This document shows positions 1 through 64,000 of a DNA stretch of 64,000 nucleotides, piece by piece. Where the stretch lies: assembly GCA_021813445.1 (NCBI GenBank), contig JAKAKP010000147.1:1-64000 (forward strand), read 5' to 3'. The position numbers were made by a program, and so were the translations under genes. The stretch comes from Deltaproteobacteria bacterium. GTDB taxonomy: Bacteria > Desulfobacterota > Desulfobaccia > Desulfobaccales > 0-14-0-80-60-11. How positions within the stretch are numbered: position 1 is the first letter of the stretch; each line of letters starts with the position of its first letter. A model generated the notes under the pieces. That model did not search any database. It was not told where the DNA came from and saw only the letters and a program-made list of their open reading frames with translations.

Positions 1-613
1 GCCCCCCGGGCCCCCCCGGGCCGGGGGCGGACCGGGGCCCCGCCCCGCCATCAACTGGTTTCCAAGGACGTTTCTTCTCGTCTTTTCGGTGCGCGAGGAG
101 CGCTACGAAGGCCACTTTCAGAGTAGGATAACGGAGAGATTCTGCACTCCGCGGCGCACCGTTCAGAATGACAGTAACAGTATAGGAGAAGCGATATCGT
201 GCCGCAACTGTGCCGCTTTGAGGTACTCCTGATTTCAGGATAAGACTCTGGTTTTGCAGATGATTTCGCCAAATGACGGGAAGGTTGCGGAAAGGGGGCA
301 TCGAGGGTTGTGCCTCAATGAATGGCGGAGGCGTTCCTGGAGGGACAGTCGGCGGAGGGACTCCCGGAGGCAGCCGAGGGCGACATGGAGGGAGTGGAAA
401 TCGGTGGCATTGGGAAAAAGCCGGTCCTGACGGATGGACAAAAAGTCAAACTGGCTTATCACCATCGGGCCTGGACCTGGTGCACCGGGGCCAGCTCGAT
501 TAAGCCATCGCCACGTACCAGTTGTCCTGGCTCAGGTCTATGCCATTGAAGAGAGTCCGGGAGTCCCGCCAGGAGCAGGTCTGCCCCCAGGAGGCCGACA
601 AATAGCTGAGGGG
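1..613. other. No supportable gene; low-complexity edge and intergenic DNA
   Basis: The first 50 bases are almost pure G and C. Around positions 140-175 there is a stretch of the 'cattctgaac...agaatctc' type, resembling a dispersed intergenic repeat; a related stretch lies near 57205-57240. Short open frames here have no recognisable domain, no consistent ribosome binding site and overlap one another in several frames, so I call none of them. Confidence 0.5.
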
Positions 614-1057
614 TTATTTCTTAACATATTGCTGCAAATTTCTCATAACTTCCTTGGCGTCATAGGCATTTAATTGATCCTCCGGTTTTTTTCCATGAAA
701 TACCTTGATTGTTTTGGAAAAAGAGGGGTCCATGGCGGTAATGTATGCCCCGGAAACTTGTCCGGACTCCTGATTATCAAGAACGATAAAATAATCATAA
801 CCATGCTGCTGGGTAAATTCAGCGCAGCGATATAGAATATAATTAGCTAGGGTATCGTAACTTGTAAAGGGATTGGCTTTGAATGATATACGATAAGTAT
901 TTTGGTCTATTTGCGTTTCTTTATAGCCCCCTGCTAAATTACTGGAGTGATATCCGGTGCCCAGGAAGCCGAGTGAATGATATCCCGCGGCACAGCCATT
1001 AAGATTGATTATTAAGCCAATGAATAATGCCAGCCGGATAATACCTCTCTTTTTCAT
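614..1057 (-). CDS. CC0125/CC1285-type lipoprotein
   Basis: A 147-residue protein with a short positive N-terminus, a hydrophobic segment (about 8-20) and a lipobox ending in the Cys of LNGCAAG, so a lipid-anchored envelope protein. The middle carries the pattern of this family: GGYKETQIDQNTYRISFKAN, then YRCAEFTQQHGYDYFIV. No enzymatic role is known for the family and none is visible. It lies downstream of the RND efflux genes on the same strand, about 65 bases away, and may be the last gene of that operon or a separate unit. Confidence 0.75.
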   Translation of the reverse strand: MKKRGIIRLALFIGLIINLNGCAAGYHSLGFLGTGYHSSNLAGGYKETQIDQNTYRISFKANPFTSYDTLANYILYRCAEFTQQHGYDYFIVLDNQESGQVSGAYITAMDPSFSKTIKVFHGKKPEDQLNAYDAKEVMRNLQQYVKK

Positions 1058-1121
1058 ATCTGTTTCCCTCTGCTTGATTTATTGATGATAATCTCTAGTC
1101 GTTATGAGAATATCATTCTTC

Positions 1122-4100
1122 TTAAGCTCTTTTACTAAGAGTTATGAGTAACAGGGGTAGGACGATCAATACCAGCGGCAACTGGATGGCCAATCCCGAG
1201 ATGATGGCGATGGCCAGAGGTTGTTGCATGGCTGCGCCCTGGCCGATTCCCAGGGCCAGCGGCGTCAGAGCCAGGATGGCCGCCAGGGTGGACATGGCAA
1301 TGGGCCGCATCCGGTTTTTCCCGGCCAAAATCAAGGCGGTATGCCGATCCAGGTCCCGGGGTAAGGCATGGTATTCGGAGAAGTAAAAGATGGCCACTTC
1401 GGTGACGATACCCACGATCATGGTCAGGCCCATCATGGAGGAGATGTTCAACTCCGTGCCGGTGAGCCAGAGGCCGATAAATACGGCGCTGAGAGCCAGA
1501 AGCGTGGTGCCCAGAATGGCGATGGCGCCCAGGAAGCGTTCATAAAGAAACAGCAGCAAGGCAAAGACCAGGACCACCGCGGCCGCAAATACCACCAAAA
1601 GACCGGCAAAAGCAATCTGCTGCTGGGCATAGAGGCCGCCCAAGCGGAAGTACACGCCAGCCGGAAGCAGGCCCGGCTGCCCCAGTGCGGCTTTCACGTC
1701 CCGGATCACCGAACCCAGATCCCGGCCGCTGATCCGCCCGGTGACCGCCACCATCCGCTTCAGATTGTCCCGGGTGATCTGGGGTTGGCCGGTGATCACG
1801 GTGAGCTTGGCGATGCGCCGGAGGGGGAAGAAGTGCCCGTCCGGAGCCCGCAGATGCAAACGTTCCAGGTCGCGGGCGGTGCGGCGGCTCCCGGGGGGCG
1901 TCCAGACCCGCACCCCCACCATTTTCGGGCCTTGTTGAATCTGGGTGGTGACCACGCCGGTCATAAAATCGGCCACCATGCAGGTAACCTCATCGGGGTT
2001 GACTCCCTCCAAGGAAGCCTTATCCCGGTTCACTCGGATATCCAGGGCGTCTCCCGCCAGGACGATGCCGTCCGTGACATCCACTACCCCGGGAATCTTG
2101 CTGATGGCGGCGGCCACCCGGGGGGCCAGTTTTTGCAGGAGGCCGCCGCGGTCGGAAAAGATTTTGATCTCGATGGGCTGGGGCACTGCGGTCAGATCAC
2201 CGATCAAATCTTCCATCAATTGGGCCATTTCCACATGCAGACCAGGGACCGCTTGTTCGACGCGCCGCCGCACCTCGTCCATGACGGTTTCAATGGGTTT
2301 GCGAGGGAAAGGTTTGAGGCGGACAAAGAAATCCCCTTCATTGGCCTCGGTGAGGCCGACGCTGCCCAGCCCCAGGCCGGTGCGCCGGGAATAGGTGTCC
2401 ACCTCCGGGATTTTCTGCAAGATCGCCTCCACCTGGCGGCACAGGCGGTCGGTCTCGATAAGGGAAGTGCCGGGCGGGGCATGGTAATCGATGACGAAAC
2501 CGCCCTCGTCCATCTTGGGCATAAAACCGGAACCCAGGTGCTGATAAGCCAGCCAGCCTAAGGCCAGCAGGGGCACAATGCCCAGCAGGACCAGCCAGCG
2601 GCGTTTAAGAAGACGGTCCATCAAGGCGTCATAGGCCAGGTAGCAGCGCATGGTCCAGACGCCGCCGTCCTCGTGCCTGGCATCCTCGGGCCGCAGCAGG
2701 TGCGCGGCCAGAAGCGGCACGGCCAGCCAGGCCATCAGAAAGGAGATGATCAGGCTGGCCGCCATGGTCAGGGAGAGGGACTTGAAAAAGGCGCCGGTGA
2801 CCCCGGAGAGAAAGGCCATGGGGGTAAAGATGATGATGGTGGCTGCCGACGATCCCGACAGGGGTTGGAAGAATTCCTGCATCGCCGCCATGACGCTTAC
2901 GCGGTGGTGTGCCTCTGATTGGCGCAACCGCCGCACGATCTGCTCTTCCATGACGATCATGTCGTCGATGATCAGCCCCACCGCCGCGGCCATGCCCCCC
3001 AGGGTCATGATGTTAAAGCTCAGGTGCAGCACGTAGAGGAGCAGGATGGCGGCCCCCAGGACGCAAGGCACAATGACCGCGGCAATGAAGGTCATGCGCA
3101 GATTACGCAGAAAGAGCCAGAGAATCAGGACCGCGCAAAGGACGCCGATGAGGATGGCGTCCCGGACGCTGCCCGCGGACGCCAGGATCAACCGGCTCTG
3201 GTCGTACCAGTTGGCGATGGTGACCCCCGCCGGCAGGTGGGGGCGGAAGCCGGCCAGCTCCTGCTTGATATCCCTGGCGATCTGCACCGTGTTGCCGCCG
3301 GGTTGCTGATAGACTTGAAAGATTACGGCGTCGCGGCCGTCGGCGGTGACCCTGGTCCATTGAGGAGCCGTGGCCGCAGTGACCCGGGCGATATCCTCCA
3401 GGCGCACCAGGCCATCTTTGCCTGAGCGCAGGATAGTCTGGCCGATTTGTTTCAGATTGTGAAAGCGGGTGTCGGAAACCACCAGGTAGAGTTTATAATG
3501 GTCTTCCAGACGGCCCACGGCGGTGATAATATTGGCGGCGGAAACGGCCTTGGCGACTTCGTCCAGGGAGAGATGAAAGCTGGCCAACCGGGCCGGATCG
3601 ACCACCACGTGGTATTCCAACCGGGCCCCGCCCCCCACCCCCACCCGGGACACGCCGGGCACTGCGGAAAGCAAAGGCCGCAATTGATACAGGGCGATGT
3701 CCCGCAACTCCACCAAGGAATGAGTCTTCGAGGTCAGGCTGTAGGCCAGCACCGGGAAAACCGTGGGGTCCATGCGCCGCACCCGGAAAGCGGTGCCGGC
3801 AGGCAGCGCAGCCCTTACCTGATTAATGGCCGATTCCACCTGGAGCATGGCAGCCATCATGTCCTGGCCCCAGTTGAAATTAACCGAGATGTCGGCGCTG
3901 CCCCGGCTGGTGGTAGAGCGGATCTCCCCCACGCCGGGAACGGCGCGGATGGCCTCTTCCACCGGATAGGTGACCTCCACGGCCATTCTCTCGGCGGGCC
4001 GGTCCCCTGCGTCCAGGCTCACTTCGAGGCGGGGGAAATTGACCCGGGGAAAGAGGGCCACCGGCAGGCTGAAACTGCTGACCAAGCCGCCCACGGCCAT

Positions 4101-4160
4101 AACCGCCACCAGGAAGAGGATGGAACGGCGGTGCGCTTGAACCCACTCGGTTACCGTCAC
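1122..4160 (-). CDS. RND-family efflux permease
   Basis: A 1012-residue inner-membrane transporter, full length for AcrB-type RND pumps, expected to use the proton gradient. The first membrane helix is at about 13-33, followed by a large periplasmic loop, a TM bundle from about 330 and a second half with the same layout. The transmembrane proton-relay motif reads GLIIDDMIVMEE with the acidic pair at 399-400, as in drug/organic RND pumps rather than CusA-type metal pumps. Translation starts at GTG, whose first bases overlap the adaptor gene's TGA (GTGA), so the two are translationally coupled. Together with the adaptor and outer-membrane factor upstream it forms a tripartite pump. Substrate unknown. 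Confidence 0.9.
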   Translation of the reverse strand: MTVTEWVQAHRRSILFLVAVMAVGGLVSSFSLPVALFPRVNFPRLEVSLDAGDRPAERMAVEVTYPVEEAIRAVPGVGEIRSTTSRGSADISVNFNWGQDMMAAMLQVESAINQVRAALPAGTAFRVRRMDPTVFPVLAYSLTSKTHSLVELRDIALYQLRPLLSAVPGVSRVGVGGGARLEYHVVVDPARLASFHLSLDEVAKAVSAANIITAVGRLEDHYKLYLVVSDTRFHNLKQIGQTILRSGKDGLVRLEDIARVTAATAPQWTRVTADGRDAVIFQVYQQPGGNTVQIARDIKQELAGFRPHLPAGVTIANWYDQSRLILASAGSVRDAILIGVLCAVLILWLFLRNLRMTFIAAVIVPCVLGAAILLLYVLHLSFNIMTLGGMAAAVGLIIDDMIVMEEQIVRRLRQSEAHHRVSVMAAMQEFFQPLSGSSAATIIIFTPMAFLSGVTGAFFKSLSLTMAASLIISFLMAWLAVPLLAAHLLRPEDARHEDGGVWTMRCYLAYDALMDRLLKRRWLVLLGIVPLLALGWLAYQHLGSGFMPKMDEGGFVIDYHAPPGTSLIETDRLCRQVEAILQKIPEVDTYSRRTGLGLGSVGLTEANEGDFFVRLKPFPRKPIETVMDEVRRRVEQAVPGLHVEMAQLMEDLIGDLTAVPQPIEIKIFSDRGGLLQKLAPRVAAAISKIPGVVDVTDGIVLAGDALDIRVNRDKASLEGVNPDEVTCMVADFMTGVVTTQIQQGPKMVGVRVWTPPGSRRTARDLERLHLRAPDGHFFPLRRIAKLTVITGQPQITRDNLKRMVAVTGRISGRDLGSVIRDVKAALGQPGLLPAGVYFRLGGLYAQQQIAFAGLLVVFAAAVVLVFALLLFLYERFLGAIAILGTTLLALSAVFIGLWLTGTELNISSMMGLTMIVGIVTEVAIFYFSEYHALPRDLDRHTALILAGKNRMRPIAMSTLAAILALTPLALGIGQGAAMQQPLAIAIISGLAIQLPLVLIVLPLLLITLSKRA

Positions 4161-5236
4161 GGCCCCGGCTCCACTTTCACTTTCATGCCATCTTTGAGTT
4201 CGTAATTACCCAGCACCACCACCGGCTCCCCGGGCCTCAAGCCGGTCCCTTTGACTTCCACTTCCCGGTCGTTCCCCGGCCCCAGCTCCACCAAATGCTT
4301 CACTGCCGCACCATTATTTAAGGTGAACAGACTATGGCTGCGGCCTTCCGGAAGGACGGCGGCGCGGGGCACAATTAATCCATGGACGGCAGCTACGGCT
4401 ATTTCCCCGGAGATGGACTCTCCCAACAGGAAATTCGTGGCGGCCGGCAGAGAGACGAAGACGTCCACCAGGTGCGTGGCCGGATTGACGCCGTAGGAGA
4501 CCTTACGGATATGACCGGTAACCCGCGGAGTCCCAGGGACATTCACCCTGGTCAAGGACACCGGCTGGCGGGGCGCCACCCGGTTGATGGCATCCGCTTC
4601 CAGCCCCAGCCGCACTTCCAGGCGATTTTGCGCCACGATTTCCAGCAAGGGGTTGCCGGCCGGAACAATGGCCCCTTCCTGGGCGAACACTTTCTTAATT
4701 AAACCTCCCACATCGGCATGAATGATGCGGGGAGCCCCAACGCCGCGCTTTTTCAGGCTCTCCAGGCGGGATTGGGCCTGTTGCAAGGCCTGTTTGGCCT
4801 GGAGCACCTGGTCATTGGTGGCCAGCTTCAGTTCAAACTTGCGTTCCATATAGCCCAGGCTTTGCCTGGCCAGGTCATACGCCTGGCCGGCCTGCTCCAG
4901 TTGCAGGGCGGTATCGGGGCTGGGCTTAATCTCCAGGAGATCGTTGCCCTTGGAAACCTTCTGACCCTGGTTGACCATGATCCGCACCACCTGGCTCTCA
5001 AACGGCACGGACACGGTCTGCACCGCGCCCGGGGCCGGGATGACTGTGCCGTAGGCGGCGATATATTCATTAATGGTTCCTTCCCTGATGGGCGCGGTCC
5101 GCACCTGGGCCACCGGCCCCGCGGCTTTGCCGGCGGCTTCCCGGCCCGGCCCTCTCGCCTGGCGCCAGCGCCAGAGGCCCACCGCCAGGAGCAGCAAAAT
5201 TATGGCCAAGATAGCAAAGGTTCTTCCCCGTTTCAT
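4157..5236 (-). CDS. RND periplasmic adaptor (membrane fusion protein)
   Basis: A 359-residue HlyD/AcrA-type adaptor: an N-terminal anchor helix (about 8-23), a barrel-sandwich half with FESQVVRIMVNQGQKV at about 70-90, a coiled-coil hairpin rich in Gln, Leu and Ala (about 108-150), then lipoyl and beta-barrel domains ending in a membrane-proximal domain. It links the RND permease to the TolC-like channel. Its ATG overlaps the stop of the TolC gene by one base (TAATG) and its TGA overlaps the permease GTG, so all three are coupled. Confidence 0.88.
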   Translation of the reverse strand: MKRGRTFAILAIILLLLAVGLWRWRQARGPGREAAGKAAGPVAQVRTAPIREGTINEYIAAYGTVIPAPGAVQTVSVPFESQVVRIMVNQGQKVSKGNDLLEIKPSPDTALQLEQAGQAYDLARQSLGYMERKFELKLATNDQVLQAKQALQQAQSRLESLKKRGVGAPRIIHADVGGLIKKVFAQEGAIVPAGNPLLEIVAQNRLEVRLGLEADAINRVAPRQPVSLTRVNVPGTPRVTGHIRKVSYGVNPATHLVDVFVSLPAATNFLLGESISGEIAVAAVHGLIVPRAAVLPEGRSHSLFTLNNGAAVKHLVELGPGNDREVEVKGTGLRPGEPVVVLGNYELKDGMKVKVEPGP

Positions 5237-6606
5237 TATGGCACCGCCTTGTTGGTTCCGTCTCCCAGGTACTCGCCCGCGGCGATTTCCAGGGCAATGC
5301 GCTGGTCGGCCAGATTCCGCTTCAGTTTGAGCAGCTCCAACTGCCGGGCGATCAGCTCGTCCCGGGCGTTGTAGTAGCTGATGACATCGGCGTTGCCCTC
5401 CAACAGGGCGTGGTGGTAGGTCTGCACCAGGTTGCTCAGGGTGGGGATGGATTGTTCCGTGGTTTTGATCTGCCGGCTCAGTGCGGCCATATCGGCCAGG
5501 AGCCGCGCGACGTCGGCCCGGGCGGTAAAAAGCCGGCTGACGTATTCGTCAAAGAGCCTTTGCCGGGTCGCCTTTTCCATGGCGATACGTCCCTGGTTGC
5601 GGTCAAAGATGGGCAGATCGATGGTCACTGCAAAACCGGTGGTAATAACGTGAGTGGTGTCGCTGGCATGGGCAAAGCCGATATTGATTTTGGGAACCTG
5701 GGCCAGAATCGCCGCCCGGAGGCGCTCTTCCTGGCTCTGATAGCCCATCTTCAGGGCCAGCAGGTCCAAGCGCCGTTCCTCCAGGTTCCGGCTGATATCC
5801 TGCAAGGAAGGAAGCGTCTGCGGCGAAGGAGGGTCCAGGTGCGCCGCCAGGGGCACTTGCTGCTCGGGCGGCAAGCCCAAGGTCCGGTTCAGGGCCAGGC
5901 GCTCCTGCTCCCCCTGCTGCTCGATGGTCTGCACCTGGAGGTGGACCTTTTGCAAGGACGCCTGGGCCGCGGACAGGTTGATAATGGTGACATAGCCCAG
6001 GTCCAGGGCGCGTTTGACCGTGGCGGCATTATCTTCCAAGCCCTTTTCTTCGTCTCTGGCCACCGTTAGTTGCCGGTCCAGGAGGGCCAGTCGGTATACC
6101 TGCAGCCGGGCCGCCTGGGCTATCTGCCATTCCTGCCAGGCCACGTCCAGGTCCACTGCCGCGGCCTGTTTCCGGGCCGCGGCCATTTTGGCGCTCCGGG
6201 TCAGGAGAGAAACAATATCCCAACTCAATCCCAGGCCGTAGCCCTTGACGGTCCCCTGGGTGGCCCCGGCCATGGGGATATCTAGGCTATAAGAGAACTG
6301 AGGGTTGGGCAGAATCCCCGCCTGGAGGAGCTGGGCCTGGGCCAGGCCCTTCTGGTCCCGCAGGGCCCGGAGCTGCGGGTTGACGATCACCGCCAGGATA
6401 GCCGCCTCGTCCGGTGAAAGCCCGTCCCGCAGATCGAAGTTTACCGGCCGCAGCAGGGGATGGTGACTCTGGGAGGCCTGAAGGGCAACCATCTCCAAGG
6501 CCGGCGGCGTCAAGGCCCGGTCCACCGCGGTCTTATCGAGCGGCATCGGGTGGTAGGTAGCGCAGCCGCTGAGCATCAGGATCAGGAACAGGAGTAATTT
6601 GCTCAT
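5236..6606 (-). CDS. TolC-family outer-membrane efflux lipoprotein
   Basis: An outer-membrane factor of about 456 residues from the chosen start. The frame is open further upstream (to a TTG at 6663), but the ATG at 6606 gives a proper lipoprotein signal: MSKLLLFLILMLSGCATYHP, with Cys as the lipidation site. Two long helical repeats of the OEP family follow, e.g. PNPQFSYSLDIPM in the first and NIGFAHASDT in the second. It provides the exit duct for the adaptor and RND permease encoded directly downstream. Confidence 0.85.
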   Translation of the reverse strand: MSKLLLFLILMLSGCATYHPMPLDKTAVDRALTPPALEMVALQASQSHHPLLRPVNFDLRDGLSPDEAAILAVIVNPQLRALRDQKGLAQAQLLQAGILPNPQFSYSLDIPMAGATQGTVKGYGLGLSWDIVSLLTRSAKMAAARKQAAAVDLDVAWQEWQIAQAARLQVYRLALLDRQLTVARDEEKGLEDNAATVKRALDLGYVTIINLSAAQASLQKVHLQVQTIEQQGEQERLALNRTLGLPPEQQVPLAAHLDPPSPQTLPSLQDISRNLEERRLDLLALKMGYQSQEERLRAAILAQVPKINIGFAHASDTTHVITTGFAVTIDLPIFDRNQGRIAMEKATRQRLFDEYVSRLFTARADVARLLADMAALSRQIKTTEQSIPTLSNLVQTYHHALLEGNADVISYYNARDELIARQLELLKLKRNLADQRIALEIAAGEYLGDGTNKAVP

Positions 6607-6689
6607 ATCAAAACCGATTAAAGAGCTACGCCATATCCAAAAACGCACGTGCATCCGCCGCAATTATGATGTTCCCCATCATTTCAGCC

Positions 6690-7262
6690 TCATTCCTCCT
6701 CTTTCTGTTTATGATAGGAACGAAAGCTATAAAAAACCATCCCTCCCCAGAGAAGCAGAATAAACAAGGGTTCCCCCAGGGCCACCGGCAACACCCGGCC
6801 GGCGATCAGGGTCGCTTTCGGTTGCACCTCAAAAGGCACCAGATCGCTGACGATGGGCCGGTTTTCCCGGGGGTCCACCACGGTCAGAGCCACTCCGTAT
6901 TTGCCCGCGGCGATGAGGCGCATGCCCCAGGGGCGATAATCCGAAGCGCCTGGATTCAACCGGTCCAAGCGCAGCGCCTTCTGGGCCGACCAGTCCTCCA
7001 GGTCCACCGGATGTTCATCGCCGGGCGCCAGGGATACCAGGGAGAGGTAGACCACCAGCCCCTGCGCCGGCTGCCGGCCGAGGTTGGTAACCACCCCGAG
7101 AAAATTGGGGGTGTCTCCCATCTGCAAGCCCCCCGCCGGGGGGTGCAAGGTCACTTTAAGAGCCGGACCATCGCCGGCCGCGGCCGGGGCCGCGCTGGCA
7201 GCCAGCCAGACACCGGCTGCCAACATGATCAGGGCCAAGTTCTTCCAGACTGGAAATTTCAT
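6690..7262 (-). CDS. Membrane-anchored periplasmic protein of an ABC export operon
   Basis: A 190-residue protein with a cleavable-looking signal peptide (AAGVWLAASAAPAAA), a beta-rich extracytoplasmic domain of CARDB/Ig-like appearance (VTLHPPAGG ... GVVTNLGRQPAQGLVVYLSL) and a C-terminal membrane helix (about 160-180) followed by a charged tail. Its ATG overlaps the ABC permease stop (ATGA), so it belongs to that transporter. I do not recognise a named family; the fold suggests a binding or accessory subunit facing the periplasm. Confidence 0.7.
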   Translation of the reverse strand: MKFPVWKNLALIMLAAGVWLAASAAPAAAGDGPALKVTLHPPAGGLQMGDTPNFLGVVTNLGRQPAQGLVVYLSLVSLAPGDEHPVDLEDWSAQKALRLDRLNPGASDYRPWGMRLIAAGKYGVALTVVDPRENRPIVSDLVPFEVQPKATLIAGRVLPVALGEPLFILLLWGGMVFYSFRSYHKQKEEE

Positions 7263-8011
7263 GGCTCAAGCCTCCTGGTAGCCGACCGCAAGAACCAGAG
7301 GACGGCCAGGGAATAGCAGCCCATGATGGTCAGCCGGGCAAGTTGCCAGGACAGTCCCTGGCTGTCGATGATGACGCTGTCCAGGGTGTTCAAGGCCGCC
7401 GCCAGGGGGTTGGCCAGATCCAGCATCCGCCCTACGGCGCTCTGCCTGAGGGAGGGTCCCAGGACCATGGGGCTGCCCAGGAGCAGCAGGGCGGCCAATC
7501 CCAGGGACAGAACACTTTTGAAGCTCCTCATTTTCGCTGACAGGGCCAGGGCCGCGCCTCCGAACAAAAGCACCATTAAGGTTCCGGTAAGGAACAGGTA
7601 TTGCACTGCGGGCAGGAGATTTTGCCCGGCGCTGCCCACCGCCCAAACGTAAGGGAGCGCCAAAATAAAAAGAGCCAGCCAGGAACACAACAGGCCGCAC
7701 AGCTTGGCCGCGGCCAAGCCGCGCCCGGTAATGGGGGCCAGCAAGAGTGGTTCCAGGGTCTCCCGGTCCCGCTCCCCGGCAAAACCGTCGCTGCCCCGGA
7801 TCACCGCCACCAAAGCCGCCAGGGCGATAACGATGCCGGCCATCAGATAAACCGCCTGGGCGTTATCCAGCAAGCTCAGCTCGGTATTGCTGACCAGCAG
7901 GACGGCAAAGGCGCTCAGGACCAGGGCGGCCAGCAACAGGAAAACTCCTCCCCGGCTGGCCTTGAAGTCCTCCTGAAATTCCCGCTTGATCAAGGGGAGC
8001 AAGGCATTCAC
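7259..8011 (-). CDS. ABC-2 type transporter permease
   Basis: A 250-residue integral membrane protein with about six hydrophobic segments and the ABC-2/NosY arrangement: a first helix near 24-44, the amphipathic FAGERDRETLEPLLLAPI segment at about 96-113 typical of this class, and further helices to the C-terminus. Start and stop overlap the ATPase gene and the anchored-protein gene by four bases each. It forms the membrane channel of an exporter driven by the neighbouring ATPase. Confidence 0.85.
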   Translation of the reverse strand: MNALLPLIKREFQEDFKASRGGVFLLLAALVLSAFAVLLVSNTELSLLDNAQAVYLMAGIVIALAALVAVIRGSDGFAGERDRETLEPLLLAPITGRGLAAAKLCGLLCSWLALFILALPYVWAVGSAGQNLLPAVQYLFLTGTLMVLLFGGAALALSAKMRSFKSVLSLGLAALLLLGSPMVLGPSLRQSAVGRMLDLANPLAAALNTLDSVIIDSQGLSWQLARLTIMGCYSLAVLWFLRSATRRLEP

Positions 8012-8913
8012 ACCGCACCTCCCATAGTATGGTCCAGATAGAGATCTTCGAGGCCGCCGGAGACCGCCGTGGCCTCAATAATCGGGAGTCCGCCCAAAAC
8101 CAGGGTCTTAATGGCTTCTGCAGGCGAGCCATCTTCTATCCTGCAAGTGATCCAACTATCCTGGCGCTCCAGTAAAGCCACACCGGGGAAATTCCAGGGT
8201 GAGGGAACCTCATTACCGTCCCCCAGGTGAAAGCGATAGCGCTTCCCCTGGGCGGCCTCTAAATGCACCGGTCCTTCATACTGCACCTGGCCGTGATCCA
8301 GGATGGCGATGCGGTTGCACAACCGCTCCACGTCGTCCAGGATATGGGTGGAAATCATAATAGTCAGTCTTTTCTGCCGGTTAAGTTGTAAGAGGAGATC
8401 ATGAATCTCCCGGCGTCCCCGGGGGTCCAGGCCATTGGTAGGCTCATCCAGAAAGAGAACTTCCGGGTCATTGATCATGGCCCGGGCAATACCCAGGCGC
8501 TGTTTCATACCCCGGGAGAAGGTCCGGACAGGGCGGGGATCATCAGGGTCCAGCCCCACCTGCCGCATCCGGGCGCGGCAATCGCCGCCGGAACCCATGC
8601 CGTAAAGTTCTGCGAAAAAGTCCAAGTAGGGCCTGGCCGGCATCCAGCCATACAGACCGTGGGATTCCGGCAAGGCATTGACCCGCCGCCGCAGCGCCGG
8701 GCCGGAGGTTGCCGGGTCCAGGCCCAACACGCTGACCTTGCCTCTCTCCCGGGAAATAATTCCCAGGAGAATGCGCAGCGTGGTGGTCTTGCCGGAGCCG
8801 TTGGGCCCCAGGAAGCCGTAAATATCTCCCCGGTTCACCTTCATGGAAACGCGGTGCAGCACCGGTCGGCCGTCAAAGCTCTTTTGCAACTCTTGAATCT
8901 CTATGGCAGGCAT
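8008..8913 (-). CDS. ABC transporter ATP-binding protein
   Basis: A 301-residue cytoplasmic ATPase of the ABC-2 exporter type. Visible motifs: Walker A GPNGSGKTTT (about 37-46), signature FSRGMKQRLGIARAM, Walker B VLFLDEPTNGLD, and the switch His in ISTHILDD. About 80 residues follow the ATPase core, as in CcmA/NosF-like members. It pairs with the permease (7259-8011), its gene overlapping that gene by four bases. Substrate cannot be told from sequence. Confidence 0.9.
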   Translation of the reverse strand: MPAIEIQELQKSFDGRPVLHRVSMKVNRGDIYGFLGPNGSGKTTTLRILLGIISRERGKVSVLGLDPATSGPALRRRVNALPESHGLYGWMPARPYLDFFAELYGMGSGGDCRARMRQVGLDPDDPRPVRTFSRGMKQRLGIARAMINDPEVLFLDEPTNGLDPRGRREIHDLLLQLNRQKRLTIMISTHILDDVERLCNRIAILDHGQVQYEGPVHLEAAQGKRYRFHLGDGNEVPSPWNFPGVALLERQDSWITCRIEDGSPAEAIKTLVLGGLPIIEATAVSGGLEDLYLDHTMGGAV

Positions 8914-8975
8914 GGCAACCTCTGCAAAGATTACCGGGGGCTTAAGATCATCCTGAGCCCCCGGAAGGTTGGAGG

Positions 8976-9389
8976 TTAGTCTTCTTCATCACGTCCTTCG
9001 CGGCCTTCGTGCCCTTCTTTGCCGGCCGGCTCCTGGTGGAGGATGCTGCCGTTGCCGGCATCAACTTTCACATCCATGCCGTTGCTCAGGTCAACGCTGT
9101 ACATCAGGCAGCCGTTTTCGTTGTCCAGTTCCACTTTTTTCACCTGGGCGCCGGGAAAGGCGGCTTGGGCCGCGGCCATGGCCTGATCGGCCTTGATCTT
9201 GGCCAGGGTGGACAGGTCCGCGGGTTCAGGTTGCGGCACTTTGATGCTGCAGGTGTAGGCCGGTACCTGTTTCTGGCCCTGTTGCTGGGCGCCACCCGGA
9301 GCCGCAGCCCAGGCTACCTGGCCGGCGGCTTCGGCTAACAACAGGGCCAGGGCCAGGCTTGCTCCCTTCCAAAAGGCACTGTTTTTCAT
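8976..9389 (-). CDS. Secreted PepSY-domain protein
   Basis: A 137-residue secreted protein from ATG 9389; GGAGG sits eight bases upstream of this ATG, whereas an in-frame GTG three codons earlier is too close to it. A signal peptide (about 1-29) is followed by a PepSY-like unit: IKADQAMAAAQAAFPGAQVKKVELDNENG, with a second strand pair LMYSVDLSN and VKVDAGNGSILHQE. The tail is rich in Glu, Gly and Asp. PepSY proteins are often paired with sensor kinases and membrane reductases; here one lies between a two-component system and an ABC exporter. Confidence 0.8.
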   Translation of the reverse strand: MKNSAFWKGASLALALLLAEAAGQVAWAAAPGGAQQQGQKQVPAYTCSIKVPQPEPADLSTLAKIKADQAMAAAQAAFPGAQVKKVELDNENGCLMYSVDLSNGMDVKVDAGNGSILHQEPAGKEGHEGREGRDEED

Positions 9390-9608
9390 ATCTCGCACCT
9401 CCTTTTTGCAATCATCATAAGCAAACAGGATTGCCGGAACCTTTCCCTAAGATTACAAATAAGTAATGATGGCGTTTGCCGGTGGAAAGAAATAAAGGCT
9501 ATATTTCTAAGCGGTTGCCGTAAAAAGCGCAAGGGGCCGGAAACTTTGACGCTTCCGGCCCCCTGGATTGAGAAGATGGCTATTGGCCATAGGCGAAGCC
9601 CCCGACAG

Positions 9609-10133
9609 TTACCTCCCGAACATGCTGACATCCTTGGCGGCCTTCCAGTCCGGCAGGATGTCGCCGTTTTGGCCATGGACCGATATCTCGGTGATGACCG
9701 CACCCTGGTAAAGCAAGGGCACTTTCCATTCCCCCTGTTTTCCCAGCCAGGCGGACCCTGCCTGGAAGTTGGGCAGGATTTTCTGGACCGCGGCTGCGGC
9801 TTGCTCGGGAGCAACCGATAGTTTCTGGACTTCCAGCTTCTGTCCTTTTACCAGGACCTCCCCGGTCAGGGGGTTCAGTCTTACCCGCCCCACCACTTTG
9901 TCCTGCCACTTCAGGGGAACTTCCAGCTTGATGTCTCCCCTCTTCCCCTGTTTGGTAAAGGGCTTGCCGAGGCTCAGTTGGGGCAGGGCGGAGGCGACCG
10001 CAGCTTTGGCTTGCTCCGCGGTAACGGTGGGTTGGATTTGATAGGCTTGCCCCTTGTCCTTCTTGGCATAAGCGGGTAAGCTCACCATGAGAACCATAGT
10101 CAGGATACCCCCCCAGGCTGATGCGGTTTTCAT
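9609..10133 (-). CDS. Secreted PepSY-like periplasmic protein
   Basis: A 174-residue secreted protein with signal peptide (MKTASAWGGILTMVLMVSLP, cleavage near AYA-KK) and two PepSY-like repeats: TAEQAKAAVASALPQLSLGK ... LNPLTGEVLVKG and APEQAAAAVQKILPNFQAGS ... ISVHGQNGDILPD. AGGAGG lies just upstream of the ATG. It follows the histidine kinase gene on the same strand with a 133-base gap. A sensor-accessory or metal-stress role is plausible from context only. Confidence 0.75.
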   Translation of the reverse strand: MKTASAWGGILTMVLMVSLPAYAKKDKGQAYQIQPTVTAEQAKAAVASALPQLSLGKPFTKQGKRGDIKLEVPLKWQDKVVGRVRLNPLTGEVLVKGQKLEVQKLSVAPEQAAAAVQKILPNFQAGSAWLGKQGEWKVPLLYQGAVITEISVHGQNGDILPDWKAAKDVSMFGR

Positions 10134-10266
10134 ATAAGCTCCTCCTTTTTACCTGATATTCTGGATGATGCTATACCATGAGAAATATTACCAGAACCTT
10201 GCCACAACATTACAAATCAGTGAGGTTGATTGGTGCGAGGGGATAAGGGAATCGAGGAGCGGAAAA

Positions 10267-11661
10267 TTATCGGGGCAAAGCAATTTCAAAGATGGAGCCG
10301 GCGCCGGGAGTGCTGGTAACCAACACCCGGCCGCCATGCGCCTCAATAATGGCCTTTACCAGGCTCAATCCCAGCCCTAGGCCTCGCTGCGACCTGCTTT
10401 TGTCCCCCCGATACAGGCGATCCCAGATCCGGGGTAGATCTTCCGGCGAAATCCCCACCCCCGTATCCTGGAAGGCAACTATGGCCTCCCTGTCCGCCTC
10501 CCTGGCCTTCACTTCAACGCGCCCACCTGCGGGGGTGTACTTCAGGGCATTATCCAGCAGGTTGGCCAGGGCCTGGCGGAGACGGTTCTCATCGGCAGCT
10601 ACCCAGAGCTCCATAGGATAGTCATTTATAACTGTGATCCGCTTCTCTTCGGCCACATAACGGTAAAGGTCTAAGACGTCTTCCAGCAGCCCGGCAAGAT
10701 TGACTCGAGCCTTTTTAAGCGGTAGCGTCCCCGTCTCCGCCTCGGCAATATCCATCAGGGTGTTCAGCATGGTAAGGATTCGTTCGGATTCCTCCAGGCA
10801 ATCACCCAGGGCTTCCCGGCAGGCTGCCGGGTCTTCCGGGCTTTGCAACGCCATCTCGGCAGTACCACGCATCCTGGTTATGGGAGTGCGGAGATCATGG
10901 GCCACATTGTCCAGGGTGCCCTTCATGCCTTTGATCAAGGCCTCGATTTTCTCCAGCATCCGGTTGAAGAGCCGGGCCAGTTCTCCGAGTTCATCCCCGG
11001 AGGGGGTGGCCGGCATGCGCGCTTCAACATCGCCCGTCTCGGTGATGGTTCGGACCGTCCGGATGAGCTGCCGGATGGGACGCAAGGCCCGGGAGGCCAG
11101 AAATTGCCCTCCCAAAAAACCCAGGAGGATAACCGGTAGCATGACCCCGACAAAGATGCCGCGGAAGGTTTCTAAAAAATCCTCCCGGCTTTCAGTGTCC
11201 TTGCCCACCTGGAGGATAAAGCCGTCGGCGAGCCGCAGCGAGACAATCTCCAAAACGTTTTCATCATGCCGGGCCCTAAGATGCATCCAGATCTGGCCGC
11301 TGGGGGGTGTGCCATCCAGGGGCGCCAGGTCGAAATCGGCCCATTGATCGGGCAGGCTCAAGAACAGCGTCCGGTTATGCGGTCCTGCCAGGCGCACGAA
11401 GTACTCCTGCCGTTTGCCGCCATATTTTTGAAACTTGATCTCGTTTCTCAGGGCGATGATGCCCCCCGCCTGGTATTGCGTCTGGTAGTCCTTGAGTTTG
11501 CCCAAGATCGCTTCCTGGTCTTTTTGGCGCAGGGAGTTGGCCAGAAACAGATAGGCAGTAACAAACAGGACCAGGGAGCTGATGACAAAGATGGCCGAGT
11601 ACCACAGGGTCAGGCGGAAGCTGAGGGTTTGGCGGAGTTGCCTAAGAGGTTTTAAGAACAT
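10267..11661 (-). CDS. Sensor histidine kinase (HAMP, HisKA, HATPase)
   Basis: A 464-residue inner-membrane kinase: TM helix at about 18-38, periplasmic sensor about 39-160, second TM about 161-185, HAMP linker, H-box with the phospho-His in [16 protein letters not shown] (about 253-268), N-box [20 protein letters not shown], and G boxes [12 protein letters not shown] and [12 protein letters not shown]. Its start overlaps the response regulator by 20 bases. It is the cognate sensor of that regulator and likely controls the downstream efflux genes. Confidence 0.92.
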
Positions 11662-12325
11662 AGCCCACCCCCCGGATAGTTTGAATCATCTTGACTTCGA
11701 AATCCCGGTCCACCTTGTTGCGTAACCGGCAAATCAAAACGTCCACAACGTTGGTCTGGGGGTCGAAGCTATAGTCCCAGATATGCTCCAGGATCATGGT
11801 CTTGGAAACCACCCGGCCCGCCTGGCGCATCAGGTATTCCAGCAGGGCGAACTCCCGGGGCTGCAAATCTATCTTTTCGCCGCCCCTAACCACCTCTCGG
11901 GTCAGCAAATCCAGGACGAGGTCCCCGGTTGCCAGCCGGGTGGGGTGGGTCGCAGCCGCGCCGCCTCCTGCCCGACGGATGAGGGCTTGCACCCGGGCCA
12001 GGAGTTCGGCAAAGGCAAAGGGCTTCGTGAGGTAATCGTCGCCGCCGGTTTGGAGGCCCCTGACCCGATCATCCACCGAGCGTTTGGCGCTGAGGATAAT
12101 CACCGGCGTCTGCACCTGCTGCTGCCGCAACTCCTGGATCAGGCTCAAGCCGTCCCGCTGGGGCAGCATAATGTCAATGACCGCCGCGTCATAAGGCTCG
12201 GTCAGGGCCAGATGCAGGCCGTCTTCGCCATCGGCCGCATGATCCACCGCAAAGCCGGCCTGTTCCAATCCCTTGACTACAAAGGCAGCGATCTTAGCAT
12301 CATCTTCCACCACCAAGACCCGCAT
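11642..12325 (-). CDS. OmpR/PhoB-family response regulator
   Basis: A 227-residue two-domain regulator. Receiver domain with acidic pocket EDD (7-9), phospho-acceptor Asp51 ([11 protein letters not shown]) and conserved Lys101 (LTKPF). The winged-helix DNA-binding domain ends with [18 protein letters not shown] and [11 protein letters not shown]. It heads the minus-strand run down to the RND pump, in the layout of metal- or envelope-stress two-component systems that control efflux operons. Confidence 0.93.
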
Positions 12326-12765
12326 CGATTTTGTTCTCCCAAAATAAATTGAATAAGGGACAGGTACGCATCTGAAAAGGAGAAACGGGATCTCGTTATC
12401 AGAATCTTAAATCACGTTGGCAGTGCTCTTCTGCTAATCAATAGACTATTATCGGACAGATTTCCCCGCCTTTGGCCTCTGTTGCCCTAGCTGCATTATA
12501 CCGGAGACGCAAGAAAATATCCTTTCGGGAGTCAGTTAAAGACTATCTTGGACCAACCAGACCATTCTCCTTCATTCCCATCTGCCAACGGCATTTTCGG
12601 GAATTGCTGGAAAACCCCGCTGCCGGTCAAGGGGATTCCAGGGCCGACTCTGTAAAGCTGGCGCTGCAGGAAAAAAACGCCTGGGAAGGATATTTTGTTC
12701 CATTCCCAGGCATTTCTTTTCAGGAAGGATTATTGGGCTTTCTTGGAAATGCGGAAATCAATCCA

Positions 12766-13116
12766 TTAGCTGCGGGACCGGTGGCTCATATCTTTGTCAT
12801 TGTCCCGGGCTTCGACCCCTATTTTGTAATGCCTGCCGGGCTTCAGGACCCCGGTCTGCAGGGTTAACGGATTGGTGTAAACCTACAGGGTGCGGATTCC
12901 CAGCAGATAAACGGGTTCTTTAATATCGGGCGTCACGTCGGTTAGATGGATGTCGTAATACTGCGCCCCCGGAACCTCGCCCCCCTTAATGGTGGGCGTT
13001 AGGTCCTTAACGGCGGCTCCCCTATGGGGAGATGCTATGATGGGCAGTGGCAGGAAAGTAGCGGTTAGCTCCTTGCTGGACGTCAGGGGAGGTTTACCGC
13101 CTAAGAGGAAAATTTT
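12766..13116 (-). pseudogene. Decayed gene fragment, beta-rich protein of unknown function
   Basis: A minus-strand frame of 117 codons without a start, interrupted by one TAG (12883-12885), reads like real protein on both sides: VPGAQYYDIHLTDVTPDIKE, then after the stop LTLQTGVLKPGRHYKIGVEA. The pattern resembles a fibronectin-like strand repeat. A TGA directly precedes the readable part, so both ends are missing. Short plus-strand frames across the same bases look like shadows. Family not recognised. Confidence 0.45.
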
Positions 13117-13223
13117 TCATGCTGCACCCCGAAGCCGACTTGATTCAATCCTATCTGATGGTGGTAAAGTAAACAGGCCCTGTTTCCATGGAGCCACCTT
13201 GTCTGTTTGGAGGAGATCGCTGC

Positions 13224-15359
13224 TTGGAGAAGTTTGAAAAACTCATTGACCAGGAAGAGAACCGCTGCCGGGAGATAGTGGGGAAGATAAAATCCACGAT
13301 AGCGGCCGAAGATGACCTGCGGCGGGGAAAAAGCCAGGAAATCAAGGAACTGGAACAGCAGAAACTGGCGGCCGAAGGCTGGCGGGAAAAGCGGGAAATC
13401 AGTGAGCTCATCGGCGCAGCCCGGGAGCAAAATGCCCGAAGGCTCTACCAGGATGATGGGGTCATGAGGCAGCCCTACTTTGCCGTCCTCGAGATCGACG
13501 ACAATAAGTTGGGGGAGCGGAGCTACTGCCTCGGGCGCCAATCTTTCTTTGACAGCAATCACAAAGTTTTAATTCTCGACTGGCGGGAAGCCCCGATCTC
13601 CCGCCTCTATTATGAATACGAGGCGGGGGAAATTTACGAGGAATTGATTCGGGGGCAAGAGCGGACTGGAACTGTCGCTGCCAAGCGCCAAGTTGATACC
13701 GCCGAGGGAGAATTGCGAAAGATTGTCGATGGGGGAATTCTCCTCGTCCGGCAGGAGGACGGCACCTGGCGGCGGGCCGGAGCTGAAACCGCCATCAGCC
13801 GGAAGGAAGAGGCCCAGGACCACCGCCTCCCCGAGATCACGTCCCTCATCAGCCGGGAACAGTTCCGGGCTATCACCCAACCAGATTCCGGGACCGTTCT
13901 CCTTCAGGGCGGCGCCGGGAGCGGTAAGACCACAGTCGGTTTGCACCGGATCGCCTTTTTGGCTTACCAGAACCCGGACCACTTTCTCCCGCAACGAATT
14001 CTGGTGGTCATGTTTAATCGTTCCTTGCAACAATACATTTCCCGGGTCCTCCCTGATTTAGGCCTCAAATCCGGGGTCAACGTCGAGACCTTCCATAGCT
14101 GGGCCGGGAAAGTATGCTACAACGCTGGCATCACCTTACGGTATGAGTCTAAGGAAGGGCCTTACGAAGTCGTCCGGCTTAAAAAGCATCCCCTTATGCT
14201 GGCCTTGATTGAGCAGTACGTGGGAGAACTCCTGGAAAAGTCCAGGGCCTGGTTGCTGGAAAATTTGCCTCAGGGCGAAGACGGTCCTTTAGGCAAGCTC
14301 GTGGAAGAAGTTAAAAATAGTCCACAATTCCAGGATTTTTTCAGGATACTGATAAGGCAACCTGAAGACACCGGCGGAAATCAAGTTGAGGGGTGGCGGC
14401 GGGTAGTGGGCCGTCTGGTGGCCCGTCTGAATGACCACCAAGAGGACCTGAACGCGATGTTGACCGACAGACAGCTGCTTCAGGAAATCTTTTCGGGGTC
14501 AGTAGGGGTGCCCAAGAAATCTCTGGGACAATTGGTGGAGCACCAGGTGTTGCTGAAAGAAAAAGGGCTTGTGGACTTTGCCGATGCCGGCCTTTTGGTC
14601 CGGCTCCTCCAGCTGAAGGGGGTGGCCGCGGCACGTCCGGGCTATGCTCACGTCATGGTGGATGAAGCCCAGGATTTGAGCCAGGTCGAACTTGCGACCC
14701 TCCTGGCGGCAGCCGACGACCGGCAATGTGTCACCATGTGCGGCGACATGGCCCAGAAAATCAAGGGAGAGGTGACTTTTGGAAGCCCGGCCGGGTTTGC
14801 CCATTTCATCCAAGAACAGCAAAAGAAATTGCAAGCCGGGCAAGTTCAGGCCGAGACTCTGATGGTCGGGTACCGGGCCACCCGGCCGATCATGGAAGCG
14901 GCCTGGAAGGTGGTGAACGAACAGCCGACTATGGTGGTGGCAAGGGATGGGGCCCCGGTGGAGGTGATCCGTACTTCGAGCTACGAAGAAACCATCACGA
15001 CCGCCTACAATATTTTAAATGATTACCGCCAGAACCGGCCTCAAGCCCTGGTGGCCGTAATCTGCCGCTATATTGCGGATGCCAACCAGGTGTTTGCCGA
15101 TTTGCAGCGACATAGGCTCGAGGACTTGCGGCGCCAGGCCAGGCAGGAGTTTTCGTTTCAGCCGGGGGTAGTCGTCACCAATGCGCACCAAGTGAAGGGG
15201 CTCGAGTTTTCAGCGGTAATGGTCATCAACCCCACTCCGCAACACTACCGGGATAACCGGGAAAGCCGGATGTTGCTCCACGTCGTCTTCACCCGGGCCG
15301 CCGATAACCTTTGGATCATCGGCCATCAACCTATGGCTTATGGAATTGAAAAGTTTTGA
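13224..15359 (+). CDS. HelD/UvrD-like superfamily 1 helicase
   Basis: About 711 residues. A coiled-coil N-terminus (FEKLIDQEENRCREIVGKIK) is followed by the HelD-type region VLILDWREAPISRLYYEYE, Walker A LLQGGAGSGKTTVGLHRIAF, Walker B MVDEAQDLSQVE and C-terminal motif TNAHQVKGLEFSAVMVINP. This layout matches helicase IV/HelD proteins that remove nucleic acid or stalled RNA polymerase. I prefer the TTG at 13224 because GGAGGA lies about nine bases upstream; an in-frame ATG at 13188 has no such site. It stands alone, divergent from the two-component system. Confidence 0.85.
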   Translation: MEKFEKLIDQEENRCREIVGKIKSTIAAEDDLRRGKSQEIKELEQQKLAAEGWREKREISELIGAAREQNARRLYQDDGVMRQPYFAVLEIDDNKLGERSYCLGRQSFFDSNHKVLILDWREAPISRLYYEYEAGEIYEELIRGQERTGTVAAKRQVDTAEGELRKIVDGGILLVRQEDGTWRRAGAETAISRKEEAQDHRLPEITSLISREQFRAITQPDSGTVLLQGGAGSGKTTVGLHRIAFLAYQNPDHFLPQRILVVMFNRSLQQYISRVLPDLGLKSGVNVETFHSWAGKVCYNAGITLRYESKEGPYEVVRLKKHPLMLALIEQYVGELLEKSRAWLLENLPQGEDGPLGKLVEEVKNSPQFQDFFRILIRQPEDTGGNQVEGWRRVVGRLVARLNDHQEDLNAMLTDRQLLQEIFSGSVGVPKKSLGQLVEHQVLLKEKGLVDFADAGLLVRLLQLKGVAAARPGYAHVMVDEAQDLSQVELATLLAAADDRQCVTMCGDMAQKIKGEVTFGSPAGFAHFIQEQQKKLQAGQVQAETLMVGYRATRPIMEAAWKVVNEQPTMVVARDGAPVEVIRTSSYEETITTAYNILNDYRQNRPQALVAVICRYIADANQVFADLQRHRLEDLRRQARQEFSFQPGVVVTNAHQVKGLEFSAVMVINPTPQHYRDNRESRMLLHVVFTRAADNLWIIGHQPMAYGIEKF

Positions 15360-15461
15360 GTCCGCTCCACCGCGGCCGCCTGGGTGCCTCTTCGCAGCGC
15401 AGGTAATCCACTCCGCGAATCTGCGCACATTGGGCGCAGGTGCCCTCCGGCCGGCCATTGA

Positions 15462-15638
15462 TGCAACCTGGCCGCGGTCCATTTCTATCTGGGCCAGATC
15501 GAGCGCAGCCGGGAGCTCTTGCACGCCAGCCGGAAAATACCGCATCATGAACGGCTCATCCAGGGGAACCTGGATTTACTGGCAAGAGCCAGAGGGGCCG
15601 TGCAAGGATTCACGCCAGGAGGGATTAGCCAGCCTTGA
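15462..15638 (+). pseudogene. C-terminal gene remnant (58 codons)
   Basis: The frame reads LAAVHFYLGQIERSRELLHA and IPHHERLIQGNLDLLARAR before a stop, helical and protein-like, but the same frame is closed by TGA directly upstream and there is no start. It looks like the last part of a lost helical protein downstream of the helicase. The minus strand over 15370-15450 also reads like a Cys-containing fragment (EGTCAQCAQIRGVDYLRCEE), so this stretch may hold pieces of more than one dead gene. Confidence 0.35.
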
Positions 15639-15855
15639 GACAGTTATTCTCCCTTGAGCGGGGTCCCTGGCTTGCTCCGTTACAGGTATATGGAATGATC
15701 CTTTCCACAAGGACCTGGAGAGGATATGCAGATTAATTATGCTGCCTTTGATGGCCAAGTGATAAGGGAATGAGCTGGCAAGTATCTGCTTATGACGTGC
15801 CTCCCTTCGGCCTACTACTCTAACATAAATAGTGGATCGCTTTTCGGATGGCAGG

Positions 15856-17097
15856 TCACCTTTGCCGAACCGTTATCTTAACTCCATCTTCTTGGAAAAA
15901 CGTATTTCGATCCGGGATTATCTCATAATACCAAATGGCAAGAAATAGGTTGGCGTTCTCCGTTTCTTTAGCAAACCTTTCGGGAGTGCGAGACTCATAA
16001 TGATAGACCACGCTCTTGGGACTGTAAACCACTTTATAACCTTTCTCTCTTATCCTGAAACAAAGATCCAGGTCTTCAATGCCGTTTAGATACCTTTCGT
16101 CAAATAATCCCGCCTCAAAAAACACCTTCTTCTTAATCAACACGCAAGCGGCGGTTACTGCTTGGAATTCTCTCTCCTTATTCACCGCCGGGTGGTCTTG
16201 AGGAAAATTCCGATAGATATGGTAAACTTTTCTGTCATCATCAAATACTACTCCTGCATGTTGAATGGAGCCATCAGGATATAACAACTTGGCCCCCACC
16301 ACTGCCGTCTTTTCATCCTTTTGGGCAGTGCCGGCCAGTTCCAACAGCCATCCGGGCAGGACCTTGGTGTCATTGTTAAGAAAGACCAGGTACTTCCCCC
16401 GGGCGGCAAGTGCCCCTTGATTGCACGCTTTGGCAAAACCGAGATTCACGGGATTGGTCAGGACCCGGAGACGTCCCAGGGCTTCCTCCTGCTGCAGGAA
16501 CGCGGCGGTGCCGTCGCTGGAGCCGTTGTCCACCATAATTATTTCATCAGATATCTCCGGGGAAGCTTGCTGATAAATGGAGGCCAGGCAATCCCTAGTA
16601 AGCTTCTGGTTGTTGAATACGGGAATGATAATGGAAACCTCGATCTGGCTTTCTGCTTCCGGGACGGCCGCCTCAACTGGCGGCAATTCCCGGGGTGCGG
16701 ACCGCGTCTCGGAGATTGCCGCCTGGAAGAGATTTTCCAGTTGCCTGACCGAGTCTTCCCAGGAGAACTTCTGAGCCTGTTTCAGTCCCATGGAGATTAA
16801 CTGCTGCCGCAACTCCGGTTCGCTGATGAGATCGATCAAGGCTGCGGCCAATGCGTTCGGATTTTCCCGGGGGCAGCTCAGAACCGTTTCCGAGGGCAGG
16901 GCATAGTCCGCATTCACGCCGGAGTCGATACTCACCACCGGTATGCCGCAGGCCATGGCTTCCGGGGCTAGATTGCCCTGCCCCGCCCACCAGTTCCCGG
17001 CAATAAAAGCCTCCAAAGAGCATAAATATCTTTGTAGTTGGGCCTGATCGGCGCAAATCACCAATTCATCGCCTGCCCCCCGAAAAAAGATCCTTAT
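15856..17097 (-). pseudogene. 5'-truncated glycosyltransferase (GT4 end fused to GT2)
   Basis: The readable frame has two parts. The first about 125 residues are the C-terminal half of a GT4-type glycosyltransferase (NLAPEAMACGIPVVSIDSG, then the helix with KFSWEDSVRQLENLF). From about residue 140 follows a GT2 domain (VSIIIPVFNNQKLTRDCLAS, VDNGSSDGT, FLNNDTKVLPGWL with the DxD-like NDT, and the acceptor-side GIEDLDLCFRIREKGYKVV). The frame opens at 17097, exactly where IS3-like sequence begins, so the N-terminal GT4 half is lost. A GTG at 17064 could still start a 402-residue product. Such fusions act in surface polysaccharide synthesis. Confidence 0.75.
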
Positions 17098-17099
17098 GT

Positions 17100-17229
17100 C
17101 TTGTTAGAGTGGTGGATCAAGGGAGGCAGGGAAATGGGCAGGAAGCGTCATACCCTGGAGCAGATCATTGGGAAGCTGCGGGAAGCTAAGTTTGCCCTGG
17201 ACCTAAGCCAGACAACAGAAGGAGCATAG
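17100..17229 (+). mobile_element. IS3-family insertion sequence remnant (orfA start)
   Basis: After a probable IS end (around 17098-17128) an ATG at 17133 starts MGRKRHTLEQIIGKLREAKF, the N-terminus of an IS3-family OrfA transposase, which dissolves into unrelated residues and stops at 17229. No OrfB and no second inverted end are visible. It abuts the truncated glycosyltransferase and is the likely agent of that truncation. Confidence 0.65.
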
Positions 17230-17433
17230 GTTGATCACTGCTCTGCTGAGAGAATTATCTCGAGTCTGAAAACGTCCACTCGCCATATCATATCTTCATT
17301 TTTCCATATGCCGGCGATAACTCTCTCAGATGGCAAGCTAGTCGCAGGTATTTATGCTATTCAAGACAATTTTCTAAGAGGTCTTCTGTGGGTAGTTATG
17401 GGAAAATGACCAAATATACCGGTGGCCAAAGGA

Positions 17434-17760
17434 TTATGGATGGGCTTCTTGGGGCAGGCGAGCCAGGATTGCTTGATAGACTTCGCCGGCAACGCCACGG
17501 AATTGCCTGGCTTCCTCTAGAGAAGGGGCCTCAGCCTCTCCAGGGTAGCGAAACTCCCAGGCAAATACGGTCAAGTCCCTGGCGGGGTTCAGAACTTCTT
17601 TCAGAGTTGGGTCAACGGCCTCGCAGGTGGAGGCCAGTTCATCAAGATCGTGGGTTTTGCGAAATACCCGGTCATGAGCGGTCAGAAATCCCTTCATCGA
17701 TTTCTCGGCAGCCTGCTGGCAATGAAAAAGCAAGTCTTCAATAAAGGGCGGGGATGCAGC
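17434..17760 (-). pseudogene. 5'-truncated HEPN-domain protein
   Basis: The minus-strand frame ending at 17434 carries about 108 residues of a HEPN domain: FIEDLLFHCQQAAEKSMKGF, FRKTHDLDELASTCEAVDPT, FAWEFRYPGEAEAPS and a final helix EVYQAILARLP. The usual start, with a preceding helix, is missing; upstream of about 17760 the frame runs into sequence that codes on the other strand. HEPN proteins of this length usually pair with a small nucleotidyltransferase in toxin-antitoxin modules; none is present here. Confidence 0.65.
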
Positions 17761-17766
17761 CAGGTT

Positions 17767-17862
17767 AACCCCGGATTGAAAAGAGCTGAAGCTGGGGTGA
17801 AGAAAAGTGAAGCTGAACTGCGCATTGCCAAACAGTACCCCAATCCGACCTATCAAAGCCCC
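17767..17862 (+). pseudogene. TolC-family fragment
   Basis: The plus-strand frame reads NPGLKRAEAGVKKSEAELRI then AKQYPNPTYQSP, the repeat signature of outer-membrane efflux proteins (compare KQYPDLHLG in the intact TolC gene at 32036-33454). Only about 32 codons remain, wedged between the HEPN fragment and the redoxin fragment. Confidence 0.5.
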
Positions 17863-17866
17863 CTGC

Positions 17867-18217
17867 ATGGTAGTGGAGCAGATGAACAACACCTGACCGT
17901 ATTGTATGGCACAGGCTCCTGTGCTAAACGAGGTGTGCAACCTGGCTGGCAAAGACCCGGCTCTCAAAGGCAAGCTGAAGTTCATGGGAGTGGGCAAGGG
18001 TAATGATGATAAGGCGATGAAAATGTGGAAGACCTTCTACAAGGTGCCTTTCCCCATGATTGCCGACCCCAACAGCAAGTTTGCCGAGGCCTTAAATTTT
18101 TCCAATTATCCGGTGACGATGGTTCTGGATAAAACCCGCAAGATCGTCTGGGTCCATGTGGGGGCCTTCGATAACGCCCAGGAGGTCCTGAAAGGCATCA
18201 AGGCCGCCGTAAAATAA
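17867..18217 (+). CDS. Thioredoxin-like redoxin, 5'-truncated, candidate selenoprotein (UxxC)
   Basis: From ATG 17867 the frame reads MVVEQMNNT, then TGA (17894-17896), then PYCMAQAPVLNEV and 100 more codons to the stop. In TlpA/AhpC-type redoxins this place holds a CxxC redox motif after a beta strand, so the UGA sits exactly at the first Cys: U-P-Y-C. The rest is a normal redoxin (KLKFMGVGKGNDDKAMKMW, FPMIADPNSKFAEAL, the cis-Pro NYPVTMVLD and GAFDNAQEVLKGIKA). A hairpin with a G-starting loop lies ten bases after the UGA. If UGA is not recoded, only the 103-residue part from ATG 17906 could be made, without the redox pair. The usual signal peptide and first strand are absent, cut off by the TolC fragment. 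Confidence 0.6.
17907..17926 (+). promoter_or_regulatory. SECIS-like hairpin after redoxin UGA
   Basis: UGGCACAG (17907-17914) pairs with CUGUGCUA (17919-17926), eight pairs including one G-U, closing the loop GCUC. Ten bases separate it from the UGA. Bacterial SECIS elements are short stems inside the coding region just after UGA with a G early in the apical loop, so spacing and loop fit. This is a reading by eye, without an energy calculation. Confidence 0.5.
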
Positions 18218-18553
18218 GGGAATCCGGGGACAGATGCAACCGCACCTGTCCTTCCACTTTCCCTTCCTTACTTCCCTTTCCTCCTTACAGTTACAGTTCC
18301 CTTAATATAAGTCTTTCAGTTTGCAGTTTGGGGGCGTCTTTGGGCTTCGCGGTTAATAAGCCCGATCGCTGAGACTTCAGCCGTTCTTAAGCAATAGCCA
18401 TAATCCCTGAGAACTGCCCTGGACAGAGAATGCCTGCCCAAGAACCCTTGATTTCGATAAAAGGGGCACTATTTTGTCAATATGTTCAAATGCACAAGGG
18501 AAGGGAAGAATTACCCTGCCCTGATATGTCCATGAAAGGAGAATGATCTGACC
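18218..18553. other. Intergenic, nothing recognised
   Basis: No protein-like frame and no clear RNA structure. A GAAAGGAGAATG stretch at its right edge serves as the ribosome binding site of the Met-rich protein gene. Confidence 0.4.
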
Positions 18554-18937
18554 ATGAAACCAAGGCTGTTGATTGTGATTTTGGTAGGGGCTTTGAGTCT
18601 CGTTTACGGACCGGTGGCGGCCCAAATGCACGGCGGCGGGGGCATGATGGGGTCCGGCGGCCAGCACATGATGGGACAGGGCATGATGAACAACATGGGC
18701 ATGATGTCCAACATGATGGGTGACATGCACCAGATGATGATGTCCCACAAAATGACCCCGGAACAGCAGCAGCAGATGATGCAGATGATGGGGCAGATGG
18801 GGCAGATGATGCAGCAGATGCAGGGTTCCATGACCCCGCAGATGGAGCAGCAGCAAACCCAGCAGCTTAAAGAGATGCAGCAGCGGCTCCAGCAGATGAA
18901 AAGCCAGGTGCAAAAGCATAAAGCACATCAACACTGA
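18554..18937 (+). CDS. Secreted Met/Gln/His-rich protein, probable copper or silver binder
   Basis: A 127-residue protein with signal peptide (about 1-23, AQ after cleavage) and a mature chain built almost wholly of Met, Gln, Gly and His: MGMMSNMMGDMHQMMMSHKM, then MMGQMGQMMQQMQ and a Gln/Lys helical tail ending in HKAHQH. Such Met-rich periplasmic proteins bind Cu(I) or Ag(I) through thioethers. Its place upstream of CusB and CusA supports metal chaperone or buffering. The composition is too biased for a firm family call. Confidence 0.75.
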   Translation: MKPRLLIVILVGALSLVYGPVAAQMHGGGGMMGSGGQHMMGQGMMNNMGMMSNMMGDMHQMMMSHKMTPEQQQQMMQMMGQMGQMMQQMQGSMTPQMEQQQTQQLKEMQQRLQQMKSQVQKHKAHQH

Positions 18938-19226
18938 TCCGCACATCCAACCAGGGGCTTTAGGCGCAGTGCCCCAATAAGTCTCAAGATCCAGGCGGCG
19001 GGCATCTCTCCTGGGGCGTTATCCGCGCCGACGGATAGCGCCTCAACTCAGGAGGCGCAGGGAGGAACCGGCCAGCAATCGATCCTTGGCCCTGATTTGC
19101 GGCACAATGTGGGAGTGCTGGCCGGTATGATGCGGGACATCCATTTCTTAATAATTTTGAAGAAAATCGGGCTGAATTGGAATGGCTGGTGGGCCAGGAA
19201 TTGCCGCGTCCGCCGGAGGTCAGGAA

Positions 19227-20633
19227 ATGAATATCCGCCGCTTTTTACCGGGTCTGATTTTAGGTCTGGTCATCCTGATTTTTGCTGCTGGTCTGCTCTA
19301 TTGGCGGGGTTACCGTCTGATGCAGCACACCACCGCTGCCGGTCCTTCACCCCCTGCACCCGAAGCCAAAGGCCGCAAAATCAAGTATTGGGTTTCGCCC
19401 ATGAACCCAAACTATATCTCGAATAAACCCGGCAAGGACGCCATGGGCATGGAATTGAAGCCGGTCTACGAGGGTGAGGAAGGGGCAGTTAAGCACCCGG
19501 GCGCCATCGCGGTGGACCCCCAGACCATGCAGTCCATGGGGGTGCAAACCGCGAAGGTGGAGGTGCGGCCCCTGGCCCGGCCCATCCGGGCCGTGGGCAA
19601 GGTAAACTATGATGAGACGCAGTTGAACGTGGTGAATACCAAAGTGAACGGCTGGGTAACCCGCCTGTACCTTAAAATTACGGGCGAATTGGTGAAAAAA
19701 GGCCAGAAGCTTTTGAGTATTTACAGCCGGGAATTGGTGCCGGCCCAAAGGGAATATCTTTTGGCCTTGAAAAATCTGCAAACCATCGGCAAGAGCCCCT
19801 TTCCGGAACTGGCGGCAGGGGCTCGCAGCCTGGCTGCCGGCTCCCGCCAGCGCCTGGCATATTTCGATATTACTCCGGCCGAGATCGCGGCCCTGGAAAA
19901 AACCGGCAAGGTGAAAAAGAACCTCTACCTGCTTTCGCCGGTAACGGGCATTGTCACCAAGCGCCTGGTCACCCAGGGCCAGTATGTCATGTCCGGGATG
20001 AGTTTACTGGAAGTGGCCGATCTCACCTACGTCTGGGTGGACGCGGAAATTTACGAATATGAACTCCCCTGGGTGAAGGTGGGGCAGAAGGCCGTCATGA
20101 CCCTGCAATACCTGCCGGGAGAGACCTTCACCGGCAGGATTGAGTATATCTATCCTTACCTCAACGACATCACCCGCACCGCCAAGGTGCGCCTGAGATT
20201 TCCCAACCCCGGCATCAAACTGAAACCGGAAATGTACGCCCAGGTGGAGATCAAGTCGGCTTTGCCCCACCCGGTGGTGGCGGTGCCCCCGGAGGCGGTG
20301 CTGGATTCCGGGGAAAAGCACCTGGTCTTCATCGCCCTGGGAAAAGGGCTGTTCGAACCTCGGGAGATCAAGGTGGGCATGGAAGGAGAAGGCCAATGGC
20401 GGGAAGTGCTTGAGGGCCTTAAAGGAGGAGAAGAGGTGGTCACCTCGGCCCAGTTCCTCCTGGATTCGGAATCGCGCATTCGGGAAGCGGTCAGGAAGAT
20501 GCTGGCCCCCACTCCCATGGCACCTGAAACTGCCCCTGCTCCTTCTTCCGCGGCGCCCCCCACTCCCCCGGCGCCTGGAGCACCACCGCCCAAAAAGCCG
20601 GGCAAATCAATGCCAGGGATGCCGGGAATGTGA
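19227..20633 (+). CDS. cusB: CusB-like RND adaptor with N-terminal heavy-metal-binding segment
   Basis: A 468-residue periplasmic adaptor. I chose ATG 19227 because GGAGGT lies nine bases upstream and a membrane anchor (RRFLPGLILGLVILIFAAGL) follows at once. Residues about 55-85 form a metal-binding-domain variant: YWVSPMNPNYISNKPGKDAM GMELKPVY, with Met in place of the usual Cys residues, which suits Cu(I)/Ag(I). The adaptor core follows (GWVTRLYLKITGELVKKGQK, coiled coil, barrel with TYVWVDAEIYEYELPWVKVG) and a Pro-rich tail ending MPGMPGM. Upstream, 18990-19225 contains disjointed protein-like pieces (e.g. VGVLAGMMRDIHF) that may be a decayed Met-rich gene. CusA follows 46 bases downstream. 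Confidence 0.85.
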   Translation: MNIRRFLPGLILGLVILIFAAGLLYWRGYRLMQHTTAAGPSPPAPEAKGRKIKYWVSPMNPNYISNKPGKDAMGMELKPVYEGEEGAVKHPGAIAVDPQTMQSMGVQTAKVEVRPLARPIRAVGKVNYDETQLNVVNTKVNGWVTRLYLKITGELVKKGQKLLSIYSRELVPAQREYLLALKNLQTIGKSPFPELAAGARSLAAGSRQRLAYFDITPAEIAALEKTGKVKKNLYLLSPVTGIVTKRLVTQGQYVMSGMSLLEVADLTYVWVDAEIYEYELPWVKVGQKAVMTLQYLPGETFTGRIEYIYPYLNDITRTAKVRLRFPNPGIKLKPEMYAQVEIKSALPHPVVAVPPEAVLDSGEKHLVFIALGKGLFEPREIKVGMEGEGQWREVLEGLKGGEEVVTSAQFLLDSESRIREAVRKMLAPTPMAPETAPAPSSAAPPTPPAPGAPPPKKPGKSMPGMPGM

Positions 20634-20679
20634 AAATCTGCCGCCTGATTCATCTGCATTAGAAAAAGGGTTTAGGGCT

Positions 20680-25598
<4,919 letters not shown>

Positions 25599-25606
<8 letters not shown>

Positions 25607-25943
25607 ACCGGATGCTCCTGAGAAAAGGCCTGGGGAAAGGTTCTTCCGGCAGGTGAGCCGCAAAGAGGCCCGAAAGCTGAAGGCCAGAAGGCGCAAACCG
25701 CGAGGGGTATGGTTCGGCCTGGGCATGTTCGGCCTGGTGGGCTGGTCGGTAGCCCTGCCTACGTTGGTCTGCATTGCTTTGGGAATCTGGCTTGATAAGC
25801 ATTGGCCGGGCACGCATTCCTGGACCCTGAATTGCCTGATCATGGGAGTGGTCATCGGCTGTATCAACGCTTGGCTGTGGATCAGCCGGGAACACAAGGC
25901 CATCGAAAAAGAAGAGCAGGAAGAGGGCAATAACCATGGATGA
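25599..25943 (+). CDS. AtpI/AtpZ-like (AtpQ) membrane protein, first copy
   Basis: 114 residues with a charged N-terminus, two membrane helices (about 37-60 and 72-93) and a charged C-terminus. The core RKPRGVWFGLGMFGLVGWSV matches the small AtpI/AtpZ-type proteins in N-ATPase operons, thought to help c-ring assembly or carry divalent ions. About 60 % of its core residues, and a run of over 40 identical bases, are shared with the next gene, so the pair is a tandem duplication. Confidence 0.75.
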
Positions 25944-26256
25944 TTTGCCCGAGGAAAGGCCGTCGGCTAGGGAAGAATTTTCCCGGCAGGCAAGCCTCAA
26001 AGAAGAGCGGAAGCTGAAGGCCAAAGGCCGCAAACCGCGAGGGGTATGGTTCGGCCTGGGCATGTTCGGCCTCATCGGCTGGTCGGTAGCGCTGCCCACC
26101 CTGGGCGGGGCGCTGCTGGGGGCCTGGATCGACCGCACCTGGCCCAGCCGCTACTCCTGGACCCTGATGCTGCTCTTGGGCGGCATCATCCTGGGTTCGC
26201 TGAACGCCTGGTATTGGGTGGGCCAGGAACGCAAAAAAATCGAAAAGGACCAATAG
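25936..26256 (+). CDS. AtpI/AtpZ-like membrane protein, second copy in the AtpR position
   Basis: 106 residues, two membrane helices, core RKPRGVWFGLGMFGLIGWSV nearly identical to the preceding gene; the helices diverge more than the loop. In N-ATPase operons this slot is normally filled by AtpR, a three-helix protein with buried charged residues that contacts the c-ring. This protein has two helices and no such residues, so it is a paralogue of AtpQ rather than AtpR. Starts inside the previous gene (eight-base overlap). Confidence 0.75.
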   Translation: MDDLPEERPSAREEFSRQASLKEERKLKAKGRKPRGVWFGLGMFGLIGWSVALPTLGGALLGAWIDRTWPSRYSWTLMLLLGGIILGSLNAWYWVGQERKKIEKDQ

Positions 26257-26266
26257 GCGGACTTCC

Positions 26267-27013
26267 ATGGAAATCAGTTTAGATAACTGGGTCCTCTGGC
26301 AACAGGGGCCGGTGCTGTTTAACGCCACCATCCTCTATACCTGGCTGGTGATGGCGCTCCTGGTGCTGGGCTCCTGGCTGGCAACCCGCAGGCTGTCCAC
26401 GGACGCCAAAATTTCTCCCTGGCAAAACCTGCTGGAGGTCCTGGTGGGGGGCATGCGGGAGCAGATTCGCCAGATCAGCCAGCAGGAGCCGGGGACCTAT
26501 CTGCCCTTTATCGGCACCCTTTTCGTCTTTATCTCGGTGAGCAACTTGCTGGCTGTTGTCCCCGGCTACCATCCGCCCACCGATTCTTTATCCACTACCG
26601 CCGCCCTGGCCCTCTGCGTGCTGGTGGCCGCGCCGATCTACGGCATTGCTCAACAAGGACTGAGGGGCTACCTGAGCCACTACCTGAAACCCACACCCTT
26701 GATGCTGCCTTTCCATATCATCTCCGAACTGAGCCGCACCCTGGCCCTGGCGGTGCGGCTTTTCGGCAACGTCATGAGCGGCGCCATGATCGGGGCCATC
26801 CTCCTGGCGGTAGTGCCCTTGTTTTTCCCTTTAGTGATGCAATTGCTGGAACTGCTCATCGGCCAGGTCCAGGCCTTTATCTTTGCGGTGCTGGCCACCG
26901 TCTACATTGCTTCCGCCCTCCAGGCCCATGAAGAAACGAGAGAGGAAATTATAAAAACGCCGGCTGAACCGACCCGGGGAGGCGAGATACCAAAGGAGGA
27001 TGAAAAAACATGA
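26267..27013 (+). CDS. atpB: N-type ATPase subunit a
   Basis: 248 residues with five or six membrane helices. The essential arginine facing the c-ring lies in SRTLALAVRLFGNVMSGAMI (Arg164). The last helix carries QVQAFIFAVLATVYIASAL. Together with subunit c it forms the ion path. Its TGA overlaps the atpE ATG (ATGA). A ribosome site, AAAGGAGG, sits inside its end and serves atpE. Confidence 0.9.
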   Translation: MEISLDNWVLWQQGPVLFNATILYTWLVMALLVLGSWLATRRLSTDAKISPWQNLLEVLVGGMREQIRQISQQEPGTYLPFIGTLFVFISVSNLLAVVPGYHPPTDSLSTTAALALCVLVAAPIYGIAQQGLRGYLSHYLKPTPLMLPFHIISELSRTLALAVRLFGNVMSGAMIGAILLAVVPLFFPLVMQLLELLIGQVQAFIFAVLATVYIASALQAHEETREEIIKTPAEPTRGGEIPKEDEKT

Positions 27014-27288
27014 ATATGGTTTCACTTATCGGCATGGCTTCCATCATCATCGCCGGCCTGGCTATCGCCATTGGGTCCATCGGTCCGGCGTTGGCCTAAG
27101 GCCGGGCCATCACCCAGGCCCTCGCGGCCATGGCCCAGCAGCCCGACGAAGCCGCCACCATCGCCCGCACCCTATTTGTCGGCCTGGCCATGATCGAGTC
27201 CCTGGCCATTTATTGCCTGGTGGTGGCCATGATCCTAATCTTTGCCAATCCTTTCTGGAATTACGTGATCGCCAAGGCCGGAGGGTAA
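27010..27288 (+). pseudogene. atpE: N-type ATPase subunit c with in-frame UAA
   Basis: Two-helix rotor subunit, 92 codons before its normal stop, with a TAA at codon 30 (27097-27099). Helix 1 reads IIAGLAIAIGSIGPALA, stop, GRAITQALAAMAQQPDEA; helix 2 reads FVGLAMIESLAIYCLVVAM with the ion-binding Glu63. The stop lies 33 residues before Glu63, the same spacing as Q32-E65 in the Ilyobacter c subunit, and in N-ATPase c subunits this place is usually Glu (GEGRA). One base change, GAA to TAA, explains it. As written, no c-ring could be made and the ATPase would be dead; a sequencing error must be excluded. UAA is not a selenocysteine codon. Confidence 0.9.
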
Positions 27289-27292
27289 GACC

Positions 27293-28069
27293 GTGCTGAT
27301 CAACTGGTTTACCGTGGCCGCCCAAATCGTCAACTTCCTGATCTTGGTGGCCCTGCTGAAGCGTTTTCTCTACGGTCCCATCGTGGCCGCCATGGCGGCC
27401 CGGGAAGAGAAAATCGCCGCCCAGCTCGCAGAAGCCCAGCAAAAAAGGCAGGACGCGGAGCAAGAGGAAGCCTCCCTGCGCCAGAAGATCCGGGATATTG
27501 AAGAGCGGCGGCAGGAACTGCTCACCGAGGCCGGGAATCAGGCGGAAGCCCATAAGAAGGAGTTGTTTTCTCAGGCCAGGGAAGACGTGGAGCAGATTCG
27601 CCAAAAGTGGGCCGCCTCCTTGCAGCGGGAAAAGGAGACCTTTCTCCAGAACCTGAAGCAGCGGCTGGGCCAGGAGGTAATAGAGACCTCCCGCCGGGCC
27701 TTGCAGGAAATGGCCGGCCTGGAGTTGGAGCAGCGTCTGACCGAGGTCTTTCTGGACCACCTCCGGCAGTTGCCCCCGGAGGAACAGGCGGCCATCCGGG
27801 AATCCCTCCAGGAGACGGGGGGCGAGCTGCTGGTCACCACCGCTTTCGAGTTGTCCGAGGAAGCCCGGCAAAAGATCGCCGCCCGGGTTCAAGAGCAGTT
27901 CGGCCGGGACCTGGCCCTGCGGTTTACCACTTCCGGGGAACTATTGGCGGGGATCGAACTGCTTACCAGCTCCCGCAAGCTCGCCTGGAGTCTGGGAAGC
28001 TTCCTGGACAGCCTGGATGAGGACCTCTCCCAGGCCTTCCAGCAGTTGGAGAAGAGCGAGGCGGCATGA
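27293..28069 (+). CDS. atpF: N-type ATPase b subunit with delta-like C-terminal domain
   Basis: 258 residues starting at GTG 27293, four bases after the c-subunit stop. One N-terminal membrane helix ([18 protein letters not shown]), a long charged coiled coil (about 40-150) and a C-terminal domain of about 80 residues ([20 protein letters not shown]) like the delta subunit. N-ATPase operons lack a separate atpH, and this extension is thought to replace it. It is the peripheral stalk. ATGA overlap with atpA. Confidence 0.87.
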
Positions 28070-29613
28070 ACCAGGACCCGCCGGAACTGCAGGCCCTGTT
28101 GGACGAGACCGCTTCGGTCCTGGAACGGGTGTTAAGCGCCCATAAACCTGGACTCAGAACCCGGGAGGTGGGCCGGGTCCGCTCCGTGGGCAACGGCATC
28201 GCCCTGGTGGAGGGCTTGCCCGGGGTGAAAGCGGAGGAACTGATCCGTTTCCCCGGAGGGTTGGAAGGAGTAGCCTTCAACGTGGACCCCGCCGAAGTGG
28301 GGGTCGTTCTCCTGGGAGAAATGGGAGAATTGAAGGCCGGGGCCGAGGCCCGGCGCACCGGCCGGGTGCTGGACGTGCCGGTGGGAGAGGCGCTGCTGGG
28401 CCGGGTGGTGGATGCCCTGGGCCGCCCCCTGGACAATCTGGGACCCGTGCGCACCCTGGAGCGCCGCCCGGTGGAACGGGAGGCGCCGGCCATCATGGAT
28501 CGGGCCCCCGTTACCGAGCCTCTGCAAACCGGATTAAAGGTGGTGGACGCCCTGGTGCCCATCGGCCGGGGCCAGCGGGAACTGATCCTGGGGGACCGGC
28601 AGACGGGCAAGACCGCCATCGTCCTGGACACTTTGATCAATCAAAAGGAGACAGGAGTCATCGGTGTCTACTGCGCTATCGGTCAGCGGGACACCGCGGT
28701 GGCCCAGTTGATCGCCGACCTTAAAGAGCAGCGGGTCATGGACTACTGCATCGTGGTGGTGGCCCCGGGGGAGGCCCTGCCAGGGCTGCATTTCGTGGCG
28801 CCCTATGCCGCCACCTCCATGGCCGAATATTTTATGGAGCAAGGGCGGGACGTTCTGATCATTTATGACAATCTCACCAATCACGCCCGCTCCTACCGGG
28901 AGCTGTCCCTGCTGCTCCGGCGTCCTCCCGGCCGGGAGGCCTATCCCGGGGATATCTTTTATATCCATTCCCGGTTGTTGGAGCGCTCCACCCACCTGCG
29001 GCCGGAGCACGGCGGCGGTTCGCTCACCGCCCTGCCCGTGGTGGAGACCGAGGCCCAGAACATCGCGGCCTATATTCCCACCAATCTCATCTCCATCACC
29101 GACGGGCAGATTTACCTCACGCCCGGCTTATTTCAGAAAGGAATCTTCCCCGCAGTGGACGTGGGTAAATCCGTCTCCCGAGTCGGCGGTAAGGCGCAGT
29201 TGCCTGCTTATAGGGCCGTGGCCGGGGACCTCCGCCTGACGTACTCCCAGTTCCAGGAGCTGGAAGCTTTCTCCCGCTTCGGCACCCGGCTGGACGAACG
29301 CACCCGCAAGACCCTGGAGCACGGCTACCGCGTCCGGGAGGTGCTCAAACAGGCCCAGTTCGATCCCATGCCGGTGGCCCACCAGATCGGCGTGCTGCTG
29401 GCGGTGACCCAGGGCTTGTTCGACGACATTCCCCTGGAGCAGGTGGCGGCCGCCGAAAAGGCGGTGCGAAAAATGCTCTGCGAACAGCTCCCGGAGCCCT
29501 GCCGGCGCATCGAGGCCGGGGAACATCTAAGCGATGAGGAGCGGCACCTTATTTTGGAGAAAATCAAGGAGGTCGTCCAGTCCTCTCTGGGGCAGGTCCA
29601 TGGAAACCATTGA
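28066..29613 (+). CDS. atpA: N-type ATPase alpha subunit
   Basis: 515 residues. Barrel domain with [21 protein letters not shown]-loop [13 protein letters not shown] at about 176, [20 protein letters not shown], the arginine-finger strand [19 protein letters not shown] and a C-terminal helical domain. It is the non-catalytic nucleotide-binding F1 subunit. Its ATG overlaps atpF; its end overlaps atpG by 14 bases. Confidence 0.93.
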
Positions 29614-30484
29614 GTCATTGAGAAGAAGAATCGGGGTCACGGAAGACCTGCGGGAAGTGGTGAAAACCATGAAAACCCTTTCCGCGGTCAGCATCCGGCA
29701 ATATGAAAAGGCCGTGGCCTCACTGCGCCAGTACAGCCGCACCGTGGAGATGGGCATCCAGATAGTAATGCGCGGCCGCAGAGAGGAAAATACGCAGCCC
29801 CGGCCCGCTCCCGGCCGGCGCCTGGGCGCGATTGTCTTCGGTTCGGAACTGGGCATGTGCGGCCAGTTCAACGAACTGCTGGTGTCCTTTGCCCTGGACA
29901 AGTTCAAGGAACTGCAAGTGGCGCAAAAGGACCGCGCCGTCGTTGCCGTGGGCGCCCGGGCCGTCTCCCGCCTGGAGGAGGCGGGAGAACAGGTGGAATC
30001 CCATTTTGCCGTGCCCGGCGCAGTGGGCGGCATCACTTCCCGGGTCCAGGAATTATTGCTGCAAATCGAGGCCTGGCAGTGCCCGGGGGGAATAGACCGG
30101 ATCATGCTGTTCCATCAGCAACCGGTCTCCGGCGCTACTTACCGGCCCCAGGCCATGCCGCTGCTGCCCGTGGACCTGGACTGGCTGGAAAGCCTGGGGC
30201 AAAAGCCCTGGCCTTCCCGGGTCCTGCCCACCTTCACCATGGCCCGGCCCCGGTTGGTTTACGCGCTGTTGGGCCAGTACCTTTTTGTTTCCCTGTACCG
30301 GGCCTTTGCCGAGTCCCTGGCCAGTGAAAACGCGGCCCGCCTCGCGGCCATGCAGGCCGCGGAAAACAACATCGAAGACCGCCTGAGGGAACTGCGGCTG
30401 CAATACAACCAGTTGCGCCAGAGCACCATCACTGAAGAACTCCTGGATATTGTCGCCGGATTTGAGGCCCTGACGGAAAAATAG
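29600..30484 (+). CDS. atpG: N-type ATPase gamma subunit
   Basis: 294 residues from ATG 29600 (the open frame begins earlier but homology starts at [20 protein letters not shown]). N- and C-terminal helices form the central shaft: [19 protein letters not shown] at the start and [20 protein letters not shown] near the end, with the [12 protein letters not shown] Rossmann-like part between. Divergent from standard gamma subunits, as usual for N-ATPases. Last gene of the operon. Confidence 0.88.
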
Positions 30485-30523
30485 CAGGAAACACTTGATT
30501 TCCCGATAACCCGATGAATCCTC

Positions 30524-31096
30524 ATGCAAAAAACTAAAATAATCTGGTTCACCCTGGCGGGGATGGCAGCGGGATATCTGCTCATGCATCCATTTGCCAT
30601 GCTCGCCTATCTCTTGGGTCCTCAACATACGCATGCCATCATGGGAATTAACCTTTGGGGGATGCAATTAAAGCAGGCTTTCAGCTTAGCAGGGCTGGCT
30701 ATGGGAGGGGCTTTCGCTTTTATGGGGGGAGTTGCCGGCCTTTTTCTGGGAGCCTGGTATTTAAAGAAGGAAGAATCCCAGCGCCGCCAGGTAGCCCTGA
30801 AGACCTTGCAGGAACTAATGGTCACCCTTGCCCATCATATCCGCAATGCTAATATTGTTATTGGCGGCTTCAGTTCCCGGATGCTTAAAAGCCTGCCCGA
30901 ACCGGAAGTACAGCGCCAGCTGCACTTGATTCAGCAAGCCTCTCGGGAAATCGAGGCTGTGATCGCCTCCCTGGAAAGTCTCTCACAAATTGACCGCGCC
31001 AAGTATATAAGCGAATGGGAGACCAAGATGATTGACTTGAAACAGGAACTCAAAGCCAGGTTGGCGGAGTTTGAGTCTCCGAAGGGCATCCCATGA
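30524..31096 (+). CDS. Two-helix membrane protein with histidine-kinase-like H-box, no ATPase domain
   Basis: 190 residues: two membrane helices (about 9-31 and 53-80), then a cytoplasmic helical segment with LMVTLAHHIRNANIVIGGFS, which resembles the phospho-His helix of sensor kinases, and a helix LIQQASREIEAVIASLESLS. It ends without N or G boxes. Either a stand-alone dimerisation/sensor protein or a kinase that lost its catalytic part; a kinase C-terminus remnant lies at 31855-31926. Forty bases after atpG, same strand. Confidence 0.55.
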   Translation: MQKTKIIWFTLAGMAAGYLLMHPFAMLAYLLGPQHTHAIMGINLWGMQLKQAFSLAGLAMGGAFAFMGGVAGLFLGAWYLKKEESQRRQVALKTLQELMVTLAHHIRNANIVIGGFSSRMLKSLPEPEVQRQLHLIQQASREIEAVIASLESLSQIDRAKYISEWETKMIDLKQELKARLAEFESPKGIP

Positions 31097-31126
31097 ACGA
31101 CGAATCCATCAATCCGGTAGTACTGA

Positions 31127-31555
31127 AATCACCTATCCATAAGGAATTTCTCGTTTGCCAGATTTATCCAAGCGGCCCTTTTCGAAAAAGCCCGGTTCGT
31201 CGGCCAGGTTCTTTTCAACCACGCGGAAATACAAGGTGAAGCCGACTTCCGCAACGCCAGCTTCGATGGGCAGGCCATCTTTCAACATGTTAATGAAAAG
31301 CGGGAAACTGGACGCCGTTTACCGCTCATGGCCAATTTTCAGAATCTCGCCTTCGGCCCCTGGGGTCGCCTCCGGTTTCAAGACCTCTCCCTCGCCCTGG
31401 CGACGTTCCTGGACACGGATATGCGGCGGATGGAGTTTCATAACGTCCGCTGGCGCCCTTATCAGGGCCGCCAGGCAATCTATGATGAAATTTTACTGCA
31501 CAGTAAAGGTGTCCCCCATGCTCCCAAGATCGGCCATGAGCTTTTCTTCATTTGA
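31127..31555 (+). pseudogene. Pentapeptide-repeat protein fragment
   Basis: After a TGA at 31124 the frame is open for 142 codons with no usable start. It reads FARFIQAALFEKARFVGQVL and FNHAEIQGEADFRNASFDGQ, which show the five-residue A(D/N)Lxx-like periodicity of pentapeptide repeats, then a C-terminal region (FQDLSLALATFLDTDMRRME, YQGRQAIYDEILLHS). The repeats form a right-handed beta helix in intact members. The 5' part is missing. Confidence 0.5.
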
Positions 31556-31694
31556 AAGTCTCAGCCCTACATTGCGATGATGCAACCATGGGACTGACGG
31601 CCCCGGTGGTAATTATTATCGCCCGTTTATCAGTAAATCTCCGGGGTATCTTCGTGGCCCCTTGAGATTGACTAATTATTAAGAGGAGGGAATC

Positions 31695-31787
31695 ATGAGA
31701 AAGATTTTGGTACGGATTTTGGCGTTAGCATTTATGCTGGCTGCCACCCTGGCTTTTGCCCGAGAGGAGGGCTTCAGCCACCGATAA
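31695..31787 (+). CDS. Tiny secreted peptide or severed signal peptide (30 residues)
   Basis: A strong ribosome site (AAGAGGAGGG) precedes an ATG and a clear signal peptide, LALAFMLAATLAFA, after which only eight residues follow. It is either a genuine very small secreted peptide or the front of a gene whose body was deleted; the neighbouring remnants favour the second. Confidence 0.35.
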   Translation: MRKILVRILALAFMLAATLAFAREEGFSHR

Positions 31788-31854
31788 AAACGAATTTATA
31801 ATCTGACTGATTTATGAACTTCGAGTGAGCTTGGCCCCATGGAGGAGAGAGATT

Positions 31855-31926
31855 ATGGTAAAGAGCTCCCCAGGAAAGGGCAGCACTTTTACCGTCTCCC
31901 TGCCCCGCAGAGGCATTGATTCTTAG
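31855..31926 (+). pseudogene. Sensor histidine kinase C-terminal remnant
   Basis: Twenty-three codons read VKSSPGKGSTFTVSLPRRG before a stop. S-x-P-G-x-G-S-x-F is the G2/end strand of the HATPase domain that closes most sensor kinases. The rest of the kinase is absent. Confidence 0.5.
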
Positions 31927-32035
31927 CCCGTTCCAGCCTAACATTACTAAAAAGTAATCTTCCGGTAAGCTTCCGGTAAGCTCTTTCGTTTATACTGGCT
32001 TCACCTCAATTTATCTCGACGGGAGTTGATCAACC

Positions 32036-33454
32036 ATGGACAGGCGGGGCCGGCTCTTTATCTGGTCAAGCATCGCTGCCTTATTGACAGCGGGCTGTGC
32101 TTCTTTCCATCCCCGCCCCCTGTCGCCGGCGCAAACCGCCGCTGCTCTGGAAGACCGCCGTCTGGACGATCCTAAACTCAAGGACTTCATCGAAGCCAAC
32201 CTGCACCGCCAACTCACTTCCTGGCCGCCGCGTTCCTGGGATTTCTCCATGCTCGCCCTCACAGCTTTCTATTATCATCCGGATCTGGATGTGGCTCGCG
32301 CCCGGTGGCAGGTGGCCGAGGCCGGCAAGATCACCGCCGGGCAGCGTCCGAACCCGAGCATCTCTGCGGCGCCCGGCTTTATCAGCAACCCGGGCGCGGC
32401 CAATCCCTGGCTTTACGGGGCCTCCCTGGACATTCCCATTGAGACCGCAGGCAAACGCGGCTATCGCCTGGCCCGCGCCGGGCATCTGGCTGAGGCGGCC
32501 TATCTGGATATCGCCACCGCCGCCTGGCAGGTACGCAGCCGTTTACGGACGGCCCTCCTGGACCTTTACCTGAGCCGGGAAAGCGCCAGCCTGCTTAAGC
32601 GGCAAGTTGCGGTCCAGGAAGAGCTGGCCCAGGCTTTGGCGGCGCGGTTGGCCCAAGGGGAGATTCCCAGGCCGGACCTTACCCAGGGCCAGATTTCCCT
32701 GGACCAGACCCTTCTGTTGCTCCAGGAAGCCGAAAGGCAAGCGGCTGAGAATCGCGTGCGGCTGGCCGCGGCCTTGGGTTTGCCGGTGAGCGCTTTGCAA
32801 CCGGTGGAGATTTCCTTTGCCTTTCTGCAACAGCTTCCACCCAAGCCGCTATCGCCCGAGGTCAGGCGGCAGGCCCTGCTGAGCCGTCCGGATATCCTGG
32901 CCGCCCTGGCGGGTTATGAGGCGTCCCAGAGCGCCCTGCAACTGGAGATCGCCAAACAATACCCGGACCTGCACCTGGGGCCGGGCTATCATTTTGATGA
33001 CGCCGAGAATAAATGGACTTTTGGTCTTTCTGTGACGCTGCCCGTGCTAAACCAAAACCAGGGGCCCATTGCCGAGACCAGGGCGCGGCGCCAGGAAGCC
33101 GCCGCCCGCTTTACCGCTTTGCAAGCCCGGGTCATTGCGGAACTGGACCGGAGCCTGGCCGGGTATTTCCAGACGCTCCGGAAACTGAAGACCGCCGAGG
33201 CCCTGGAGGCGGCGGAGAAGACCCAGGAACAGGCGGCGGAGCGCAGTTTGCGGGCAGGCGAAAGCGACCGCCTGGCCTTGCTCAGCACCCAATTGGTCTT
33301 GAATAAAGCGGCCCTGGACCGGCTCCAAACTTTCTACCAGGCGCAACAGGCCCTGGGCCTCCTGGAAGATGCCATAAAGTCACCGCTGGGGACTTCCGTG
33401 CGTGTCCCCACTGGCCTGCAAACCTCCCCGCGCCAAGGAGAACCTCACCCTTGA
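32036..33454 (+). CDS. TolC-family outer-membrane factor of a metal efflux system
   Basis: 472 residues with a lipoprotein signal ([10 protein letters not shown], lipidated Cys at about 21). Two OEP repeats: [20 protein letters not shown] with [11 protein letters not shown], and [20 protein letters not shown]. Helical hairpins at about 170-250 and 350-450 form the periplasmic tunnel. First gene of a TolC/adaptor/RND set; its TGA overlaps the adaptor's TTG start. Confidence 0.88.
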
Positions 33455-34464
33455 AAAACCCTTACCTTCTTCGGCCAATAATCGTCGTCATAGTGCTCGT
33501 CCTCCTGGGTTTGTGGGGGCCATGGCCAGTTGGGGCCGGCGAGAAGCCGGGGGCCATGGTCGTCCCCCTGGAGAAATCGGCCCAGGAAAAGGCCGGCATC
33601 GTCACGGCTCCGATGACCCAGGTGTCCCATGCACAGGAACTGCGGGCCTATGGCACGGTGCTGCCGCTCCAAGGTCTGGCCGACCAGAGCCGCAGCTTGG
33701 CCCAGGCCAGGGCCCAGGTGGAAAACGCCCGAGCCCGGCTCAAGGCTTCGCAAGCGGAATACGACCGCCTCAAGGCGCTTCATGTTCAGAACCAGAACGT
33801 GTCCCTCAAAGCCCTCCAGGCGGCGGAGAGCACCTGGCAAGAAGATCGGAATAATCTGCGGGCTTCCCAAGAAAGCCAGCGGGCCTTGGAAGGTGCAGTG
33901 CGGCAACTATGGGGAGCGGTGATTTCCCGATGGGTGGTCAGCGGCTCTCCGGCCTTGGCCAGGTTGCTGAATCAAGAGGAATTTTTGGTGCAGGTCACCC
34001 TGCCCGCCGGTGAAAAGCTTGCCCCTATGCCGCATAAAATCGCTATTCAGCTACCCAACCAAACATGGTTGGCCGCCAGCCTGGTTTCCCCGGCCACGCG
34101 GACTGACCCCCACATTCAGGGGCTGAGCTTCTTCTATGGCGTAACCGGCCACGCCGGCCAGGTGCAGGCTGGTATGAATGTCGCAGCTCAAATCCCTGCC
34201 GGGCCCCGGATCAAGGGCTTTCTCATTCCGGCGGATGCCGTGACTTGGCAGAATGGCCTGGCCATGGTTTTTGTCCAGACCGGCCCCGACCGCTTCACGG
34301 CCAGGCCGGTCGACACGGGCACCCCGCTGCCCGAGGGCTATTTCGTTTCCACCGGTTTCACCGAACGGGAATGCCTAGTTGTCCAGGGAGCCCAGGCCTT
34401 GCTATCCGAGGCCTTGATTCCCCGGTCCAAGGCAGGCCAGGGTAAAGAAGAGGACACCGATTAA
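33451..34464 (+). CDS. HlyD-type adaptor of heavy-metal RND efflux
   Basis: 337 residues starting at TTG 33451 (TTGA overlap with the previous stop). N-terminal helix [19 protein letters not shown], a coiled coil (about 80-150) with the [20 protein letters not shown] pattern, then barrel and membrane-proximal domains ([20 protein letters not shown]). Shorter than CusB and without its metal-binding segment. It bridges the TolC channel and the RND pump that follows 13 bases downstream. Confidence 0.82.
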
Positions 34465-34476
34465 AGGGTAGATGGT

Positions 34477-37400
34477 ATGGGATCCTCAGACCCCGGACTA
34501 CTTACAAATATTATCCGCTTTGCCCTGCGGCGGCGCGGCGCCGTCATGGCCATGGCCATCGTCGTCATGGCCTATGGTTTCTATCGTCTCAGCCGCACTA
34601 AATACGATGTGTTTCCCGAGTTTGCCTTACCCCAGGTGTCAATCCGCACCGAAGCCCCGGGCTTGTCCCCTGAACAGGTGGAGGCCCTGATTACCCGGCC
34701 CATCGAAAGTGCGGTCATCGGCGCCAGCGGCATTTCCGCCGTGCTTTCGAGTTCTATCCAGGGGTTGTCGGCCATCAAGGTCAATTTTTCTCCAGACACC
34801 AATGTTTATCTGGCCCGGCAACTGGTGGCGGAGCGGCTGGTGTCGCTGCCTGGTCAACTACCCCTGGAGGCCAAGCTACCGGTGCTGACGCCGCTCACTT
34901 CCTCCACCGGCAATGTGCTGGAGCTGGGGTTGACGTCCTCCAGCCGTTCTTTGATGGAGGTGCGCACCATCGCCCGCTGGCTGGTGAAGCCTCGCCTATT
35001 GGCAGTGCCCGGCGTCGCCGGGGTGATCAGCTTCGGGGAAGGGATCAAGCAATTCCAGATTCAGGTCAGGCCGGAACGCCTGATAAAGTATAGCCTGGGC
35101 TTGAATGAAGTGCTGGCTGCGGCGCGCCGGGCCACCGGGGTCCGGGGGGCCGGCTTCATCGAAAATCCCAATCAGCGCCTGGTCCTGCAAACCGAAGGCC
35201 AGGCTTTGACGCCGGCCCAACTGGCGGGCGTCGTCCTGCTGCACCGGCGGGGGGCCAGCGTGCGGCTGGGGGACGTGGCGACCGTGACCGCAGCCCAGGA
35301 GCCTCCCATCGGGGCCGGCCTGATTAATGGACAGCCCGGAATCGTGATGCTGATGGATGCCCAATACGGGGCCAACACTTTGGAAGTGACGCGGCGGCTG
35401 GACCGGGCGCTCCAGGAACTGCGTCCGGACCTCGAAAGGGAAGGCATTGTCCTGCACGCAAGTCTTTTCCGCCCGGCGACCTTTATCCACACTGCCGTTC
35501 ACAATGTCGTGTCGGCCCTGGCCATCGGGGCCGCCTTGGTCGTAATCGTGCTGTTTCTGTTCCTGTTCAATTTCCGGACTGCCGCCATTTCCTGCACCGC
35601 CATTCCGCTCTCGCTGCTGGCCGGGACAATCGTCATGGAGCGTCTTGGCTTCAGCCTCAACACCATGACCCTGGGCGGCTTGGCCATCGCCATCGGGGAA
35701 ATCGTCGATGATGCGGTAATCGATGTGGAAAATATCTACCGGCGGCTGCGGGAAAACCGGGGACAGGAGCATCCCCTTCCGGTGCTGGAGGTTATCCTGT
35801 CTGCCTCCCTGGAGGTGCGGAGCGCGGTAGTTTTTGCCACCCTGGCTGTGATCCTGGTTTTTTTCCCTATCCTAACTCTGTCAGGGGTAGCGGGCCGGCT
35901 CTTCTCACCCCTGGGAGTGGCTTATATCCTGGCGGTGCTGGCCTCACTTTTGGTCGCGCTTACCGTCACCCCGGGCTTATGCCTGCTGTTATTAGGCCGG
36001 GGTGAGTTGCCGCCGAAAGAGCCGCCGGTGATAAGCCGTCTGAAGGCCGGATATGTCCGCCTGCTGGGCCGGGTTGAGCGCCACCCACGTCTAGTGACCC
36101 TGGGCGTTCTCGTGCTGATGGGGAGCGCCCTAATCGCCCTGCCTTTTTTGCGAAGCAGCTTTTTGCCCGAGTTCCGGGAAGGCAACATGATTGTCCATAT
36201 GGTTATGGCCCCCGGCACGTCGCTGGCGGAATCCTTGCGTTTAGGGGACCGGGTGACCCGGGAACTGCAAAAACTTCCCTATGTGATGAGCATCGCTCAG
36301 AAAGCCGGCAGGGCCGAAGCCGGGGGCGAACCTCGCGGACCTAATGCCAGTGAAATGGACGTGAGCCTCAATCCTGACCATCAACCGGCGTCGGCCGAGT
36401 CGGAAATCCGCCGCAAAATGGAACAAATCCCCGGTGCCACTTTCAGCGTCAACACCTTCCTGACCGAGCGCCTGGAGGAAACGATCTCGGGTTACCGGGC
36501 CGCGGTGGTTATCAATGTTTTCGGCAATAACCTGGACGTCCTGGACCAGAAAGGACAGGAGATTGCAGCGGCGCTGCAAAAGATTCCCGGAGCGGCCGAT
36601 GTCCAAGTGCGTTCCATGACCGGCGCCCCCCAAGTTGCCATTCACCTCAAGAAAGCCGCATTGCCGCGCTGGGGGCTGGACCCGGTGAGCGTGCTGGACG
36701 CCGTCCACACCGCCTATCAGGGGAGTCTGGTGGGCCAGATTTACCAGGGAGAGCGCGTCTTCGACACCACGGTGGTTCTACCGCCCCAGGAGCGGCGGAC
36801 GGTGGTGGCCATCGGCAAATTGCCGGTCCGCAGTCTTAGCGGGACATTTCTGCCTTTGAAGGAACTGGCCGACATCAGGGTGACTTCGGGCCGCTTCGTC
36901 GTTCTGCACCAGGGCGCCCGGCGCGTTCAGACCGTCACCTGTAATGTCACCAGTGGCAACAGCAACGCTTTTATGGCAGAGGCCAAGAGGCGCATCCTTT
37001 CTCAGATTAATCTTCCTCCTGGCACCTATGTGGAATTCAGCGGCACTGCCGAGGCCCAGACCAGGGCCGAGCGGGATTTGCTTTTCCATTCCCTGTTGGC
37101 CGCTGTGGGCATAGTCCTGCTGGTCTCTGCCGTCGTCGGGCATTGGCGCAACGTCTCCCTGCTCTTGATTAACCTGCCCTTCGCCTTGGCGGGCGGGGTG
37201 CTGGCCGTACTGCTTACCGGCCGGACGATGTCTCTGGGCTCCCTGGTGGGCTTCGTCACCGTCTTTGGCATCACCCTGCGCAATGCCATCATGATGCTGT
37301 CACATTATCAGCATCTGGTGACTGTGGAAGGGCTGAACTGGGGCCCGGAAGCAGCGGTCAGAGGGGCTTCGGAGCGGCTGGCGCCAATACTGATGACCGC

Positions 37401-37596
37401 CCTGGTCACGGCCCTGGGATTACTGCCCCTGGCCATAGGCAGCCGGATGCCAGGCCAGGAGATTGTCGGGCCCATGGCCATAGTAATTTTAGGCGGGCTG
37501 GTTACCTCGACCGCCCTAAATCTCCTGGTATTGCCTACTCTGGCCTGCAGGTACGGCAGGTTTGAAGAAGCAGCGGGTGGTCAAGAAGTTCTTTAA
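34477..37596 (+). CDS. CusA/CzcA-family heavy-metal RND permease
   Basis: 1039 residues. Relay motif LAIAIGEIVDDAVIDVENIY: the EIVDD pattern belongs to a group of HME-like pumps distinct from both the CusA type (VDAA) and the drug-type pump at 1122-4160. First periplasmic loop KYDVFPEFALPQVSIRTEAP. The Cu-binding Met triad of CusA is not evident, so the substrate is probably another metal or unknown. Third gene of the set. Confidence 0.87.
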   Translation: MGSSDPGLLTNIIRFALRRRGAVMAMAIVVMAYGFYRLSRTKYDVFPEFALPQVSIRTEAPGLSPEQVEALITRPIESAVIGASGISAVLSSSIQGLSAIKVNFSPDTNVYLARQLVAERLVSLPGQLPLEAKLPVLTPLTSSTGNVLELGLTSSSRSLMEVRTIARWLVKPRLLAVPGVAGVISFGEGIKQFQIQVRPERLIKYSLGLNEVLAAARRATGVRGAGFIENPNQRLVLQTEGQALTPAQLAGVVLLHRRGASVRLGDVATVTAAQEPPIGAGLINGQPGIVMLMDAQYGANTLEVTRRLDRALQELRPDLEREGIVLHASLFRPATFIHTAVHNVVSALAIGAALVVIVLFLFLFNFRTAAISCTAIPLSLLAGTIVMERLGFSLNTMTLGGLAIAIGEIVDDAVIDVENIYRRLRENRGQEHPLPVLEVILSASLEVRSAVVFATLAVILVFFPILTLSGVAGRLFSPLGVAYILAVLASLLVALTVTPGLCLLLLGRGELPPKEPPVISRLKAGYVRLLGRVERHPRLVTLGVLVLMGSALIALPFLRSSFLPEFREGNMIVHMVMAPGTSLAESLRLGDRVTRELQKLPYVMSIAQKAGRAEAGGEPRGPNASEMDVSLNPDHQPASAESEIRRKMEQIPGATFSVNTFLTERLEETISGYRAAVVINVFGNNLDVLDQKGQEIAAALQKIPGAADVQVRSMTGAPQVAIHLKKAALPRWGLDPVSVLDAVHTAYQGSLVGQIYQGERVFDTTVVLPPQERRTVVAIGKLPVRSLSGTFLPLKELADIRVTSGRFVVLHQGARRVQTVTCNVTSGNSNAFMAEAKRRILSQINLPPGTYVEFSGTAEAQTRAERDLLFHSLLAAVGIVLLVSAVVGHWRNVSLLLINLPFALAGGVLAVLLTGRTMSLGSLVGFVTVFGITLRNAIMMLSHYQHLVTVEGLNWGPEAAVRGASERLAPILMTALVTALGLLPLAIGSRMPGQEIVGPMAIVILGGLVTSTALNLLVLPTLACRYGRFEEAAGGQEVL

Positions 37597-37637
37597 GAAT
37601 GTTAAGAATTGTGTTGTCCCATGAACGAGGTGCCCCG

Positions 37638-37877
37638 ATGGAAACAGGTATAGACCAGGATTTGTTGAATAAGGTCAAAGCAGTAGCCCAAGGGCCGGAA
37701 GCGGACCTGCTGAGAGAATTTGTGGACCTGCTCTATTACCGGCACGAGGAACCGGATACCGAGCCCCTCAGCTCACAGGAGCAAGCAGCCTTGGAGGAAG
37801 GCCGGGAGGCATTGCGCCGCGGCGACAAGTCATATTTTACCCCTTGGGAGGAAGTGAAAAAGGAACTGGGCTTATGA
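37638..37877 (+). CDS. Antitoxin of a type II toxin-antitoxin pair
   Basis: 79 residues from ATG 37638 (GAGGTG upstream). A small acidic helical protein, LLREFVDLLYYRHEEPDTEP ... ALEEGREALRRGDKSYFTPW, the C-terminal half resembling antitoxins that precede RelE/ParE toxins. Its TGA overlaps the ATG of the toxin gene, the classical arrangement. Confidence 0.65.
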   Translation: METGIDQDLLNKVKAVAQGPEADLLREFVDLLYYRHEEPDTEPLSSQEQAALEEGREALRRGDKSYFTPWEEVKKELGL

Positions 37878-38053
37878 GCTATGGCGTGGAGCTTAGTCAT
37901 CAAGCCAAAAAGACTTTAAAACTCCTTGATAAGGTTATCATCAGGCGCATAGAAAAGCGGCTTGAAGAATTGTGCCTGGACCCTCATGACCCTCCGGGCC
38001 ACTTCCCGACTCCCCAAGCAAAACCTTACCAGCAATGGAGGAAGCGGCGATGA
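37874..38053 (+). pseudogene. RelE/ParE-type toxin, 3'-truncated
   Basis: The first about 40 residues read like RelE (VELSHQAKKTLKLLDKVIIR, RIEKRLEELCLDPHDPP), then the sequence leaves the family (HFPTPQAKPYQQWRKRR) and stops at 59 residues. RelE toxins need about 85-90 residues; the catalytic C-terminal strands are missing, so the product is probably harmless. Confidence 0.65.
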
Positions 38054-38428
38054 GTTTAAGACGACAAGCGATGATAGTCCTTGGTCTGGCGGTTTGGCTC
38101 CTGGGTGTGAGTTATGCGTTGGCGGCCGATATTTATGGAGACTATGAGTGCCGGGACAAAGCGGTTCTCCGTGGATTGACCATCTCCAAGTGGCAGCAAC
38201 CGGGAGCGGTTTTGTTTAAAATTAGTGCAAATATATGGGCGGACGGCCGCTCCGGGGGCATGTCAGGCGTGGCCGACCTGAAGGGAAACACCGCTTCCTT
38301 ATGTAGATAGTGATAAAAAGTGCCCCCTGACTATCACGTTTCAGGGGAATAAAGCCGTGGTCAAAGCTCCCAAATGCCATGATAGCCTGGGGCCTCTACC
38401 ATTTGAGGGCGTCTATAAAAAGAAGTGA
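38050..38428 (+). pseudogene. Secreted Cys-containing protein broken by a frameshift
   Basis: ATG 38050 starts a signal peptide (MIVLGLAVWLLGVSYALA) and a mature chain DIYGDYECRDKAVLRGLTIS ... GNTASLCR, which meets TAG at 38308. One frame over, from 38312, the text continues naturally: DKKCPLTITFQGNKAVVKAP, KCHDSLGPLPFEGVYKKK, stop at 38428. Joined, it is a small secreted beta-rich protein of about 126 residues with four cysteines. One inserted or lost base around 38300-38311 explains the break. Family not recognised. Confidence 0.6.
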
Positions 38429-38610
38429 CTCGGCCGCATCCGCGATAAGGCATTTTTTTCTTATTTTTCTGGAGCTCCTGGTTTTGGCGATCCGGGGGCG
38501 ACGGCTGGTGCGGAAAGTCAGAGAGAGGGGAATCAGATGCAACCTCACCGAAAGTCGAGCACCCGTTTGTTCGTCTACCTTTTTCTGGTCTTATATAATC
38601 TCGGATTTTC

Positions 38611-38865
38611 TCAGATCCGATAAACTTTATTTTTTGGTTTAACTTGCCTGGTTTTAAGATTTACTATGAATTTATCATCCCTCTCATTCCAGATAAGCAA
38701 ATGATTATCTTGGAGTTCCATCTTTTTGATAAAAATATCTTGCACGTCTCTTTCCATCCGTGGTTTATACTTAATGGTATATATTTGCTCTCCTTTATCC
38801 TTTATCTTCTTCTCAAAAAACCCTTTCCCAATATTCCCCCCGGGCTGCAGGGCTTTTAGCTTTTG
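38611..38865 (-). pseudogene. 3' fragment of an AT-rich gene
   Basis: An 84-codon minus-strand frame without a start reads KGEQIYTIKYKPRMERDVQD, IFIKKMELQDNHLLIWNERD, DKFIVNLKTRQVKPKNKVYR. It is Lys- and Ile-rich and much more AT-rich than the window, which suggests foreign origin. It opens at the border of the IS200-like remnant. Function unknown. Confidence 0.45.
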
Positions 38866-38868
38866 CTA

Positions 38869-38995
38869 ACAGGTGTCTTAGAAGAGCTATCATTTTCTCG
38901 GTAACTCGACCTATCGAAGCACAAAAGTAACCGCGCGCCCAAAGATGTTTTCACCAGTATCTCTTCCGAAGATGCGGAAACTCCTGTTGGAGGAG
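38869..38995 (-). mobile_element. IS200/IS605-type TnpA transposase remnant
   Basis: Minus-strand frame LQQEFPHLRKRYW, stop, KHLWARGYFCASIGRVTEKM, the C-terminal signature of the Y1 (HUH) transposase TnpA, where RYWG-KHLWARGYF is highly conserved. The UGA replaces a Gly codon (GGA-type), a plain nonsense change. Only about 42 codons remain. Confidence 0.65.
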
Positions 38996-39020
38996 CCGGG
39001 AACTGCCCCCTACGGGAAAA

Positions 39021-39081
39021 ATATATGGGATTGGGGGAGGGGGTAAGGGTCTGTGACCCTTAGCCTCCTCCCCCAGAATCC
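39021..39081. repeat. Dispersed hairpin repeat R1, copy 1
   Basis: ATATATGGGATTGGGGGAGG followed by an imperfect hairpin (GTAAGGGTCTGTGACCCTTA) and a C-rich arm ending in AGAATCC. The same element lies inverted at 44748-44822. Confidence 0.6.
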
Positions 39082-39138
39082 ATTTCCAAATCTCTCAGTC
39101 CAAGCCGACCAAGGGCGGACACATGGGTCCGCTACGGG

Positions 39139-39777
39139 TTATTTGCTCTGGCGCATTTTGTAGGCCAGGCCCATGAGGCGGTAGACGGAGGCGCCGGCCA
39201 GGGCGGCGATGTCTTCGGTGGAGAGGTGCTGGGGGATGGTGGCGTCGAAGAGGATGTTGGCCTCCGGGGAGAATTCCTCGTCGCCCCGCCAGAGGACGTG
39301 GGTCACGGGCACCAGGGGGAAGGCCGGGAAGGTGGCGGAGGCGTCGCCCTGGCTGCCGATGACGCCGCCCGCGGCCCCGGCCACCTTCAGGTAAAGGTCC
39401 AGGTCGTGGCCGAAGGTCTCCAGCAGGGGTTTCTTGGCCCGGGAGACGAACGCGGACCAGTAAAACCCGCCCTCCGGCACGTCCCGGAAGTCGATTTCCC
39501 GGCCGCTTAAGGGTTCGCCGGTGGTCCGGAGCAGGTAGTGGAGGATGAGAATCTGCTCGGTGAGGGGCAGCTCGGGCTGGCCCTCCGGGGGCAGGACTTT
39601 CACCTCCGGCCAGACGACCTGGCGGGGCTGGCCGAAGTATGGCACTACCAGCCACTCCCGGGTGTCCTGACAAAAATATTCGCAGCGGCTCAGGCCGGAG
39701 ATACGCTTGGGGTTTTTCTGCTGCAATTCGGCTACGGCCAGGGCTATAGCCGCCTTGTAATCGTCAATGCGGGGCAT
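39139..39777 (-). CDS. DUF3786 domain protein
   Basis: 212 residues from ATG 39777, with AAAGGAG just upstream; the longer open frame reads through a repeat. Contents: DDYKAAIALAVAELQQKNPK, the Cys-containing LSRCEYFCQDTREWLVVPYF, TEQILILHYLLRTTGEPLSG and a DHDL-type core DLDLYLKVAGAAGGVIGSQG. DUF3786 is found in anaerobes and often near corrinoid or metal enzymes; the reaction is unknown. A single gene facing away from the aro operon. Confidence 0.8.
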   Translation of the reverse strand: MPRIDDYKAAIALAVAELQQKNPKRISGLSRCEYFCQDTREWLVVPYFGQPRQVVWPEVKVLPPEGQPELPLTEQILILHYLLRTTGEPLSGREIDFRDVPEGGFYWSAFVSRAKKPLLETFGHDLDLYLKVAGAAGGVIGSQGDASATFPAFPLVPVTHVLWRGDEEFSPEANILFDATIPQHLSTEDIAALAGASVYRLMGLAYKMRQSK

Positions 39778-39955
39778 GGGGGCTCCTTTTTTGAGGGGAC
39801 AGGGACAGGGATCAGGGGGCAGGAAAAAGTGCTGAAGTAACCGCTTTTCCTGGCCCCTGGCCCCTGGCCCCTGATAGAGTAGCATAGGATAAGGGGTATA
39901 ACCCGCCGTTAGAGCTCTATTCCAAAACAATTTGAAAATATAGCATATTTTTTCC

Positions 39956-39984
39956 TTGACATGGAGGGGCGGATATTTTAAGTG
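39956..39984 (+). promoter_or_regulatory. Probable sigma-70 promoter of the aro operon
   Basis: TTGACA at 39956-39961, with an AT-rich segment TATTTTAAGTG at 39974-39984 where a -10 box would fall. The -10 match is weak at ideal spacing. It lies about 30-50 bases upstream of the leader peptide ATG. Confidence 0.45.
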
Positions 39985-40011
39985 TGAAGACTAAGGAGTC
40001 GAGGATCGCAA

Positions 40012-40101
40012 ATGTTGCAGCTTAGCTGGCGCCGGTATTTTTATTTTAGCTACTATTATTTTACCGGGCCGGAGTGCGCCTCGACTTTTAAAAGACCCTA
40101 A
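40012..40101 (+). CDS. Leader peptide for Tyr/Phe attenuation
   Basis: A 29-codon frame with GAGG seven bases before its ATG. Residues 9-17 read YFYFSYYYF: five Tyr and three Phe codons in a row of nine. This is the hallmark of a transcription-attenuation leader, read slowly when charged tRNA-Tyr or tRNA-Phe is scarce. It ends at TAA 40099-40101, between the two antiterminator arms, and precedes seven aromatic-pathway and associated genes. Confidence 0.85.
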   Translation: MLQLSWRRYFYFSYYYFTGPECASTFKRP

Positions 40102-40125
40102 ACAACCCAGAAAATCTTTTAAAAG
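40085..40125 (+). promoter_or_regulatory. Antiterminator arms of the aro attenuator
   Basis: CTTTTAAAAG occurs at 40085-40094 and again at 40116-40125. Because it is self-complementary, the first copy can pair with the second over ten bases. The second copy overlaps the 5' arm of the terminator, so the two structures exclude each other. A ribosome that reaches the leader stop would cover the first copy; one stalled at the Tyr/Phe codons (40036-40062) would leave it free. CGCCTCG (40077-40083) can also pair with CGAGGCG (40138-40144) in the terminator loop. Confidence 0.7.
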
Positions 40126-40161
40126 CCGTGGCGCAGGCGAGGCGACCACGGCTTTTTTTTT
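40121..40161 (+). terminator. Rho-independent terminator of the aro attenuator
   Basis: AAAAGCCGTGG (40121-40131) pairs with CCACGGCTTTT (40146-40156) around a 14-base loop and is followed by a run of T to 40161. It lies between the leader peptide and the first structural gene, so it acts as the regulated stop. Confidence 0.85.
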
Positions 40162-40218
40162 CGGCGGTGGCCGTCTCTTGGACCCGGATCGGGTCCGGCC
40201 GCGGACAAGGAGGGAGCA

Positions 40219-41016
40219 GTGATCGGCAAAAGCATTCGCCTGGAGCGCATTTTGAACCGGGAAACCGGCCGCACCGTGATCGTGCCCATGGATCACGGGG
40301 TGACGGTGGGTCCCATCGAGGGCCTCATTGACATGAAGACCACCGTCAACCAGGTGGCCAGCGGCGGGGCCAACGCCATTATCATTCACAAGGGCCTGGT
40401 GGAGGGCGGCCACCGCCGCCGGGGCAAGGACGTGGGGCTGATCGTCCACCTGTCCGGGTCCACGGCCCTGTCGCCCTTTCCCAACGCCAAAACCCTGGTG
40501 TGCACGGTGGAAGAAGCCATCAAGATCGGCGCGGACGGGGTGTCCATCCACGTCAACATCGGCAACGGCACGGAACGGGAGATGCTGGCCGACCTGGGCT
40601 GGGTGGCCCGGGAGTGCCGGGAATGGGGCATGCCCCTGGTGGCCATGATGTATCCCCGGGGGGAGAAGATCAAGGACGAATACGACGCGGGCGTGATCAT
40701 GCACGTGGCCCGCTTGGGTGCAGAACTGGGCGCGGACATTGTCAAGGTCTCCTATACCGGCTCGGTGGAGTCTTTCCGCCGGGTGGTGCGGGGCTGCCCG
40801 GTGCCGGTGGTCATCGCCGGAGGGCCGAAGATGGACTCCGACCGGGATATCCTGGAGATGGTGAAAGGGGCTATCGAGGCCGGTGGTGCCGGCGTGTCCA
40901 TCGGCCGCAACGTCTTCCAGCACCGGGACCCGAGCCGCATGGTGGGGGCCATCAGCCTCCTGGTGCATGAGAACAGCAGCGTGGATGAGGCGCTGTCGTT
41001 TTTGCAGGCGGTGTAA
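40219..41016 (+). CDS. 2-amino-3,7-dideoxy-D-threo-hept-6-ulosonate synthase (AroA')
   Basis: 265 residues from GTG 40219 (AAGGAGGGA upstream). A class I aldolase-fold enzyme of the DhnA/ADTH family: [38 protein letters not shown], the Schiff-base lysine in [19 protein letters not shown] and the phosphate loop [12 protein letters not shown]. It condenses a deoxy-ketofructose phosphate with aspartate semialdehyde, the archaeal-type entry to dehydroquinate that bypasses DAHP synthase. First structural gene of the aro operon. Confidence 0.88.
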
Positions 41017-41020
41017 TAAG

Positions 41021-42013
41021 ATGAAACAGCTATGGGTCAAAGTGGACCCCTGGGATAAGGAACTGGTCACCGCGGCGCTGGAGTCCGGCGCGGACGCGGT
41101 CTGGGTTCCCGAGGGCCGGGTGCAGGAGGTCAAGGCCCTGGGGTTGATCAAGGTGGTGGCCCCGGATGGGGACCTGGTCCCGGGGAAGGATGTCCAGGAG
41201 GTGGCCATCACCGGCATGGGCCAGGAAGAGGAGATCATCCGCCTCAGCCGCCAGGGTCCGGTGGTGGTCAGCACCCCGGACTGGACCGTCATTCCCCTGG
41301 AGAACCTGATCGCCCAGGGCGGCAACCTCTGGGTGGAAACCGGGGACCCGGACGCGGCCCGCACTTTTTTGGGGGTGCTGGAGAAAGGCGTGGACGGGTT
41401 GTTGGTCACCAGCCGGGACCCGGGGGTGATCAAAAAGGTCGCCCGCCTGGTCAAAGAGTCCTCGCCCCCGGTGGAGCTGGTCACGGCCAAAATCACCAAG
41501 GTGCGCGCCCTGGGGATGGGGGACCGGGTCTGCGTGGATACCTGCGCCAACATGGGGCTGGGGGAAGGCATGCTGGTGGGCAACTCCTCCGGGGGGCTCT
41601 TCCTGGTGCACGCCGAATCCCTGGAGAATCCCTACGTGTCGCCCCGGCCCTTTAGGGTCAACGCCGGACCGGTGCATGCCTATATCCGGGTGCCCGGGGG
41701 CAAGACCCGTTACCTGGGGGAACTGGCCGCGGGGGATGAGGTGCTCATTGTCAACCACCAGGGCCACACCTGGCCTGCAGTAGTGGGCCGGGTGAAGGTG
41801 GAGCGCCGGCCCCTGATGCTGGTGGCAGCAAGCGCTGCCGGCCAGGAGATCACCACCATCCTGCAAAACGCCGAGACCATCCGCCTGACGCGCCCCAACG
41901 GCGAGGCGGTATCCATCGTCACCCTGCAGCCTGGGGACGAAGTGTTGGTAGCCCTGGAAGCATCCGGCCGCCACTTCGGCCACAAGGTCCAGGAAACCAT
42001 CCTGGAGAAATGA
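41021..42013 (+). CDS. 3-dehydroquinate synthase II (AroB')
   Basis: 330 residues from ATG 41021, five bases after the previous stop. Matches the archaeal-type enzyme: LWVKVDPWDKELVTAALESG, DGLLVTSRDPGVIKKVARLV, VCVDTCANMGLGEGMLVGNS, and VNAGPVHAYIRVPGGKTRYL. It converts the ADTH product to 3-dehydroquinate by oxidative deamination and cyclisation. It forms a functional pair with AroA'. Confidence 0.9.
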   Translation: MKQLWVKVDPWDKELVTAALESGADAVWVPEGRVQEVKALGLIKVVAPDGDLVPGKDVQEVAITGMGQEEEIIRLSRQGPVVVSTPDWTVIPLENLIAQGGNLWVETGDPDAARTFLGVLEKGVDGLLVTSRDPGVIKKVARLVKESSPPVELVTAKITKVRALGMGDRVCVDTCANMGLGEGMLVGNSSGGLFLVHAESLENPYVSPRPFRVNAGPVHAYIRVPGGKTRYLGELAAGDEVLIVNHQGHTWPAVVGRVKVERRPLMLVAASAAGQEITTILQNAETIRLTRPNGEAVSIVTLQPGDEVLVALEASGRHFGHKVQETILEK

Positions 42014-42016
42014 GCC

Positions 42017-43102
42017 ATGACGGAAAAAGAGGAATTGCGCCAGCAGATCGACGCCTTGGACCGGGAACTGGTCACCCTGCTCAACCGCCGCCTGACCCTG
42101 GCCCAGGGCATCGGCCGCATCAAGAACCGTGAGGGCCAGCGCACCCTGGATTTCCAGCGGGAAGAAGGCGTCCTGGCGAACCTGATGCGCCTCAACCCCG
42201 GCCCTTTGAGCCAGCAGGCGTTAAAAAATATCTTCCGGGAAATTATCTCCGCGGCCCGGCAGATCCAAAGTCCTCTAAGCGTGGCCTTCCTGGGGCCGGA
42301 GGCCACCTTCTCCCACCTGGCAACCCTGAAAAAATTCGGCAGTTCTACCCGTTTCGGGCCGCTGCTGAGCATCCATGAGGTCTTTACGGAAGTGGAGAAA
42401 GGGAATTACGATTACGGAGTGGTGCCCATCGAGAACTCCACGGAAGGGGTGGTGAACGACACCCTGGACCACTTTGCAGAGACCGGTCTAAAAATCTGCG
42501 GGGAAATCTTTTTGGAGGTCTCCCACGATCTGGTGTCCAAGTCCGGACAGAGGCAGGATATCGAAGTGATCTACTCCCACCCCCAGGCCTACGGCCAGTG
42601 CCGCCGCTGGCTGGCGGGGCATCTCCCGGAAGTCCCCAACATCGAGGTGGCCTCTACCGGCATAGCCGCGCAAAAGGCCGCTAAAAACCCCAATGCCGCG
42701 GCCATTGCCAGCGCCGCGGCCGCTTCCTTGTATGACCTGCGGGTGGTGGAGCGCAGGATAGAAGACCATCCGGGGAACGTCACCCACTTTTTCGTCATCG
42801 GCCCGGAATCCCCCGGCCCCACCGGCAGGGACAAGACCTCCATCATCTTCGCGGTGGACAACATCCCGGGGGCGCTATACAAAACCCTGCAGCCCCTGGC
42901 CGAGCGGGGCCTCAATATGACCCGCATCGTCTCCCGGCCGGCCAAAAACGAGGCCTGGCGCTACCTCTTTTTTCTGGATCTCGACGGCCACCAGGAAGAC
43001 GCTCAGGTGCGGGAAGCCCTGGCCGAGATCGAAGCCCTGAGCGCCCATTTTCACCTCCTGGGCTCTTTCCCTCGGGCCGGAGGGGTGGAGAATCCCAGTT
43101 GA
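42017..43102 (+). CDS. pheA: Bifunctional chorismate mutase/prephenate dehydratase
   Basis: 361 residues in three domains: AroQ-type chorismate mutase (LRQQIDALDRELVTLLNRRL, 1-90), prephenate dehydratase (VAFLGPEATFSHLA, YGVVPIENSTEGVVNDTLD, GNVTHFFVIG) and a C-terminal ACT domain (NIPGALYKTLQPLAERGLNM). The Phe-binding motifs GALV and ESRP read GALY and VSRP, so feedback by Phe may be altered. It commits chorismate to phenylalanine, which fits the Phe codons of the leader. Four bases after AroB'. Confidence 0.92.
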   Translation: MTEKEELRQQIDALDRELVTLLNRRLTLAQGIGRIKNREGQRTLDFQREEGVLANLMRLNPGPLSQQALKNIFREIISAARQIQSPLSVAFLGPEATFSHLATLKKFGSSTRFGPLLSIHEVFTEVEKGNYDYGVVPIENSTEGVVNDTLDHFAETGLKICGEIFLEVSHDLVSKSGQRQDIEVIYSHPQAYGQCRRWLAGHLPEVPNIEVASTGIAAQKAAKNPNAAAIASAAAASLYDLRVVERRIEDHPGNVTHFFVIGPESPGPTGRDKTSIIFAVDNIPGALYKTLQPLAERGLNMTRIVSRPAKNEAWRYLFFLDLDGHQEDAQVREALAEIEALSAHFHLLGSFPRAGGVENPS

Positions 43103-43122
43103 AGACGTTTTTCTGCTTCCGG

Positions 43123-43244
43123 TTTTCTGTTTTCTGTTTTGATCCGATGTCTTGGCGTTTCAACTTTTCAACCCTGATCTTATGTCCGACAGGCCTGCTA
43201 TGATTCTTTCGAATGCAGAAAACAGAAAACAGAAAACAGAAAAC
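43123..43244. repeat. Inverted TTTTCTG/CAGAAAA heptamer repeats around the aroD start
   Basis: TTTTCTGTTTTCTGTTTT at 43123-43140 faces CAGAAAACAGAAAACAG at 43216-43244. The right arm is translated as part of the AroD N-terminus (ENRKQKTENK). The arms can pair over about 18 bases and would enclose the candidate aroD start codons. Confidence 0.65.
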
Positions 43245-43919
43245 AAGCCCCTCCGCATCTGTGTACCAGTAGTTGAAAGCAACGTCCACCGGGCCCGGAA
43301 CCTTTATCTACGGAGCGCGCGCCGGGGTTTCTGGACGGAGCTGCGGTTGGATTACCTGGAGCAGCCGGATCTCAAGCGCCTTTTGCGCACCCGGCCCGGC
43401 AAGGTCATTGCCACCAACCGCCTGGCGAGCGAAGGGGGGCAGTGGCGGGGGGGCGAAGCCGACCGCCGTCTGATTTTGGAGGAGGCCCTGGCTCTGGGCG
43501 CGGACTGCCTGGACCTGGAACTGGCCGCGGACGCGGCCTGGCGGCGGGAACTCTGGAGCCGCCGGGGCGCGACGCAAATCATCCTCTCCTGGCATGATTT
43601 CTCCGGCACTCCCGGGGCTGACCGGCTGGACGGGGTGTTCCAGGAGATGCTGGCCGGGGAGGCCGATATTCTCAAGATCGTCACCCAGGCCCGGGAGCCT
43701 GCGGACAATCTCCGGGTGCTCTCCCTCATTCCCCAGGCCAAAGCGGCGGGCCGGGAGATCATCGCCTTCTGCATGGGACCCCTGGGGAAATGGTCCCGGG
43801 TGGTGGCCCCGAATTTGGGGAGCTTCCTGACCTTCGCGCCCTTCAGCAAAAAAGGGGCGTCCGCGCCGGGGCAATTGACGGTGAATGAGATCAGGCGGCT
43901 GTGGAAGATGTTGAAATGA
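43200..43919 (+). CDS. aroD: Type I 3-dehydroquinate dehydratase
   Basis: 239 residues from ATG 43200. Conserved parts: RICVPVVESNVHRA at the first strand, ELRLDYLEQPD with the Glu-Arg pair, the catalytic His in ILSWHDFSGTP and the Schiff-base Lys in ADILKIVTQA, then FCMGPLGKWSRVV. The first about 20 residues (ILSNAENRKQKTENKP) come from the heptamer repeat and precede the normal enzyme start, so the repeat seems to have replaced the original 5' end. An ATG at 43182 is possible too. It makes 3-dehydroshikimate. Confidence 0.88.
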   Translation: MILSNAENRKQKTENKPLRICVPVVESNVHRARNLYLRSARRGFWTELRLDYLEQPDLKRLLRTRPGKVIATNRLASEGGQWRGGEADRRLILEEALALGADCLDLELAADAAWRRELWSRRGATQIILSWHDFSGTPGADRLDGVFQEMLAGEADILKIVTQAREPADNLRVLSLIPQAKAAGREIIAFCMGPLGKWSRVVAPNLGSFLTFAPFSKKGASAPGQLTVNEIRRLWKMLK

Positions 43920-43926
43920 AAAAATT

Positions 43927-44745
43927 ATGATCAACGGCCATACCAAAATCTACGGCATCCTGGGGCGGCCGGTGGCTCACTCCCTGAGCCCGGCCATGCA
44001 CAACGCCGCGTTCGGCAAGCTGGGCATCAACGCGGTGTATGTGCCTTTTCCGGTGACCGATCTGCCCCAGGCGGTGGCGGGCCTCCGGGGCCTGGCCATC
44101 GGGGGGGTGAGCGTCACCATCCCCTTCAAAGAAGAAATCATGCCCCTGCTGGACGAAATAGACCCCCTGGCGGCCCGCATGGGCGCGGTGAACACCGCGG
44201 TCAACCGGGACGGCCGGCTGAGCGGCTACAACACCGACTGGCTGGGCGCGGTCACCGCACTCAAGGCACAAACTGCCATTGCCGGGGAGCATGTTCTTCT
44301 TTTGGGGGCCGGAGGCGCGGCCCGGGCCATTGCCTTCGGCATCCTGGAAAACGGGGGCAAGGTCACCATCACCGACATGGACGCGCCCCGGGCCGAGACC
44401 CTGGCCCGGGAACTGGCCGTGGAGGCCGTACCTTTAAAGGCCCTGGAGCAGTGTCCCGCGTCCATCCTGATTAACGCCACGCCCGTGGGCATGGCCCCGG
44501 ACCTGCACGGCCTGCCCGTGGAACCCGAATTGCTGCACCGCTTCACCCTGGTGATGGACATCGTCTACCGGCCGCTGCTAACCCGGCTGCTGCGGGAGGC
44601 CCAGGCCCGGGGCTGCCGCATCATCGACGGCCTGCAGATGCTCATCCACCAGGCCACGGCCCAGTTTGAGCTCTGGACCGGCCGGAGCGCGCCCCTGGAC
44701 ACCATGTCCCGGGCCGCGTACGCAGCCCTGGAGGAGGAGGGGTGA
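43927..44745 (+). CDS. aroE: Shikimate dehydrogenase
   Basis: 272 residues. Substrate site VAHSLSPAMHNAAFGKLG, catalytic Lys in VSVTIPFKEEI, Asp in YNTDWLGAV, NADP-binding loop LLLGAGGAARAIAFGI, and NATPVGMAPD and MLIHQATAQFELW near the end. Reduces 3-dehydroshikimate to shikimate. Seven bases after aroD. Confidence 0.93.
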   Translation: MINGHTKIYGILGRPVAHSLSPAMHNAAFGKLGINAVYVPFPVTDLPQAVAGLRGLAIGGVSVTIPFKEEIMPLLDEIDPLAARMGAVNTAVNRDGRLSGYNTDWLGAVTALKAQTAIAGEHVLLLGAGGAARAIAFGILENGGKVTITDMDAPRAETLARELAVEAVPLKALEQCPASILINATPVGMAPDLHGLPVEPELLHRFTLVMDIVYRPLLTRLLREAQARGCRIIDGLQMLIHQATAQFELWTGRSAPLDTMSRAAYAALEEEG

Positions 44746-44747
44746 AA

Positions 44748-44822
44748 GGATTTTGGGGGAGAGGGCCAAGGGCCGCGGGCCCTTGCCCTCTCCCCCAAAC
44801 CCCCTCTCCCAATCCCATATAT
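44748..44822. repeat. Dispersed hairpin repeat R1, copy 2
   Basis: GGGGGAGAGGGCCAAGGGCC pairs with the following GGGCCCTTGCCCTCTCCCCC to give a stem of about 17 bases; the outer part ends CCCAATCCCATATAT. It is the inverted copy of the element at 39021-39081 and sits directly after aroE, where it may also reduce readthrough. Confidence 0.65.
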
Positions 44823-44880
44823 GTTTTGAGTGGCTGCGCCATACGTCCTGGATTATTGATGGCTTGCAGGGCTATTCCTG

Positions 44881-45510
44881 ATGACTTACTTTAAAACAGT
44901 TCTTCATGGGCCATCGGCCCACCCGCAAAGCATAAAAAGAATCGTAGGGGCGGGCGTCTCGCCCGCCCTGATAATCCGCACAGGCTGGAAAGCCTGTGCT
45001 ACCGCTCAGGAACTTTTCGGAGAAGAGGAATCGAGTCTAGTCATCACCCGGGCCGCGCCTGCGGACGCCCAGGAGATCCTGGACCTGCAGAAGCTGGCTT
45101 ATCAAAGCGAGGCGGCCATTTACCAGGACTATACGATTCCGCCCCTGACGCAGACGCTGCCGGAAATCGAACTCGAACTGCAAACCCAGGTCTTCCTCAA
45201 GGCCGTGGCCGCAGGCCGGATCGTGGGCTCGGTGCGGGGGTATCTCCAGGACGGGACCGGTTTCATCGCCCGGCTGATCGTCCACCCGGCGTATCAAAAC
45301 CAGGGGCTGGGCCAGGAATTGATGGGAGCCATCGAGGGCTGCTTCCCCCAGGCCGGACGGTTTGCATTGTTCACCGGCCACCTCAGTGAGCGCAATCTCT
45401 ATCTTTATCAGAAATTGGGCTACCAGCGGGTGGGAGCAGAGCCGGTTTCAGAGAAACTGACTATGATCTTTCTGGAGAAGAGAGTTCCAATTAATTGCGG
45501 CCAGTCATAA
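44881..45510 (+). CDS. GNAT-family N-acetyltransferase with repeat-derived N-terminus
   Basis: 209 residues. A GNAT domain runs from about residue 52: LVITRAAPADAQEILDLQKL, then FIARLIVHPAYQNQGLGQEL with the acetyl-CoA loop (Q/R-x-x-G-x-G/A), LFTGHLSERNLYLYQKLGYQ. The first about 50 residues are translated from a dispersed repeat (VGAGVSPALIIRTGWKACAT) and are unlikely to be native; no later in-frame start is visible before the domain. Substrate unknown. It sits inside the aro operon. Confidence 0.7.
   Translation: MTYFKTVLHGPSAHPQSIKRIVGAGVSPALIIRTGWKACATAQELFGEEESSLVITRAAPADAQEILDLQKLAYQSEAAIYQDYTIPPLTQTLPEIELELQTQVFLKAVAAGRIVGSVRGYLQDGTGFIARLIVHPAYQNQGLGQELMGAIEGCFPQAGRFALFTGHLSERNLYLYQKLGYQRVGAEPVSEKLTMIFLEKRVPINCGQS
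44944..45004. repeat. Dispersed repeat R4 (GGGCGGGCGTCTCGCCCGCCC module)
   Basis: A short GC hairpin (GGCGGGCGTCTCGCCCGCC) followed by a second hairpin (CACAGGCTGGAAAGCCTGTG). Both modules recur, rearranged, at about 55917-56030. It is read through as coding sequence by the acetyltransferase gene. Confidence 0.55.
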
Positions 45511-45598
45511 TATGCTGGCAGGTGGATTTCGGGGATTATAAGGCTCTTAGATAATCCCCCCAGCTCCCCTTTAGAAAAGGGGGGAAAAATTTTATTTT

Positions 45599-45662
45599 AT
45601 ACCAAGTCATAATCAAACGGATATTTTTTCGTAGGGGCGAATCTTGTATTCCCCCTGCCTCG
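45599..45662. repeat. Dispersed repeat R2, copy 1
   Basis: ATACCAAGTCATAATCAAAC ... TTGTATTCCCCCTGCCTCG; the reverse complement recurs at 53578-53641 with about four mismatches over 64 bases. A second half, AGGTTCGCCCCTACAATTTG, follows here to about 45719, giving an overall inverted layout (GTAGGGGCGAA ... TTCGCCCCTAC). Confidence 0.7.
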
Positions 45663-45744
45663 TTGGGCGAACACAAGGTTCGCCCCTACAATTTGTTGCC
45701 TTTTGATTGCGACTAGGTATGAGAACGTGCACACTTGAAGGAAA

Positions 45745-47010
45745 ATGCCCCAGAAAATCAAACCCACTGACAAGATTCAGGCCACCCTCACCCTGCCCGG
45801 CTCCAAGAGCTACACCCACCGGGCCCTGGTGGCCGCGGCTTTGGCTGCGGGGGAGAGCCTTCTCACCAACGCCCTGGATGCCGAAGACACCCGGTACACC
45901 GCCCAGGCCCTGGCGCAGATGGGGGCCGGCATCGACTGGCGGCAAGAGGGGGTGCGGGTGCAGGGGACCGGGGGCCGCTGGCAGCCGGTGACGGGCCCCA
46001 TTTACCTGGGCAACTCCGGCACCTCCATGCGTTTCCTCACCGCGCTGGCGGCCCTGGGCCAGGGCGAATACCGCCTTACCGGCAGCCCCCGGCTCTGTGA
46101 GCGGCCCCAGAGCGAGTTGCTGGCGGCCCTGGCCCAATTGGGAGCAACAGCCGTTTCCGAAAGGGGGGACGGCTGCCCCCCGGTGCTGGTGCAAGGGGGA
46201 CTCCAGGGCGGCAAGGCCCGGCTCTCCGGGTCCATCAGCAGCCAGTATCTTTCGGCCCTCCTGTTCATTGCCCCCCTGGCCCCCCAGGGGGTGGAAATCG
46301 AGATCACCGGGGACCTTGTCTCCCGGCCTTATGTGGACCTGACCCTGGACGTCCTGGGGGATTTCGGTATTTCCTACTACCGGGAAAGCTACCGCTATTT
46401 CCAGGTTCCCGGGGGGCAGTGCTACCTGCCCCAGGATTACGCCATCGAGGCGGACGCGTCCAGCGCCTCCTATTTTTGGGCTGCGGCTGCGCTCACCCGG
46501 GGCCGGGTGACCATTACCAACCTGACGCCGGATTCCTGCCAGGGGGACGTGGGTTTCGTGAAGGTTTTGGAGCGCCTGGGCTGCCGGGTCGACTCCGGCG
46601 CCGAGGGCCTCACGGTGGCAGGCGGACCTCTTAAGGGCCTGGCAGTGGACATGGCCGCCATGCCGGACCTGGTCCCCACCCTGGCGGTGGTGGCCGCGTT
46701 CGCTGAAGGGGAGACGGTGATCACCGGTGCGGCCCACCTGCGCCACAAGGAATCGGACCGCCTGGCCGCAGTGGCTGCCGAGCTGGGCAAGATGGGGATA
46801 AAGGTCCGGGAGACCGCGGACGGCCTGGTCATTACCGGCGGGCAACCCCAGGGCGCGGAGATCGACACCTACCAGGACCACCGCATCGCCATGAGTTTCG
46901 CGGTGGCCGGACTCAGGGCTCCGGGCACGGCCATCCGGGACCCGGACTGCGTGGCCAAGTCTTTTCCCGAATTCTGGGATTTTTTTGCTAAACTCCGGGA
47001 AGATGACTGA
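45745..47010 (+). CDS. aroA: 3-phosphoshikimate 1-carboxyvinyltransferase (EPSP synthase)
   Basis: 421 residues. Signatures: LPGSKSYTHRALVAAALAAG, GNSGTSMRFLTALAALGQG, IEADASSASYFWAAAALTRG, LRHKESDRLAAVAAELGKMG and YQDHRIAMSFAVAGLRAPG. It joins shikimate 3-phosphate and PEP. The last aro gene here; kinase, chorismate synthase and prephenate dehydrogenase are not in the window. Confidence 0.95.
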   Translation: MPQKIKPTDKIQATLTLPGSKSYTHRALVAAALAAGESLLTNALDAEDTRYTAQALAQMGAGIDWRQEGVRVQGTGGRWQPVTGPIYLGNSGTSMRFLTALAALGQGEYRLTGSPRLCERPQSELLAALAQLGATAVSERGDGCPPVLVQGGLQGGKARLSGSISSQYLSALLFIAPLAPQGVEIEITGDLVSRPYVDLTLDVLGDFGISYYRESYRYFQVPGGQCYLPQDYAIEADASSASYFWAAAALTRGRVTITNLTPDSCQGDVGFVKVLERLGCRVDSGAEGLTVAGGPLKGLAVDMAAMPDLVPTLAVVAAFAEGETVITGAAHLRHKESDRLAAVAAELGKMGIKVRETADGLVITGGQPQGAEIDTYQDHRIAMSFAVAGLRAPGTAIRDPDCVAKSFPEFWDFFAKLREDD

Positions 47011-47013
47011 TAC

Positions 47014-47121
47014 CAATTCATATTGCCATGCAACAAACCGGCAGAATCAGCGGCGTTCATCTGCGTTTATCGGCGGTTAAATATTAGCCGCCGATGCATG
47101 CCGGTCTTTAGGATTTGTTGC
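47014..47121. repeat. Dispersed repeat R3, copy 1
   Basis: Begins AATTCATATTGCCATGCAAC, contains the palindromic core TTAAATATTAGCCGCCGATG preceded by ATCGGCGG, and ends TCTTTAGGATTTGTTGC. An inverted copy with an extra CGCCGATACA-type insertion lies at 53858-53976. Confidence 0.7.
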
Positions 47122-47168
47122 CTGCAAAAGCGAACATAGTATGATCCGGCAGCGGCAGGGATAACGCC

Positions 47169-47768
47169 TTGGAACACATTCCCCAATTTATCTCCCAGTA
47201 CGGCTACCTGGGGATTTTTGCCTTGTTGATGGTGGGGATCTTGGGCCTGCCCGTGCCCGATGAATTGATCCTCACCTTTGCCGGGTACATGGTTTTCAAG
47301 GGCTACCTGCACCCGGTGCCCACCGCGGGAGCCGCCATTCTCGGCACCTTCTGCGGCATTACGGTGAGCTATGGCCTGGGGCGGTCCCTGGGTTTCTTTC
47401 TCCTTCAGAAATATGGGCCTTTCCTCCGTATCTCCCCGGAAAAACTGGCCCGGGTGGAGGCCTGGTTTCAACGCGTGGGCAAGTGGGCCATATTCTTTGG
47501 ATATTTTATCGTGGGGGTGCGCCACCTGATGGCGCTGGTGGCCGGCTCCTCCCGGTTAAACTTCCGGGTCTTCGCCCTGTTTGCCTACCCCGGAGGCACC
47601 TTATGGGCCCTGTCTTTTATCTGCCTGGGCTATTATCTCGGGGAAGAGCTGCCCAAGGTCACCCCCAAGATGTACCCCTATCTTCTCATCCTCAGTGGCG
47701 TAGCCCTGCTGGTCATCTCCGGGGTCTTCCTGCTGAAATATTTTAAGGACCGCAGGTTGGCCTCCTGA
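47169..47768 (+). CDS. DedA-family membrane protein
   Basis: 199 residues starting at TTG 47169. DedA pattern: ISQYGYLGIFALLMVGILGL PVPDELI, then GYGLGRSLGF-type SYGLGRSLGFFLL, and the second re-entrant segment FGYFIVGVRHLMALVAGSSR with the conserved Arg, followed by two C-terminal helices. The family is linked to lipid scrambling or flipping and membrane homeostasis. Stands after repeat R3 and before the MFS gene. Confidence 0.85.
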   Translation: MEHIPQFISQYGYLGIFALLMVGILGLPVPDELILTFAGYMVFKGYLHPVPTAGAAILGTFCGITVSYGLGRSLGFFLLQKYGPFLRISPEKLARVEAWFQRVGKWAIFFGYFIVGVRHLMALVAGSSRLNFRVFALFAYPGGTLWALSFICLGYYLGEELPKVTPKMYPYLLILSGVALLVISGVFLLKYFKDRRLAS

Positions 47769-47783
47769 GATATCTGTGTTATC

Positions 47784-49061
47784 GTGGGCCCATCACTAGT
47801 ATTTGTGTCGAGAACCTTGGAAACCCGAGCCCTCTTCGTCCTGACTGCGCTTAATGTCCTGCTTTATGTCGACCGGTATCTCATCGCGGCGTTGGGCAGC
47901 CTGGTTAAGGGAGAGCTGGGTCTGAGCGACCAGGCTTTCGGATTATTGGGCACCGCCTTTTTCCTGGTCTATTTCCTTACTTCCCCCCTGTTCGGTTACC
48001 TCGGGGACCGCTTCGGCTTTATCCGTCTCATGGCCGTTGGCGCAGTGCTCTGGAGCCTGGCCACCAGCCTCACTTACTGGGTGGTCTCTTACCCGGCAAT
48101 GCTAGTGGCCCGGAGTTTGGTGGGAGTGGGGGAAGCTTCCTTCGGCACCCTGGCCCCTGCTTACATGGCGGATCTCCTCCCCTTGAACCGGCGCTCCCGG
48201 GCCCTGGGTATTTTTTATCTGGCGATACCGGTGGGCTCCGCCCTGGCTTATCTGGTGGGAGGGCTGGTAGGGGGCAAATGGGGCTGGCGTCCGGCCTTTC
48301 TCCTGGCCGGGTTCCCGGGTATGCTGCTGGCTCTACTGGTATTGCGGCTGCCCTCAATGGAATTAGGGAAAATTGCGAGGCCGGCGGGCGAATCCCAGAC
48401 CCATCCCCTCCCCCGCGGTCATCTGGCCTCTCTCTGGGACGGCGCCCGGGCTCTCTGGCGCCTGCCCACCTTTCGGCTGGTGACCCTGGGCTACGGCATG
48501 GTCACCTTTACCTTGGGGGGCCTGGCTTTCTGGATGCCCCGCTATCTGGAGGCGGCCAAAGGACTGGACATGGCCCAGGCCAATTATCTGCTTTTCGGGA
48601 CGGTAACCGTGGCCGGGGGCCTGGGTACCCTGGCCGGGGGATTTCTGGGGGACCGCCTCCTCAAATACACTCTCAAAGGGCCTCTCCTGGTGAGCGGGGT
48701 GGGGGTAGCCCTGTCCCTGCCCCTGGCCGCGCTGGCTATTTTTGCCAGAAATCCGCTTCTTTATGTCCCGGGGTTGGTGGGCGCCATTTTCCTGCTCTTT
48801 CTCAATCCCGGAGTACTCACCGCAGTGGTGGTCAGCGTGGCCGGACCCCAGCGCCGGGCCCAGGCCGTGGCCTTGAATATTGTGGTCATCCATCTCATCG
48901 GGGATGTGCCCTCCCCTTTCCTCATCGGCTGGCTCGCGGACATTTGGAACCTGCAATGGGGGGTATCCTTGACCCTGGTGGCCCTCCTGGGCGGAGCCGT
49001 CCTGATCCTCGCGGCTATGCCTTATTTGTCCCGGGACCTGGCCGCAGCCGGGGAACTTTAA
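47784..49061 (+). CDS. MFS transporter, spinster-like
   Basis: 425 residues with twelve hydrophobic segments. First half LFVLTALNVLLYVDRYLIAA and the loop GYLGDRFGFIRLMAVGAVLW (G-x-x-x-D-R-x-G), then LVGVGEASFGTLAPAYMADL as in spinster-type members; second half GGFLGDRLLKYTLKGP. Starts at GTG 47784, fifteen bases after dedA. Substrate unknown. Confidence 0.85.
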   Translation: MGPSLVFVSRTLETRALFVLTALNVLLYVDRYLIAALGSLVKGELGLSDQAFGLLGTAFFLVYFLTSPLFGYLGDRFGFIRLMAVGAVLWSLATSLTYWVVSYPAMLVARSLVGVGEASFGTLAPAYMADLLPLNRRSRALGIFYLAIPVGSALAYLVGGLVGGKWGWRPAFLLAGFPGMLLALLVLRLPSMELGKIARPAGESQTHPLPRGHLASLWDGARALWRLPTFRLVTLGYGMVTFTLGGLAFWMPRYLEAAKGLDMAQANYLLFGTVTVAGGLGTLAGGFLGDRLLKYTLKGPLLVSGVGVALSLPLAALAIFARNPLLYVPGLVGAIFLLFLNPGVLTAVVVSVAGPQRRAQAVALNIVVIHLIGDVPSPFLIGWLADIWNLQWGVSLTLVALLGGAVLILAAMPYLSRDLAAAGEL

Positions 49062-49095
49062 AGACGGTTTTCAGTTTTTAGTTTTCAGCAAAAAG

Positions 49096-49137
<42 letters not shown>

Positions 49138-49200
49138 CTCCTGTTGAGGTGTTTTCGCGGTTGACTAATCGTGAGTAAGCAAGTATACTAAAAAAGTTGA

Positions 49201-49277
49201 CGCGGGGTGGAGCAGCCTGGAAGCTCGTCGGGCTCATAACCCGAAGGTCGTGGGTTCAAATCCCACCCCCGCTACCA
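49201..49277 (+). tRNA. Initiator tRNA-Met (CAU), CCA encoded
   Basis: 77 bases folding as a complete cloverleaf: acceptor CGCGGGG/CCCCGCT, D arm GAGC/GCTC, anticodon arm TCGGG-CTCATAA-CCCGA, T arm GTGGG-TTCAAAT-CCCAC, ACCA end. The unpaired first position (C1 opposite U72) and three G-C pairs under the anticodon loop mark an initiator tRNA. Its 3' half is the attachment site of the integrative element that follows. Confidence 0.95.
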
Positions 49278-49314
49278 AGCTTGAAAGCACCAGGTGCGAA
49301 CTGGTGCTCTCTTA

Positions 49315-49358
49315 GGGCCTGCCCTGCAGCCTGAAAAGTTAGGGCAGGCCCGTTTTTT
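49315..49358 (+). terminator. Terminator after tRNA-fMet
   Basis: GGGCCTGCCCT (49315-49325) pairs with AGGGCAGGCCC (49341-49351), followed by TTTTTT. A smaller hairpin, AGCACCAG/CTGGTGCT (49286-49308), precedes it. The stem is symmetric, so it may also stop integrase transcripts from the other side; the integrase stop codon lies at its edge. Confidence 0.85.
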
Positions 49359-50241
49359 AGGGAACGACCCTCATCAAACTCTGCCGACCTAAAACCAATT
49401 CGATAATTTTCTCTCCGTCAGGCTTCACCTCCTCCAGATACGAAGCGTATTCAAGAAAGAGCTGATCTGGGCGCGAGTGACCCATGGTTTTGGCAACCCA
49501 TAGGGGATCTTCGCCCGCCGCAATCGAAAGGGAAGCGAAAGTATGCCGAGTAGCGTATAGAGGACGTGGGTCAATATCGAATGCCCCAAGAATGGCTTTC
49601 CAGGCCTTGCGTAGCGCCTGCCTGCTGATGATCCCGCCCTTAGGGTGCGCACTGTAGAAGAACCAGGGCGAGTCCAGTTCGTTCGCCTGGCGCCGCCGCT
49701 GGTAGACTTCCCAGATCGGCCTGAGCAGGGGGACGTCTCTTTCTCCCGCCTTGGTTTTGGTGGTAACCATCTGCCCACAGCTATTTGCCCTCCTGATCGA
49801 GACTCGCCGCTTCACCAGGTCAAAGTCATCGAAGCGCAGTCCCAGTGCCTCACCGGTTCGAACCCCCGTAAGTATTGCGAATTGGAAGTAATCCCTGTAG
49901 GGGAAGGGAGCGTAGGCCATTATTAGCCGGGCTTCTTCCGGAGACAAGGGCTTAATTTTGGATCCACGCCAGCGAAACCGCGGGATCTCGTAGAGGGTCC
50001 CGTTCCAGATTTCGCGCCGACGCGCCCAACTCACAAATGACCTGATGGCCGAGATGATGTTGTTCTTTCGCTTTCCCGAGATGGCCAGCGCCGCCAGGTA
50101 CTCTTCAAGACCCAGGTTCAGGTCCTCGAAGTTCTCAAAATGAGAGATGTGGTGCTTGAGGATGGACCGATAGTCAAGGTAGGTGGACGGTTTCAGCCGC
50201 CCCTGATAGGTGCGTAGGAACTGGTCAATAATTCCGTTCAT
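49357..50241 (-). CDS. Tyrosine recombinase/integrase
   Basis: 294 residues. N-terminal core-binding domain (IDQFLRTYQGRLKPSTYLDY) and C-terminal catalytic domain with the Arg in ILTGVRTGEALGLRFDD, ATRHTFASLSIAAGEDPLWV (R and H), MGHSRPDQLFLEYASYLEE (H and nucleophilic Tyr). It is transcribed towards the tRNA att site, as is usual in tRNA-borne elements, and should catalyse integration and excision. Confidence 0.92.
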   Translation of the reverse strand: MNGIIDQFLRTYQGRLKPSTYLDYRSILKHHISHFENFEDLNLGLEEYLAALAISGKRKNNIISAIRSFVSWARRREIWNGTLYEIPRFRWRGSKIKPLSPEEARLIMAYAPFPYRDYFQFAILTGVRTGEALGLRFDDFDLVKRRVSIRRANSCGQMVTTKTKAGERDVPLLRPIWEVYQRRRQANELDSPWFFYSAHPKGGIISRQALRKAWKAILGAFDIDPRPLYATRHTFASLSIAAGEDPLWVAKTMGHSRPDQLFLEYASYLEEVKPDGEKIIELVLGRQSLMRVVP

Positions 50242-50495
50242 CCCTGGCCCCCTGAGGGATGCCCCAGGCCTGGGCCATCTTGGGGGACCGCCCAGGCCCA
50301 GGGGTTGAGGTTGAAAAGCTTAGCAGGCCTTTCTCCTCGTTCCAACTAATGCAGGTTTTGTTATTGCAATGTCAAGTAAAAAAGATTCGTAGTCGCTTCG
50401 CTCTGCTATTGATATGCGAGCCTCAATGTGGTTGAAGTAGCGATGTTTGTTAATCGAAAGGCATATAAATAAAAAGGAATAATTTTACCATCTTT

Positions 50496-50580
50496 CGGGG
50501 CGGCATCTGATAATGCAGCATTATGTTAAGACCAGCCTTCAGCAGGTTAACATAATGCGACATTATCAGACGCCGCCCCG
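50496..50580. repeat. 34-bp inverted repeat with dif-like arms
   Basis: Arms 50496-50529 and 50547-50580 match at 31 of 34 positions around a 17-base loop. Each arm contains TGATAATG..GCATTATGTTAA: a dyad of ATAA and TTAT with a seven-base spacer. TTATGTTAA equals the XerD half-site of bacterial dif. Two of the three mismatches fall exactly in the spacer, so the folded single strand keeps paired binding arms and an unpaired centre. Confidence 0.7.
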
Positions 50581-50851
50581 AGCAGCGGTAGACTTTTTCT
50601 TATCGGGGGCTGCGTCCCGGCCTCTTCCGGGGCTCCTGGGTTTGCGGGGGGCGCCGGCGCGCCCGGGCGTCCCTGCCCGGGGCCGGCGCCTGGCTTCTTC
50701 CGGTGTCCTCCTTTTGCGGGCGTCTGCCGGGCCTCCGCCCCCGAACTCCCCGCCCGCCCACCTCTCGGAGTCCCGGCTCTGCCGGGCCAGAAAATTCGCC
50801 GCCCGAGGCTCTGCCGTCCGGTGGCCGGCTGCCCATTGCCGGGGAAGAGGG

Positions 50852-50907
50852 GCGGCCCGGGCGCGAATCTTCATACGCTAAAGCGAATTCGATTGCGCCC
50901 GGGCCGC
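50852..50907. repeat. GC-rich hairpin
   Basis: GCGGCCCGGGCGCGAATC (50852-50869) faces GATTGCGCCCGGGCCGC (50891-50907), with one base bulged and a 21-base loop. It lies between the dif-like repeat and the large nested palindrome; no gene is supported in 50580-51250. Confidence 0.6.
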
Positions 50908-50964
50908 GCGCGTTTGCCTGGCGCTCTGCCCCCGGCTTCAGGGCAACCGGCCACCGGAACCGGG

Positions 50965-51160
50965 GCCTGAACCCAGACCCTGGGGGTTCAGCGTAGCAGC
51001 GGCCGCCCCAGGGCCGTCCAGGGCGAAATTTTTTCATGGCCATGACCTGGTGATGACCGACCATGGCCATGAAAAAATTTCTAGATCCCCAACAGAATGA
51101 GGTGCCCTGGACGGCCCTGGGGCTCCGTGCTCGAGTTCAGTTGGGGGTCTGGGTCCAGGC
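50965..51160. repeat. Nested three-tier inverted repeat
   Basis: Inner arms 51026-51044 and 51062-51080 are perfect over 19 bases (AAATTTTTTCATGGCCATG). Middle arms 51005-51024 and 51104-51123 are perfect over 20 bases (GCCCCAGGGCCGTCCAGGGC). Outer arms 50965-50980 and 51145-51160 match at 15 of 16. The whole could fold into a stem of about 195 bases. It may be a replication origin, a protein-binding site or a structured RNA of the element. Confidence 0.7.
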
Positions 51161-51258
51161 TTCGCGGCGCGCGTCCGGAGGAGAGGAGCGGAGTTGAAAG
51201 GTTGGGGGCGAGGGTGTCAATTTATTGACAGATCGGGCGAAATCGGTTTTCTTGATTC

Positions 51259-51444
51259 TTGATGAATGAATCTTTAAAGCTGGTTAGTAAGATGCTGCCG
51301 CTTCTCCTGGAACTCGCCCTTCTGGATGATCCCGGCGACGTCGTCGCCGCCAGGCGCTTCCATCTTTACAGCACCACCATTTACCGCTGGCTCCGGAACT
51401 CCGGGAATGAAATTGTGTTGACCAGGTCAAGGGCCCCTTCGTAA
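51259..51444 (+). CDS. Possible small helix-turn-helix protein
   Basis: 61 residues: a leading helix LKLVSKMLPLLLELALLDDP, then GDVVAARRFHLYSTTIYRWL, which reads like a transposase- or excisionase-type HTH (x-ARR-x-x-x-S-x-x-T-IYRWL). It overlaps the opposite-strand gene at 51381 by 64 bases, and no ribosome site is strong. It could be an excisionase-like gene or a chance frame. Confidence 0.3.
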   Translation: MMNESLKLVSKMLPLLLELALLDDPGDVVAARRFHLYSTTIYRWLRNSGNEIVLTRSRAPS

Positions 51445-51587
51445 ATTTGCAGCTTGGAAAGTATCTCTCTGGCTATCTCTGCGCCTTGCGCCGGCGTCAT
51501 GGCCATCACCCGCAGAGTGCCGAATTCCCCTTTGAATTCGTAAAGAGAGAATTCAACTGCCCTCTTTTTTCGCGGCCGTTTCCTCAT
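51381..51587 (-). CDS. Small basic protein of the integrative element
   Basis: 68 residues from ATG 51587, whose ATGA overlaps the stop of the preceding gene. Basic start (MRKRPRKKRAVEFSLYEFKG), a strand TLRVMAMT and a helix PAQGAEIAREILSKLQIYEG. No known family. The overlap supports translation as the last gene of the element's operon. Confidence 0.5.
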   Translation of the reverse strand: MRKRPRKKRAVEFSLYEFKGEFGTLRVMAMTPAQGAEIAREILSKLQIYEGALDLVNTISFPEFRSQR

Positions 51588-51772
51588 TCTGATAATCCTC
51601 TTTCCAGGTCCCCAGGGAGGTGCTCTCCTCTCCATAGTCCATCAATGTTTTGCTCGGGCTCATACTTCATCACCCGCCAGGCTATTAGGATTATGAAGAT
51701 GGCCACCAGCAGCCAATAAAAAGCTACCATTCCCCAAACCATTGGGCTAAGGTCCTGCCACCTTTTACTCAT
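51584..51772 (-). CDS. Small single-helix membrane protein
   Basis: 62 residues with one strong membrane helix (MVWGMVAFYWLLVAIFIILI) and a short charged C-terminal tail. It overlaps both neighbours by a few bases (51765-51772 and 51584-51587). Such one-helix proteins in small mobile elements are often lysis, exclusion or anchor proteins; nothing here decides. Confidence 0.55.
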   Translation of the reverse strand: MSKRWQDLSPMVWGMVAFYWLLVAIFIILIAWRVMKYEPEQNIDGLWRGEHLPGDLERGLSE

Positions 51773-52121
51773 TTCCCTCCTCCTGCAGCCCCTTTTTGAA
51801 GCGCTCCATGATTTCCGCCATGAAGCCCTCGAGCCATACGCGCTCTTTCTTGCTCATTTTCACGTCTGAAATTCTGAAAACCTCTGCTTTTTTGCGTTTT
51901 TTCCGCCGCGCCTTCCTCTCCCGCCTGGCGCTGGGCGCCTGGCTGGCCATCATATCTTCCGGGAGGTGCCAGGTCCCGGTCAGGATCCGGATCTCGATCC
52001 CCAGGCCCTCGCCTTCGATGAGGTCCCAGTTCAAATTTTGCCCGATGAAGAGGTTGCACGCCTGCCTGATTCCCCGGGGAATTGTGATCTGCCACCGCTG
52101 CCTGATGAGCCCTCGCTCCAT
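51765..52121 (-). CDS. AbrB/SpoVT-like DNA-binding protein with basic tail
   Basis: 118 residues. The first 45 (GLIRQRWQITIPRGIRQACN, LNWDLIEGEGLGIEI) read like a swapped-hairpin AbrB domain (x-x-GR-x-x-IP-x-x-IR, then a hydrophobic strand pair). A Lys/Arg-rich linker (RRERKARRKKRKK) and a C-terminal helix follow. Probably a regulator of the element. Its 5' end overlaps the preceding gene by 91 bases, so a later start is possible. Confidence 0.6.
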   Translation of the reverse strand: MERGLIRQRWQITIPRGIRQACNLFIGQNLNWDLIEGEGLGIEIRILTGTWHLPEDMMASQAPSARRERKARRKKRKKAEVFRISDVKMSKKERVWLEGFMAEIMERFKKGLQEEGNE

Positions 52122-52831
52122 AGCCTCTCCTGCTCGATGTCGGCCCGCCTGGCCACGCTCTCAACCCAGGCCTGGGCGTTTCGGGCTTGTCGGTTTCCGT
52201 CCTGGATGAAGCGCAACGCCGCAAAAAGCCTGGCTGCCCGCGATCGCTTTTTCGCTTTTGCTCTGGGCGCGATGCGGTATACCCGCATCTCCATTTTTTC
52301 CAGCTCTTCCCCGCTCAGCCTGATCACTTCCTGGAGTAAATCCTTTTGCCCCAGGTCCATCCACGCTTTAAAGCTTTCTTTAAACACTCTTAAGCTTAAG
52401 CTAAGCTGTGTCTCCGCCTGGCCACCCATGTCCGGGCGCTCCGGCCCCGCCTTGGAACCACCGCCGTTTCCCTGATCTCCACGCTTGGACATGGGTGTCC
52501 AGGTAGGCTTCTCTGAACCCCCATTTCCGCCCCCGCCTGGACATAGGCGTCCATCCGCCTGGACATACATGTCCAGGCGCAACCTATCCACCAGGTGAAC
52601 GATGATTTGCCCGGCCTGGTTTTTTGGCCGGTGGAGGACCAGCAGAAAATTCTTTGACTCCAGGCTCAAAAGGTGCCGCAAAAATTGCTTGGCGCTATAT
52701 ACTTCCCGCAGCCAGCGGCTTTCCCGGATTCTTGGAACGGTAACTTTCGATGATTCCTGTCGGTTTGCCAGGTCACAGAGGTAAGTCCAGACCCATAACT
52801 CCCCCGGTTGGAGCTTCAGGACCTCATCCAT
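52031..52831 (-). CDS. Putative replication or regulatory protein of the element (winged-helix-like)
   Basis: 266 residues. The N-terminal about 95 look like a winged helix: LKLQPGELWVWTYLCDLANR, VTVPRIRESRWLREVYSAKQ, FLRHLLSLESKNFLLVLHRP. A Gly/Pro/Thr-rich linker (about 96-145) and a helical C-terminal half (QDLLQEVIRLSGEELEKM-like) follow. The DnaD/replication-initiator layout is similar, but I do not recognise the family. First gene of the element operon, starting next to attR. Confidence 0.6.
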   Translation of the reverse strand: MDEVLKLQPGELWVWTYLCDLANRQESSKVTVPRIRESRWLREVYSAKQFLRHLLSLESKNFLLVLHRPKNQAGQIIVHLVDRLRLDMYVQADGRLCPGGGGNGGSEKPTWTPMSKRGDQGNGGGSKAGPERPDMGGQAETQLSLSLRVFKESFKAWMDLGQKDLLQEVIRLSGEELEKMEMRVYRIAPRAKAKKRSRAARLFAALRFIQDGNRQARNAQAWVESVARRADIEQERLWSEGSSGSGGRSQFPGESGRRATSSSGKI

Positions 52832-52866
52832 TCCCCCCCGCCTTCCAAGGCCCTAGTCGCGACTGC

Positions 52867-52918
52867 TCGGGCTCATAACCCGAAGGTCGCAGGTTCAAAT
52901 CCTGCCCCCGCTACCAAG
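52867..52918 (+). other. attR: 3' half of an initiator tRNA
   Basis: TCGGGCTCATAACCCGAAGG TCG is identical to the anticodon arm of the intact tRNA; the T arm differs by paired changes (GCAGG/CCTGC) and the acceptor end CCCCGCTACCA is kept. It cannot form a whole tRNA. It marks the right end of the element and probably is the host's original tRNA 3' end. Confidence 0.8.
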
Positions 52919-52927
52919 AAATCCAAG

Positions 52928-52956
52928 GGGCTTAGGTTAAAATCTAAGCCCTTTTT
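52928..52956 (+). terminator. Terminator beyond attR
   Basis: GGGCTTAG (52928-52935) pairs with CTAAGCCC (52944-52951) and is followed by TTTTT. It probably was the native terminator of the initiator tRNA before the element separated them. Confidence 0.75.
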
Positions 52957-53082
52957 CTTTATCCCTGGAATTTCCATCCTCCCACTAATCCCCAAAGAGC
53001 AGGAGTAAAGAAGGGTACGAGGGGACAGATTGCGGCCTGGTGTCCGCCTCTCGGCCTGAGCAGTCGCCGCTTGCTGGGCCAG

Positions 53083-53182
53083 GCAGGCAGTCACTTTTCT
53101 TCTCCCCGTAGCCTACCGCAGGGGCGCTCCACCCCTTACAGTTGCGTCACCCGCGGCCAGGTGCCCGCCCCAGGCTGCCTGC
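53083..53182. other. Possible structured RNA or control region
   Basis: GCAGGCAG (53083-53090) and CTGCCTGC (53175-53182) close a region of about 84 bases with inner pairings (CCCC...GGGG at 53104-53124; GGC...GCC near 53155). On the minus strand it contains ACGCAACTGTAAGG and GCGGTAGGCTACGGGG, faintly like pieces of cobalamin or cyclic-di-GMP riboswitches, but no class can be completed and no fitting downstream gene exists. Otherwise 52957-53345 shows nothing. Confidence 0.3.
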
Positions 53183-53345
53183 GATGGGACTCAGCCACCA
53201 CAAATTTTTGAAAAAATCTCTCCCTCCGCTTGGGGGTTGATAAATCCAGGGAAAATTATGCTACTATTGCTGGCGTCAAATAATGCGGCTATAAGAATCG
53301 GGGTTAAAAACGTTTTTCAACCCTGATGTCAAAAAGAGTCCCCAG

Positions 53346-53627
53346 ATGATGAAAAGACTGACGGGAATACTCGGGTGGCTGGCATTTTGGCTTTTGGCAG
53401 TGGCTCTGCTCACCAGCGGTGGCGCCTGGGCCAAGGCCACCACCGCGGAGCAGGCCCAAACTGTGGTGCTGAACTGGCTCCGCCTGGACGGCGTGCCTCT
53501 GGGCGCGGCCATGGCCCAGCAGATCAAAGAAGTTCAAACTTTTTCTTATGGGGGCTCCCCCGCCTATTACGTGGTGTCGAGGCAGGGCGAATACAAGATT
53601 CGCCCCCACGAAAAAATATCCGTTTGA
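53346..53627 (+). pseudogene. Secreted C10-peptidase-like protein, cut off by repeat R2
   Basis: Signal peptide (GILGWLAFWLLAVALLTSGG, AWA) then a propeptide-like start TAEQAQTVVLNWLRLDGVPL and YGGSPAYYVVS, as at the front of streptopain-type (C10) proteases, where PAYYVV is followed by GF-x-(I/V)-(I/V)-SADD. Here the next residues, RQGEYKIRPHEKISV, are the translation of repeat R2. The catalytic part is gone. Confidence 0.55.
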
Positions 53628-53641
53628 TTGCGACTTGGTAT
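53578..53641. repeat. Dispersed repeat R2, copy 2
   Basis: CGAGGCAGGGCGAATACAAG to GATTGCGACTTGGTAT. Inverted relative to 45599-45662 with about four differences. It forms the artificial end of the C10-peptidase-like frame. Confidence 0.7.
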
Positions 53642-53658
53642 TAGGCGCGAAGAACCGG

Positions 53659-53829
53659 CTAGGTCTTTGGCGAGTAATCCCTAATTTGCTGCTCCACCTT
53701 AGAGGATGACAGACTAAAGACGGCCACCGGGTGATAGAACAGGCGGCGGTCTTTCCAGGAATAGGTCAATTCATCCAGGTATTCCAACACTTCCTGCTTG
53801 GGTGCGTTAAGAAAAAAGAGAATCCTCCC
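53659..53829 (-). pseudogene. C-terminal gene remnant (56 residues)
   Basis: A minus-strand frame without start reads LFFLNAPKQEVLEYLDELTY, SWKDRRLFYHPVAVFSLSSS, KVEQQIRDYSPKT and stops. It looks like a genuine protein end lying between repeats R2 and R3. Family not recognised. Confidence 0.4.
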
Positions 53830-53857
53830 TTAACTTATTTCAAGTTCGTTTTTGGAT

Positions 53858-53976
53858 GCAACAAATCCTAAAGACCGGCGTGTATCGGCGTGCATCGGCG
53901 GCTAATATTTAACCGCCGATAAACGCAGATAAACGCCGCTGATTCTGCCGGTTTTTTTGCATGGCAATATGAATTT
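53858..53976. repeat. Dispersed repeat R3, copy 2
   Basis: GCAACAAATCCTAAAGACCG to GGCAATATGAATTTG, the reverse complement of 47014-47121 apart from about ten extra bases and a few substitutions. Confidence 0.7.
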
Positions 53977-54031
53977 GTTATTATGCGCTGCCTGATGCCA
54001 GACAAGCCCGAAATTAGGTGGATAAGGACTT

Positions 54032-55141
54032 TTAGAACTCACCTCCGGCAAGCTCGCCGATTATACCCCTGATGACGCGTTCCTGTAATTCGATACTCTC
54101 CATCAGCCGAAACTGCACCAGGGCCCGGGCCAGGTTGTGTTCCGGGCTCCGGACCTTGAAGTAGACATTTCCCGCCAAATAATCGGTAAAGAAGCGCAGC
54201 CCCAACTCAAAGGGCAGGAGTCGAATGGCGGCAAAGAGATAGTCATAGTCGCCGGAGGTGAGGAAGCCCCGGGCCTGGGAGAGATAGCCCCGGAGCAGGG
54301 CGCGGCAGATTTCGGAGTCGAAATGCACCGCCTGCCAATCCCCGGTTTCCTCCCCCAGTGGGTTACAGCCGGAGCGGAGGCAATCCCCCAGATCATAGTG
54401 CACCAGGCCGGGCTTGACCGTGTCCAGGTCTATCAGGGCCACAGCCCGGCCGCTGGCCGCATCCAGCAGGACGTTGTTGACCTTGGGATCGCCGTGGATG
54501 GTGCGCCGCGGCAGCTTGCCCGCGGCTTTGGCCTCCTCCAGAACCCCGGCCCCGGCCCGGCGCGCGGCCACGTAGCGGTGGCACCAGTCCGCTTCCGGGG
54601 ACTGCTTCCCAGGACCCTGGGCGATGACCTGGTCATAATGGCGCAGATACCGGGGGAGGTGGTGAAAGCCGGGGAGGGGGTCCGCCAATCTTTCCGGGGG
54701 AAGATCGCTGAGCAGATAGTGGAAACGGCCCAGGGCATAACCTACTTCCCGGGCGTGCTCCAGGTCCTGGATGGTGTCCTGGGACCGGGCCTGGTCAATA
54801 AAGCTGAGGGCCCGCCAGAAGGCCCCGTCCGGGTCGAACCAGTGGTCCTGGCCGCCCGCGGTCAGGAGCACCTCCGGCACTTCCCAGCGGCGGCCCGGGG
54901 GCAGGGACTCCTGCTGCAAACGGCCCCGCAGGTGCGCGGTGAAGGTGCGCAGGTTCTCCATGATGAGTTCCGGGCGGGGAAAGACTTTGGTATTGAGGCG
55001 CTGCAGGATGAAGCTTTTGACAGCCGCACCTTCCAGGGTCACCAGGAAGGTGGCGTTGATATTGCCCTGGCCGTATTCCTTAACGTCCAAGACGCGGCCC
55101 TGGGGGGTGAATTGTTGGGCGGCGGTAAAGCAGTGGGACAA
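54032..55141 (-). CDS. Aminoglycoside-phosphotransferase-fold kinase, N-acetylhexosamine kinase-like
   Basis: 369 residues. N-terminal lobe with KEYGQGNINATFLVTLEG (nucleotide loop) and SFILQRLNTKVFPRPELIME; catalytic motif TIHGDPKVNNVLLD (Brenner-type HGD-x-x-x-x-N) and metal motif ALIDLDTVKPGLVHYDLGDC. This combination is typical of the NahK-like group that phosphorylates N-acetylhexosamines, though other sugars or amino alcohols are possible. No sugar pathway neighbours support a specific substrate. Confidence 0.75.
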   Translation of the reverse strand: MSHCFTAAQQFTPQGRVLDVKEYGQGNINATFLVTLEGAAVKSFILQRLNTKVFPRPELIMENLRTFTAHLRGRLQQESLPPGRRWEVPEVLLTAGGQDHWFDPDGAFWRALSFIDQARSQDTIQDLEHAREVGYALGRFHYLLSDLPPERLADPLPGFHHLPRYLRHYDQVIAQGPGKQSPEADWCHRYVAARRAGAGVLEEAKAAGKLPRRTIHGDPKVNNVLLDAASGRAVALIDLDTVKPGLVHYDLGDCLRSGCNPLGEETGDWQAVHFDSEICRALLRGYLSQARGFLTSGDYDYLFAAIRLLPFELGLRFFTDYLAGNVYFKVRSPEHNLARALVQFRLMESIELQERVIRGIIGELAGGEF

Positions 55142-55161
55142 GATATTGATTTCCAGAAAAG

Positions 55162-55227
55162 TCAGAACGCTGCCGCCTCGTTGATCTCGACTTCCGCCTC
55201 AGGGTGAAACCACACAGAAAAGTTCAC
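55162..55227 (-). pseudogene. RelE/ParE-type toxin, truncated to 21 residues
   Basis: GTG 55227 overlaps the antitoxin stop (GTGA). The frame reads VNFSVWFHPEAEVEINEAAAF then TGA. HPEAE-x-E-(I/L)-NEAA-x-(F/W)-Y is the exact start of a ParE/RelE toxin; the remaining about 75 residues are missing, replaced by the intergenic region before the kinase gene. Confidence 0.65.
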
Positions 55228-55451
55228 CGCAGTCGCGACCTTGCATCCTTCAGCACTTCATCTCTCGGACGCAAAGACACCTGGCCCGCATTAATCTCAT
55301 CATCCCGACGCAAAGCTTCATCAACCCACAGGCGCTCAATCTCGGCTGCCGACAGGTCTTCAAGACTTGCCAAAAGGGCGCGGGCCAGTTTCGCCCGGGC
55401 TTCAGGGGAAAGTTTCATCGCCTCTTTCTTTAATTCATCTAAACCCATCAT
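55224..55451 (-). CDS. Addiction-module antitoxin (TIGR02574-like)
   Basis: 75 residues from ATG 55451 (GGAGG upstream). GLDELKKEAMKLSPEARAKL, ARALLASLEDLSAAEIERLW, VDEALRRDDEINAGQV: the usual helical antitoxin that precedes RelE/ParE. Its toxin partner is truncated, so it stands as an orphan antitoxin. Confidence 0.8.
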   Translation of the reverse strand: MMGLDELKKEAMKLSPEARAKLARALLASLEDLSAAEIERLWVDEALRRDDEINAGQVSLRPRDEVLKDARSRLR

Positions 55452-55584
55452 ATCCTCCAGATGAGGAGTCACTGCCACTGAGATTTCATCAATTATAATA
55501 ATTTTCGAGGTTTTTTAAATGCATTTCCCAAATTATTGGTTATCTGGAAATGGAATAAACATAACCGGCTATGTCTCCCATGCC

Positions 55585-55842
55585 TTAATGCTTCTTCCCT
55601 CGCAGCCGTCTCGCCACCTGGGCTTCCAGGTCCTGGGTGAGGACTTTGAGGTTACGGCTTTCCGGGACCGGGCCGGAGTCGCCCCAGCCCTTTTGCAGCG
55701 CCTCTTTTTTCTTCTGGCGGAATTCCTCGACGCTGGCGGCCAGGTCCCTCCAGAGGAGCAGCTTCTGTAGAATGTGGCGCTCGGGCCCGGAGAAGCCATT
55801 CTCCAGATCGAAGGATTCGCCCCGTTGGGTGGTGTAGATCAT
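55585..55842 (-). CDS. Conserved hypothetical protein, helical
   Basis: 85 residues: MIYTTQRGESFDLENGFSGP, ERHILQKLLLWRDLAASVEE, FRQKKKEALQKGWGDSGPVP, then a basic helix. AAGGCGG precedes the ATG. I do not recognise a family; the composition suggests a small cytoplasmic helical protein. Confidence 0.55.
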   Translation of the reverse strand: MIYTTQRGESFDLENGFSGPERHILQKLLLWRDLAASVEEFRQKKKEALQKGWGDSGPVPESRNLKVLTQDLEAQVARRLRGKKH

Positions 55843-55857
55843 GGAATCCGCCTTTTA

Positions 55858-56107
55858 GAGTTCAAAGTTCAAGGTTCAAAGTTGTTGGCGCTGGGCGCCG
55901 CACCCCGAGAGTAATGGCGGGCGAGGACGCCCGCCGCTACGTATTTTCGTTTTTTGCGATGGGCCTGGCGAAAAGCAAATAGTCCAATATGTTATTAACT
56001 AGCACAGGCTTGAAAGCCTTTGCCGCCATTAAATTTTAAAAATTTACTCTATCTAAGGGACCTTGCCCCACCTTGAACTTTGAACCTTGAACCTTGAACC
56101 TTGAACT
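55858..56107. repeat. Repeat cluster between genes (AGTTCAA/TTGAACC units and R4 modules)
   Basis: AGTTCAAAGTTCAAGGTTCA at 55859-55880 and its inverse (TTGAACTTTGAACCTTGAAC, repeated) at 56072-56106 flank two modules of repeat R4: GGCGGGCGAGGACGCCCGCC near 55917 and GCACAGGCTTGAAAGCCT near 56002. The TTCAAAG unit recurs at 60330-60362. Confidence 0.6.
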
Positions 56108-56904
56108 TATCTTTGTCTGAGATCCCGCAATAATATCAGGTCATCAACGGTGAGGGCGCAGGAGAAACGGTAACCAGCCAGCACCTTGACCGGCCGCAAA
56201 TCCGGCAGCTCCAGGTACGGGTGGTCAAAGAAGGTCAGCGCGGCCTCCCCTTTCCAGATGGGGGAGACCTGCACATCCCGGGACTTCAGTTGCACCAGTT
56301 CATAGACCGCGGGCCGGTCATGCTTCCCGGCCGCCAGTTCGGGAAAGTGCCGGGTGTTGATCGCGCCGGCAAAGGTGGGTTGGGGCAGTTCCGTGGTCTG
56401 CCCCCGGAGGGTGACCACCGCCTCCACGAGGCGGCGGTCCTTGACCGCCAGGGTGGCGCCGAACCTGCCGCCGGGCCCCAAAACCGGGGTGGCCGGAGAA
56501 GGCAGATCGTAGGCCCGGGTGATCCAAGTGGAGCCGATCTGTTTCGGCCAGCCCTGGGCCCAGCCCCGGAACAGGGAGACGTCCTGGTCCACCCAGATGA
56601 AGGGGCAACAGGCCACGGCCGCGCCTTCATAGGCCGCGGAGATGAGGATGATGGTCTCCCGGTACTGGCTGCGGGCGGGGTCGAGATATTCATCCCCGGC
56701 GTCGCTGGCGTATTGCCACTCCACAAAGTAGGCCGCACACCGGGGGGAATGGAAGGTCAGGCCCTGGGGCAGGAAAGCCGCCACCGCCGCGGGCGCGGCT
56801 TCGTATTCCACTGCCAGACAGGTGCCCACATAGTGCCAGGGCGGGGTGGGAGCCAGGCTGGAAGTGCCTTTGGGAGTCCGGGGTAAAGAGTAACCTTTGA
56901 GCAT
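56107..56904 (-). CDS. Acetoacetate decarboxylase family protein
   Basis: 265 residues. YVGTCLAVEYEAAPAAVAAF, QYRETIILISAAYEGAAVAC, and FRGWAQGWPKQIGSTWITRA, where the Lys of WPKQ matches the Schiff-base lysine region of acetoacetate decarboxylases; LTFFDHPYLELPDL near the end. The family also includes lyases and hydratases with other substrates, so the reaction is open. AGGAG five bases upstream of the ATG lies within the end of the small frame before it. Confidence 0.75.
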   Translation of the reverse strand: MLKGYSLPRTPKGTSSLAPTPPWHYVGTCLAVEYEAAPAAVAAFLPQGLTFHSPRCAAYFVEWQYASDAGDEYLDPARSQYRETIILISAAYEGAAVACCPFIWVDQDVSLFRGWAQGWPKQIGSTWITRAYDLPSPATPVLGPGGRFGATLAVKDRRLVEAVVTLRGQTTELPQPTFAGAINTRHFPELAAGKHDRPAVYELVQLKSRDVQVSPIWKGEAALTFFDHPYLELPDLRPVKVLAGYRFSCALTVDDLILLRDLRQR

Positions 56905-56905
56905 G

Positions 56906-57013
56906 TTATCTCCTATGGGTCATTTGTGCTTCTGTAAGGCCCGATCTCGGGGTGGAACAGACGACGGCCAGCAGCGCCACCAGGACCATAAGTCTGATTT
57001 TGAGCGGCAGCAT
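56906..57013 (-). CDS. Possible 35-residue signal-peptide ORF upstream of the decarboxylase-like gene
   Basis: GGGAGGGAAGT precedes the ATG; the product is KIRLMVLVALLAVVCSTPRS and twelve more residues, like a small lipoprotein or exported peptide. It ends two bases before the next ATG, so it might couple translation. It may equally be the remains of a secreted protein gene. Confidence 0.35.
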   Translation of the reverse strand: MLPLKIRLMVLVALLAVVCSTPRSGLTEAQMTHRR

Positions 57014-57388
57014 ACTTCCCTCCCGCAATGAGTATCCTCTCAGTGGGGCGAATTATAGGCCATGCCGGCAAGAAAAGCAAAAATGGCGCCTGATTCTCAA
57101 TTTCGCCCTGATACCGGAACTGATGGGGAGGTTCAGCCCGGGGTTGATCTGATACCCATCCTCTCAATGGAGAGGAGGTAATGTTGTCGGCCTACGTAAC
57201 TTTTTCTGTCATCCTGAACGCAGTGAAGGATCTCAGCGCCTCGGAAATACGAGATTCGCGGCGCTCAGAAGGACAAATTAGGATAATTGAGTTTTTGAAA
57301 TAGCTTCTAAGCAAAGATGAAGGGTCTTAACGGCAGTAGGATAAAGGAGGGGCCAAGGTTAGAGATTTCCCCATAATCGAGGTCAAGA
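57014..57388. other. Intergenic; repeat-like piece only
   Basis: Contains GTCATCCTGAACGCAGTGAA followed by GGATCTCAGCGCC and its near-inverse (57205-57270), a piece of intergenic repeat similar to that near position 150. No gene supported. Confidence 0.4.
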
Positions 57389-57523
57389 TTAATGACGGAA
57401 GGTCGATTCGTAATCTTCCCATTGCAACCGTCTCTGGTATTCTTCCTCGGTTTCCGGATTCGTATACCACTTTTTGGTTTGATAATACCCGGGAGGCTCA
57501 TCCCCGGGAGCGGTTTTTTTCAT
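57389..57523 (-). CDS. Small protein of 44 residues
   Basis: ATG 57523 starts MKKTAPGDEPPGYYQTKKWY, TNPETEEEYQRRLQWEDYES, TFRH and TAA. The aromatic and charged composition, sensible codon use and clean ends argue for a real gene although the ribosome site is weak. Unknown function. Confidence 0.5.
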   Translation of the reverse strand: MKKTAPGDEPPGYYQTKKWYTNPETEEEYQRRLQWEDYESTFRH

Positions 57524-57679
57524 AATAACCCGGGGCGCAGCAGGTGATGAGCGTCAGAAGGGGTAAAAACCAAAACCAGGCCTGCACAGATGTTCTTTTG
57601 GAAGCGGAGCGACGGCATATATTCAAAGTTAACAGGGAAAAGGAGCGGTACATGTTATTGGCAACTAAGAGAAGCCGTC

Positions 57680-58201
57680 TTACTTCCCCTTTTTCGCGGG
57701 GGGCATTTTCTCCATGGGAGGAGGGGTTGACGGCACGGGCTTCTCCGGGGTGGCAGCGATCTTGGCCTTCAGCTTGGCCATATTTTCGGCAACGGTTTTA
57801 GCGATGACGCTCTCATTGCCTACCTCTTTCACCGGCTTGACCCCGGTGCAGAGCCCCCCGGTAAAGCACACCTGCTGAATCTTATACTTGTAATCATTGG
57901 CGTACTTGGACGCGTCAGTCAGATAGGCCAAGGCCTCTTTCAGTTTGCCTTCCTGAGCCTTGATGGCCGCCAAGTTGTTGAGGGCAAAGGGGTTGTAGCG
58001 GTCCCGGCTTAGAGCTGTCTTAAACTCTGCTTCGGCAGCGTCATATTTGCCAGCCCGCATCAAATCAAACCCCTTGGTGAGTGGGGTAAAGACATCTTCC
58101 GGCATAATCCGGGGTTGGGCCATGGCCGAGGAGGTGATCAAGAGGAAAACCGCCAATGCTGACAACGCCAGAATTGTAGTCCATTTCGCGCTACGTACCA
58201 T
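57680..58201 (-). CDS. Secreted TPR-like protein
   Basis: 173 residues: signal peptide (ILALSALAVFLLITSSAMAQ), then a TPR pair FDLMRAGKYDAAEAEFKTAL and NPFALNNLAAIKAQEGKLKE, a region with two Cys (QQVCFTGGLCTGVKPVKEVG) and a Pro/Lys-rich tail. CGAAAGGAGCC is a good ribosome site. Probably a periplasmic scaffold or envelope assembly factor. Confidence 0.75.
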   Translation of the reverse strand: MVRSAKWTTILALSALAVFLLITSSAMAQPRIMPEDVFTPLTKGFDLMRAGKYDAAEAEFKTALSRDRYNPFALNNLAAIKAQEGKLKEALAYLTDASKYANDYKYKIQQVCFTGGLCTGVKPVKEVGNESVIAKTVAENMAKLKAKIAATPEKPVPSTPPPMEKMPPAKKGK

Positions 58202-58435
58202 TTATTGGCTCCTTTCGCTAAGTGCGGGGGTGGAACGCAGAACCGCACCTTTTCCCGTGAACAAAATCTAGGACATAATTTGGCCGTGTCAAGAAAGGAA
58301 GGAAACTTAAATGTATTTTAGTCCTTTAATTAAAGAAGCGAAGGGTAACAGGGGGGGCGCGGGGAGGATTGAAAAAGGGGGGGTCGGGGCCACGGCCACG
58401 CCCCCCCTGCCTTGCCAGGACCGGTGCCTACCAGG

Positions 58436-59035
58436 TTAAGGAGCCGCCGCGGTCTGCGGCCGCATCCGCTCTAAGGCCCGGGTCAGCTCCAACAGGACCC
58501 CCAACCCCTGGCGGCATTCCGGACTCCGCATCTGCCAGAGCAGGCCCAGGGGCCCCACCGGTTCGGCCTCCTGCAGACGTGAATTCAGAGCCACATCCGC
58601 CAGCCGGTCCATGAACTGGAGCATCTCTCCGGAGAACAGCTTGCCGAAGATCTTGAAGACCTGCTGTTGTTCCAAGACATCCAACTGGTCGATCATTTTA
58701 GGCACCGCAATTTTCAGGATCGGCTCCATGTCCGCCCACCAGTCGATGAAGTTTTCCAACTGCTCCAAAGCCCAGGAGAGGTACTTCAGGCTGGGGAGAA
58801 GCCTTTTTAAAAGGGCGAAAAAGTCCTCCAACTGGAAGCCGATTTCCACTTCCACCAGTTCTTCCGTCAGCTTCCTGGCCGCGGGGTCCATGAGGATGGA
58901 GAGATCCTTACCCAGATCCGTCAGGGTCTCCCAGGGCCGGGCAAAGACCTCCAACTGCTTTTCCACCCGGGCGACTCCCTCCAGCCTCTCTTCGATGCGG
59001 GCCAGCCGTTCCAGCAGCAGTTCCTCGTTGATCAT
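58436..59035 (-). CDS. DUF1641 protein, partner of SQR-like flavoprotein
   Basis: 199 residues, almost all helical: LLLERLARIEERLEGVARVE, LTDLGKDLSILMDPAARKLT, LEQLENFIDWWADMEPILKI. DUF1641 genes commonly sit beside sulfide:quinone oxidoreductase-like flavoproteins. Here its ATG overlaps the SQR stop (ATGA), so both are made together. Perhaps a membrane-side or assembly partner. Confidence 0.8.
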   Translation of the reverse strand: MINEELLLERLARIEERLEGVARVEKQLEVFARPWETLTDLGKDLSILMDPAARKLTEELVEVEIGFQLEDFFALLKRLLPSLKYLSWALEQLENFIDWWADMEPILKIAVPKMIDQLDVLEQQQVFKIFGKLFSGEMLQFMDRLADVALNSRLQEAEPVGPLGLLWQMRSPECRQGLGVLLELTRALERMRPQTAAAP

Positions 59036-60303
59036 GGCCGCTTCCTCCTGAGGGGCATCTCAATATCCGGCGACAAAATACCCCGCACTTTGCCGGCCAG
59101 CACAAACTGTGTTTCCAGGGGCAGGTGGCTGCCCTTGAGCATCAGGTTGTAATAGACCCACCGGAACATCATCTTGCCGACGTAATTGGCGAAGCTTTCT
59201 TTGAGCAGGTCCATGGGGCCGAGGCCCGGAAAGGGGAATTTACCCGGCAGGGGCTCAATTTTGTAATTGAAGTCGAGAAGGGACCCCTTCTCGTAACCGG
59301 TGACCACCAGTCAGGTGGCGTGGCCATCGTAATCGGGTAAGGGCGGCTGGCCATCGATTTCCCGCTGCAGATTTTTAATGATGGTGTCAGCCTCGTAGTG
59401 GGCCACGGCCCCGGCCTTGGAAGTGGGCACGTTGGCTGCGTCGCCGATGACATAAATATGATCGAAGTTTTTGGCCTTCAAGGTGTGGTGGTCGGTGTCC
59501 ATATATCCCATGGGGTCGCCCATACCGCTGTCGATGATGCACTGGGCCCCGAAATTCGGCGGGATTGCCACCAGGAGGTCGTAGGGCACCTCCTCGCCCC
59601 CGTAAGATTTGATGATCTTCTTCTCCCCCTCCACCTGGGCGATCTGGTAGTTGGTGGTCACCTTGATGTTCTTCTGCTCGCAGATATGCCCCAAAATGCC
59701 GGCGGCCACGGGTTTGGTGAAGGCCGCGCCCAGGGGGGTCACCAGTTCGATCTCAATGTTTTTCCGCACGCCGTTGACGCTGAAATACCAGTCGGCCATG
59801 AACGCGAATTCCAGGGGGGCCACCGGGCATTTGAAGGGCAATTCGGCGATATTGATCACCACCCTGCCCTTATCGAAATATTTCAGTTTGTCGCAGAGGG
59901 CCACTGCGCCCTCCTGGGAATAGAAATTGTGGATGTTCCCCCCCATCCCCTCAGCCATACCCTCCACTTCAGCGGGCATAATGCGGCAGCCGGTGGCGAT
60001 CACCAGCCAATCATAGGGATAGGTGTCCCGCTTGGTCTGCACCTCCTTCTTAGTCGGGTCGATGGCGGTGATGTCATCGAGGACAAAATTTACTCCCGGC
60101 GGGATATACTTGACCTTGGGTTTGACGCAGTCTGCCGCGGTGTAAATGCCGAAGGGGATGAAGAGCCAGCCGGGTTGGTAGTGGTGCTGCCAGTCCCGGT
60201 CGATGATGGTGATGTCCCATTGGGTCTCGGGTAATATTTTGCGCATTTTGCCGGCAATAATGGTGCCGCCGGTGCCGCTGCCCAGAATTACCAATTTTTT
60301 CAT
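59032..60303 (-). CDS. Sulfide:quinone oxidoreductase-like flavoprotein, candidate selenoprotein (Sec331)
   Basis: 423 residues if the internal UGA (59311-59313) is read as selenocysteine. FAD site LVILGSGTGGTIIAGKMRK, second FAD motif VIATGCRIMP (Cys106), Cys159 in PFKCPVAPLEFAFMADWY, and the third FAD motif HIYVIGDAANVPTSKAG. At codon 331 the text reads PLPDYDGHAT, UGA, LVVTGYEKGSLLDFNYKIEP; relatives have DGHANCF at this place, so UGA lands on the redox Cys that pairs with Cys159. Ninety-two codons follow with the normal family end (PLPGKFPFPGLGPMDLLKES, FRWVYYNLMLKG). A SECIS-like hairpin starts 17 bases after UGA. Start chosen at ATG 60303. It should oxidise sulfide or a related sulfur species and reduce quinone at the membrane. 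Confidence 0.75.
59274..59293 (-). promoter_or_regulatory. SECIS-like hairpin after the SQR UGA
   Basis: In the transcript CGAGAAGG pairs perfectly with CCUUCUCG around the loop GGUC. It starts 17 bases and its loop 25 bases after the UGA, within the distance used by bacterial SECIS elements; the loop begins GGU, as in formate dehydrogenase SECIS. Confidence 0.65.
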
Positions 60304-60332
60304 GACCCTGGCCTTCCTTCTGTCCTGAGAGT

Positions 60333-61403
60333 TCAAAGTTCAAGGTTTGAAGTGCAAAGTTCACCAATAAAACATTGGGGGTCCGGGGCCAGAAAATCCG
60401 GGTGGCCCCGGGCCTGGGAATAGGCATAGGCAATGGCCCGGCAGCCCCGGCACTGGGCCCAGCGGCCGCACGAGCCGCAACCTTCCGCATACCGGCTCCG
60501 GTCTCTCAGGGCTTCGAGCACCGGCGAGGCAGCCCAGAGTTCCCGCAGGGAATCCCGGCGCACGTTGCCAATGGGCAGGGGCAGCCTGCGGCAAGGGGTG
60601 ACCGTGCCGTCGGGGAGCAGAGTGAGCCCGGAGACCCCGGCAGCGCAGCCGCCCAGGGCAATGGTGCCGGCATCCTGCCCGGGTGCAGGAAAATTCATTT
60701 GGGAGGCCATGGGATCGCCGGTGGTGATTTCCAAACCGGAAATCCGGAGCCCGGCAATCTTCCCGTAGAGTTCCTGAACCTGCGCCGTGCTCAGCATCTG
60801 GTCCAAGAGGGCCAGGCCCCGGCCGGAAGGCACCAGCCGGGAAAAGCCCAGGCGGGGCACCCCCAGGGAGGCCGCCAGGTCCGCCAGGTCGAAGAAGTCC
60901 CCGGCATTCATCTGGGATAAAGTGGTGTTGAGGGAGACCTGGACCCCGGCAGCCAGCAGGTCCCTCACTCCGGCCACCGCGGCGGCAAAGCTGCCCGGCC
61001 CCCGGATGCGGTCATGAGTCCTTTCCAGCCCCTCCAGGGAAACCTGGACGCCGTCCACCCCCAGATCCGTCAACTTCCGGGCGATGTCCCGGGTGATCAA
61101 GGTGCCGTTGGAGAGGATGTAGACTTCGAAGCCCGTGGCCAACATTCGCTCCAGGATGGCAAAGAAATCTTCTCTTAAGAAAGGTTCGCCGCCGGTGACA
61201 TTAAAACTGGGAAGAAATTGAATACCATAAGTATCTTGCCATTCTTGCACCATTTGTGCCGCGGTTTCTATGGTCGCCGCAATTTCCAAAAAAGACATCT
61301 CATCTATTTTCTTATTATCCTGATAACAGTGCTTGCACCGCAAATTACACCGTTCGGTGAGGTGCCATTGAATTAAAAAGTCGAAAGACTGCGCCACCGA
61401 CAT
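60333..61403 (-). CDS. Radical SAM/SPASM peptide maturase
   Basis: 356 residues. SAM-cluster motif TERCNLRCKHCYQDN (CxxxCxxC), FNVTGGEPFLREDFFAILER (GGEP), GVDGVQVSLEGLERTHDRIR, and a C-terminal SPASM part with many Cys: GGCAAGVSGLTLLPDGTVTP, CRRLPLPIGNV, CGSCGRWAQCRGCRAI, final Cys in DPQCFIG. SPASM maturases modify peptides; a short peptide gene with Cys and two UGA codons lies 126 bases upstream on the same strand. The last residues (LCTSNLEL) come from the TTCAAAG repeat. Confidence 0.88.
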   Translation of the reverse strand: MSVAQSFDFLIQWHLTERCNLRCKHCYQDNKKIDEMSFLEIAATIETAAQMVQEWQDTYGIQFLPSFNVTGGEPFLREDFFAILERMLATGFEVYILSNGTLITRDIARKLTDLGVDGVQVSLEGLERTHDRIRGPGSFAAAVAGVRDLLAAGVQVSLNTTLSQMNAGDFFDLADLAASLGVPRLGFSRLVPSGRGLALLDQMLSTAQVQELYGKIAGLRISGLEITTGDPMASQMNFPAPGQDAGTIALGGCAAGVSGLTLLPDGTVTPCRRLPLPIGNVRRDSLRELWAASPVLEALRDRSRYAEGCGSCGRWAQCRGCRAIAYAYSQARGHPDFLAPDPQCFIGELCTSNLEL

Positions 61404-61452
61404 GAATATTCACCACTAATAAGCTTGAAGTAAAAAAACTAATATAATAAGA

Positions 61453-61500
61453 GCAGATATGGCGAACGGTAATTTACTACCCCGTGTTTGCCATATCTGC
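61453..61500 (-). promoter_or_regulatory. Stem-loop between peptide and maturase genes
   Basis: GCAGATATGGC (61453-61463) and GCCATATCTGC (61490-61500) form an 11-bp stem; inside, GGTA/TACC (61468-61481) may pair. A T-rich stretch follows on the transcript. It may set the ratio of peptide to maturase by partial termination or RNA protection. Confidence 0.55.
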
Positions 61501-61507
61501 CCGCCTT

Positions 61508-61528
61508 TAGTTGCTGAACCAGCAACTA
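61508..61528 (-). promoter_or_regulatory. SECIS-like hairpin after the peptide UGA codons
   Basis: In the transcript UAGUUGCUG pairs perfectly with CAGCAACUA around GUU (or GGUUC if the closing pair opens). Twelve bases separate it from the second UGA and 21 from the first. E. coli formate dehydrogenase uses a similar stem about 11 bases after UGA, also with GGU in the loop. Confidence 0.6.
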
Positions 61529-61648
61529 TTACTTCGATTTTCATTCCTTTCATTTGTGACATACCTTACCAGGATTTTGCACCAACATCTTCTTGATGTT
61601 TTCCCAGAAGGCAGCCTCTTTAGCCAACGCTTCTTTATTTAGCTTCAT
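61529..61648 (-). CDS. Short peptide with two UGA codons, candidate selenium-containing RiPP precursor
   Basis: ATG 61648 follows AGGAGGTGA. The frame reads MKLNKEALAKEAAFWENIKK, MLVQNPGKVCHK, UGA, KE, UGA, KSK, UAA: 39 residues if both UGA are selenocysteine, 32 if the first stops. A charged helical leader and a short Cys-containing C-terminus are typical of peptides modified by SPASM radical SAM enzymes, one of which is encoded next. A family named 'selenobiotic' with its own radical SAM maturase has been described in TIGRFAMs, as I recall; this pair may belong there. UGA positions: 61550-61552 and 61541-61543. Confidence 0.65.
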
Positions 61649-61765
61649 CCTGTCTTCACCTCCTTTCTGTCAGATTTATGCTGGAAAATTAAGCACCAGC
61701 CCCGGGCGTGTCAAGCGGCCGCACTGGCGGCAAGACCGAAGGCATATGGAGGAAAACTGAGGGTG

Positions 61766-61975
61766 TTAAGGTTCTTGCAGACAGGGGGCGGGGGTGTCAG
61801 TCAGCCGGTCGGGCCAGCTGTAGGTGCAGAAATAGGAGGAAGCGTCGCAAAAACAGACAAAGGCTTCATCCAGGGCCAGATAAATGCAGGAATCGCAACA
61901 GGAGGGGAGCTCATCTCTGGAGGAGCCGGGCAGGCTGAATTGCCCGGTGCGGAACCCGGTCAGATCAAAGGTCAT
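61766..61975 (-). CDS. Small Cys-rich protein coupled to the MerR-TPR gene
   Basis: 69 residues from ATG 61975, overlapping the end of the preceding gene by 11 bases. DELPSCCDSCIYLALDEAFV, CFCDASSYFCTYSWPDRLTD, APCLQEP: seven to eight cysteines in a short chain, suggesting metal or Fe-S binding or disulfides. Unknown family. The overlap supports joint expression with the regulator. Confidence 0.6.
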   Translation of the reverse strand: MTFDLTGFRTGQFSLPGSSRDELPSCCDSCIYLALDEAFVCFCDASSYFCTYSWPDRLTDTPAPCLQEP

Positions 61976-62813
61976 GGTCTTCTTCTGCCAGCCACAGGCG
62001 GACGGACTCGGCCCTTTTACTGTCTGGGTCCAGGAGCAGGTATTGACGCCAGTGTTTCCCGGCTTCCTCCAGATCCCCCCGCTTTTCCAGAACCCGGGCC
62101 AGATTAAACAAGGCATCCACGAACTCCGGGTCTTCATGGAGGGCTTTGCGGTAAAACAAGAGGGCATTGTCCAGCTCGCCCCGTTCCTCGAAGATCTGGG
62201 CCAGATTGTAATTGGCCTCCGGATGATCCGGATTGAGGTACAGGGCCTTGCGGTAGGCCCATTCGGCGGCCGGGCCCAGGGTCAGGCGGTGCAAAAGATT
62301 CCCCAGATTGACCAGGGCATTGGGGTATTCGGGTTTAAGGTGCAACGCGGCTTCGTACTTCTCCCGGGCCTGTTCCCACTCCCCCAGTTCCTCCCCCGCC
62401 AACCCCTCGAAAAAAAGCTCCTCCGCCGGGTCCACCGGCGGCGCCGGAACAGAGCCGTCAGCGGCCTCAAACTTGATGAGCATCTGCCCTTCCGGGGTGA
62501 AGGCCTGGTTGTCTTTGCCGAAGACGATCTGGTCCCCCCGGATGGTCACCCGCACTTCGGACAGGGGCTGTTCCAGGTCCGGCAGCAGCGACCGCACCCG
62601 GGCCAGGCATTTTCTGATTTTTCTTAAAGAAGCGCCCTGGTCCAGCAGGGCCTTGACCGTGCGGAAGGCCACCAGGCCCTGAAAATCAAAGAGCAGCTTC
62701 CCCTTTTCCCGTTCCACGTGGGGGATGAGGCCGACACTGTCCCAATAGCGCACCTGGCTCTCGGAGATGCCCGCCAGTCTGGATACCTGCTTCTGGTCGA
62801 AGAGCTGTTTCAT
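61965..62813 (-). CDS. MerR-type regulator fused to TPR repeats
   Basis: About 282 residues. MerR HTH at the start: LFDQKQVSRLAGISESQVRY, WDSVGLIPHVEREKGKLLFD, followed by the helix ALLDQGASLRKIRKCLARVR. From about residue 135 three or four TPRs: EELGEWEQAREKYEAALHLK, AAEWAYRKALYLNPDHPEAN, GELDNALLFYRKALHEDPEF, GDLEEAGKHWRQYLLLDPDS. The frame is open back to 62885 and the start is uncertain. A regulator that senses through protein contacts. Confidence 0.85.
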   Translation of the reverse strand: MKQLFDQKQVSRLAGISESQVRYWDSVGLIPHVEREKGKLLFDFQGLVAFRTVKALLDQGASLRKIRKCLARVRSLLPDLEQPLSEVRVTIRGDQIVFGKDNQAFTPEGQMLIKFEAADGSVPAPPVDPAEELFFEGLAGEELGEWEQAREKYEAALHLKPEYPNALVNLGNLLHRLTLGPAAEWAYRKALYLNPDHPEANYNLAQIFEERGELDNALLFYRKALHEDPEFVDALFNLARVLEKRGDLEEAGKHWRQYLLLDPDSKRAESVRLWLAEEDHDL

Positions 62814-62996
62814 GGCATTATGGGGCTGCTCCATCCTCCCGGGCCGGAGTGGCTCCATTATGGCCTTTGGGTCCACGGCCGTCAAGCCGTTCCCGGCCCG
62901 GCCGCGTCAAAGGAGCAAGCGGGCGAGGCTATCTTGAGTCTGCAGCCAGCCCGTCTTTCTTTTAAGCCCACTTGAGCAAGGCCAGAAATCCCAAAA

Positions 62997-64000
62997 TCAC
63001 TTCAGCATCCTTAACATCTCCGCTACCGGCCAGGCGTTGATGATATCCTCTTTTTCGGCCCAGCCGCGGCGGGCCTGGGCGACGCCGAACTTCATGAACC
63101 GCAGCTGCTCCACCTGGTGGGCGTCCGTGTTGATCACCATCTTGAGGCCCAGGCGTTTGCAGGTGCGGATATTCAGGTCATTCAGGTCCAATCTCTCCGG
63201 ATAGGCGTTGATTTCCAGGACGGTGCAGGTGGCCCGGGCCGTTTCCAAAATCTGCTCCAGGTAGATGTCGTATTCTTCGCGCTTCATCAATAACCTGCCC
63301 GTGGGATGGGAAATGATGTCTACGTGAGGATTCTCCATGGCAGTAATCAGCCTCCGGGTCATTTCCCCCCGGTCCATTTTGAACTGGGAATGCACCCCGG
63401 CAATGACGAAATCCATCTCGGCGAGCACCTCATCAATGATATCCATGGAGCCGTCGGCCATGATATTGGCTTCGCAGCCTTTGAGCACGGTGAAGTTGAG
63501 GCCCGCTTTCTGGAATTCCAGGTTGATCTGGTCAATCTCCTGGTTCCGCTGGCGCAGCCGCTCTTCGTCCAGCCCCCGTTCAATCTTCAAAAATTTCGTA
63601 TGGTCGGAGATCCCCACGTATTCGTAGCCCCGCTGCCGGGCCGCGGCCGCAATCTCCCGGATGGATTGCTTGCCGCCGTTCCAATCGCTGTGGACGTGCA
63701 AGTCCCCTTTGAGGTCCCCATAACCGATCAGCTCGGGGAGCTTGCCGGCCAGGGCCGCGTCAATCTCCCCCCGGTCCTCCCGCAGCTCCGGGGGGATCCA
63801 GGCCAGACCCAGCTTGGCGTAGACCTCTTCTTCCGTGGCCGCGGCCACCGGCGTGTCCCCCTGGAAAAGACCGTATTCGCTGAGTTTATAGCCCTGGTCG
63901 ATGGCGATTTTGCGCAGCGCGATATTGTGCTCCTTGGAGCCGGTGAAATATTGCAGGGCCGCGCCATAGCTGGCCGGGGGGATGACCCGCAGGTCCATGT
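62997..64000 (-). CDS. PolX-type DNA polymerase/PHP phosphoesterase, partial
   Basis: The C-terminal 334 residues; the gene runs off the window. DLRVIPPASYGAALQYFTGS and KEHNIALRKIAIDQGYKLSE end the polymerase X core, then the PHP domain: GDLHVHSDWNGGKQSIREIA, YVGISDHTKFLKIERGL, LKGCEANIMADGSMDIID, FVIAGVHSQFKMDRG, IISHPTGRLLMKREEYDIYL and INTDAHQVEQLRFM give the metal-binding His and Asp residues. PHP in PolX provides 3'-5' exonuclease activity for repair. Confidence 0.9.
   Translation of the reverse strand, partial: MDLRVIPPASYGAALQYFTGSKEHNIALRKIAIDQGYKLSEYGLFQGDTPVAAATEEEVYAKLGLAWIPPELREDRGEIDAALAGKLPELIGYGDLKGDLHVHSDWNGGKQSIREIAAAARQRGYEYVGISDHTKFLKIERGLDEERLRQRNQEIDQINLEFQKAGLNFTVLKGCEANIMADGSMDIIDEVLAEMDFVIAGVHSQFKMDRGEMTRRLITAMENPHVDIISHPTGRLLMKREEYDIYLEQILETARATCTVLEINAYPERLDLNDLNIRTCKRLGLKMVINTDAHQVEQLRFMKFGVAQARRGWAEKEDIINAWPVAEMLRMLK

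Follow-up and report, generated by a model that had tools for sequence, protein, structure and literature searches.

A 5′-truncated gene for a predicted selenocysteine redoxin beside a metal-efflux cluster in a Desulfobaccales genome

Introduction

Redoxin-family and Prx-like selenoproteins with a UxxC motif have already been listed in reviews (PMC13188914, PMC9312934, PMC1794560). The inventory table of PMC13188914 includes a Redoxin family selenoprotein (PF08534, UxxC), and PMC1794560 describes a Prx-like thiol:disulfide oxidoreductase selenoprotein (PF00578, with UxxC or UxxU) in Geobacter, Syntrophus and Desulfotalea.

We analysed a stretch of 64,000 nucleotides (hereafter the window; contig JAKAKP010000147.1 of assembly GCA_021813445.1, positions 1 to 64,000 of the forward strand) from a member of the Desulfobaccales, an anaerobic bacterium. 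A first-pass annotation of this DNA had proposed a redoxin gene with a selenocysteine (Sec) codon that later lost its 5′ end. Homologues with UGA at the same codon, a hairpin, the Sec machinery of the genome and the truncation itself all agree with that proposal. We conclude with high confidence that positions 17852-18217 are what remains, on the 3′ side, of a true Sec redoxin gene whose 5′ part was lost by deletion or rearrangement, and which is most likely a recent pseudogene.

Results

On the forward strand, the frame of the redoxin remnant runs from 17852 to a TAA stop at 18215-18217, giving 121 codons plus the stop (Pfam Redoxin, E 2.5e-12; 74% identity with the intact Sec homologue L024/L028). 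Translated with TGA as Sec, it reads ...IKAPCMVVEQMNNT-U-PYC-MAQAPVLNEV...KAAVK-stop. The UGA lies at 17894-17896 (+) as the first residue of U-P-Y-C, the position of the first cysteine of CxxC, so that the MNNT-UGA-PYC reported earlier at the CxxC place of a thioredoxin-like protein was read correctly. The remnant scored 47.3 bits against Pfam Redoxin (PF08534), above the gathering score of 26.6; it also matched AhpC-TSA, Redoxin being the better match, and an intact relative matched Redoxin at E 3.8e-16. ResA was the closest PDB match of the family profile (E 1.7e-16) and also the best fold match (TM 0.80-0.83 by query length) of a structure predicted for the 116 residues from the ATG at 17867 (pLDDT 94.1). 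Both the models and the ResA matches place CxxC or UxxC at the start of helix 1 of a thioredoxin core. Intact relatives are 183-188 aa long and begin with a stretch that by eye resembles a signal peptide, and the predicted model of an intact relative has a helix at residues 3-21. The remnant thus codes for part of a ResA/TlpA-like redoxin that is predicted to be exported.

Another account of this frame would be that the UGA is an ordinary stop that ends a short upstream ORF, and that the real protein is a non-seleno fragment starting at the ATG at 17906. Mechanical ORF listing yields exactly such an ORF of 103 aa from 17906, and Sec decoding would be unnecessary. However, redoxin homology upstream of the UGA reaches the codons I-K-A-P and continues through the UGA, and because it does so a plain stop was rejected. 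The UGA is also kept at the same codon in five otherwise intact genes, and the ORF from 17906 is without both active-site residues, which bears out the earlier remark that use of this ATG costs the protein its redox centre. We therefore regard the ordinary-stop account as very improbable. With homology flanking the UGA on either side, and with the UGA aligned to Cys or Sec codons, the locus is, as judged from its sequence, a bacterial selenoprotein gene.

We surveyed this codon in relatives of the same class. Among 29 genomes, 27 had a match at E <= 1e-10; there were 31 matches, six of them with one in-frame TGA by alignment. The codon was read in 30 of the 31, the one left out being G011:C35:2165-2710, which is without an in-frame stop. 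The fragment and five intact genes (genomes G018, G016, G004, G019 and G020) had UGA, and the other 24 loci TGC or TGT. The intact Sec homologue in the sister species G018, which the survey assigns to the host's genus, is 74% identical to the remnant. Sec motifs in the class follow T/A-U-P-Y/H-C, and the host's own redoxin paralogue on contig C153 uses Cys. Because sister species still carry intact versions with selenocysteine, we take the reading of the UGA as Sec to be real; the first-pass annotation had called for a look at this codon in intact homologues, and UGA was found there in five genomes besides the fragment. One of the intact Sec redoxins, L034 (G004:C182), contains two UGAs, one predicted to be read as Sec and the second, by homology, as the stop codon.

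In an earlier search of the phylum at E <= 1e-40, all matches fell within this class, in 17 of 395 genomes. A wider search of the 395 genomes at E <= 1e-12 gave a match in 170, and among the matches listed, from which codons were read, at least three more distant genes have UGA at the same site: UPVC in G108 (L087), UPTC in G159 (L088) and UPFC in G331 (L089). The UPFC gene has a 7-bp stem, and the fold of the UPTC gene is less clear. These distant UGA redoxins suggest repeated exchange of Sec and Cys in the wider family.

The UGA is followed by a hairpin of the bacterial SECIS type at 17907-17926 (+). Folding confirmed the arrangement described in the first-pass annotation, with ten bases between the UGA and an 8-bp stem (17907-17914 with 17919-17926) that closes a GCUC loop (17915-17918) beginning 18 nt past the UGA. 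A lower stem of 4 bp (17902-17905 with 17928-17931) extends the structure to 17902-17931. Folded with this lower stem, it reached -16.5 kcal/mol (z -2.25). The limits given for bSECIS elements in PMC13188914 are a loop of 3-9 nt, a stem of 4-16 bp, G in the first two loop positions, a spacing of 16-37 nt and an MFE <= -7.5, and the hairpin lies within them (4 nt, 8 bp, G first, 18 nt, -14.5 kcal/mol). The usual bacterial loop in that source begins with G[G/U], whereas GCUC has the G first without conforming to G[G/U]. Searches with Rfam SECIS models found nothing at gathering score in the window except a tRNA, and at 17850-18000 they returned chance-level matches only and no SECIS family.

Taken alone the hairpin is weak evidence, because a SECIS-like stem of at least 8 bp follows 45 of the 1842 six-frame TGAs in the whole window. 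We therefore compared the same positions among the relatives. A hairpin of 7-8 bp with GCUC was present at all six UGA loci and at none of the 24 Cys relatives, the host's own Cys paralogue included; the eight stem positions were paired 8, 8, 8, 8, 8 and 7 times in the six UGA loci and 1 to 6 times in Cys loci. Together with the fit to the limits in PMC13188914, this is the conservation for which a check of the SECIS model had been proposed. Other stems of 8-9 bp can be drawn in the Cys genes L032 and L045, with loops of 11-14 nt. Cys paralogues that reside with a Sec copy in the same genome (G000, G018, G004) folded no better than shuffles, two of the stretches being offset by one codon. One stem pair is compensatory, changing from A-U in four UGA loci to C-G in two, and is coupled to a Val-to-Gly change; the covariation score was reached by 30 of 500 shuffles, a modest control with six sequences. 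It is the comparative evidence, and not the hairpin alone, that raises this UGA site above chance.

The host genome encodes SelA (598 bits), SelB (364 bits), SelD (371 bits) and a tRNA-Sec with anticodon TCA, the search for the last three covering the host genome only. With this complete machinery, the earlier statement that the genome decodes UGA as Sec is supported. Of the 29 class genomes, 27 have SelA, among them all six UGA carriers; in G004 it is cut at a contig end. The host's SelD (L010, C72:13215-14132) was itself matched through one in-frame TGA. Sec-containing selenophosphate synthetases are known.

The first-pass annotation had counted three UGA sites of this kind in 64 kb. A second is real: the gene for a type III sulfide:quinone reductase at 59035-60336 (-) belongs to the selenoprotein subtype (658.7 bits for NF049943, whose cut-off is 525) and has an in-frame TGA at 59313-59311 on the minus strand, in H-A-T-U, with an 8-bp hairpin. 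It is, after the redoxin, the second genuine Sec gene seen here. Scanning the window by motif, stem and codon usage gave no convincing third site beyond 17894 and 59313. The same annotation had named what would tell against its reading of the redoxin, namely intact relatives with Cys codons and without a conserved hairpin, in a genome without Sec machinery. Most relatives do have Cys (24 of 30 loci), whereas UGA is kept in five intact genes, the hairpin in six of six UGA loci, and the machinery is present.

We then turned to the 5′ side of the remnant. A fragment of a TolC-family outer-membrane efflux gene lies at 17770-17847 (+), with DNA matches in seven other genomes of the class that end at 17846/17847. 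These matches are 79-85% identical to the starts of genes with ORFs of 419-427 codons, and two such ORFs tested against Pfam were OEP (E 1.6e-49 and 7.7e-47). The family of the fragment was settled through these DNA matches to full-length OEP genes, since the TolC-like and transposase-like fragments gave no Pfam match, being too short. The junction is at 17847-17852, where the TolC DNA match ends and the conserved redoxin codons I-K-A-P begin. Intact genes are about 65 residues longer at the N-terminus than the remnant, and with a TolC-family fragment abutting it, the loss of the 5′ end claimed earlier is supported. Since that fragment is joined to the remnant, the signal peptide was lost through either a rearrangement or a misassembly. 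Beside the junction lies a HEPN-domain gene at 17434-17745 (-; Pfam HEPN E 6.6e-16, ORF residues 86-176); its ORF call extends to 17997, and the domain match stops near 17740. A short ORF at 17131-17229 (+), next to a glycosyltransferase ORF with its first start codon at 17064, presumably resembles the start of an IS3-type transposase OrfA, and the stretch around it looks rich in broken genes.

The missing 5′ end had also been suggested as something to look for elsewhere in the genome. A query with the N-terminal 74 residues of an intact relative did not find it in the host's assembly (a draft, 97% complete, in 166 contigs); the sole confident match was the Cys paralogue on C153 (E 4.4e-21), and two further matches were weak (E 0.046 and 0.55). 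The gene is thus truncated, and the part that it lacks was not found elsewhere in this 97% complete draft. Signs of relaxed selection or of further lesions were not seen: dN/dS was 0.22 (G018) and 0.14 (G004), there was no frameshift, the 121 codons contain no stop other than the UGA, and the model keeps the core of the fold. The branch of the remnant carries 20 non-synonymous and 19 synonymous changes. Given these dN/dS values and no other lesion, either the event was recent, or the remnant still functions, or the assembly joined the two genes in error.

The second of these accounts holds that the remnant is still a working gene, which starts at the ATG at 17867 (or 17882) and makes a cytoplasmic selenoredoxin of 116 aa (or 111 aa) with a thioredoxin core. 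A frame interrupted only by the UGA, the low dN/dS (0.14-0.22), the intact hairpin and a 116-residue model with a pLDDT of 94 and a ResA-like core would all fit such a gene. However, no convincing ribosome-binding site was seen by eye at 17867, and the remnant lacks the N-terminal segment that every intact relative has. A good model is also to be expected when relatives are in the alignment, and the 20 and 19 changes fail to separate recent loss from constraint. We consider a working gene unlikely. In the third account, the assembler falsely joined the TolC-family gene to a whole Sec redoxin gene. The genome is a draft in 166 contigs, the join at about 17847-17852 is clean, and the assembly lacks the N-terminal part of a gene that is otherwise free of decay. 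Yet the join sits inside a 73-kb contig, and the TolC fragment occurs only once in the host genome, which leaves no duplicate to mislead an assembler, so that such an error appears quite unlikely. We therefore favour a recent loss. The absence of decay beyond the truncation counts against a pseudogene, unless the loss is very recent; with its start, signal peptide and first ~65 residues removed, the remnant is most likely a recent pseudogene, which has probably lost its function.

Downstream of the remnant, the window carries genes for a methionine-rich protein at 18554-18937 (+; a neighbour kept in the sister species, 72% identity with L059:7594-7238), a CusB-like heavy-metal efflux membrane-fusion protein at 19182-20633 (+; Pfam HlyD_D23 and HMBD, 67% identity in L059) and a CusA-like RND efflux pump at 20695-23814 (+; Pfam ACR_tran E 4.2e-233, 66% identity in L059). 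In G018 the intact Sec redoxin and the genes for the methionine-rich protein, CusB and CusA lie on one strand, and their order matches that in the window. The TolC join and this synteny are most simply explained by a deletion or rearrangement that brought a TolC-family gene up against the redoxin gene in a metal-efflux cluster. The UPHC Sec redoxins (L061, L062 and L063 in G016, G019 and G020) have a universal stress protein gene downstream on the same strand (Pfam Usp). The metal-efflux genes near the redoxin in G018 and the window, together with the universal stress protein genes in G016, G019 and G020, suggest a possible role in stress.

A protein tree built from the 30 loci grouped the UPYC genes (the fragment, G018 and G004) in a supported clade (100/99) apart from the UPHC genes. 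A single clade of the six Sec rows alone was rejected (p-AU 0.003). The best tree put the six Sec rows and five Cys rows of the host's genus in one group, which requires a single gain and a single reversion, but its support was weak (74/76, 80/61). Two independent gains, modelled by constraining the three UPHC rows as a clade, were not rejected (p-AU 0.39). A possible history, which we regard as less likely than not, is that Sec was gained once in the ancestor of the group and reverted to Cys in close relatives of the host, and that a duplicated Sec copy in the metal-efflux cluster is being lost. Changes from Sec to Cys are described as rare in PMC13188914, where the documented cases are mainly FdhA and SelD.

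Discussion

Our analysis suggests how this gene would have worked and how it came to be broken. In bacteria, Sec insertion depends on a hairpin that is bound by SelB, and Sec-tRNA is brought to the UGA. In the intact gene, the hairpin after the UGA would recruit SelB with Sec-tRNA(Sec), and the UGA would be read as Sec. The selenol would then attack a disulfide or an oxidised target, presumably in the cell envelope, with the partner cysteine as the resolving residue. A deletion or rearrangement would have fused the 5′ part of the TolC-family gene with the redoxin near 17847-17852, so that the redoxin lost its start, its signal peptide and its first ~65 residues. The activity is presumably kept by the Cys paralogue on C153.

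A selenoprotein call made by eye, based on an in-frame UGA followed by a hairpin, can therefore hold even in a broken gene, for which plain ORF listing would show just a short frame starting at the ATG at 17906. The survey also provides a class-wide set of five intact Sec redoxins with their Cys relatives. Since the Sec and Cys forms sometimes occur in one genome, the direction of their exchange becomes testable. One Sec branch of this set is tied to a CusBA-type metal-efflux neighbourhood.

We compared the family with known systems. A literature search on this redoxin subfamily returned broader families only, and nothing for 'TUGYCR'. Two members were scored against curated cut-offs and neither passed. 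The nearest solved structures within ResA/TlpA/CcmG (DsbE) are those of ResA, by both sequence and fold, and in our family Sec replaces the first Cys. An intact relative scored below the cut-offs for ResA (NF002854, 36.7 bits against 170) and DsbE (TIGR00385, 30.4 bits against 123.15), and we therefore describe the family as related to ResA and DsbE without filing it as either. NF053656, the TUGYCR-motif thioredoxin-fold (seleno)protein family (redoxin_TUGYCR), is likewise a Sec/Cys redoxin with a T-U-x-Y-C pattern, where ours has T/A-U-P-Y/H-C. The intact relative was below its cut-off as well (14.1 bits against 100), and in a scan of 30 members only one was listed with this seleno-specific family (E 5.7e-4).

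Among the described selenoproteins, the Prx-like protein as described in PMC1794560 resembles the remnant in that the remnant matches AhpC-TSA, has UxxC and comes from the same broad bacterial group. Unlike that protein, the remnant fits Redoxin better, and the family has a ResA-like architecture with an N-terminal hydrophobic stretch. The Redoxin family selenoprotein in the table of PMC13188914 (reference sequence HEU0032618.1) belongs to the same Pfam family and has Sec first in UxxC, a likeness at the level of the Pfam family. UxxC Sec redoxins are thus an already listed kind of selenoprotein, and the gene described here is a further member.

Follow-up and report, generated by a model that had tools for sequence, protein, structure and literature searches.

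Some sulfate-reducing bacteria and their relatives enter the aromatic pathway through archaeal-type enzymes, and the locus described here raises the question of how the genes for such a pathway are controlled. In the window (the whole stretch of DNA that was analysed, 64,000 nucleotides in length), genes that make phenylalanine and the common aromatic precursor, as identified by NCBIfam matches, are preceded by a short reading frame rich in Tyr and Phe codons and by a terminator, an arrangement in which a sequence-only reading had recognized the logic of trp/phe-type attenuation. That proposal is supported computationally by a conserved codon run, an excess of such runs on the sense strand, strand-swap tests and covariation, and the best explanation of the locus is a ribosome-mediated transcription attenuator that would read the supply of charged tRNA-Tyr and tRNA-Phe (probability roughly 0.92). 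The model offers a testable account of aromatic-pathway control in these organisms, and extends the known leader peptides by a family with codons for Tyr, Phe and, in most members, Trp.

In enteric bacteria, ribosome-mediated attenuators have been described for the trp, pheA, his, leu, thr, ilvGMEDA and ilvBN operons (PMC1183508). The aro element resembles them in having a leader peptide with regulatory codons, mutually exclusive protector, antiterminator and terminator hairpins, and a biosynthetic operon downstream; it differs in that Tyr and Phe, and often Trp, are read together, that the codon run forms the protector loop, and that the operon is headed by archaeal-type aroA' and aroB'. The likeness is one of design, and no sequence relation to enteric pheL or trpL is claimed. 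Leaders that respond to several amino acids, such as those of ilv and thr, are already known. A three-hairpin attenuator with leader peptide, anti-antiterminator, antiterminator and terminator precedes ilvBNC in Corynebacterium glutamicum, which belongs to another phylum, where it serves branched-chain amino acids and has a single terminator (PMC11857589). An earlier precedent is a 2005 paper whose Table 7, drawing on the Merino database of predicted attenuators, lists a putative attenuator before the Desulfovibrio vulgaris genes aroA'>aroB'>aroQ-pheA>aroF>tyrA>[trp operon] (PMC1173090). This prediction shares with the present one a homologous operon head, the same broad lineage and a terminator/antiterminator pair; the paper makes no use of the word "leader", and neither a leader peptide nor its codons, a protector or the phylogenetic spread is reported in it (PMC1173090). 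A 2004 reconstruction of delta-proteobacterial regulation mentions neither leader peptides nor aromatic amino acids (PMC545781), and no description of a leader peptide at an aroA' operon was found in open-access papers; the mechanism would be a classical one, and the leader family essentially undescribed.

Putative leader peptide gene and pairing strands in the window

The putative leader peptide gene lies on the forward strand at 40012-40101, from the ATG at 40012-40014 to the TAA at 40099-40101, and specifies the 29 residues MLQLSWRRYFYFSYYYFTGPECASTFKRP; homologous aromatic-rich leaders are found 5' of most AroA' genes examined. Its codons 9-17 (40036-40062) read Tyr-Phe-Tyr-Phe-Ser-Tyr-Tyr-Tyr-Phe, with Tyr at codons 9, 11, 14, 15 and 16 and Phe at codons 10, 12 and 17, that is, eight Tyr/Phe codons within a run of nine; these presumed regulatory codons, which also form the loop of a protector hairpin, are supported as such by the codon changes in 17 relatives considered below. 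Every element named in the sequence-only reading, the 29-residue leader with YFYFSYYYF included, was found in its place, and a Trp codon at leader position 6 (40027-40029), outside the run, had been overlooked.

The leader is probably transcribed from a promoter with a -35-like TTGACA at 39956-39961 on the forward strand, an element present at the same place in Desulfobaccales relatives, and with a poor -10, TAAGTG, at 39979-39984, 17 nt beyond it. A sigma-70 scan gave this TTGACA no score, and the promoter is for that reason treated as predicted. Upstream, on the reverse strand, a 263-aa ORF (39139-39930) has no NCBIfam match, with its 5' portion falling within CAGGGGC/GCCCCTG repeats at about 39798-39875.

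Downstream of the codon run, the sequence-only reading had pointed to two copies of a pairable decamer, the second overlapping the 5' arm of a terminator. Both copies of CTTTTAAAAG are present, at 40085-40094 and 40116-40125, and the second does overlap the terminator 5' arm AAAAGCCGTGG (40121-40131), which pairs with CCACGGCTTTT (40146-40156) around a loop at 40132-40145; with its T-run at 40153-40161, this forward-strand intrinsic terminator (40121-40161) has homologues 3' of the leaders of relatives. The decamers belong to a longer antiterminator pairing, since the inverted repeat that contains them spans 21 nt: its 5' arm, strand 2a (TGCGCCTCGACTTTTAAAAGA, 40075-40095), and its 3' arm, strand 3 (TCTTTTAAAAGCCGTGGCGCA, 40115-40135), which overlaps the terminator 5' arm, are 90% complementary and form 19 bp extending to TGCGCC/GGCGCA; within 39780-40230 no other inverted repeat reaches 12 nt. 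Both arms are further supported by a swap test and a pair count across relatives.

A fourth strand, unnamed in the sequence-only reading, lies 5' of the codon run and supplies the protector, the pairing of strands 1 and 2. Strand 1a, GTCGAGG (39998-40004), is the Shine-Dalgarno region of the leader and is complementary to CCTCGAC at 40079-40085, inside the antiterminator arm, with which it pairs in the predicted strand 1 x 2 duplex of the window; GTCGAG recurs in most Desulfobaccales leaders. Strand 1b, CTGGC-G-CCGGTA (40026-40037), forms the 5' arm of the protector hairpin through 11 bp with its 3' arm, strand 2b (TACCGGGCCGG, 40062-40072), a pairing likewise supported by the swap test. The window carries a single terminator. 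Between it and the aroA' Shine-Dalgarno sequence, a perfect 7-bp hairpin, GGACCCG-GAT-CGGGTCC (40180-40196), lacks a T-run, and similar hairpins are present in some close relatives.

The positions that a ribosome would take relative to the antiterminator 5' arm are the geometry that attenuation requires. With assumed values for its footprint, a ribosome that has reached the stop codon would extend over about 40081-40111 and would mask the first decamer, as had been claimed, and the last Phe codon of the run ends at 40062, so that a ribosome holding it in the A site would reach to about 40074 and leave the antiterminator 5' arm free.

Leaders and alternative pairings among AroA' relatives

AroA' homologues were drawn both from genome contigs and from whole genomes representing the family and the phylum, and comparison groups were set by AroA' identity, not by named taxonomy. 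The genome of the window comprises 4.18 Mb in 166 contigs, and its closest AroA' relatives belong to Syntrophobacterales/Deltaproteobacteria MAGs and Desulfobacca acetoxidans, pointing to a position within or close to Desulfobaccaceae. Covarying leaders 5' of AroA', which the sequence-only reading had suggested looking for in related genomes, are there: an aromatic-rich leader with a terminator was called by script upstream of 105 of 155 homologues, a few of these calls being weak, and both the Tyr/Phe run and the alternative pairings are clearly conserved. Four doubtful calls (L037, L046, L131 and L167) were excluded from most statistics, and three true leaders missed by the script (L024, L032 and L061) were recognized by eye. 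The combination of leader and terminator extends through Desulfobaccales, Desulfobacterales and Desulfofervidaceae to distantly related families within the phylum. ORFs with at least five Y, F or W in 10 residues were present on the sense strand of 109 of 148 upstream regions, on the opposite strand of 27 of 148, and in 10% of dinucleotide shuffles.

Across relatives, conservation is confined to the aromatic run and the segments that pair. The peptide ends differ between groups (TGPECASTFKR, GLPGVR, ACGREL) while the run is constant, and in 17 Desulfobaccales leaders with the motif xYFSYYYF the seven aromatic columns vary only between TAT and TAC or between Tyr and Phe. Since the Tyr/Phe columns vary almost exclusively between synonymous codons or between Tyr and Phe and the remaining peptide differs, it is codon identity and RNA pairing that are kept, and not a peptide. 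The claim that Tyr and Phe are sensed at once holds as far as both occur in all 101 leaders compared, and falls short in that 75 of them also contain Trp (inside the run in 62), as does codon 6 of the window leader; with Y, F and W present in those 75, all three aromatic amino acids are probably monitored across the family, the response to each being predicted from codon content only.

On a FastTree phylogeny of AroA', leader presence requires 8 changes, compared with 34.6 when labels are shuffled, a difference to which near-copies contribute; the label is clustered, in a manner that makes gain indistinguishable from loss. Such clustering suggests that the control element is old and has been passed on vertically. 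AroA' genes without a detectable leader (L026, L047, L057, L129, L136, L139 and the f28 family, namely L171, L172, L174, L175 and L177-L180) are apparent losses, or lineages that never possessed one; two of these loci, L047 and L057, have an altered gene order, with pheA between aroA' and aroB'. Two genomes (G060, with L160 and L168, and G291, with L158 and L165) carry two AroA' copies each, with an aromatic leader at one only.

The pairings themselves were examined by a swap test, in which duplex energies of strand 2 (after the run) with strand 3 (stop codon to terminator loop) were compared for true and swapped partners. In three groups the self/swapped antiterminator energies were -30.6/-28.2, -26.6/-22.5 and -38.2/-30.5 kcal/mol, and in each group none of 5000 permutations was as good, relatedness being only partly corrected. 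With the same partial correction, the protector (strand 1 with strand 2) preferred its own partner at 0/5000 in the two larger groups, including Desulfobaccales, and showed no significant preference in the small distant group (479/5000); in relatives, as in the window, its loop is the aromatic run. An alignment of 39 sequences from the middle identity class shows two-sided changes at 10 antiterminator and 8 terminator pairs, counts that exceed shuffled and slid controls. In Desulfobaccales the antiterminator is nearly invariant, with four two-sided pairs and little covariation; pairs in that alignment were counted for the antiterminator only, the hairpin columns being misaligned by gaps. An RNA model (R1) built from Desulfobacterales, with no Desulfobaccales sequence, found the window element as its best match in the 4.18-Mb genome, at 30.9 bits. 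Its second match (L194, 28.8 bits) lacks an aromatic leader and is a terminator of the ordinary kind ahead of a gatB-like ORF, and the model was therefore dropped for the wider search.

Folding, proposed mechanism and competing explanations

The sequence-only reading had also proposed folding the RNA with and without a ribosome block, and the outcome depends on how far transcription has proceeded. When ribosome blocks are applied with strand 4, the terminator 3' arm, already present, the terminator wins at equilibrium in nearly every state; full-terminator folding was thus uninformative as a readout and was replaced by folding of the ribosome-free RNA only, up to the base before strand 4. Under these conditions a stalled ribosome leaves strand 3 sequestered at 0.73, and one that has reached the stop codon at 0.41; the stalled value is the higher in 83 of 84 loci, and shuffling strand 2 as a control gives 0.54. 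In the window, a predicted -24 to -30 kcal/mol for the antiterminator compares with -8 once the ribosome is at the stop codon. Because the terminator wins once strand 4 is present, the choice between the two structures would have to be made kinetically, which is the norm for attenuators. In folds of the untranslated leader without strand 4, the protector was not seen to win over the antiterminator.

The locus thus combines a short ORF whose codon run matches amino acids of the downstream operon, an intrinsic terminator between leader and first gene (40121-40161, covarying in relatives), an antiterminator exclusive with it whose 5' arm is predicted to be masked at the stop codon and free at the regulatory codons, and an upstream 1:2 pairing seen in two of the three groups. 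From these parts the following mechanism can be proposed. Transcription would start near 39990. When Tyr and Phe are plentiful, the ribosome would cross codons 9-17, reach the stop codon at 40099 and cover the antiterminator 5' arm (40075-40095), so that strand 3 would still be unpaired as strand 4 emerges; the terminator hairpin (40121-40156) would then form and transcription would end before aroA'. When either amino acid is short, the ribosome would stall within 40036-40062, breaking the protector hairpin whose loop is the run, and 40075-40095, left uncovered, could pair with 40115-40135 ahead of the synthesis of strand 4; the antiterminator would block the terminator, and transcription would continue into aroA'-aroB'-pheA, probably into aroD-aroE as well and perhaps as far as aroA. 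In a leader that is not translated, the 5' strand (GTCGAGG and 40026-40037) could pair with strand 2 and favor termination. The aromatic genes would thus probably be switched on only when Tyr or Phe runs short.

Three other explanations were weighed against attenuation by tRNA charging. The leader peptide itself could stall the ribosome on a free ligand, as in nascent-peptide arrest of the TnaC or ErmC type; stalling by a run of hydrophobic aromatic residues in the exit tunnel is conceivable, and the terminator and antiterminator would respond identically. Arrest peptides, however, need defined residues, and conserved stall-site residues were not found in these leaders, where Tyr and Phe interchange, Trp comes and goes, the run varies in length, flanking residues differ between groups, and RNA pairing accounts for the C-terminal residues; peptide arrest is accordingly very improbable. 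We give just as little credence to a constitutive terminator or transcription-unit boundary, with the aroA' promoter downstream and an aromatic ORF that simply reflects A+T-rich DNA. Chance Phe codons do arise in T-rich DNA, and the opposite strands that pass the ORF filter illustrate this, but the sense-strand excess, the frame-specific codon conservation, the strand-swap results and the covariation all speak against it, as does the distance of just 58 nt from the end of the T-run to aroA' in the window.

The least probable explanation is that the same terminator is operated by another sensor, the ORF being merely co-transcribed. T-boxes, metabolite riboswitches and RNA-binding proteins do control aromatic operons in other phyla; in this case, however, no family in Rfam 15 (which would include a T-box or other catalogued regulator) matches the element at the gathering threshold, a permissive scan returned chance-level matches only (best E 0.011, a plant miRNA family on the inverted repeat, on both strands), and there is no room for a sensor domain between the run and the terminator.

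Tandem terminators in relatives and the genes downstream

A second terminator, a few nucleotides after the first, is present in 46 of the 67 leader loci whose AroA' identity falls in the middle class (64-83%), namely L022, L023, L029, L041 and 42 others. The 3' strand of the first terminator and the 5' strand of the second (4 x 5) can pair at -17.7 kcal/mol versus -11.9 for the mirror pairing 3 x 6, the former being stronger in 43 of the 46 and almost as strong as either terminator stem. Among 24 non-redundant loci, 4 x 5 preferred its own partner (0/5000) and the control 3 x 6 showed no preference (1290/5000), a difference that neither shared hairpin ancestry nor mere relatedness explains well. 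In folds that stop short of strand 6, strand 5 is sequestered at 0.84 with strand 4 free and at 0.27 with strand 4 occupied. One strand 5 position is usually a G, which pairs with a C of strand 4 and only wobbles with a U of strand 6; its single-site covariation (Fisher p 0.0016) involves too few independent events to survive phylogeny. These observations suggest a relay, for which we judge the odds to be about even, in which pairings 1:2, 3:4 and 5:6 (both terminators formed, off) would alternate with 2:3 and 4:5 (on), so that one leader peptide would disarm two terminators in series. If true, this would be a simple RNA design with one sensor driving two terminators, of which no description was found in a limited literature search.

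As to the genes that the window attenuator would reach, all are on the forward strand: aroA' (2-amino-3,7-dideoxy-D-threo-hept-6-ulosonate synthase, 40219-41016; TIGR01949, 392 bits, cut-off 299), aroB' (3-dehydroquinate synthase II, 41018-42013; NF002627, 480 bits, cut-off 392), pheA (chorismate mutase/prephenate dehydratase, 42017-43102; NF008865, 276 bits, cut-off 219), aroD (type I 3-dehydroquinate dehydratase, 43200-43919; TIGR01093, 139.9 bits, just over the cut-off of 139.3), aroE (shikimate dehydrogenase, 43927-44745; NF001319, 307 bits, cut-off 252) and aroA (3-phosphoshikimate 1-carboxyvinyltransferase, 45745-47010; TIGR01356, 465 bits, cut-off 287). The order aroA'-aroB'-pheA-(aroD)-aroE-aroA is repeated in relatives. 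Joint control of all six, as the sequence-only reading had it, is best supported for the tightly packed aroA', aroB' and pheA, the attenuator's foremost predicted targets, and probably extends to aroD-aroE; for aroA it is a guess, because a GNAT ORF (44881-45510) and gaps of 135 and 234 nt separate that gene from aroE. In this genome tyrA and the trpC region are carried by contigs other than that of the window, and no convincing aromatic or Trp-rich leader was found near tyrA or the trpC-containing cluster. Between pheA and the start of aroD, a 19-nt perfect inverted repeat of TTTTCTG units (43122-43140 and 43226-43244) overlaps the aroD start region, and could represent a hairpin or a small insertion.

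Follow-up and report, generated by a model that had tools for sequence, protein, structure and literature searches.

The stretch of DNA analysed here (the window) comprises 64,000 nucleotides of a Deltaproteobacteria bacterium (contig JAKAKP010000147.1) and carries a short gene for a Lys-rich peptide with two in-frame UGA codons, followed by a hairpin, a second stem-loop and a gene for a radical SAM/SPASM enzyme (Table 1). The original prediction, which gave no strand, had read these elements as a selenocysteine (Sec) peptide with a SECIS-like hairpin and a SPASM partner. All of them (the frame, the UGAs, the hairpin, the second stem-loop and the adjacent SPASM gene in the same direction) are indeed present, and all lie on the minus strand.

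Table 1. Features of the selenopeptide locus in the window (JAKAKP010000147.1).
Feature	Position	Strand	Remarks
Sigma-70-like promoter, TTGACA / 17 nt / TAATTT	61686..61714	-	read by eye, consensus match only
Strong ribosome-binding site of the peptide gene, AAAGGAGGTGA	61656..61666	-	
Precursor peptide gene, 39 codons + UAA, MKLNKEALAKEAAFWENIKKMLVQNPGKVCHKUKEUKSK	61529..61648	-	family of 42 gene copies
First UGA, very probably a selenocysteine codon (Sec33)	61550..61552	-	UGA in 40/42 homologues
Second UGA, very probably a selenocysteine codon (Sec36)	61541..61543	-	UGA in 41/42 homologues
SECIS hairpin, 9 bp in the window (6-bp conserved core), apex GGUUC	61508..61528	-	folding, covariation, bSECIS rules
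Second stem-loop (GGGCAGATATGGC...GCCATATCTGC), T-rich stretch after it; attenuator/terminator-like	~61453..61502	-	between peptide and maturase genes
Radical SAM/SPASM gene, 356 aa, putative maturase of the peptide	60333..61403	-	Pfam Radical_SAM + SPASM
Type III sulfide:quinone reductase (SQR), selenoprotein subtype	59032..60303	-	NF049943; next gene, same direction as maturase gene

The peptide frame opens with the ATG at 61648, continues as MKLNKEALAKEAAFWENIKKMLVQNPGKVCHK and then reads UGA-KE-UGA-KSK-UAA. An equivalent Shine–Dalgarno (SD) sequence of 9-11 nt is found in about two thirds of the members of the peptide family, and TTGAC-type boxes are also visible upstream in three other loci (L011, L013 and L014). 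Upstream of the cassette, and in the same direction, lies a gene of TPR repeats whose start may be a MerR-like DNA-binding region (61965-62885, minus strand); its end is overlapped by a Cys-rich short frame of ~69 aa (CCDSCIYLALDEAFVCFC..., 61766-61975, minus strand). Locus L041 has a similar Cys-rich short frame at the corresponding place, and it too has a MerR-like/TPR gene upstream of the cassette, which might be a regulator. The SQR gene contains a UGA of its own (59313-59311): the score against NF049943 (cut-off 525) is 658.7 bits when this codon is read as Sec, compared with 524.7 bits for the part preceding it. SQR is therefore complete as a selenoprotein, and ordinary gene callers would cut it at that UGA.

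Relatives of the peptide were sought in three ways. A search based on the maturase in the same family of genomes retrieved the peptide, with both UGAs and the hairpin, wherever the upstream region was on the contig. Next, 395 genomes of the phylum were searched with the maturase and, independently, with a peptide profile. Once refined, this search located the peptide in 17 of them; each copy has at least one UGA and at most two, and none of the homologues detected among the 395 has Cys at both UGA positions. All 16 maturase orthologues detected at E <= 1e-70 in the same genomes have the peptide upstream and, conversely, every peptide with enough downstream contig has the maturase. Finally, a DNA pattern consisting of both UGAs and the hairpin apex was scanned over about 85,000 species genomes and returned 58 loci. 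About half of these are true members with leader and maturase, from Syntrophaceae, Geobacteraceae, other Desulfobacterota, many Nitrospirota and one genome titled Chloroflexi, with one further member titled Deltaproteobacteria but classified by the tree as Myxococcota. The other half have neither leader nor maturase and were discarded as chance matches. Protein-pattern scans of viral and genome contigs gave no matches, because the patterns used Cys codons in place of UGA. The resulting catalogue counts 42 gene copies, chiefly from Desulfobacterota and Nitrospirota, and the two-gene unit is present in at least three bacterial phyla.

The family peptide consists of a leader-like half with the consensus KEAxFWxxxKK and of a C-terminal core that is short, C-x-x-U-K-x-U-K-(S/T). 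A RiPP precursor would have a leader and a core and be released by proteolysis; what is seen here is a leader-like half that is conserved, a short core and no conserved protease or exporter near the cassette. The peptide is covered by no family of NCBIfam or Pfam; its all-Cys versions give weak matches to Fe-S and zinc models (Fer4_17, TFIIS). Because standard gene callers stop at the first UGA, the working end of the peptide is invisible in annotation.

Evidence that the two UGAs are read as Sec comes from their behaviour in the family. At the first position, UGA is found in 40 of the 42 copies and the Cys codon UGC in the remaining two (L089 and L087), while UAA or UAG never occurs; at the second position, 41 copies have UGA and one, a paralogue in genome G215 (L084), has UAA. 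G215 has two paralogous cassettes (L097 and L098), one encoding a peptide with UGA then UAA and the other a peptide with Cys then UGA, so that each has a single Sec, at different positions. Since the DNA pattern demanded UGA, stop codon statistics were restricted to the 20 copies found by profile or maturase, which represent a fair sample. Of these 20 copies, 12 end in UAA or UAG (family-wide, the choice is free among UAA, UAG and UGA), whereas among the stop-type codons non-UGA codons account for 0 of 18 at the first position and 1 of 20 at the second (Fisher test against the terminal stop, p = 5e-5 and p = 4e-4, respectively). It should be noted that these p values are only indicative, because the copies are related.

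Conservation extends beyond the UGAs at the protein level. The residue two positions after Sec36 is Ser or Thr in 17 of the 20 copies and is encoded by TCN, AGY and ACN codons; such use of mixed codon families implies selection on the protein. Each U is followed by Lys, encoded by both AAA and AAG; Lys was demanded by the search expression used for the catalogue, and unfiltered translations show it too. Two marks of a Sec codon, namely conserved coding sequence beyond an in-frame UGA and alignment of UGA with Cys, are seen, the latter at the first position in two homologues. In addition, UGA serves as an ordinary stop elsewhere in the window, which excludes general reassignment.

These data bear on a first alternative, i.e. 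that the frame ends at the first UGA, giving a 32-residue peptide, and that the downstream sequence is conserved only as RNA. In its favour, the standard code gives a 32-aa ORF, and nucleotides are conserved around the UGAs. Against it stand the UGA/UGC exchange, the absence of UAA and UAG at the first position, the mixed Ser/Thr codon families and the AAA/AAG Lys codons after the UGAs, the covarying SECIS and the Sec machinery in the genome (see below), so that this explanation can be all but dismissed. Peptides uniformly stopping at the first UGA would have refuted the original prediction, and these did not appear. Judged by sequence, recoding of the UGAs as Sec is nearly certain, and a peptide of ~39 residues with Sec at both UGAs is very probable, even if direct evidence of selenium in the product is lacking.

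The hairpin (TAGTTGCTG-GTT-CAGCAACTA) is 9 bp long and starts 12 nt 3' of the second UGA. Folding gives it a z score of -2.3 by itself and of -3.1 together with the second stem-loop, and among all the TGA triplets on both strands of the window (n = 1839) a perfect stem in the SECIS position is found in 0.6% of cases for >=7 bp and in 0.1% for >=9 bp. A hairpin after a UGA is therefore not rare enough alone, and it is conservation in relatives that decides. In the 20 copies that were not chosen by the UGA-bearing DNA pattern, all 120 cells of the hairpin core are paired. Double changes were observed at 4 of the 6 pairs across 16 distinct sequences, with a covariation score of 0.358 compared with 0.158 in shuffles; this score was reached by none of 500 shuffles, and all the slid control versions failed. 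Bacterial SECIS elements are described as having a loop of 3-9 nt with G in the first two loop positions and a stem of 4-16 bp, 16-37 nt from the UGA (PMC13188914). The hairpin satisfies these rules from both UGAs, its apical GG being located 27-35 nt from the first and 18-26 nt from the second, and supports the SECIS reading of the original prediction. An Rfam scan of the region matched no SECIS family; it returned only a sub-threshold hit (34.7 vs 45 bits) to ctRNA_pND324, a plasmid antisense RNA, over both stem-loops (61440-61531, minus strand), which we regard as a chance stem-loop similarity. Points against the Sec reading are the UAA of one paralogue at the second position and the unusual arrangement of a single SECIS for two UGAs 9 nt apart, whose efficiency cannot be judged.

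Absence of selA, selB, selC or selD would also have refuted the prediction, and all four are present in the genome of the window (SelA, 598 bits; SelB, 364 bits; tRNA-Sec, the selC product, 76 bits; SelD, 371 bits). The selD gene itself has an in-frame UGA and is, with SQR, a further UGA-containing gene of this genome. Of 16 further host genomes, 15 have a SelB above the cut-off, among them the Chloroflexi one and most of the Nitrospirota. As a further point against, some components were not found: SelA in the G013 assembly, tRNA-Sec above the cut-off in G013, G073, G142 and G215, and SelB above the cut-off in the Nitrospirota genome of locus L149 (G413, a chromosome record), though its cassette has two UGAs. 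Incomplete assemblies are the probable reason for these gaps, although this has not been shown; for G413, another decoding route is conceivable as well.

The product of the second gene shows the features of a SPASM enzyme. In 37 orthologues, the radical SAM triad CX3CX2C (C19, C23 and C26) and the SPASM cysteines C253-X12-G-X4-C271 and C309-X2-C312-X5-C318-X2-C321 are invariant, and C344 is conserved in >90%; these ten cluster cysteines make up the complete set of a triad plus seven SPASM cysteines. The AlphaFold model (pLDDT 89.6) has SuiB as its best PDB match (TM 0.73), followed by SkfB (TM 0.62), PqqE, BlsE, anSME and ChlB; of these neighbours, SuiB, SkfB, PqqE, anSME and ChlB are peptide-modifying enzymes. 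The enzyme misses the cut-offs of all NCBIfam radical SAM families by a wide margin, the nearest models by score being ACGX (rSAM_ACGX, 181 vs 400 bits), NirJ2, AhbD and GeoRSP. That the best family-model matches include the non-peptide enzymes NirJ2 and AhbD is an argument against a peptide maturase, as is the lack of an N-terminal extension able to hold an RRE domain. In a tree of 68 sequences, the peptide-linked enzymes are separate from their nearest paralogues and from SbtM, and a single origin for them is not rejected (the Chloroflexi row is unstable). A short candidate substrate gene as a constant neighbour, as seen for all 16 orthologues above, completes the picture. That the SPASM enzyme modifies the peptide is accordingly likely, as a strong inference without direct evidence, and modification at the C-terminal Cys/Sec residues, as originally proposed, likewise remains an inference.

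Two clades are visible. In the larger one, which includes the window, an intergenic terminator-like stem-loop is usual, and most members with a long spacer have a comparable one. The second stem-loop of the window is probably an attenuator between peptide and maturase. Its GCAGATATGGC arm is often found again at the corresponding position in distant members, from both Desulfobacterota and Nitrospirota, a sequence conservation that is unexplained. In the smaller clade (G215, G256, G278, G289 and five Syntrophaceae or Deltaproteobacteria contigs, i.e. L108, L114, L130, L148 and L152) the SECIS hairpin extends into the opening codons of the maturase gene, and in G215 and G278 the terminal UGA of the peptide overlaps the maturase AUG (AAAUGAUUGCCGGUUCGGCAAU).

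The two overlaps of the smaller clade favour a second alternative, according to which the UGAs and the hairpin would be chiefly a selenium-sensing leader controlling translation of the radical SAM gene: in the presence of Sec-tRNA the ribosome would read through, melt the hairpin and open the downstream start. However, in most members, that of the window among them, the genes are separated by a second stem-loop and by tens to hundreds of nucleotides, and in G142 (L093) a YceI gene is interposed. Moreover, conservation at the protein level is seen in the leader half and past the UGAs, and Cys replaces Sec in two members. As the main function this appears very unlikely, while selenium sensing as an added layer of control remains a possibility.

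Beyond peptide and maturase, which are the only constant pair, the neighbourhood varies, and a conserved multi-gene cluster was therefore rejected. Recurrent neighbours are a YceI-family protein with no obvious signal peptide, encoded downstream of the cassette in six loci (L112, L117, L123, L141, L149 and L150; five Nitrospirota and the contig classified as Myxococcota), a thiol peroxidase-like redoxin (G011 and G017) and SQR (the genome of the window, G016 and, by frame inspection, the G017 locus). These neighbours, and the lack of a conserved protease or exporter, suggest a product that acts inside the cell with a redox or metal-related role, which is not proven.

A third alternative sees in the peptide a small selenoprotein (C-x2-U-x2-U) with a redox or metal-binding function and without modification, the SPASM enzyme using it as a partner or having another substrate. 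In its support, selenoproteins commonly have CxxU and UxxU as redox or metal motifs (PMC13188914), the all-Cys peptide gives weak Fe-S/zinc matches, the neighbours are redox genes and a conserved protease or transporter is lacking. The invariant one-to-one linkage with SPASM across phyla speaks against it, as do the shortness of the peptide, its conserved leader-like half and repeated U-K units, and the fact that the nearest maturase folds modify peptides; on balance, we consider it unlikely.

The explanation that best accounts for all the data, and a likely one, is a two-gene selenopeptide cassette encoding a SPASM-modified Sec peptide, with a probably intracellular product. The genes, the UGA/Cys exchange, the covarying hairpin, the Sec machinery and the peptide–maturase linkage are shown by comparative sequence evidence; that the enzyme modifies the peptide, at which site, by which chemistry and for what role of the product is inferred. 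Under this model, the very strong ribosome site of the first gene would drive synthesis of a Lys-rich peptide of ~39 residues, whose leader-like half is probably helical, and SelB would insert both Sec residues, directed by the one downstream SECIS hairpin. The leader would most likely dock on the product of the second gene, a radical SAM enzyme whose SPASM domain would hold two auxiliary 4Fe-4S clusters, and oxidative modification would most likely take place at the repeated (U/C)-K units, with the selenolates in contact with one of these clusters. The outcome could be, for instance, a cross-link of the seleno(thio)ether type or a ring resembling a seleno(thio)oxazole, the reaction not being decidable from sequence. 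The product would be a redox-active or metal-binding selenopeptide, presumably intracellular given that the cassette is accompanied by no protease or exporter. The original reading is thus supported, except that selenium in the peptide, SPASM modification and leader cleavage are not shown.

A bolder version of this reading, which we hold only tentatively and would not presently favour, is that the cassette defines a new selenium RiPP class in which one SECIS gives two Sec residues and the SPASM enzyme turns both U-K units into a heterocycle or cross-link containing selenium (or else a metal site of Cys and Sec), and in which, in one clade, the SECIS placed on the maturase start couples selenium supply, precursor read-through and maturase synthesis.

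As for known systems, the hairpin resembles the confirmed SECIS of E. coli fdhF, whose GG lies 21 nt after the UGA: both are small hairpins with GGU at the apex ~20 nt after a UGA, and the GCAGGUCUGC apex found in L069 and L074 is identical to that of fdhF. It differs from fdhF-type elements in that a single hairpin seems to serve two UGAs spaced 9 nt apart and, in one clade, extends over the start of the next gene. With thioether maturases (PapB/ranthipeptide, SuiB, SkfB) the enzyme shares the fold and the cluster layout, i.e. SPASM with two auxiliary clusters, but identity is only ~16-21%, an RRE-type N-terminal extension is lacking, and the substrates are natural Sec peptides without a conserved Asp/Glu acceptor in the core. 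Precedents for the inferred chemistry are PapB, for which binding of a Sec-substituted substrate at an auxiliary cluster and formation of selenoethers have been shown (PMC10470005), and the formation of a seleno(thio)oxazole by SbtM (PMC11002830). A natural Sec substrate raises the question of why selenium is fed to a radical SAM enzyme, and of how one SECIS serves two adjacent UGAs.

The closest parallel is selenobacteriocin (SbtA–SbtM, TIGR04081/TIGR04082), the sole Sec RiPP in a 2026 inventory of prokaryotic selenoproteins (PMC13188914), which likewise combines a short ribosomal precursor with in-frame UGAs, an adjoining radical SAM/SPASM maturase and Desulfobacterota hosts; both systems occur together in some genomes (G073, G137, G165, G215 and G263). 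Identity with it was nevertheless rejected. TIGR04081, the model of SbtA with its SGUG-type core, matches none of 28 members and nothing in the genome of the window, and four orthologues of the maturase score 145.8, 137.4, 118.7 and 151.1 bits against TIGR04082, all below the cut-off of 350 (that of the window, 146 bits, has 356 aa vs 516 model positions). The SbtM proteins form their own starred branch in the tree, and the precursors differ: in SbtA a hydrophobic leader, KxLAGLxxAGLxAG, is combined with S-U-G-G repeats, whereas the peptide of the window has a Lys-rich EAxFW leader and C-x2-U-K-x-U-K. With no TIGR04081 match, sequences unlike SbtA and no NCBIfam or Pfam coverage, this is the same kind of system but a different family. 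No paper describing it was found in the open-access literature searched, and a description in subscription journals is not excluded. Since the cassette matches no described selenopeptide family, it offers new selenium chemistry to test. In all likelihood it represents a second, independent Sec RiPP-type system, with a precursor unrelated to SbtA, found mainly in Desulfobacterota and Nitrospirota and, in this study, never without at least one UGA.
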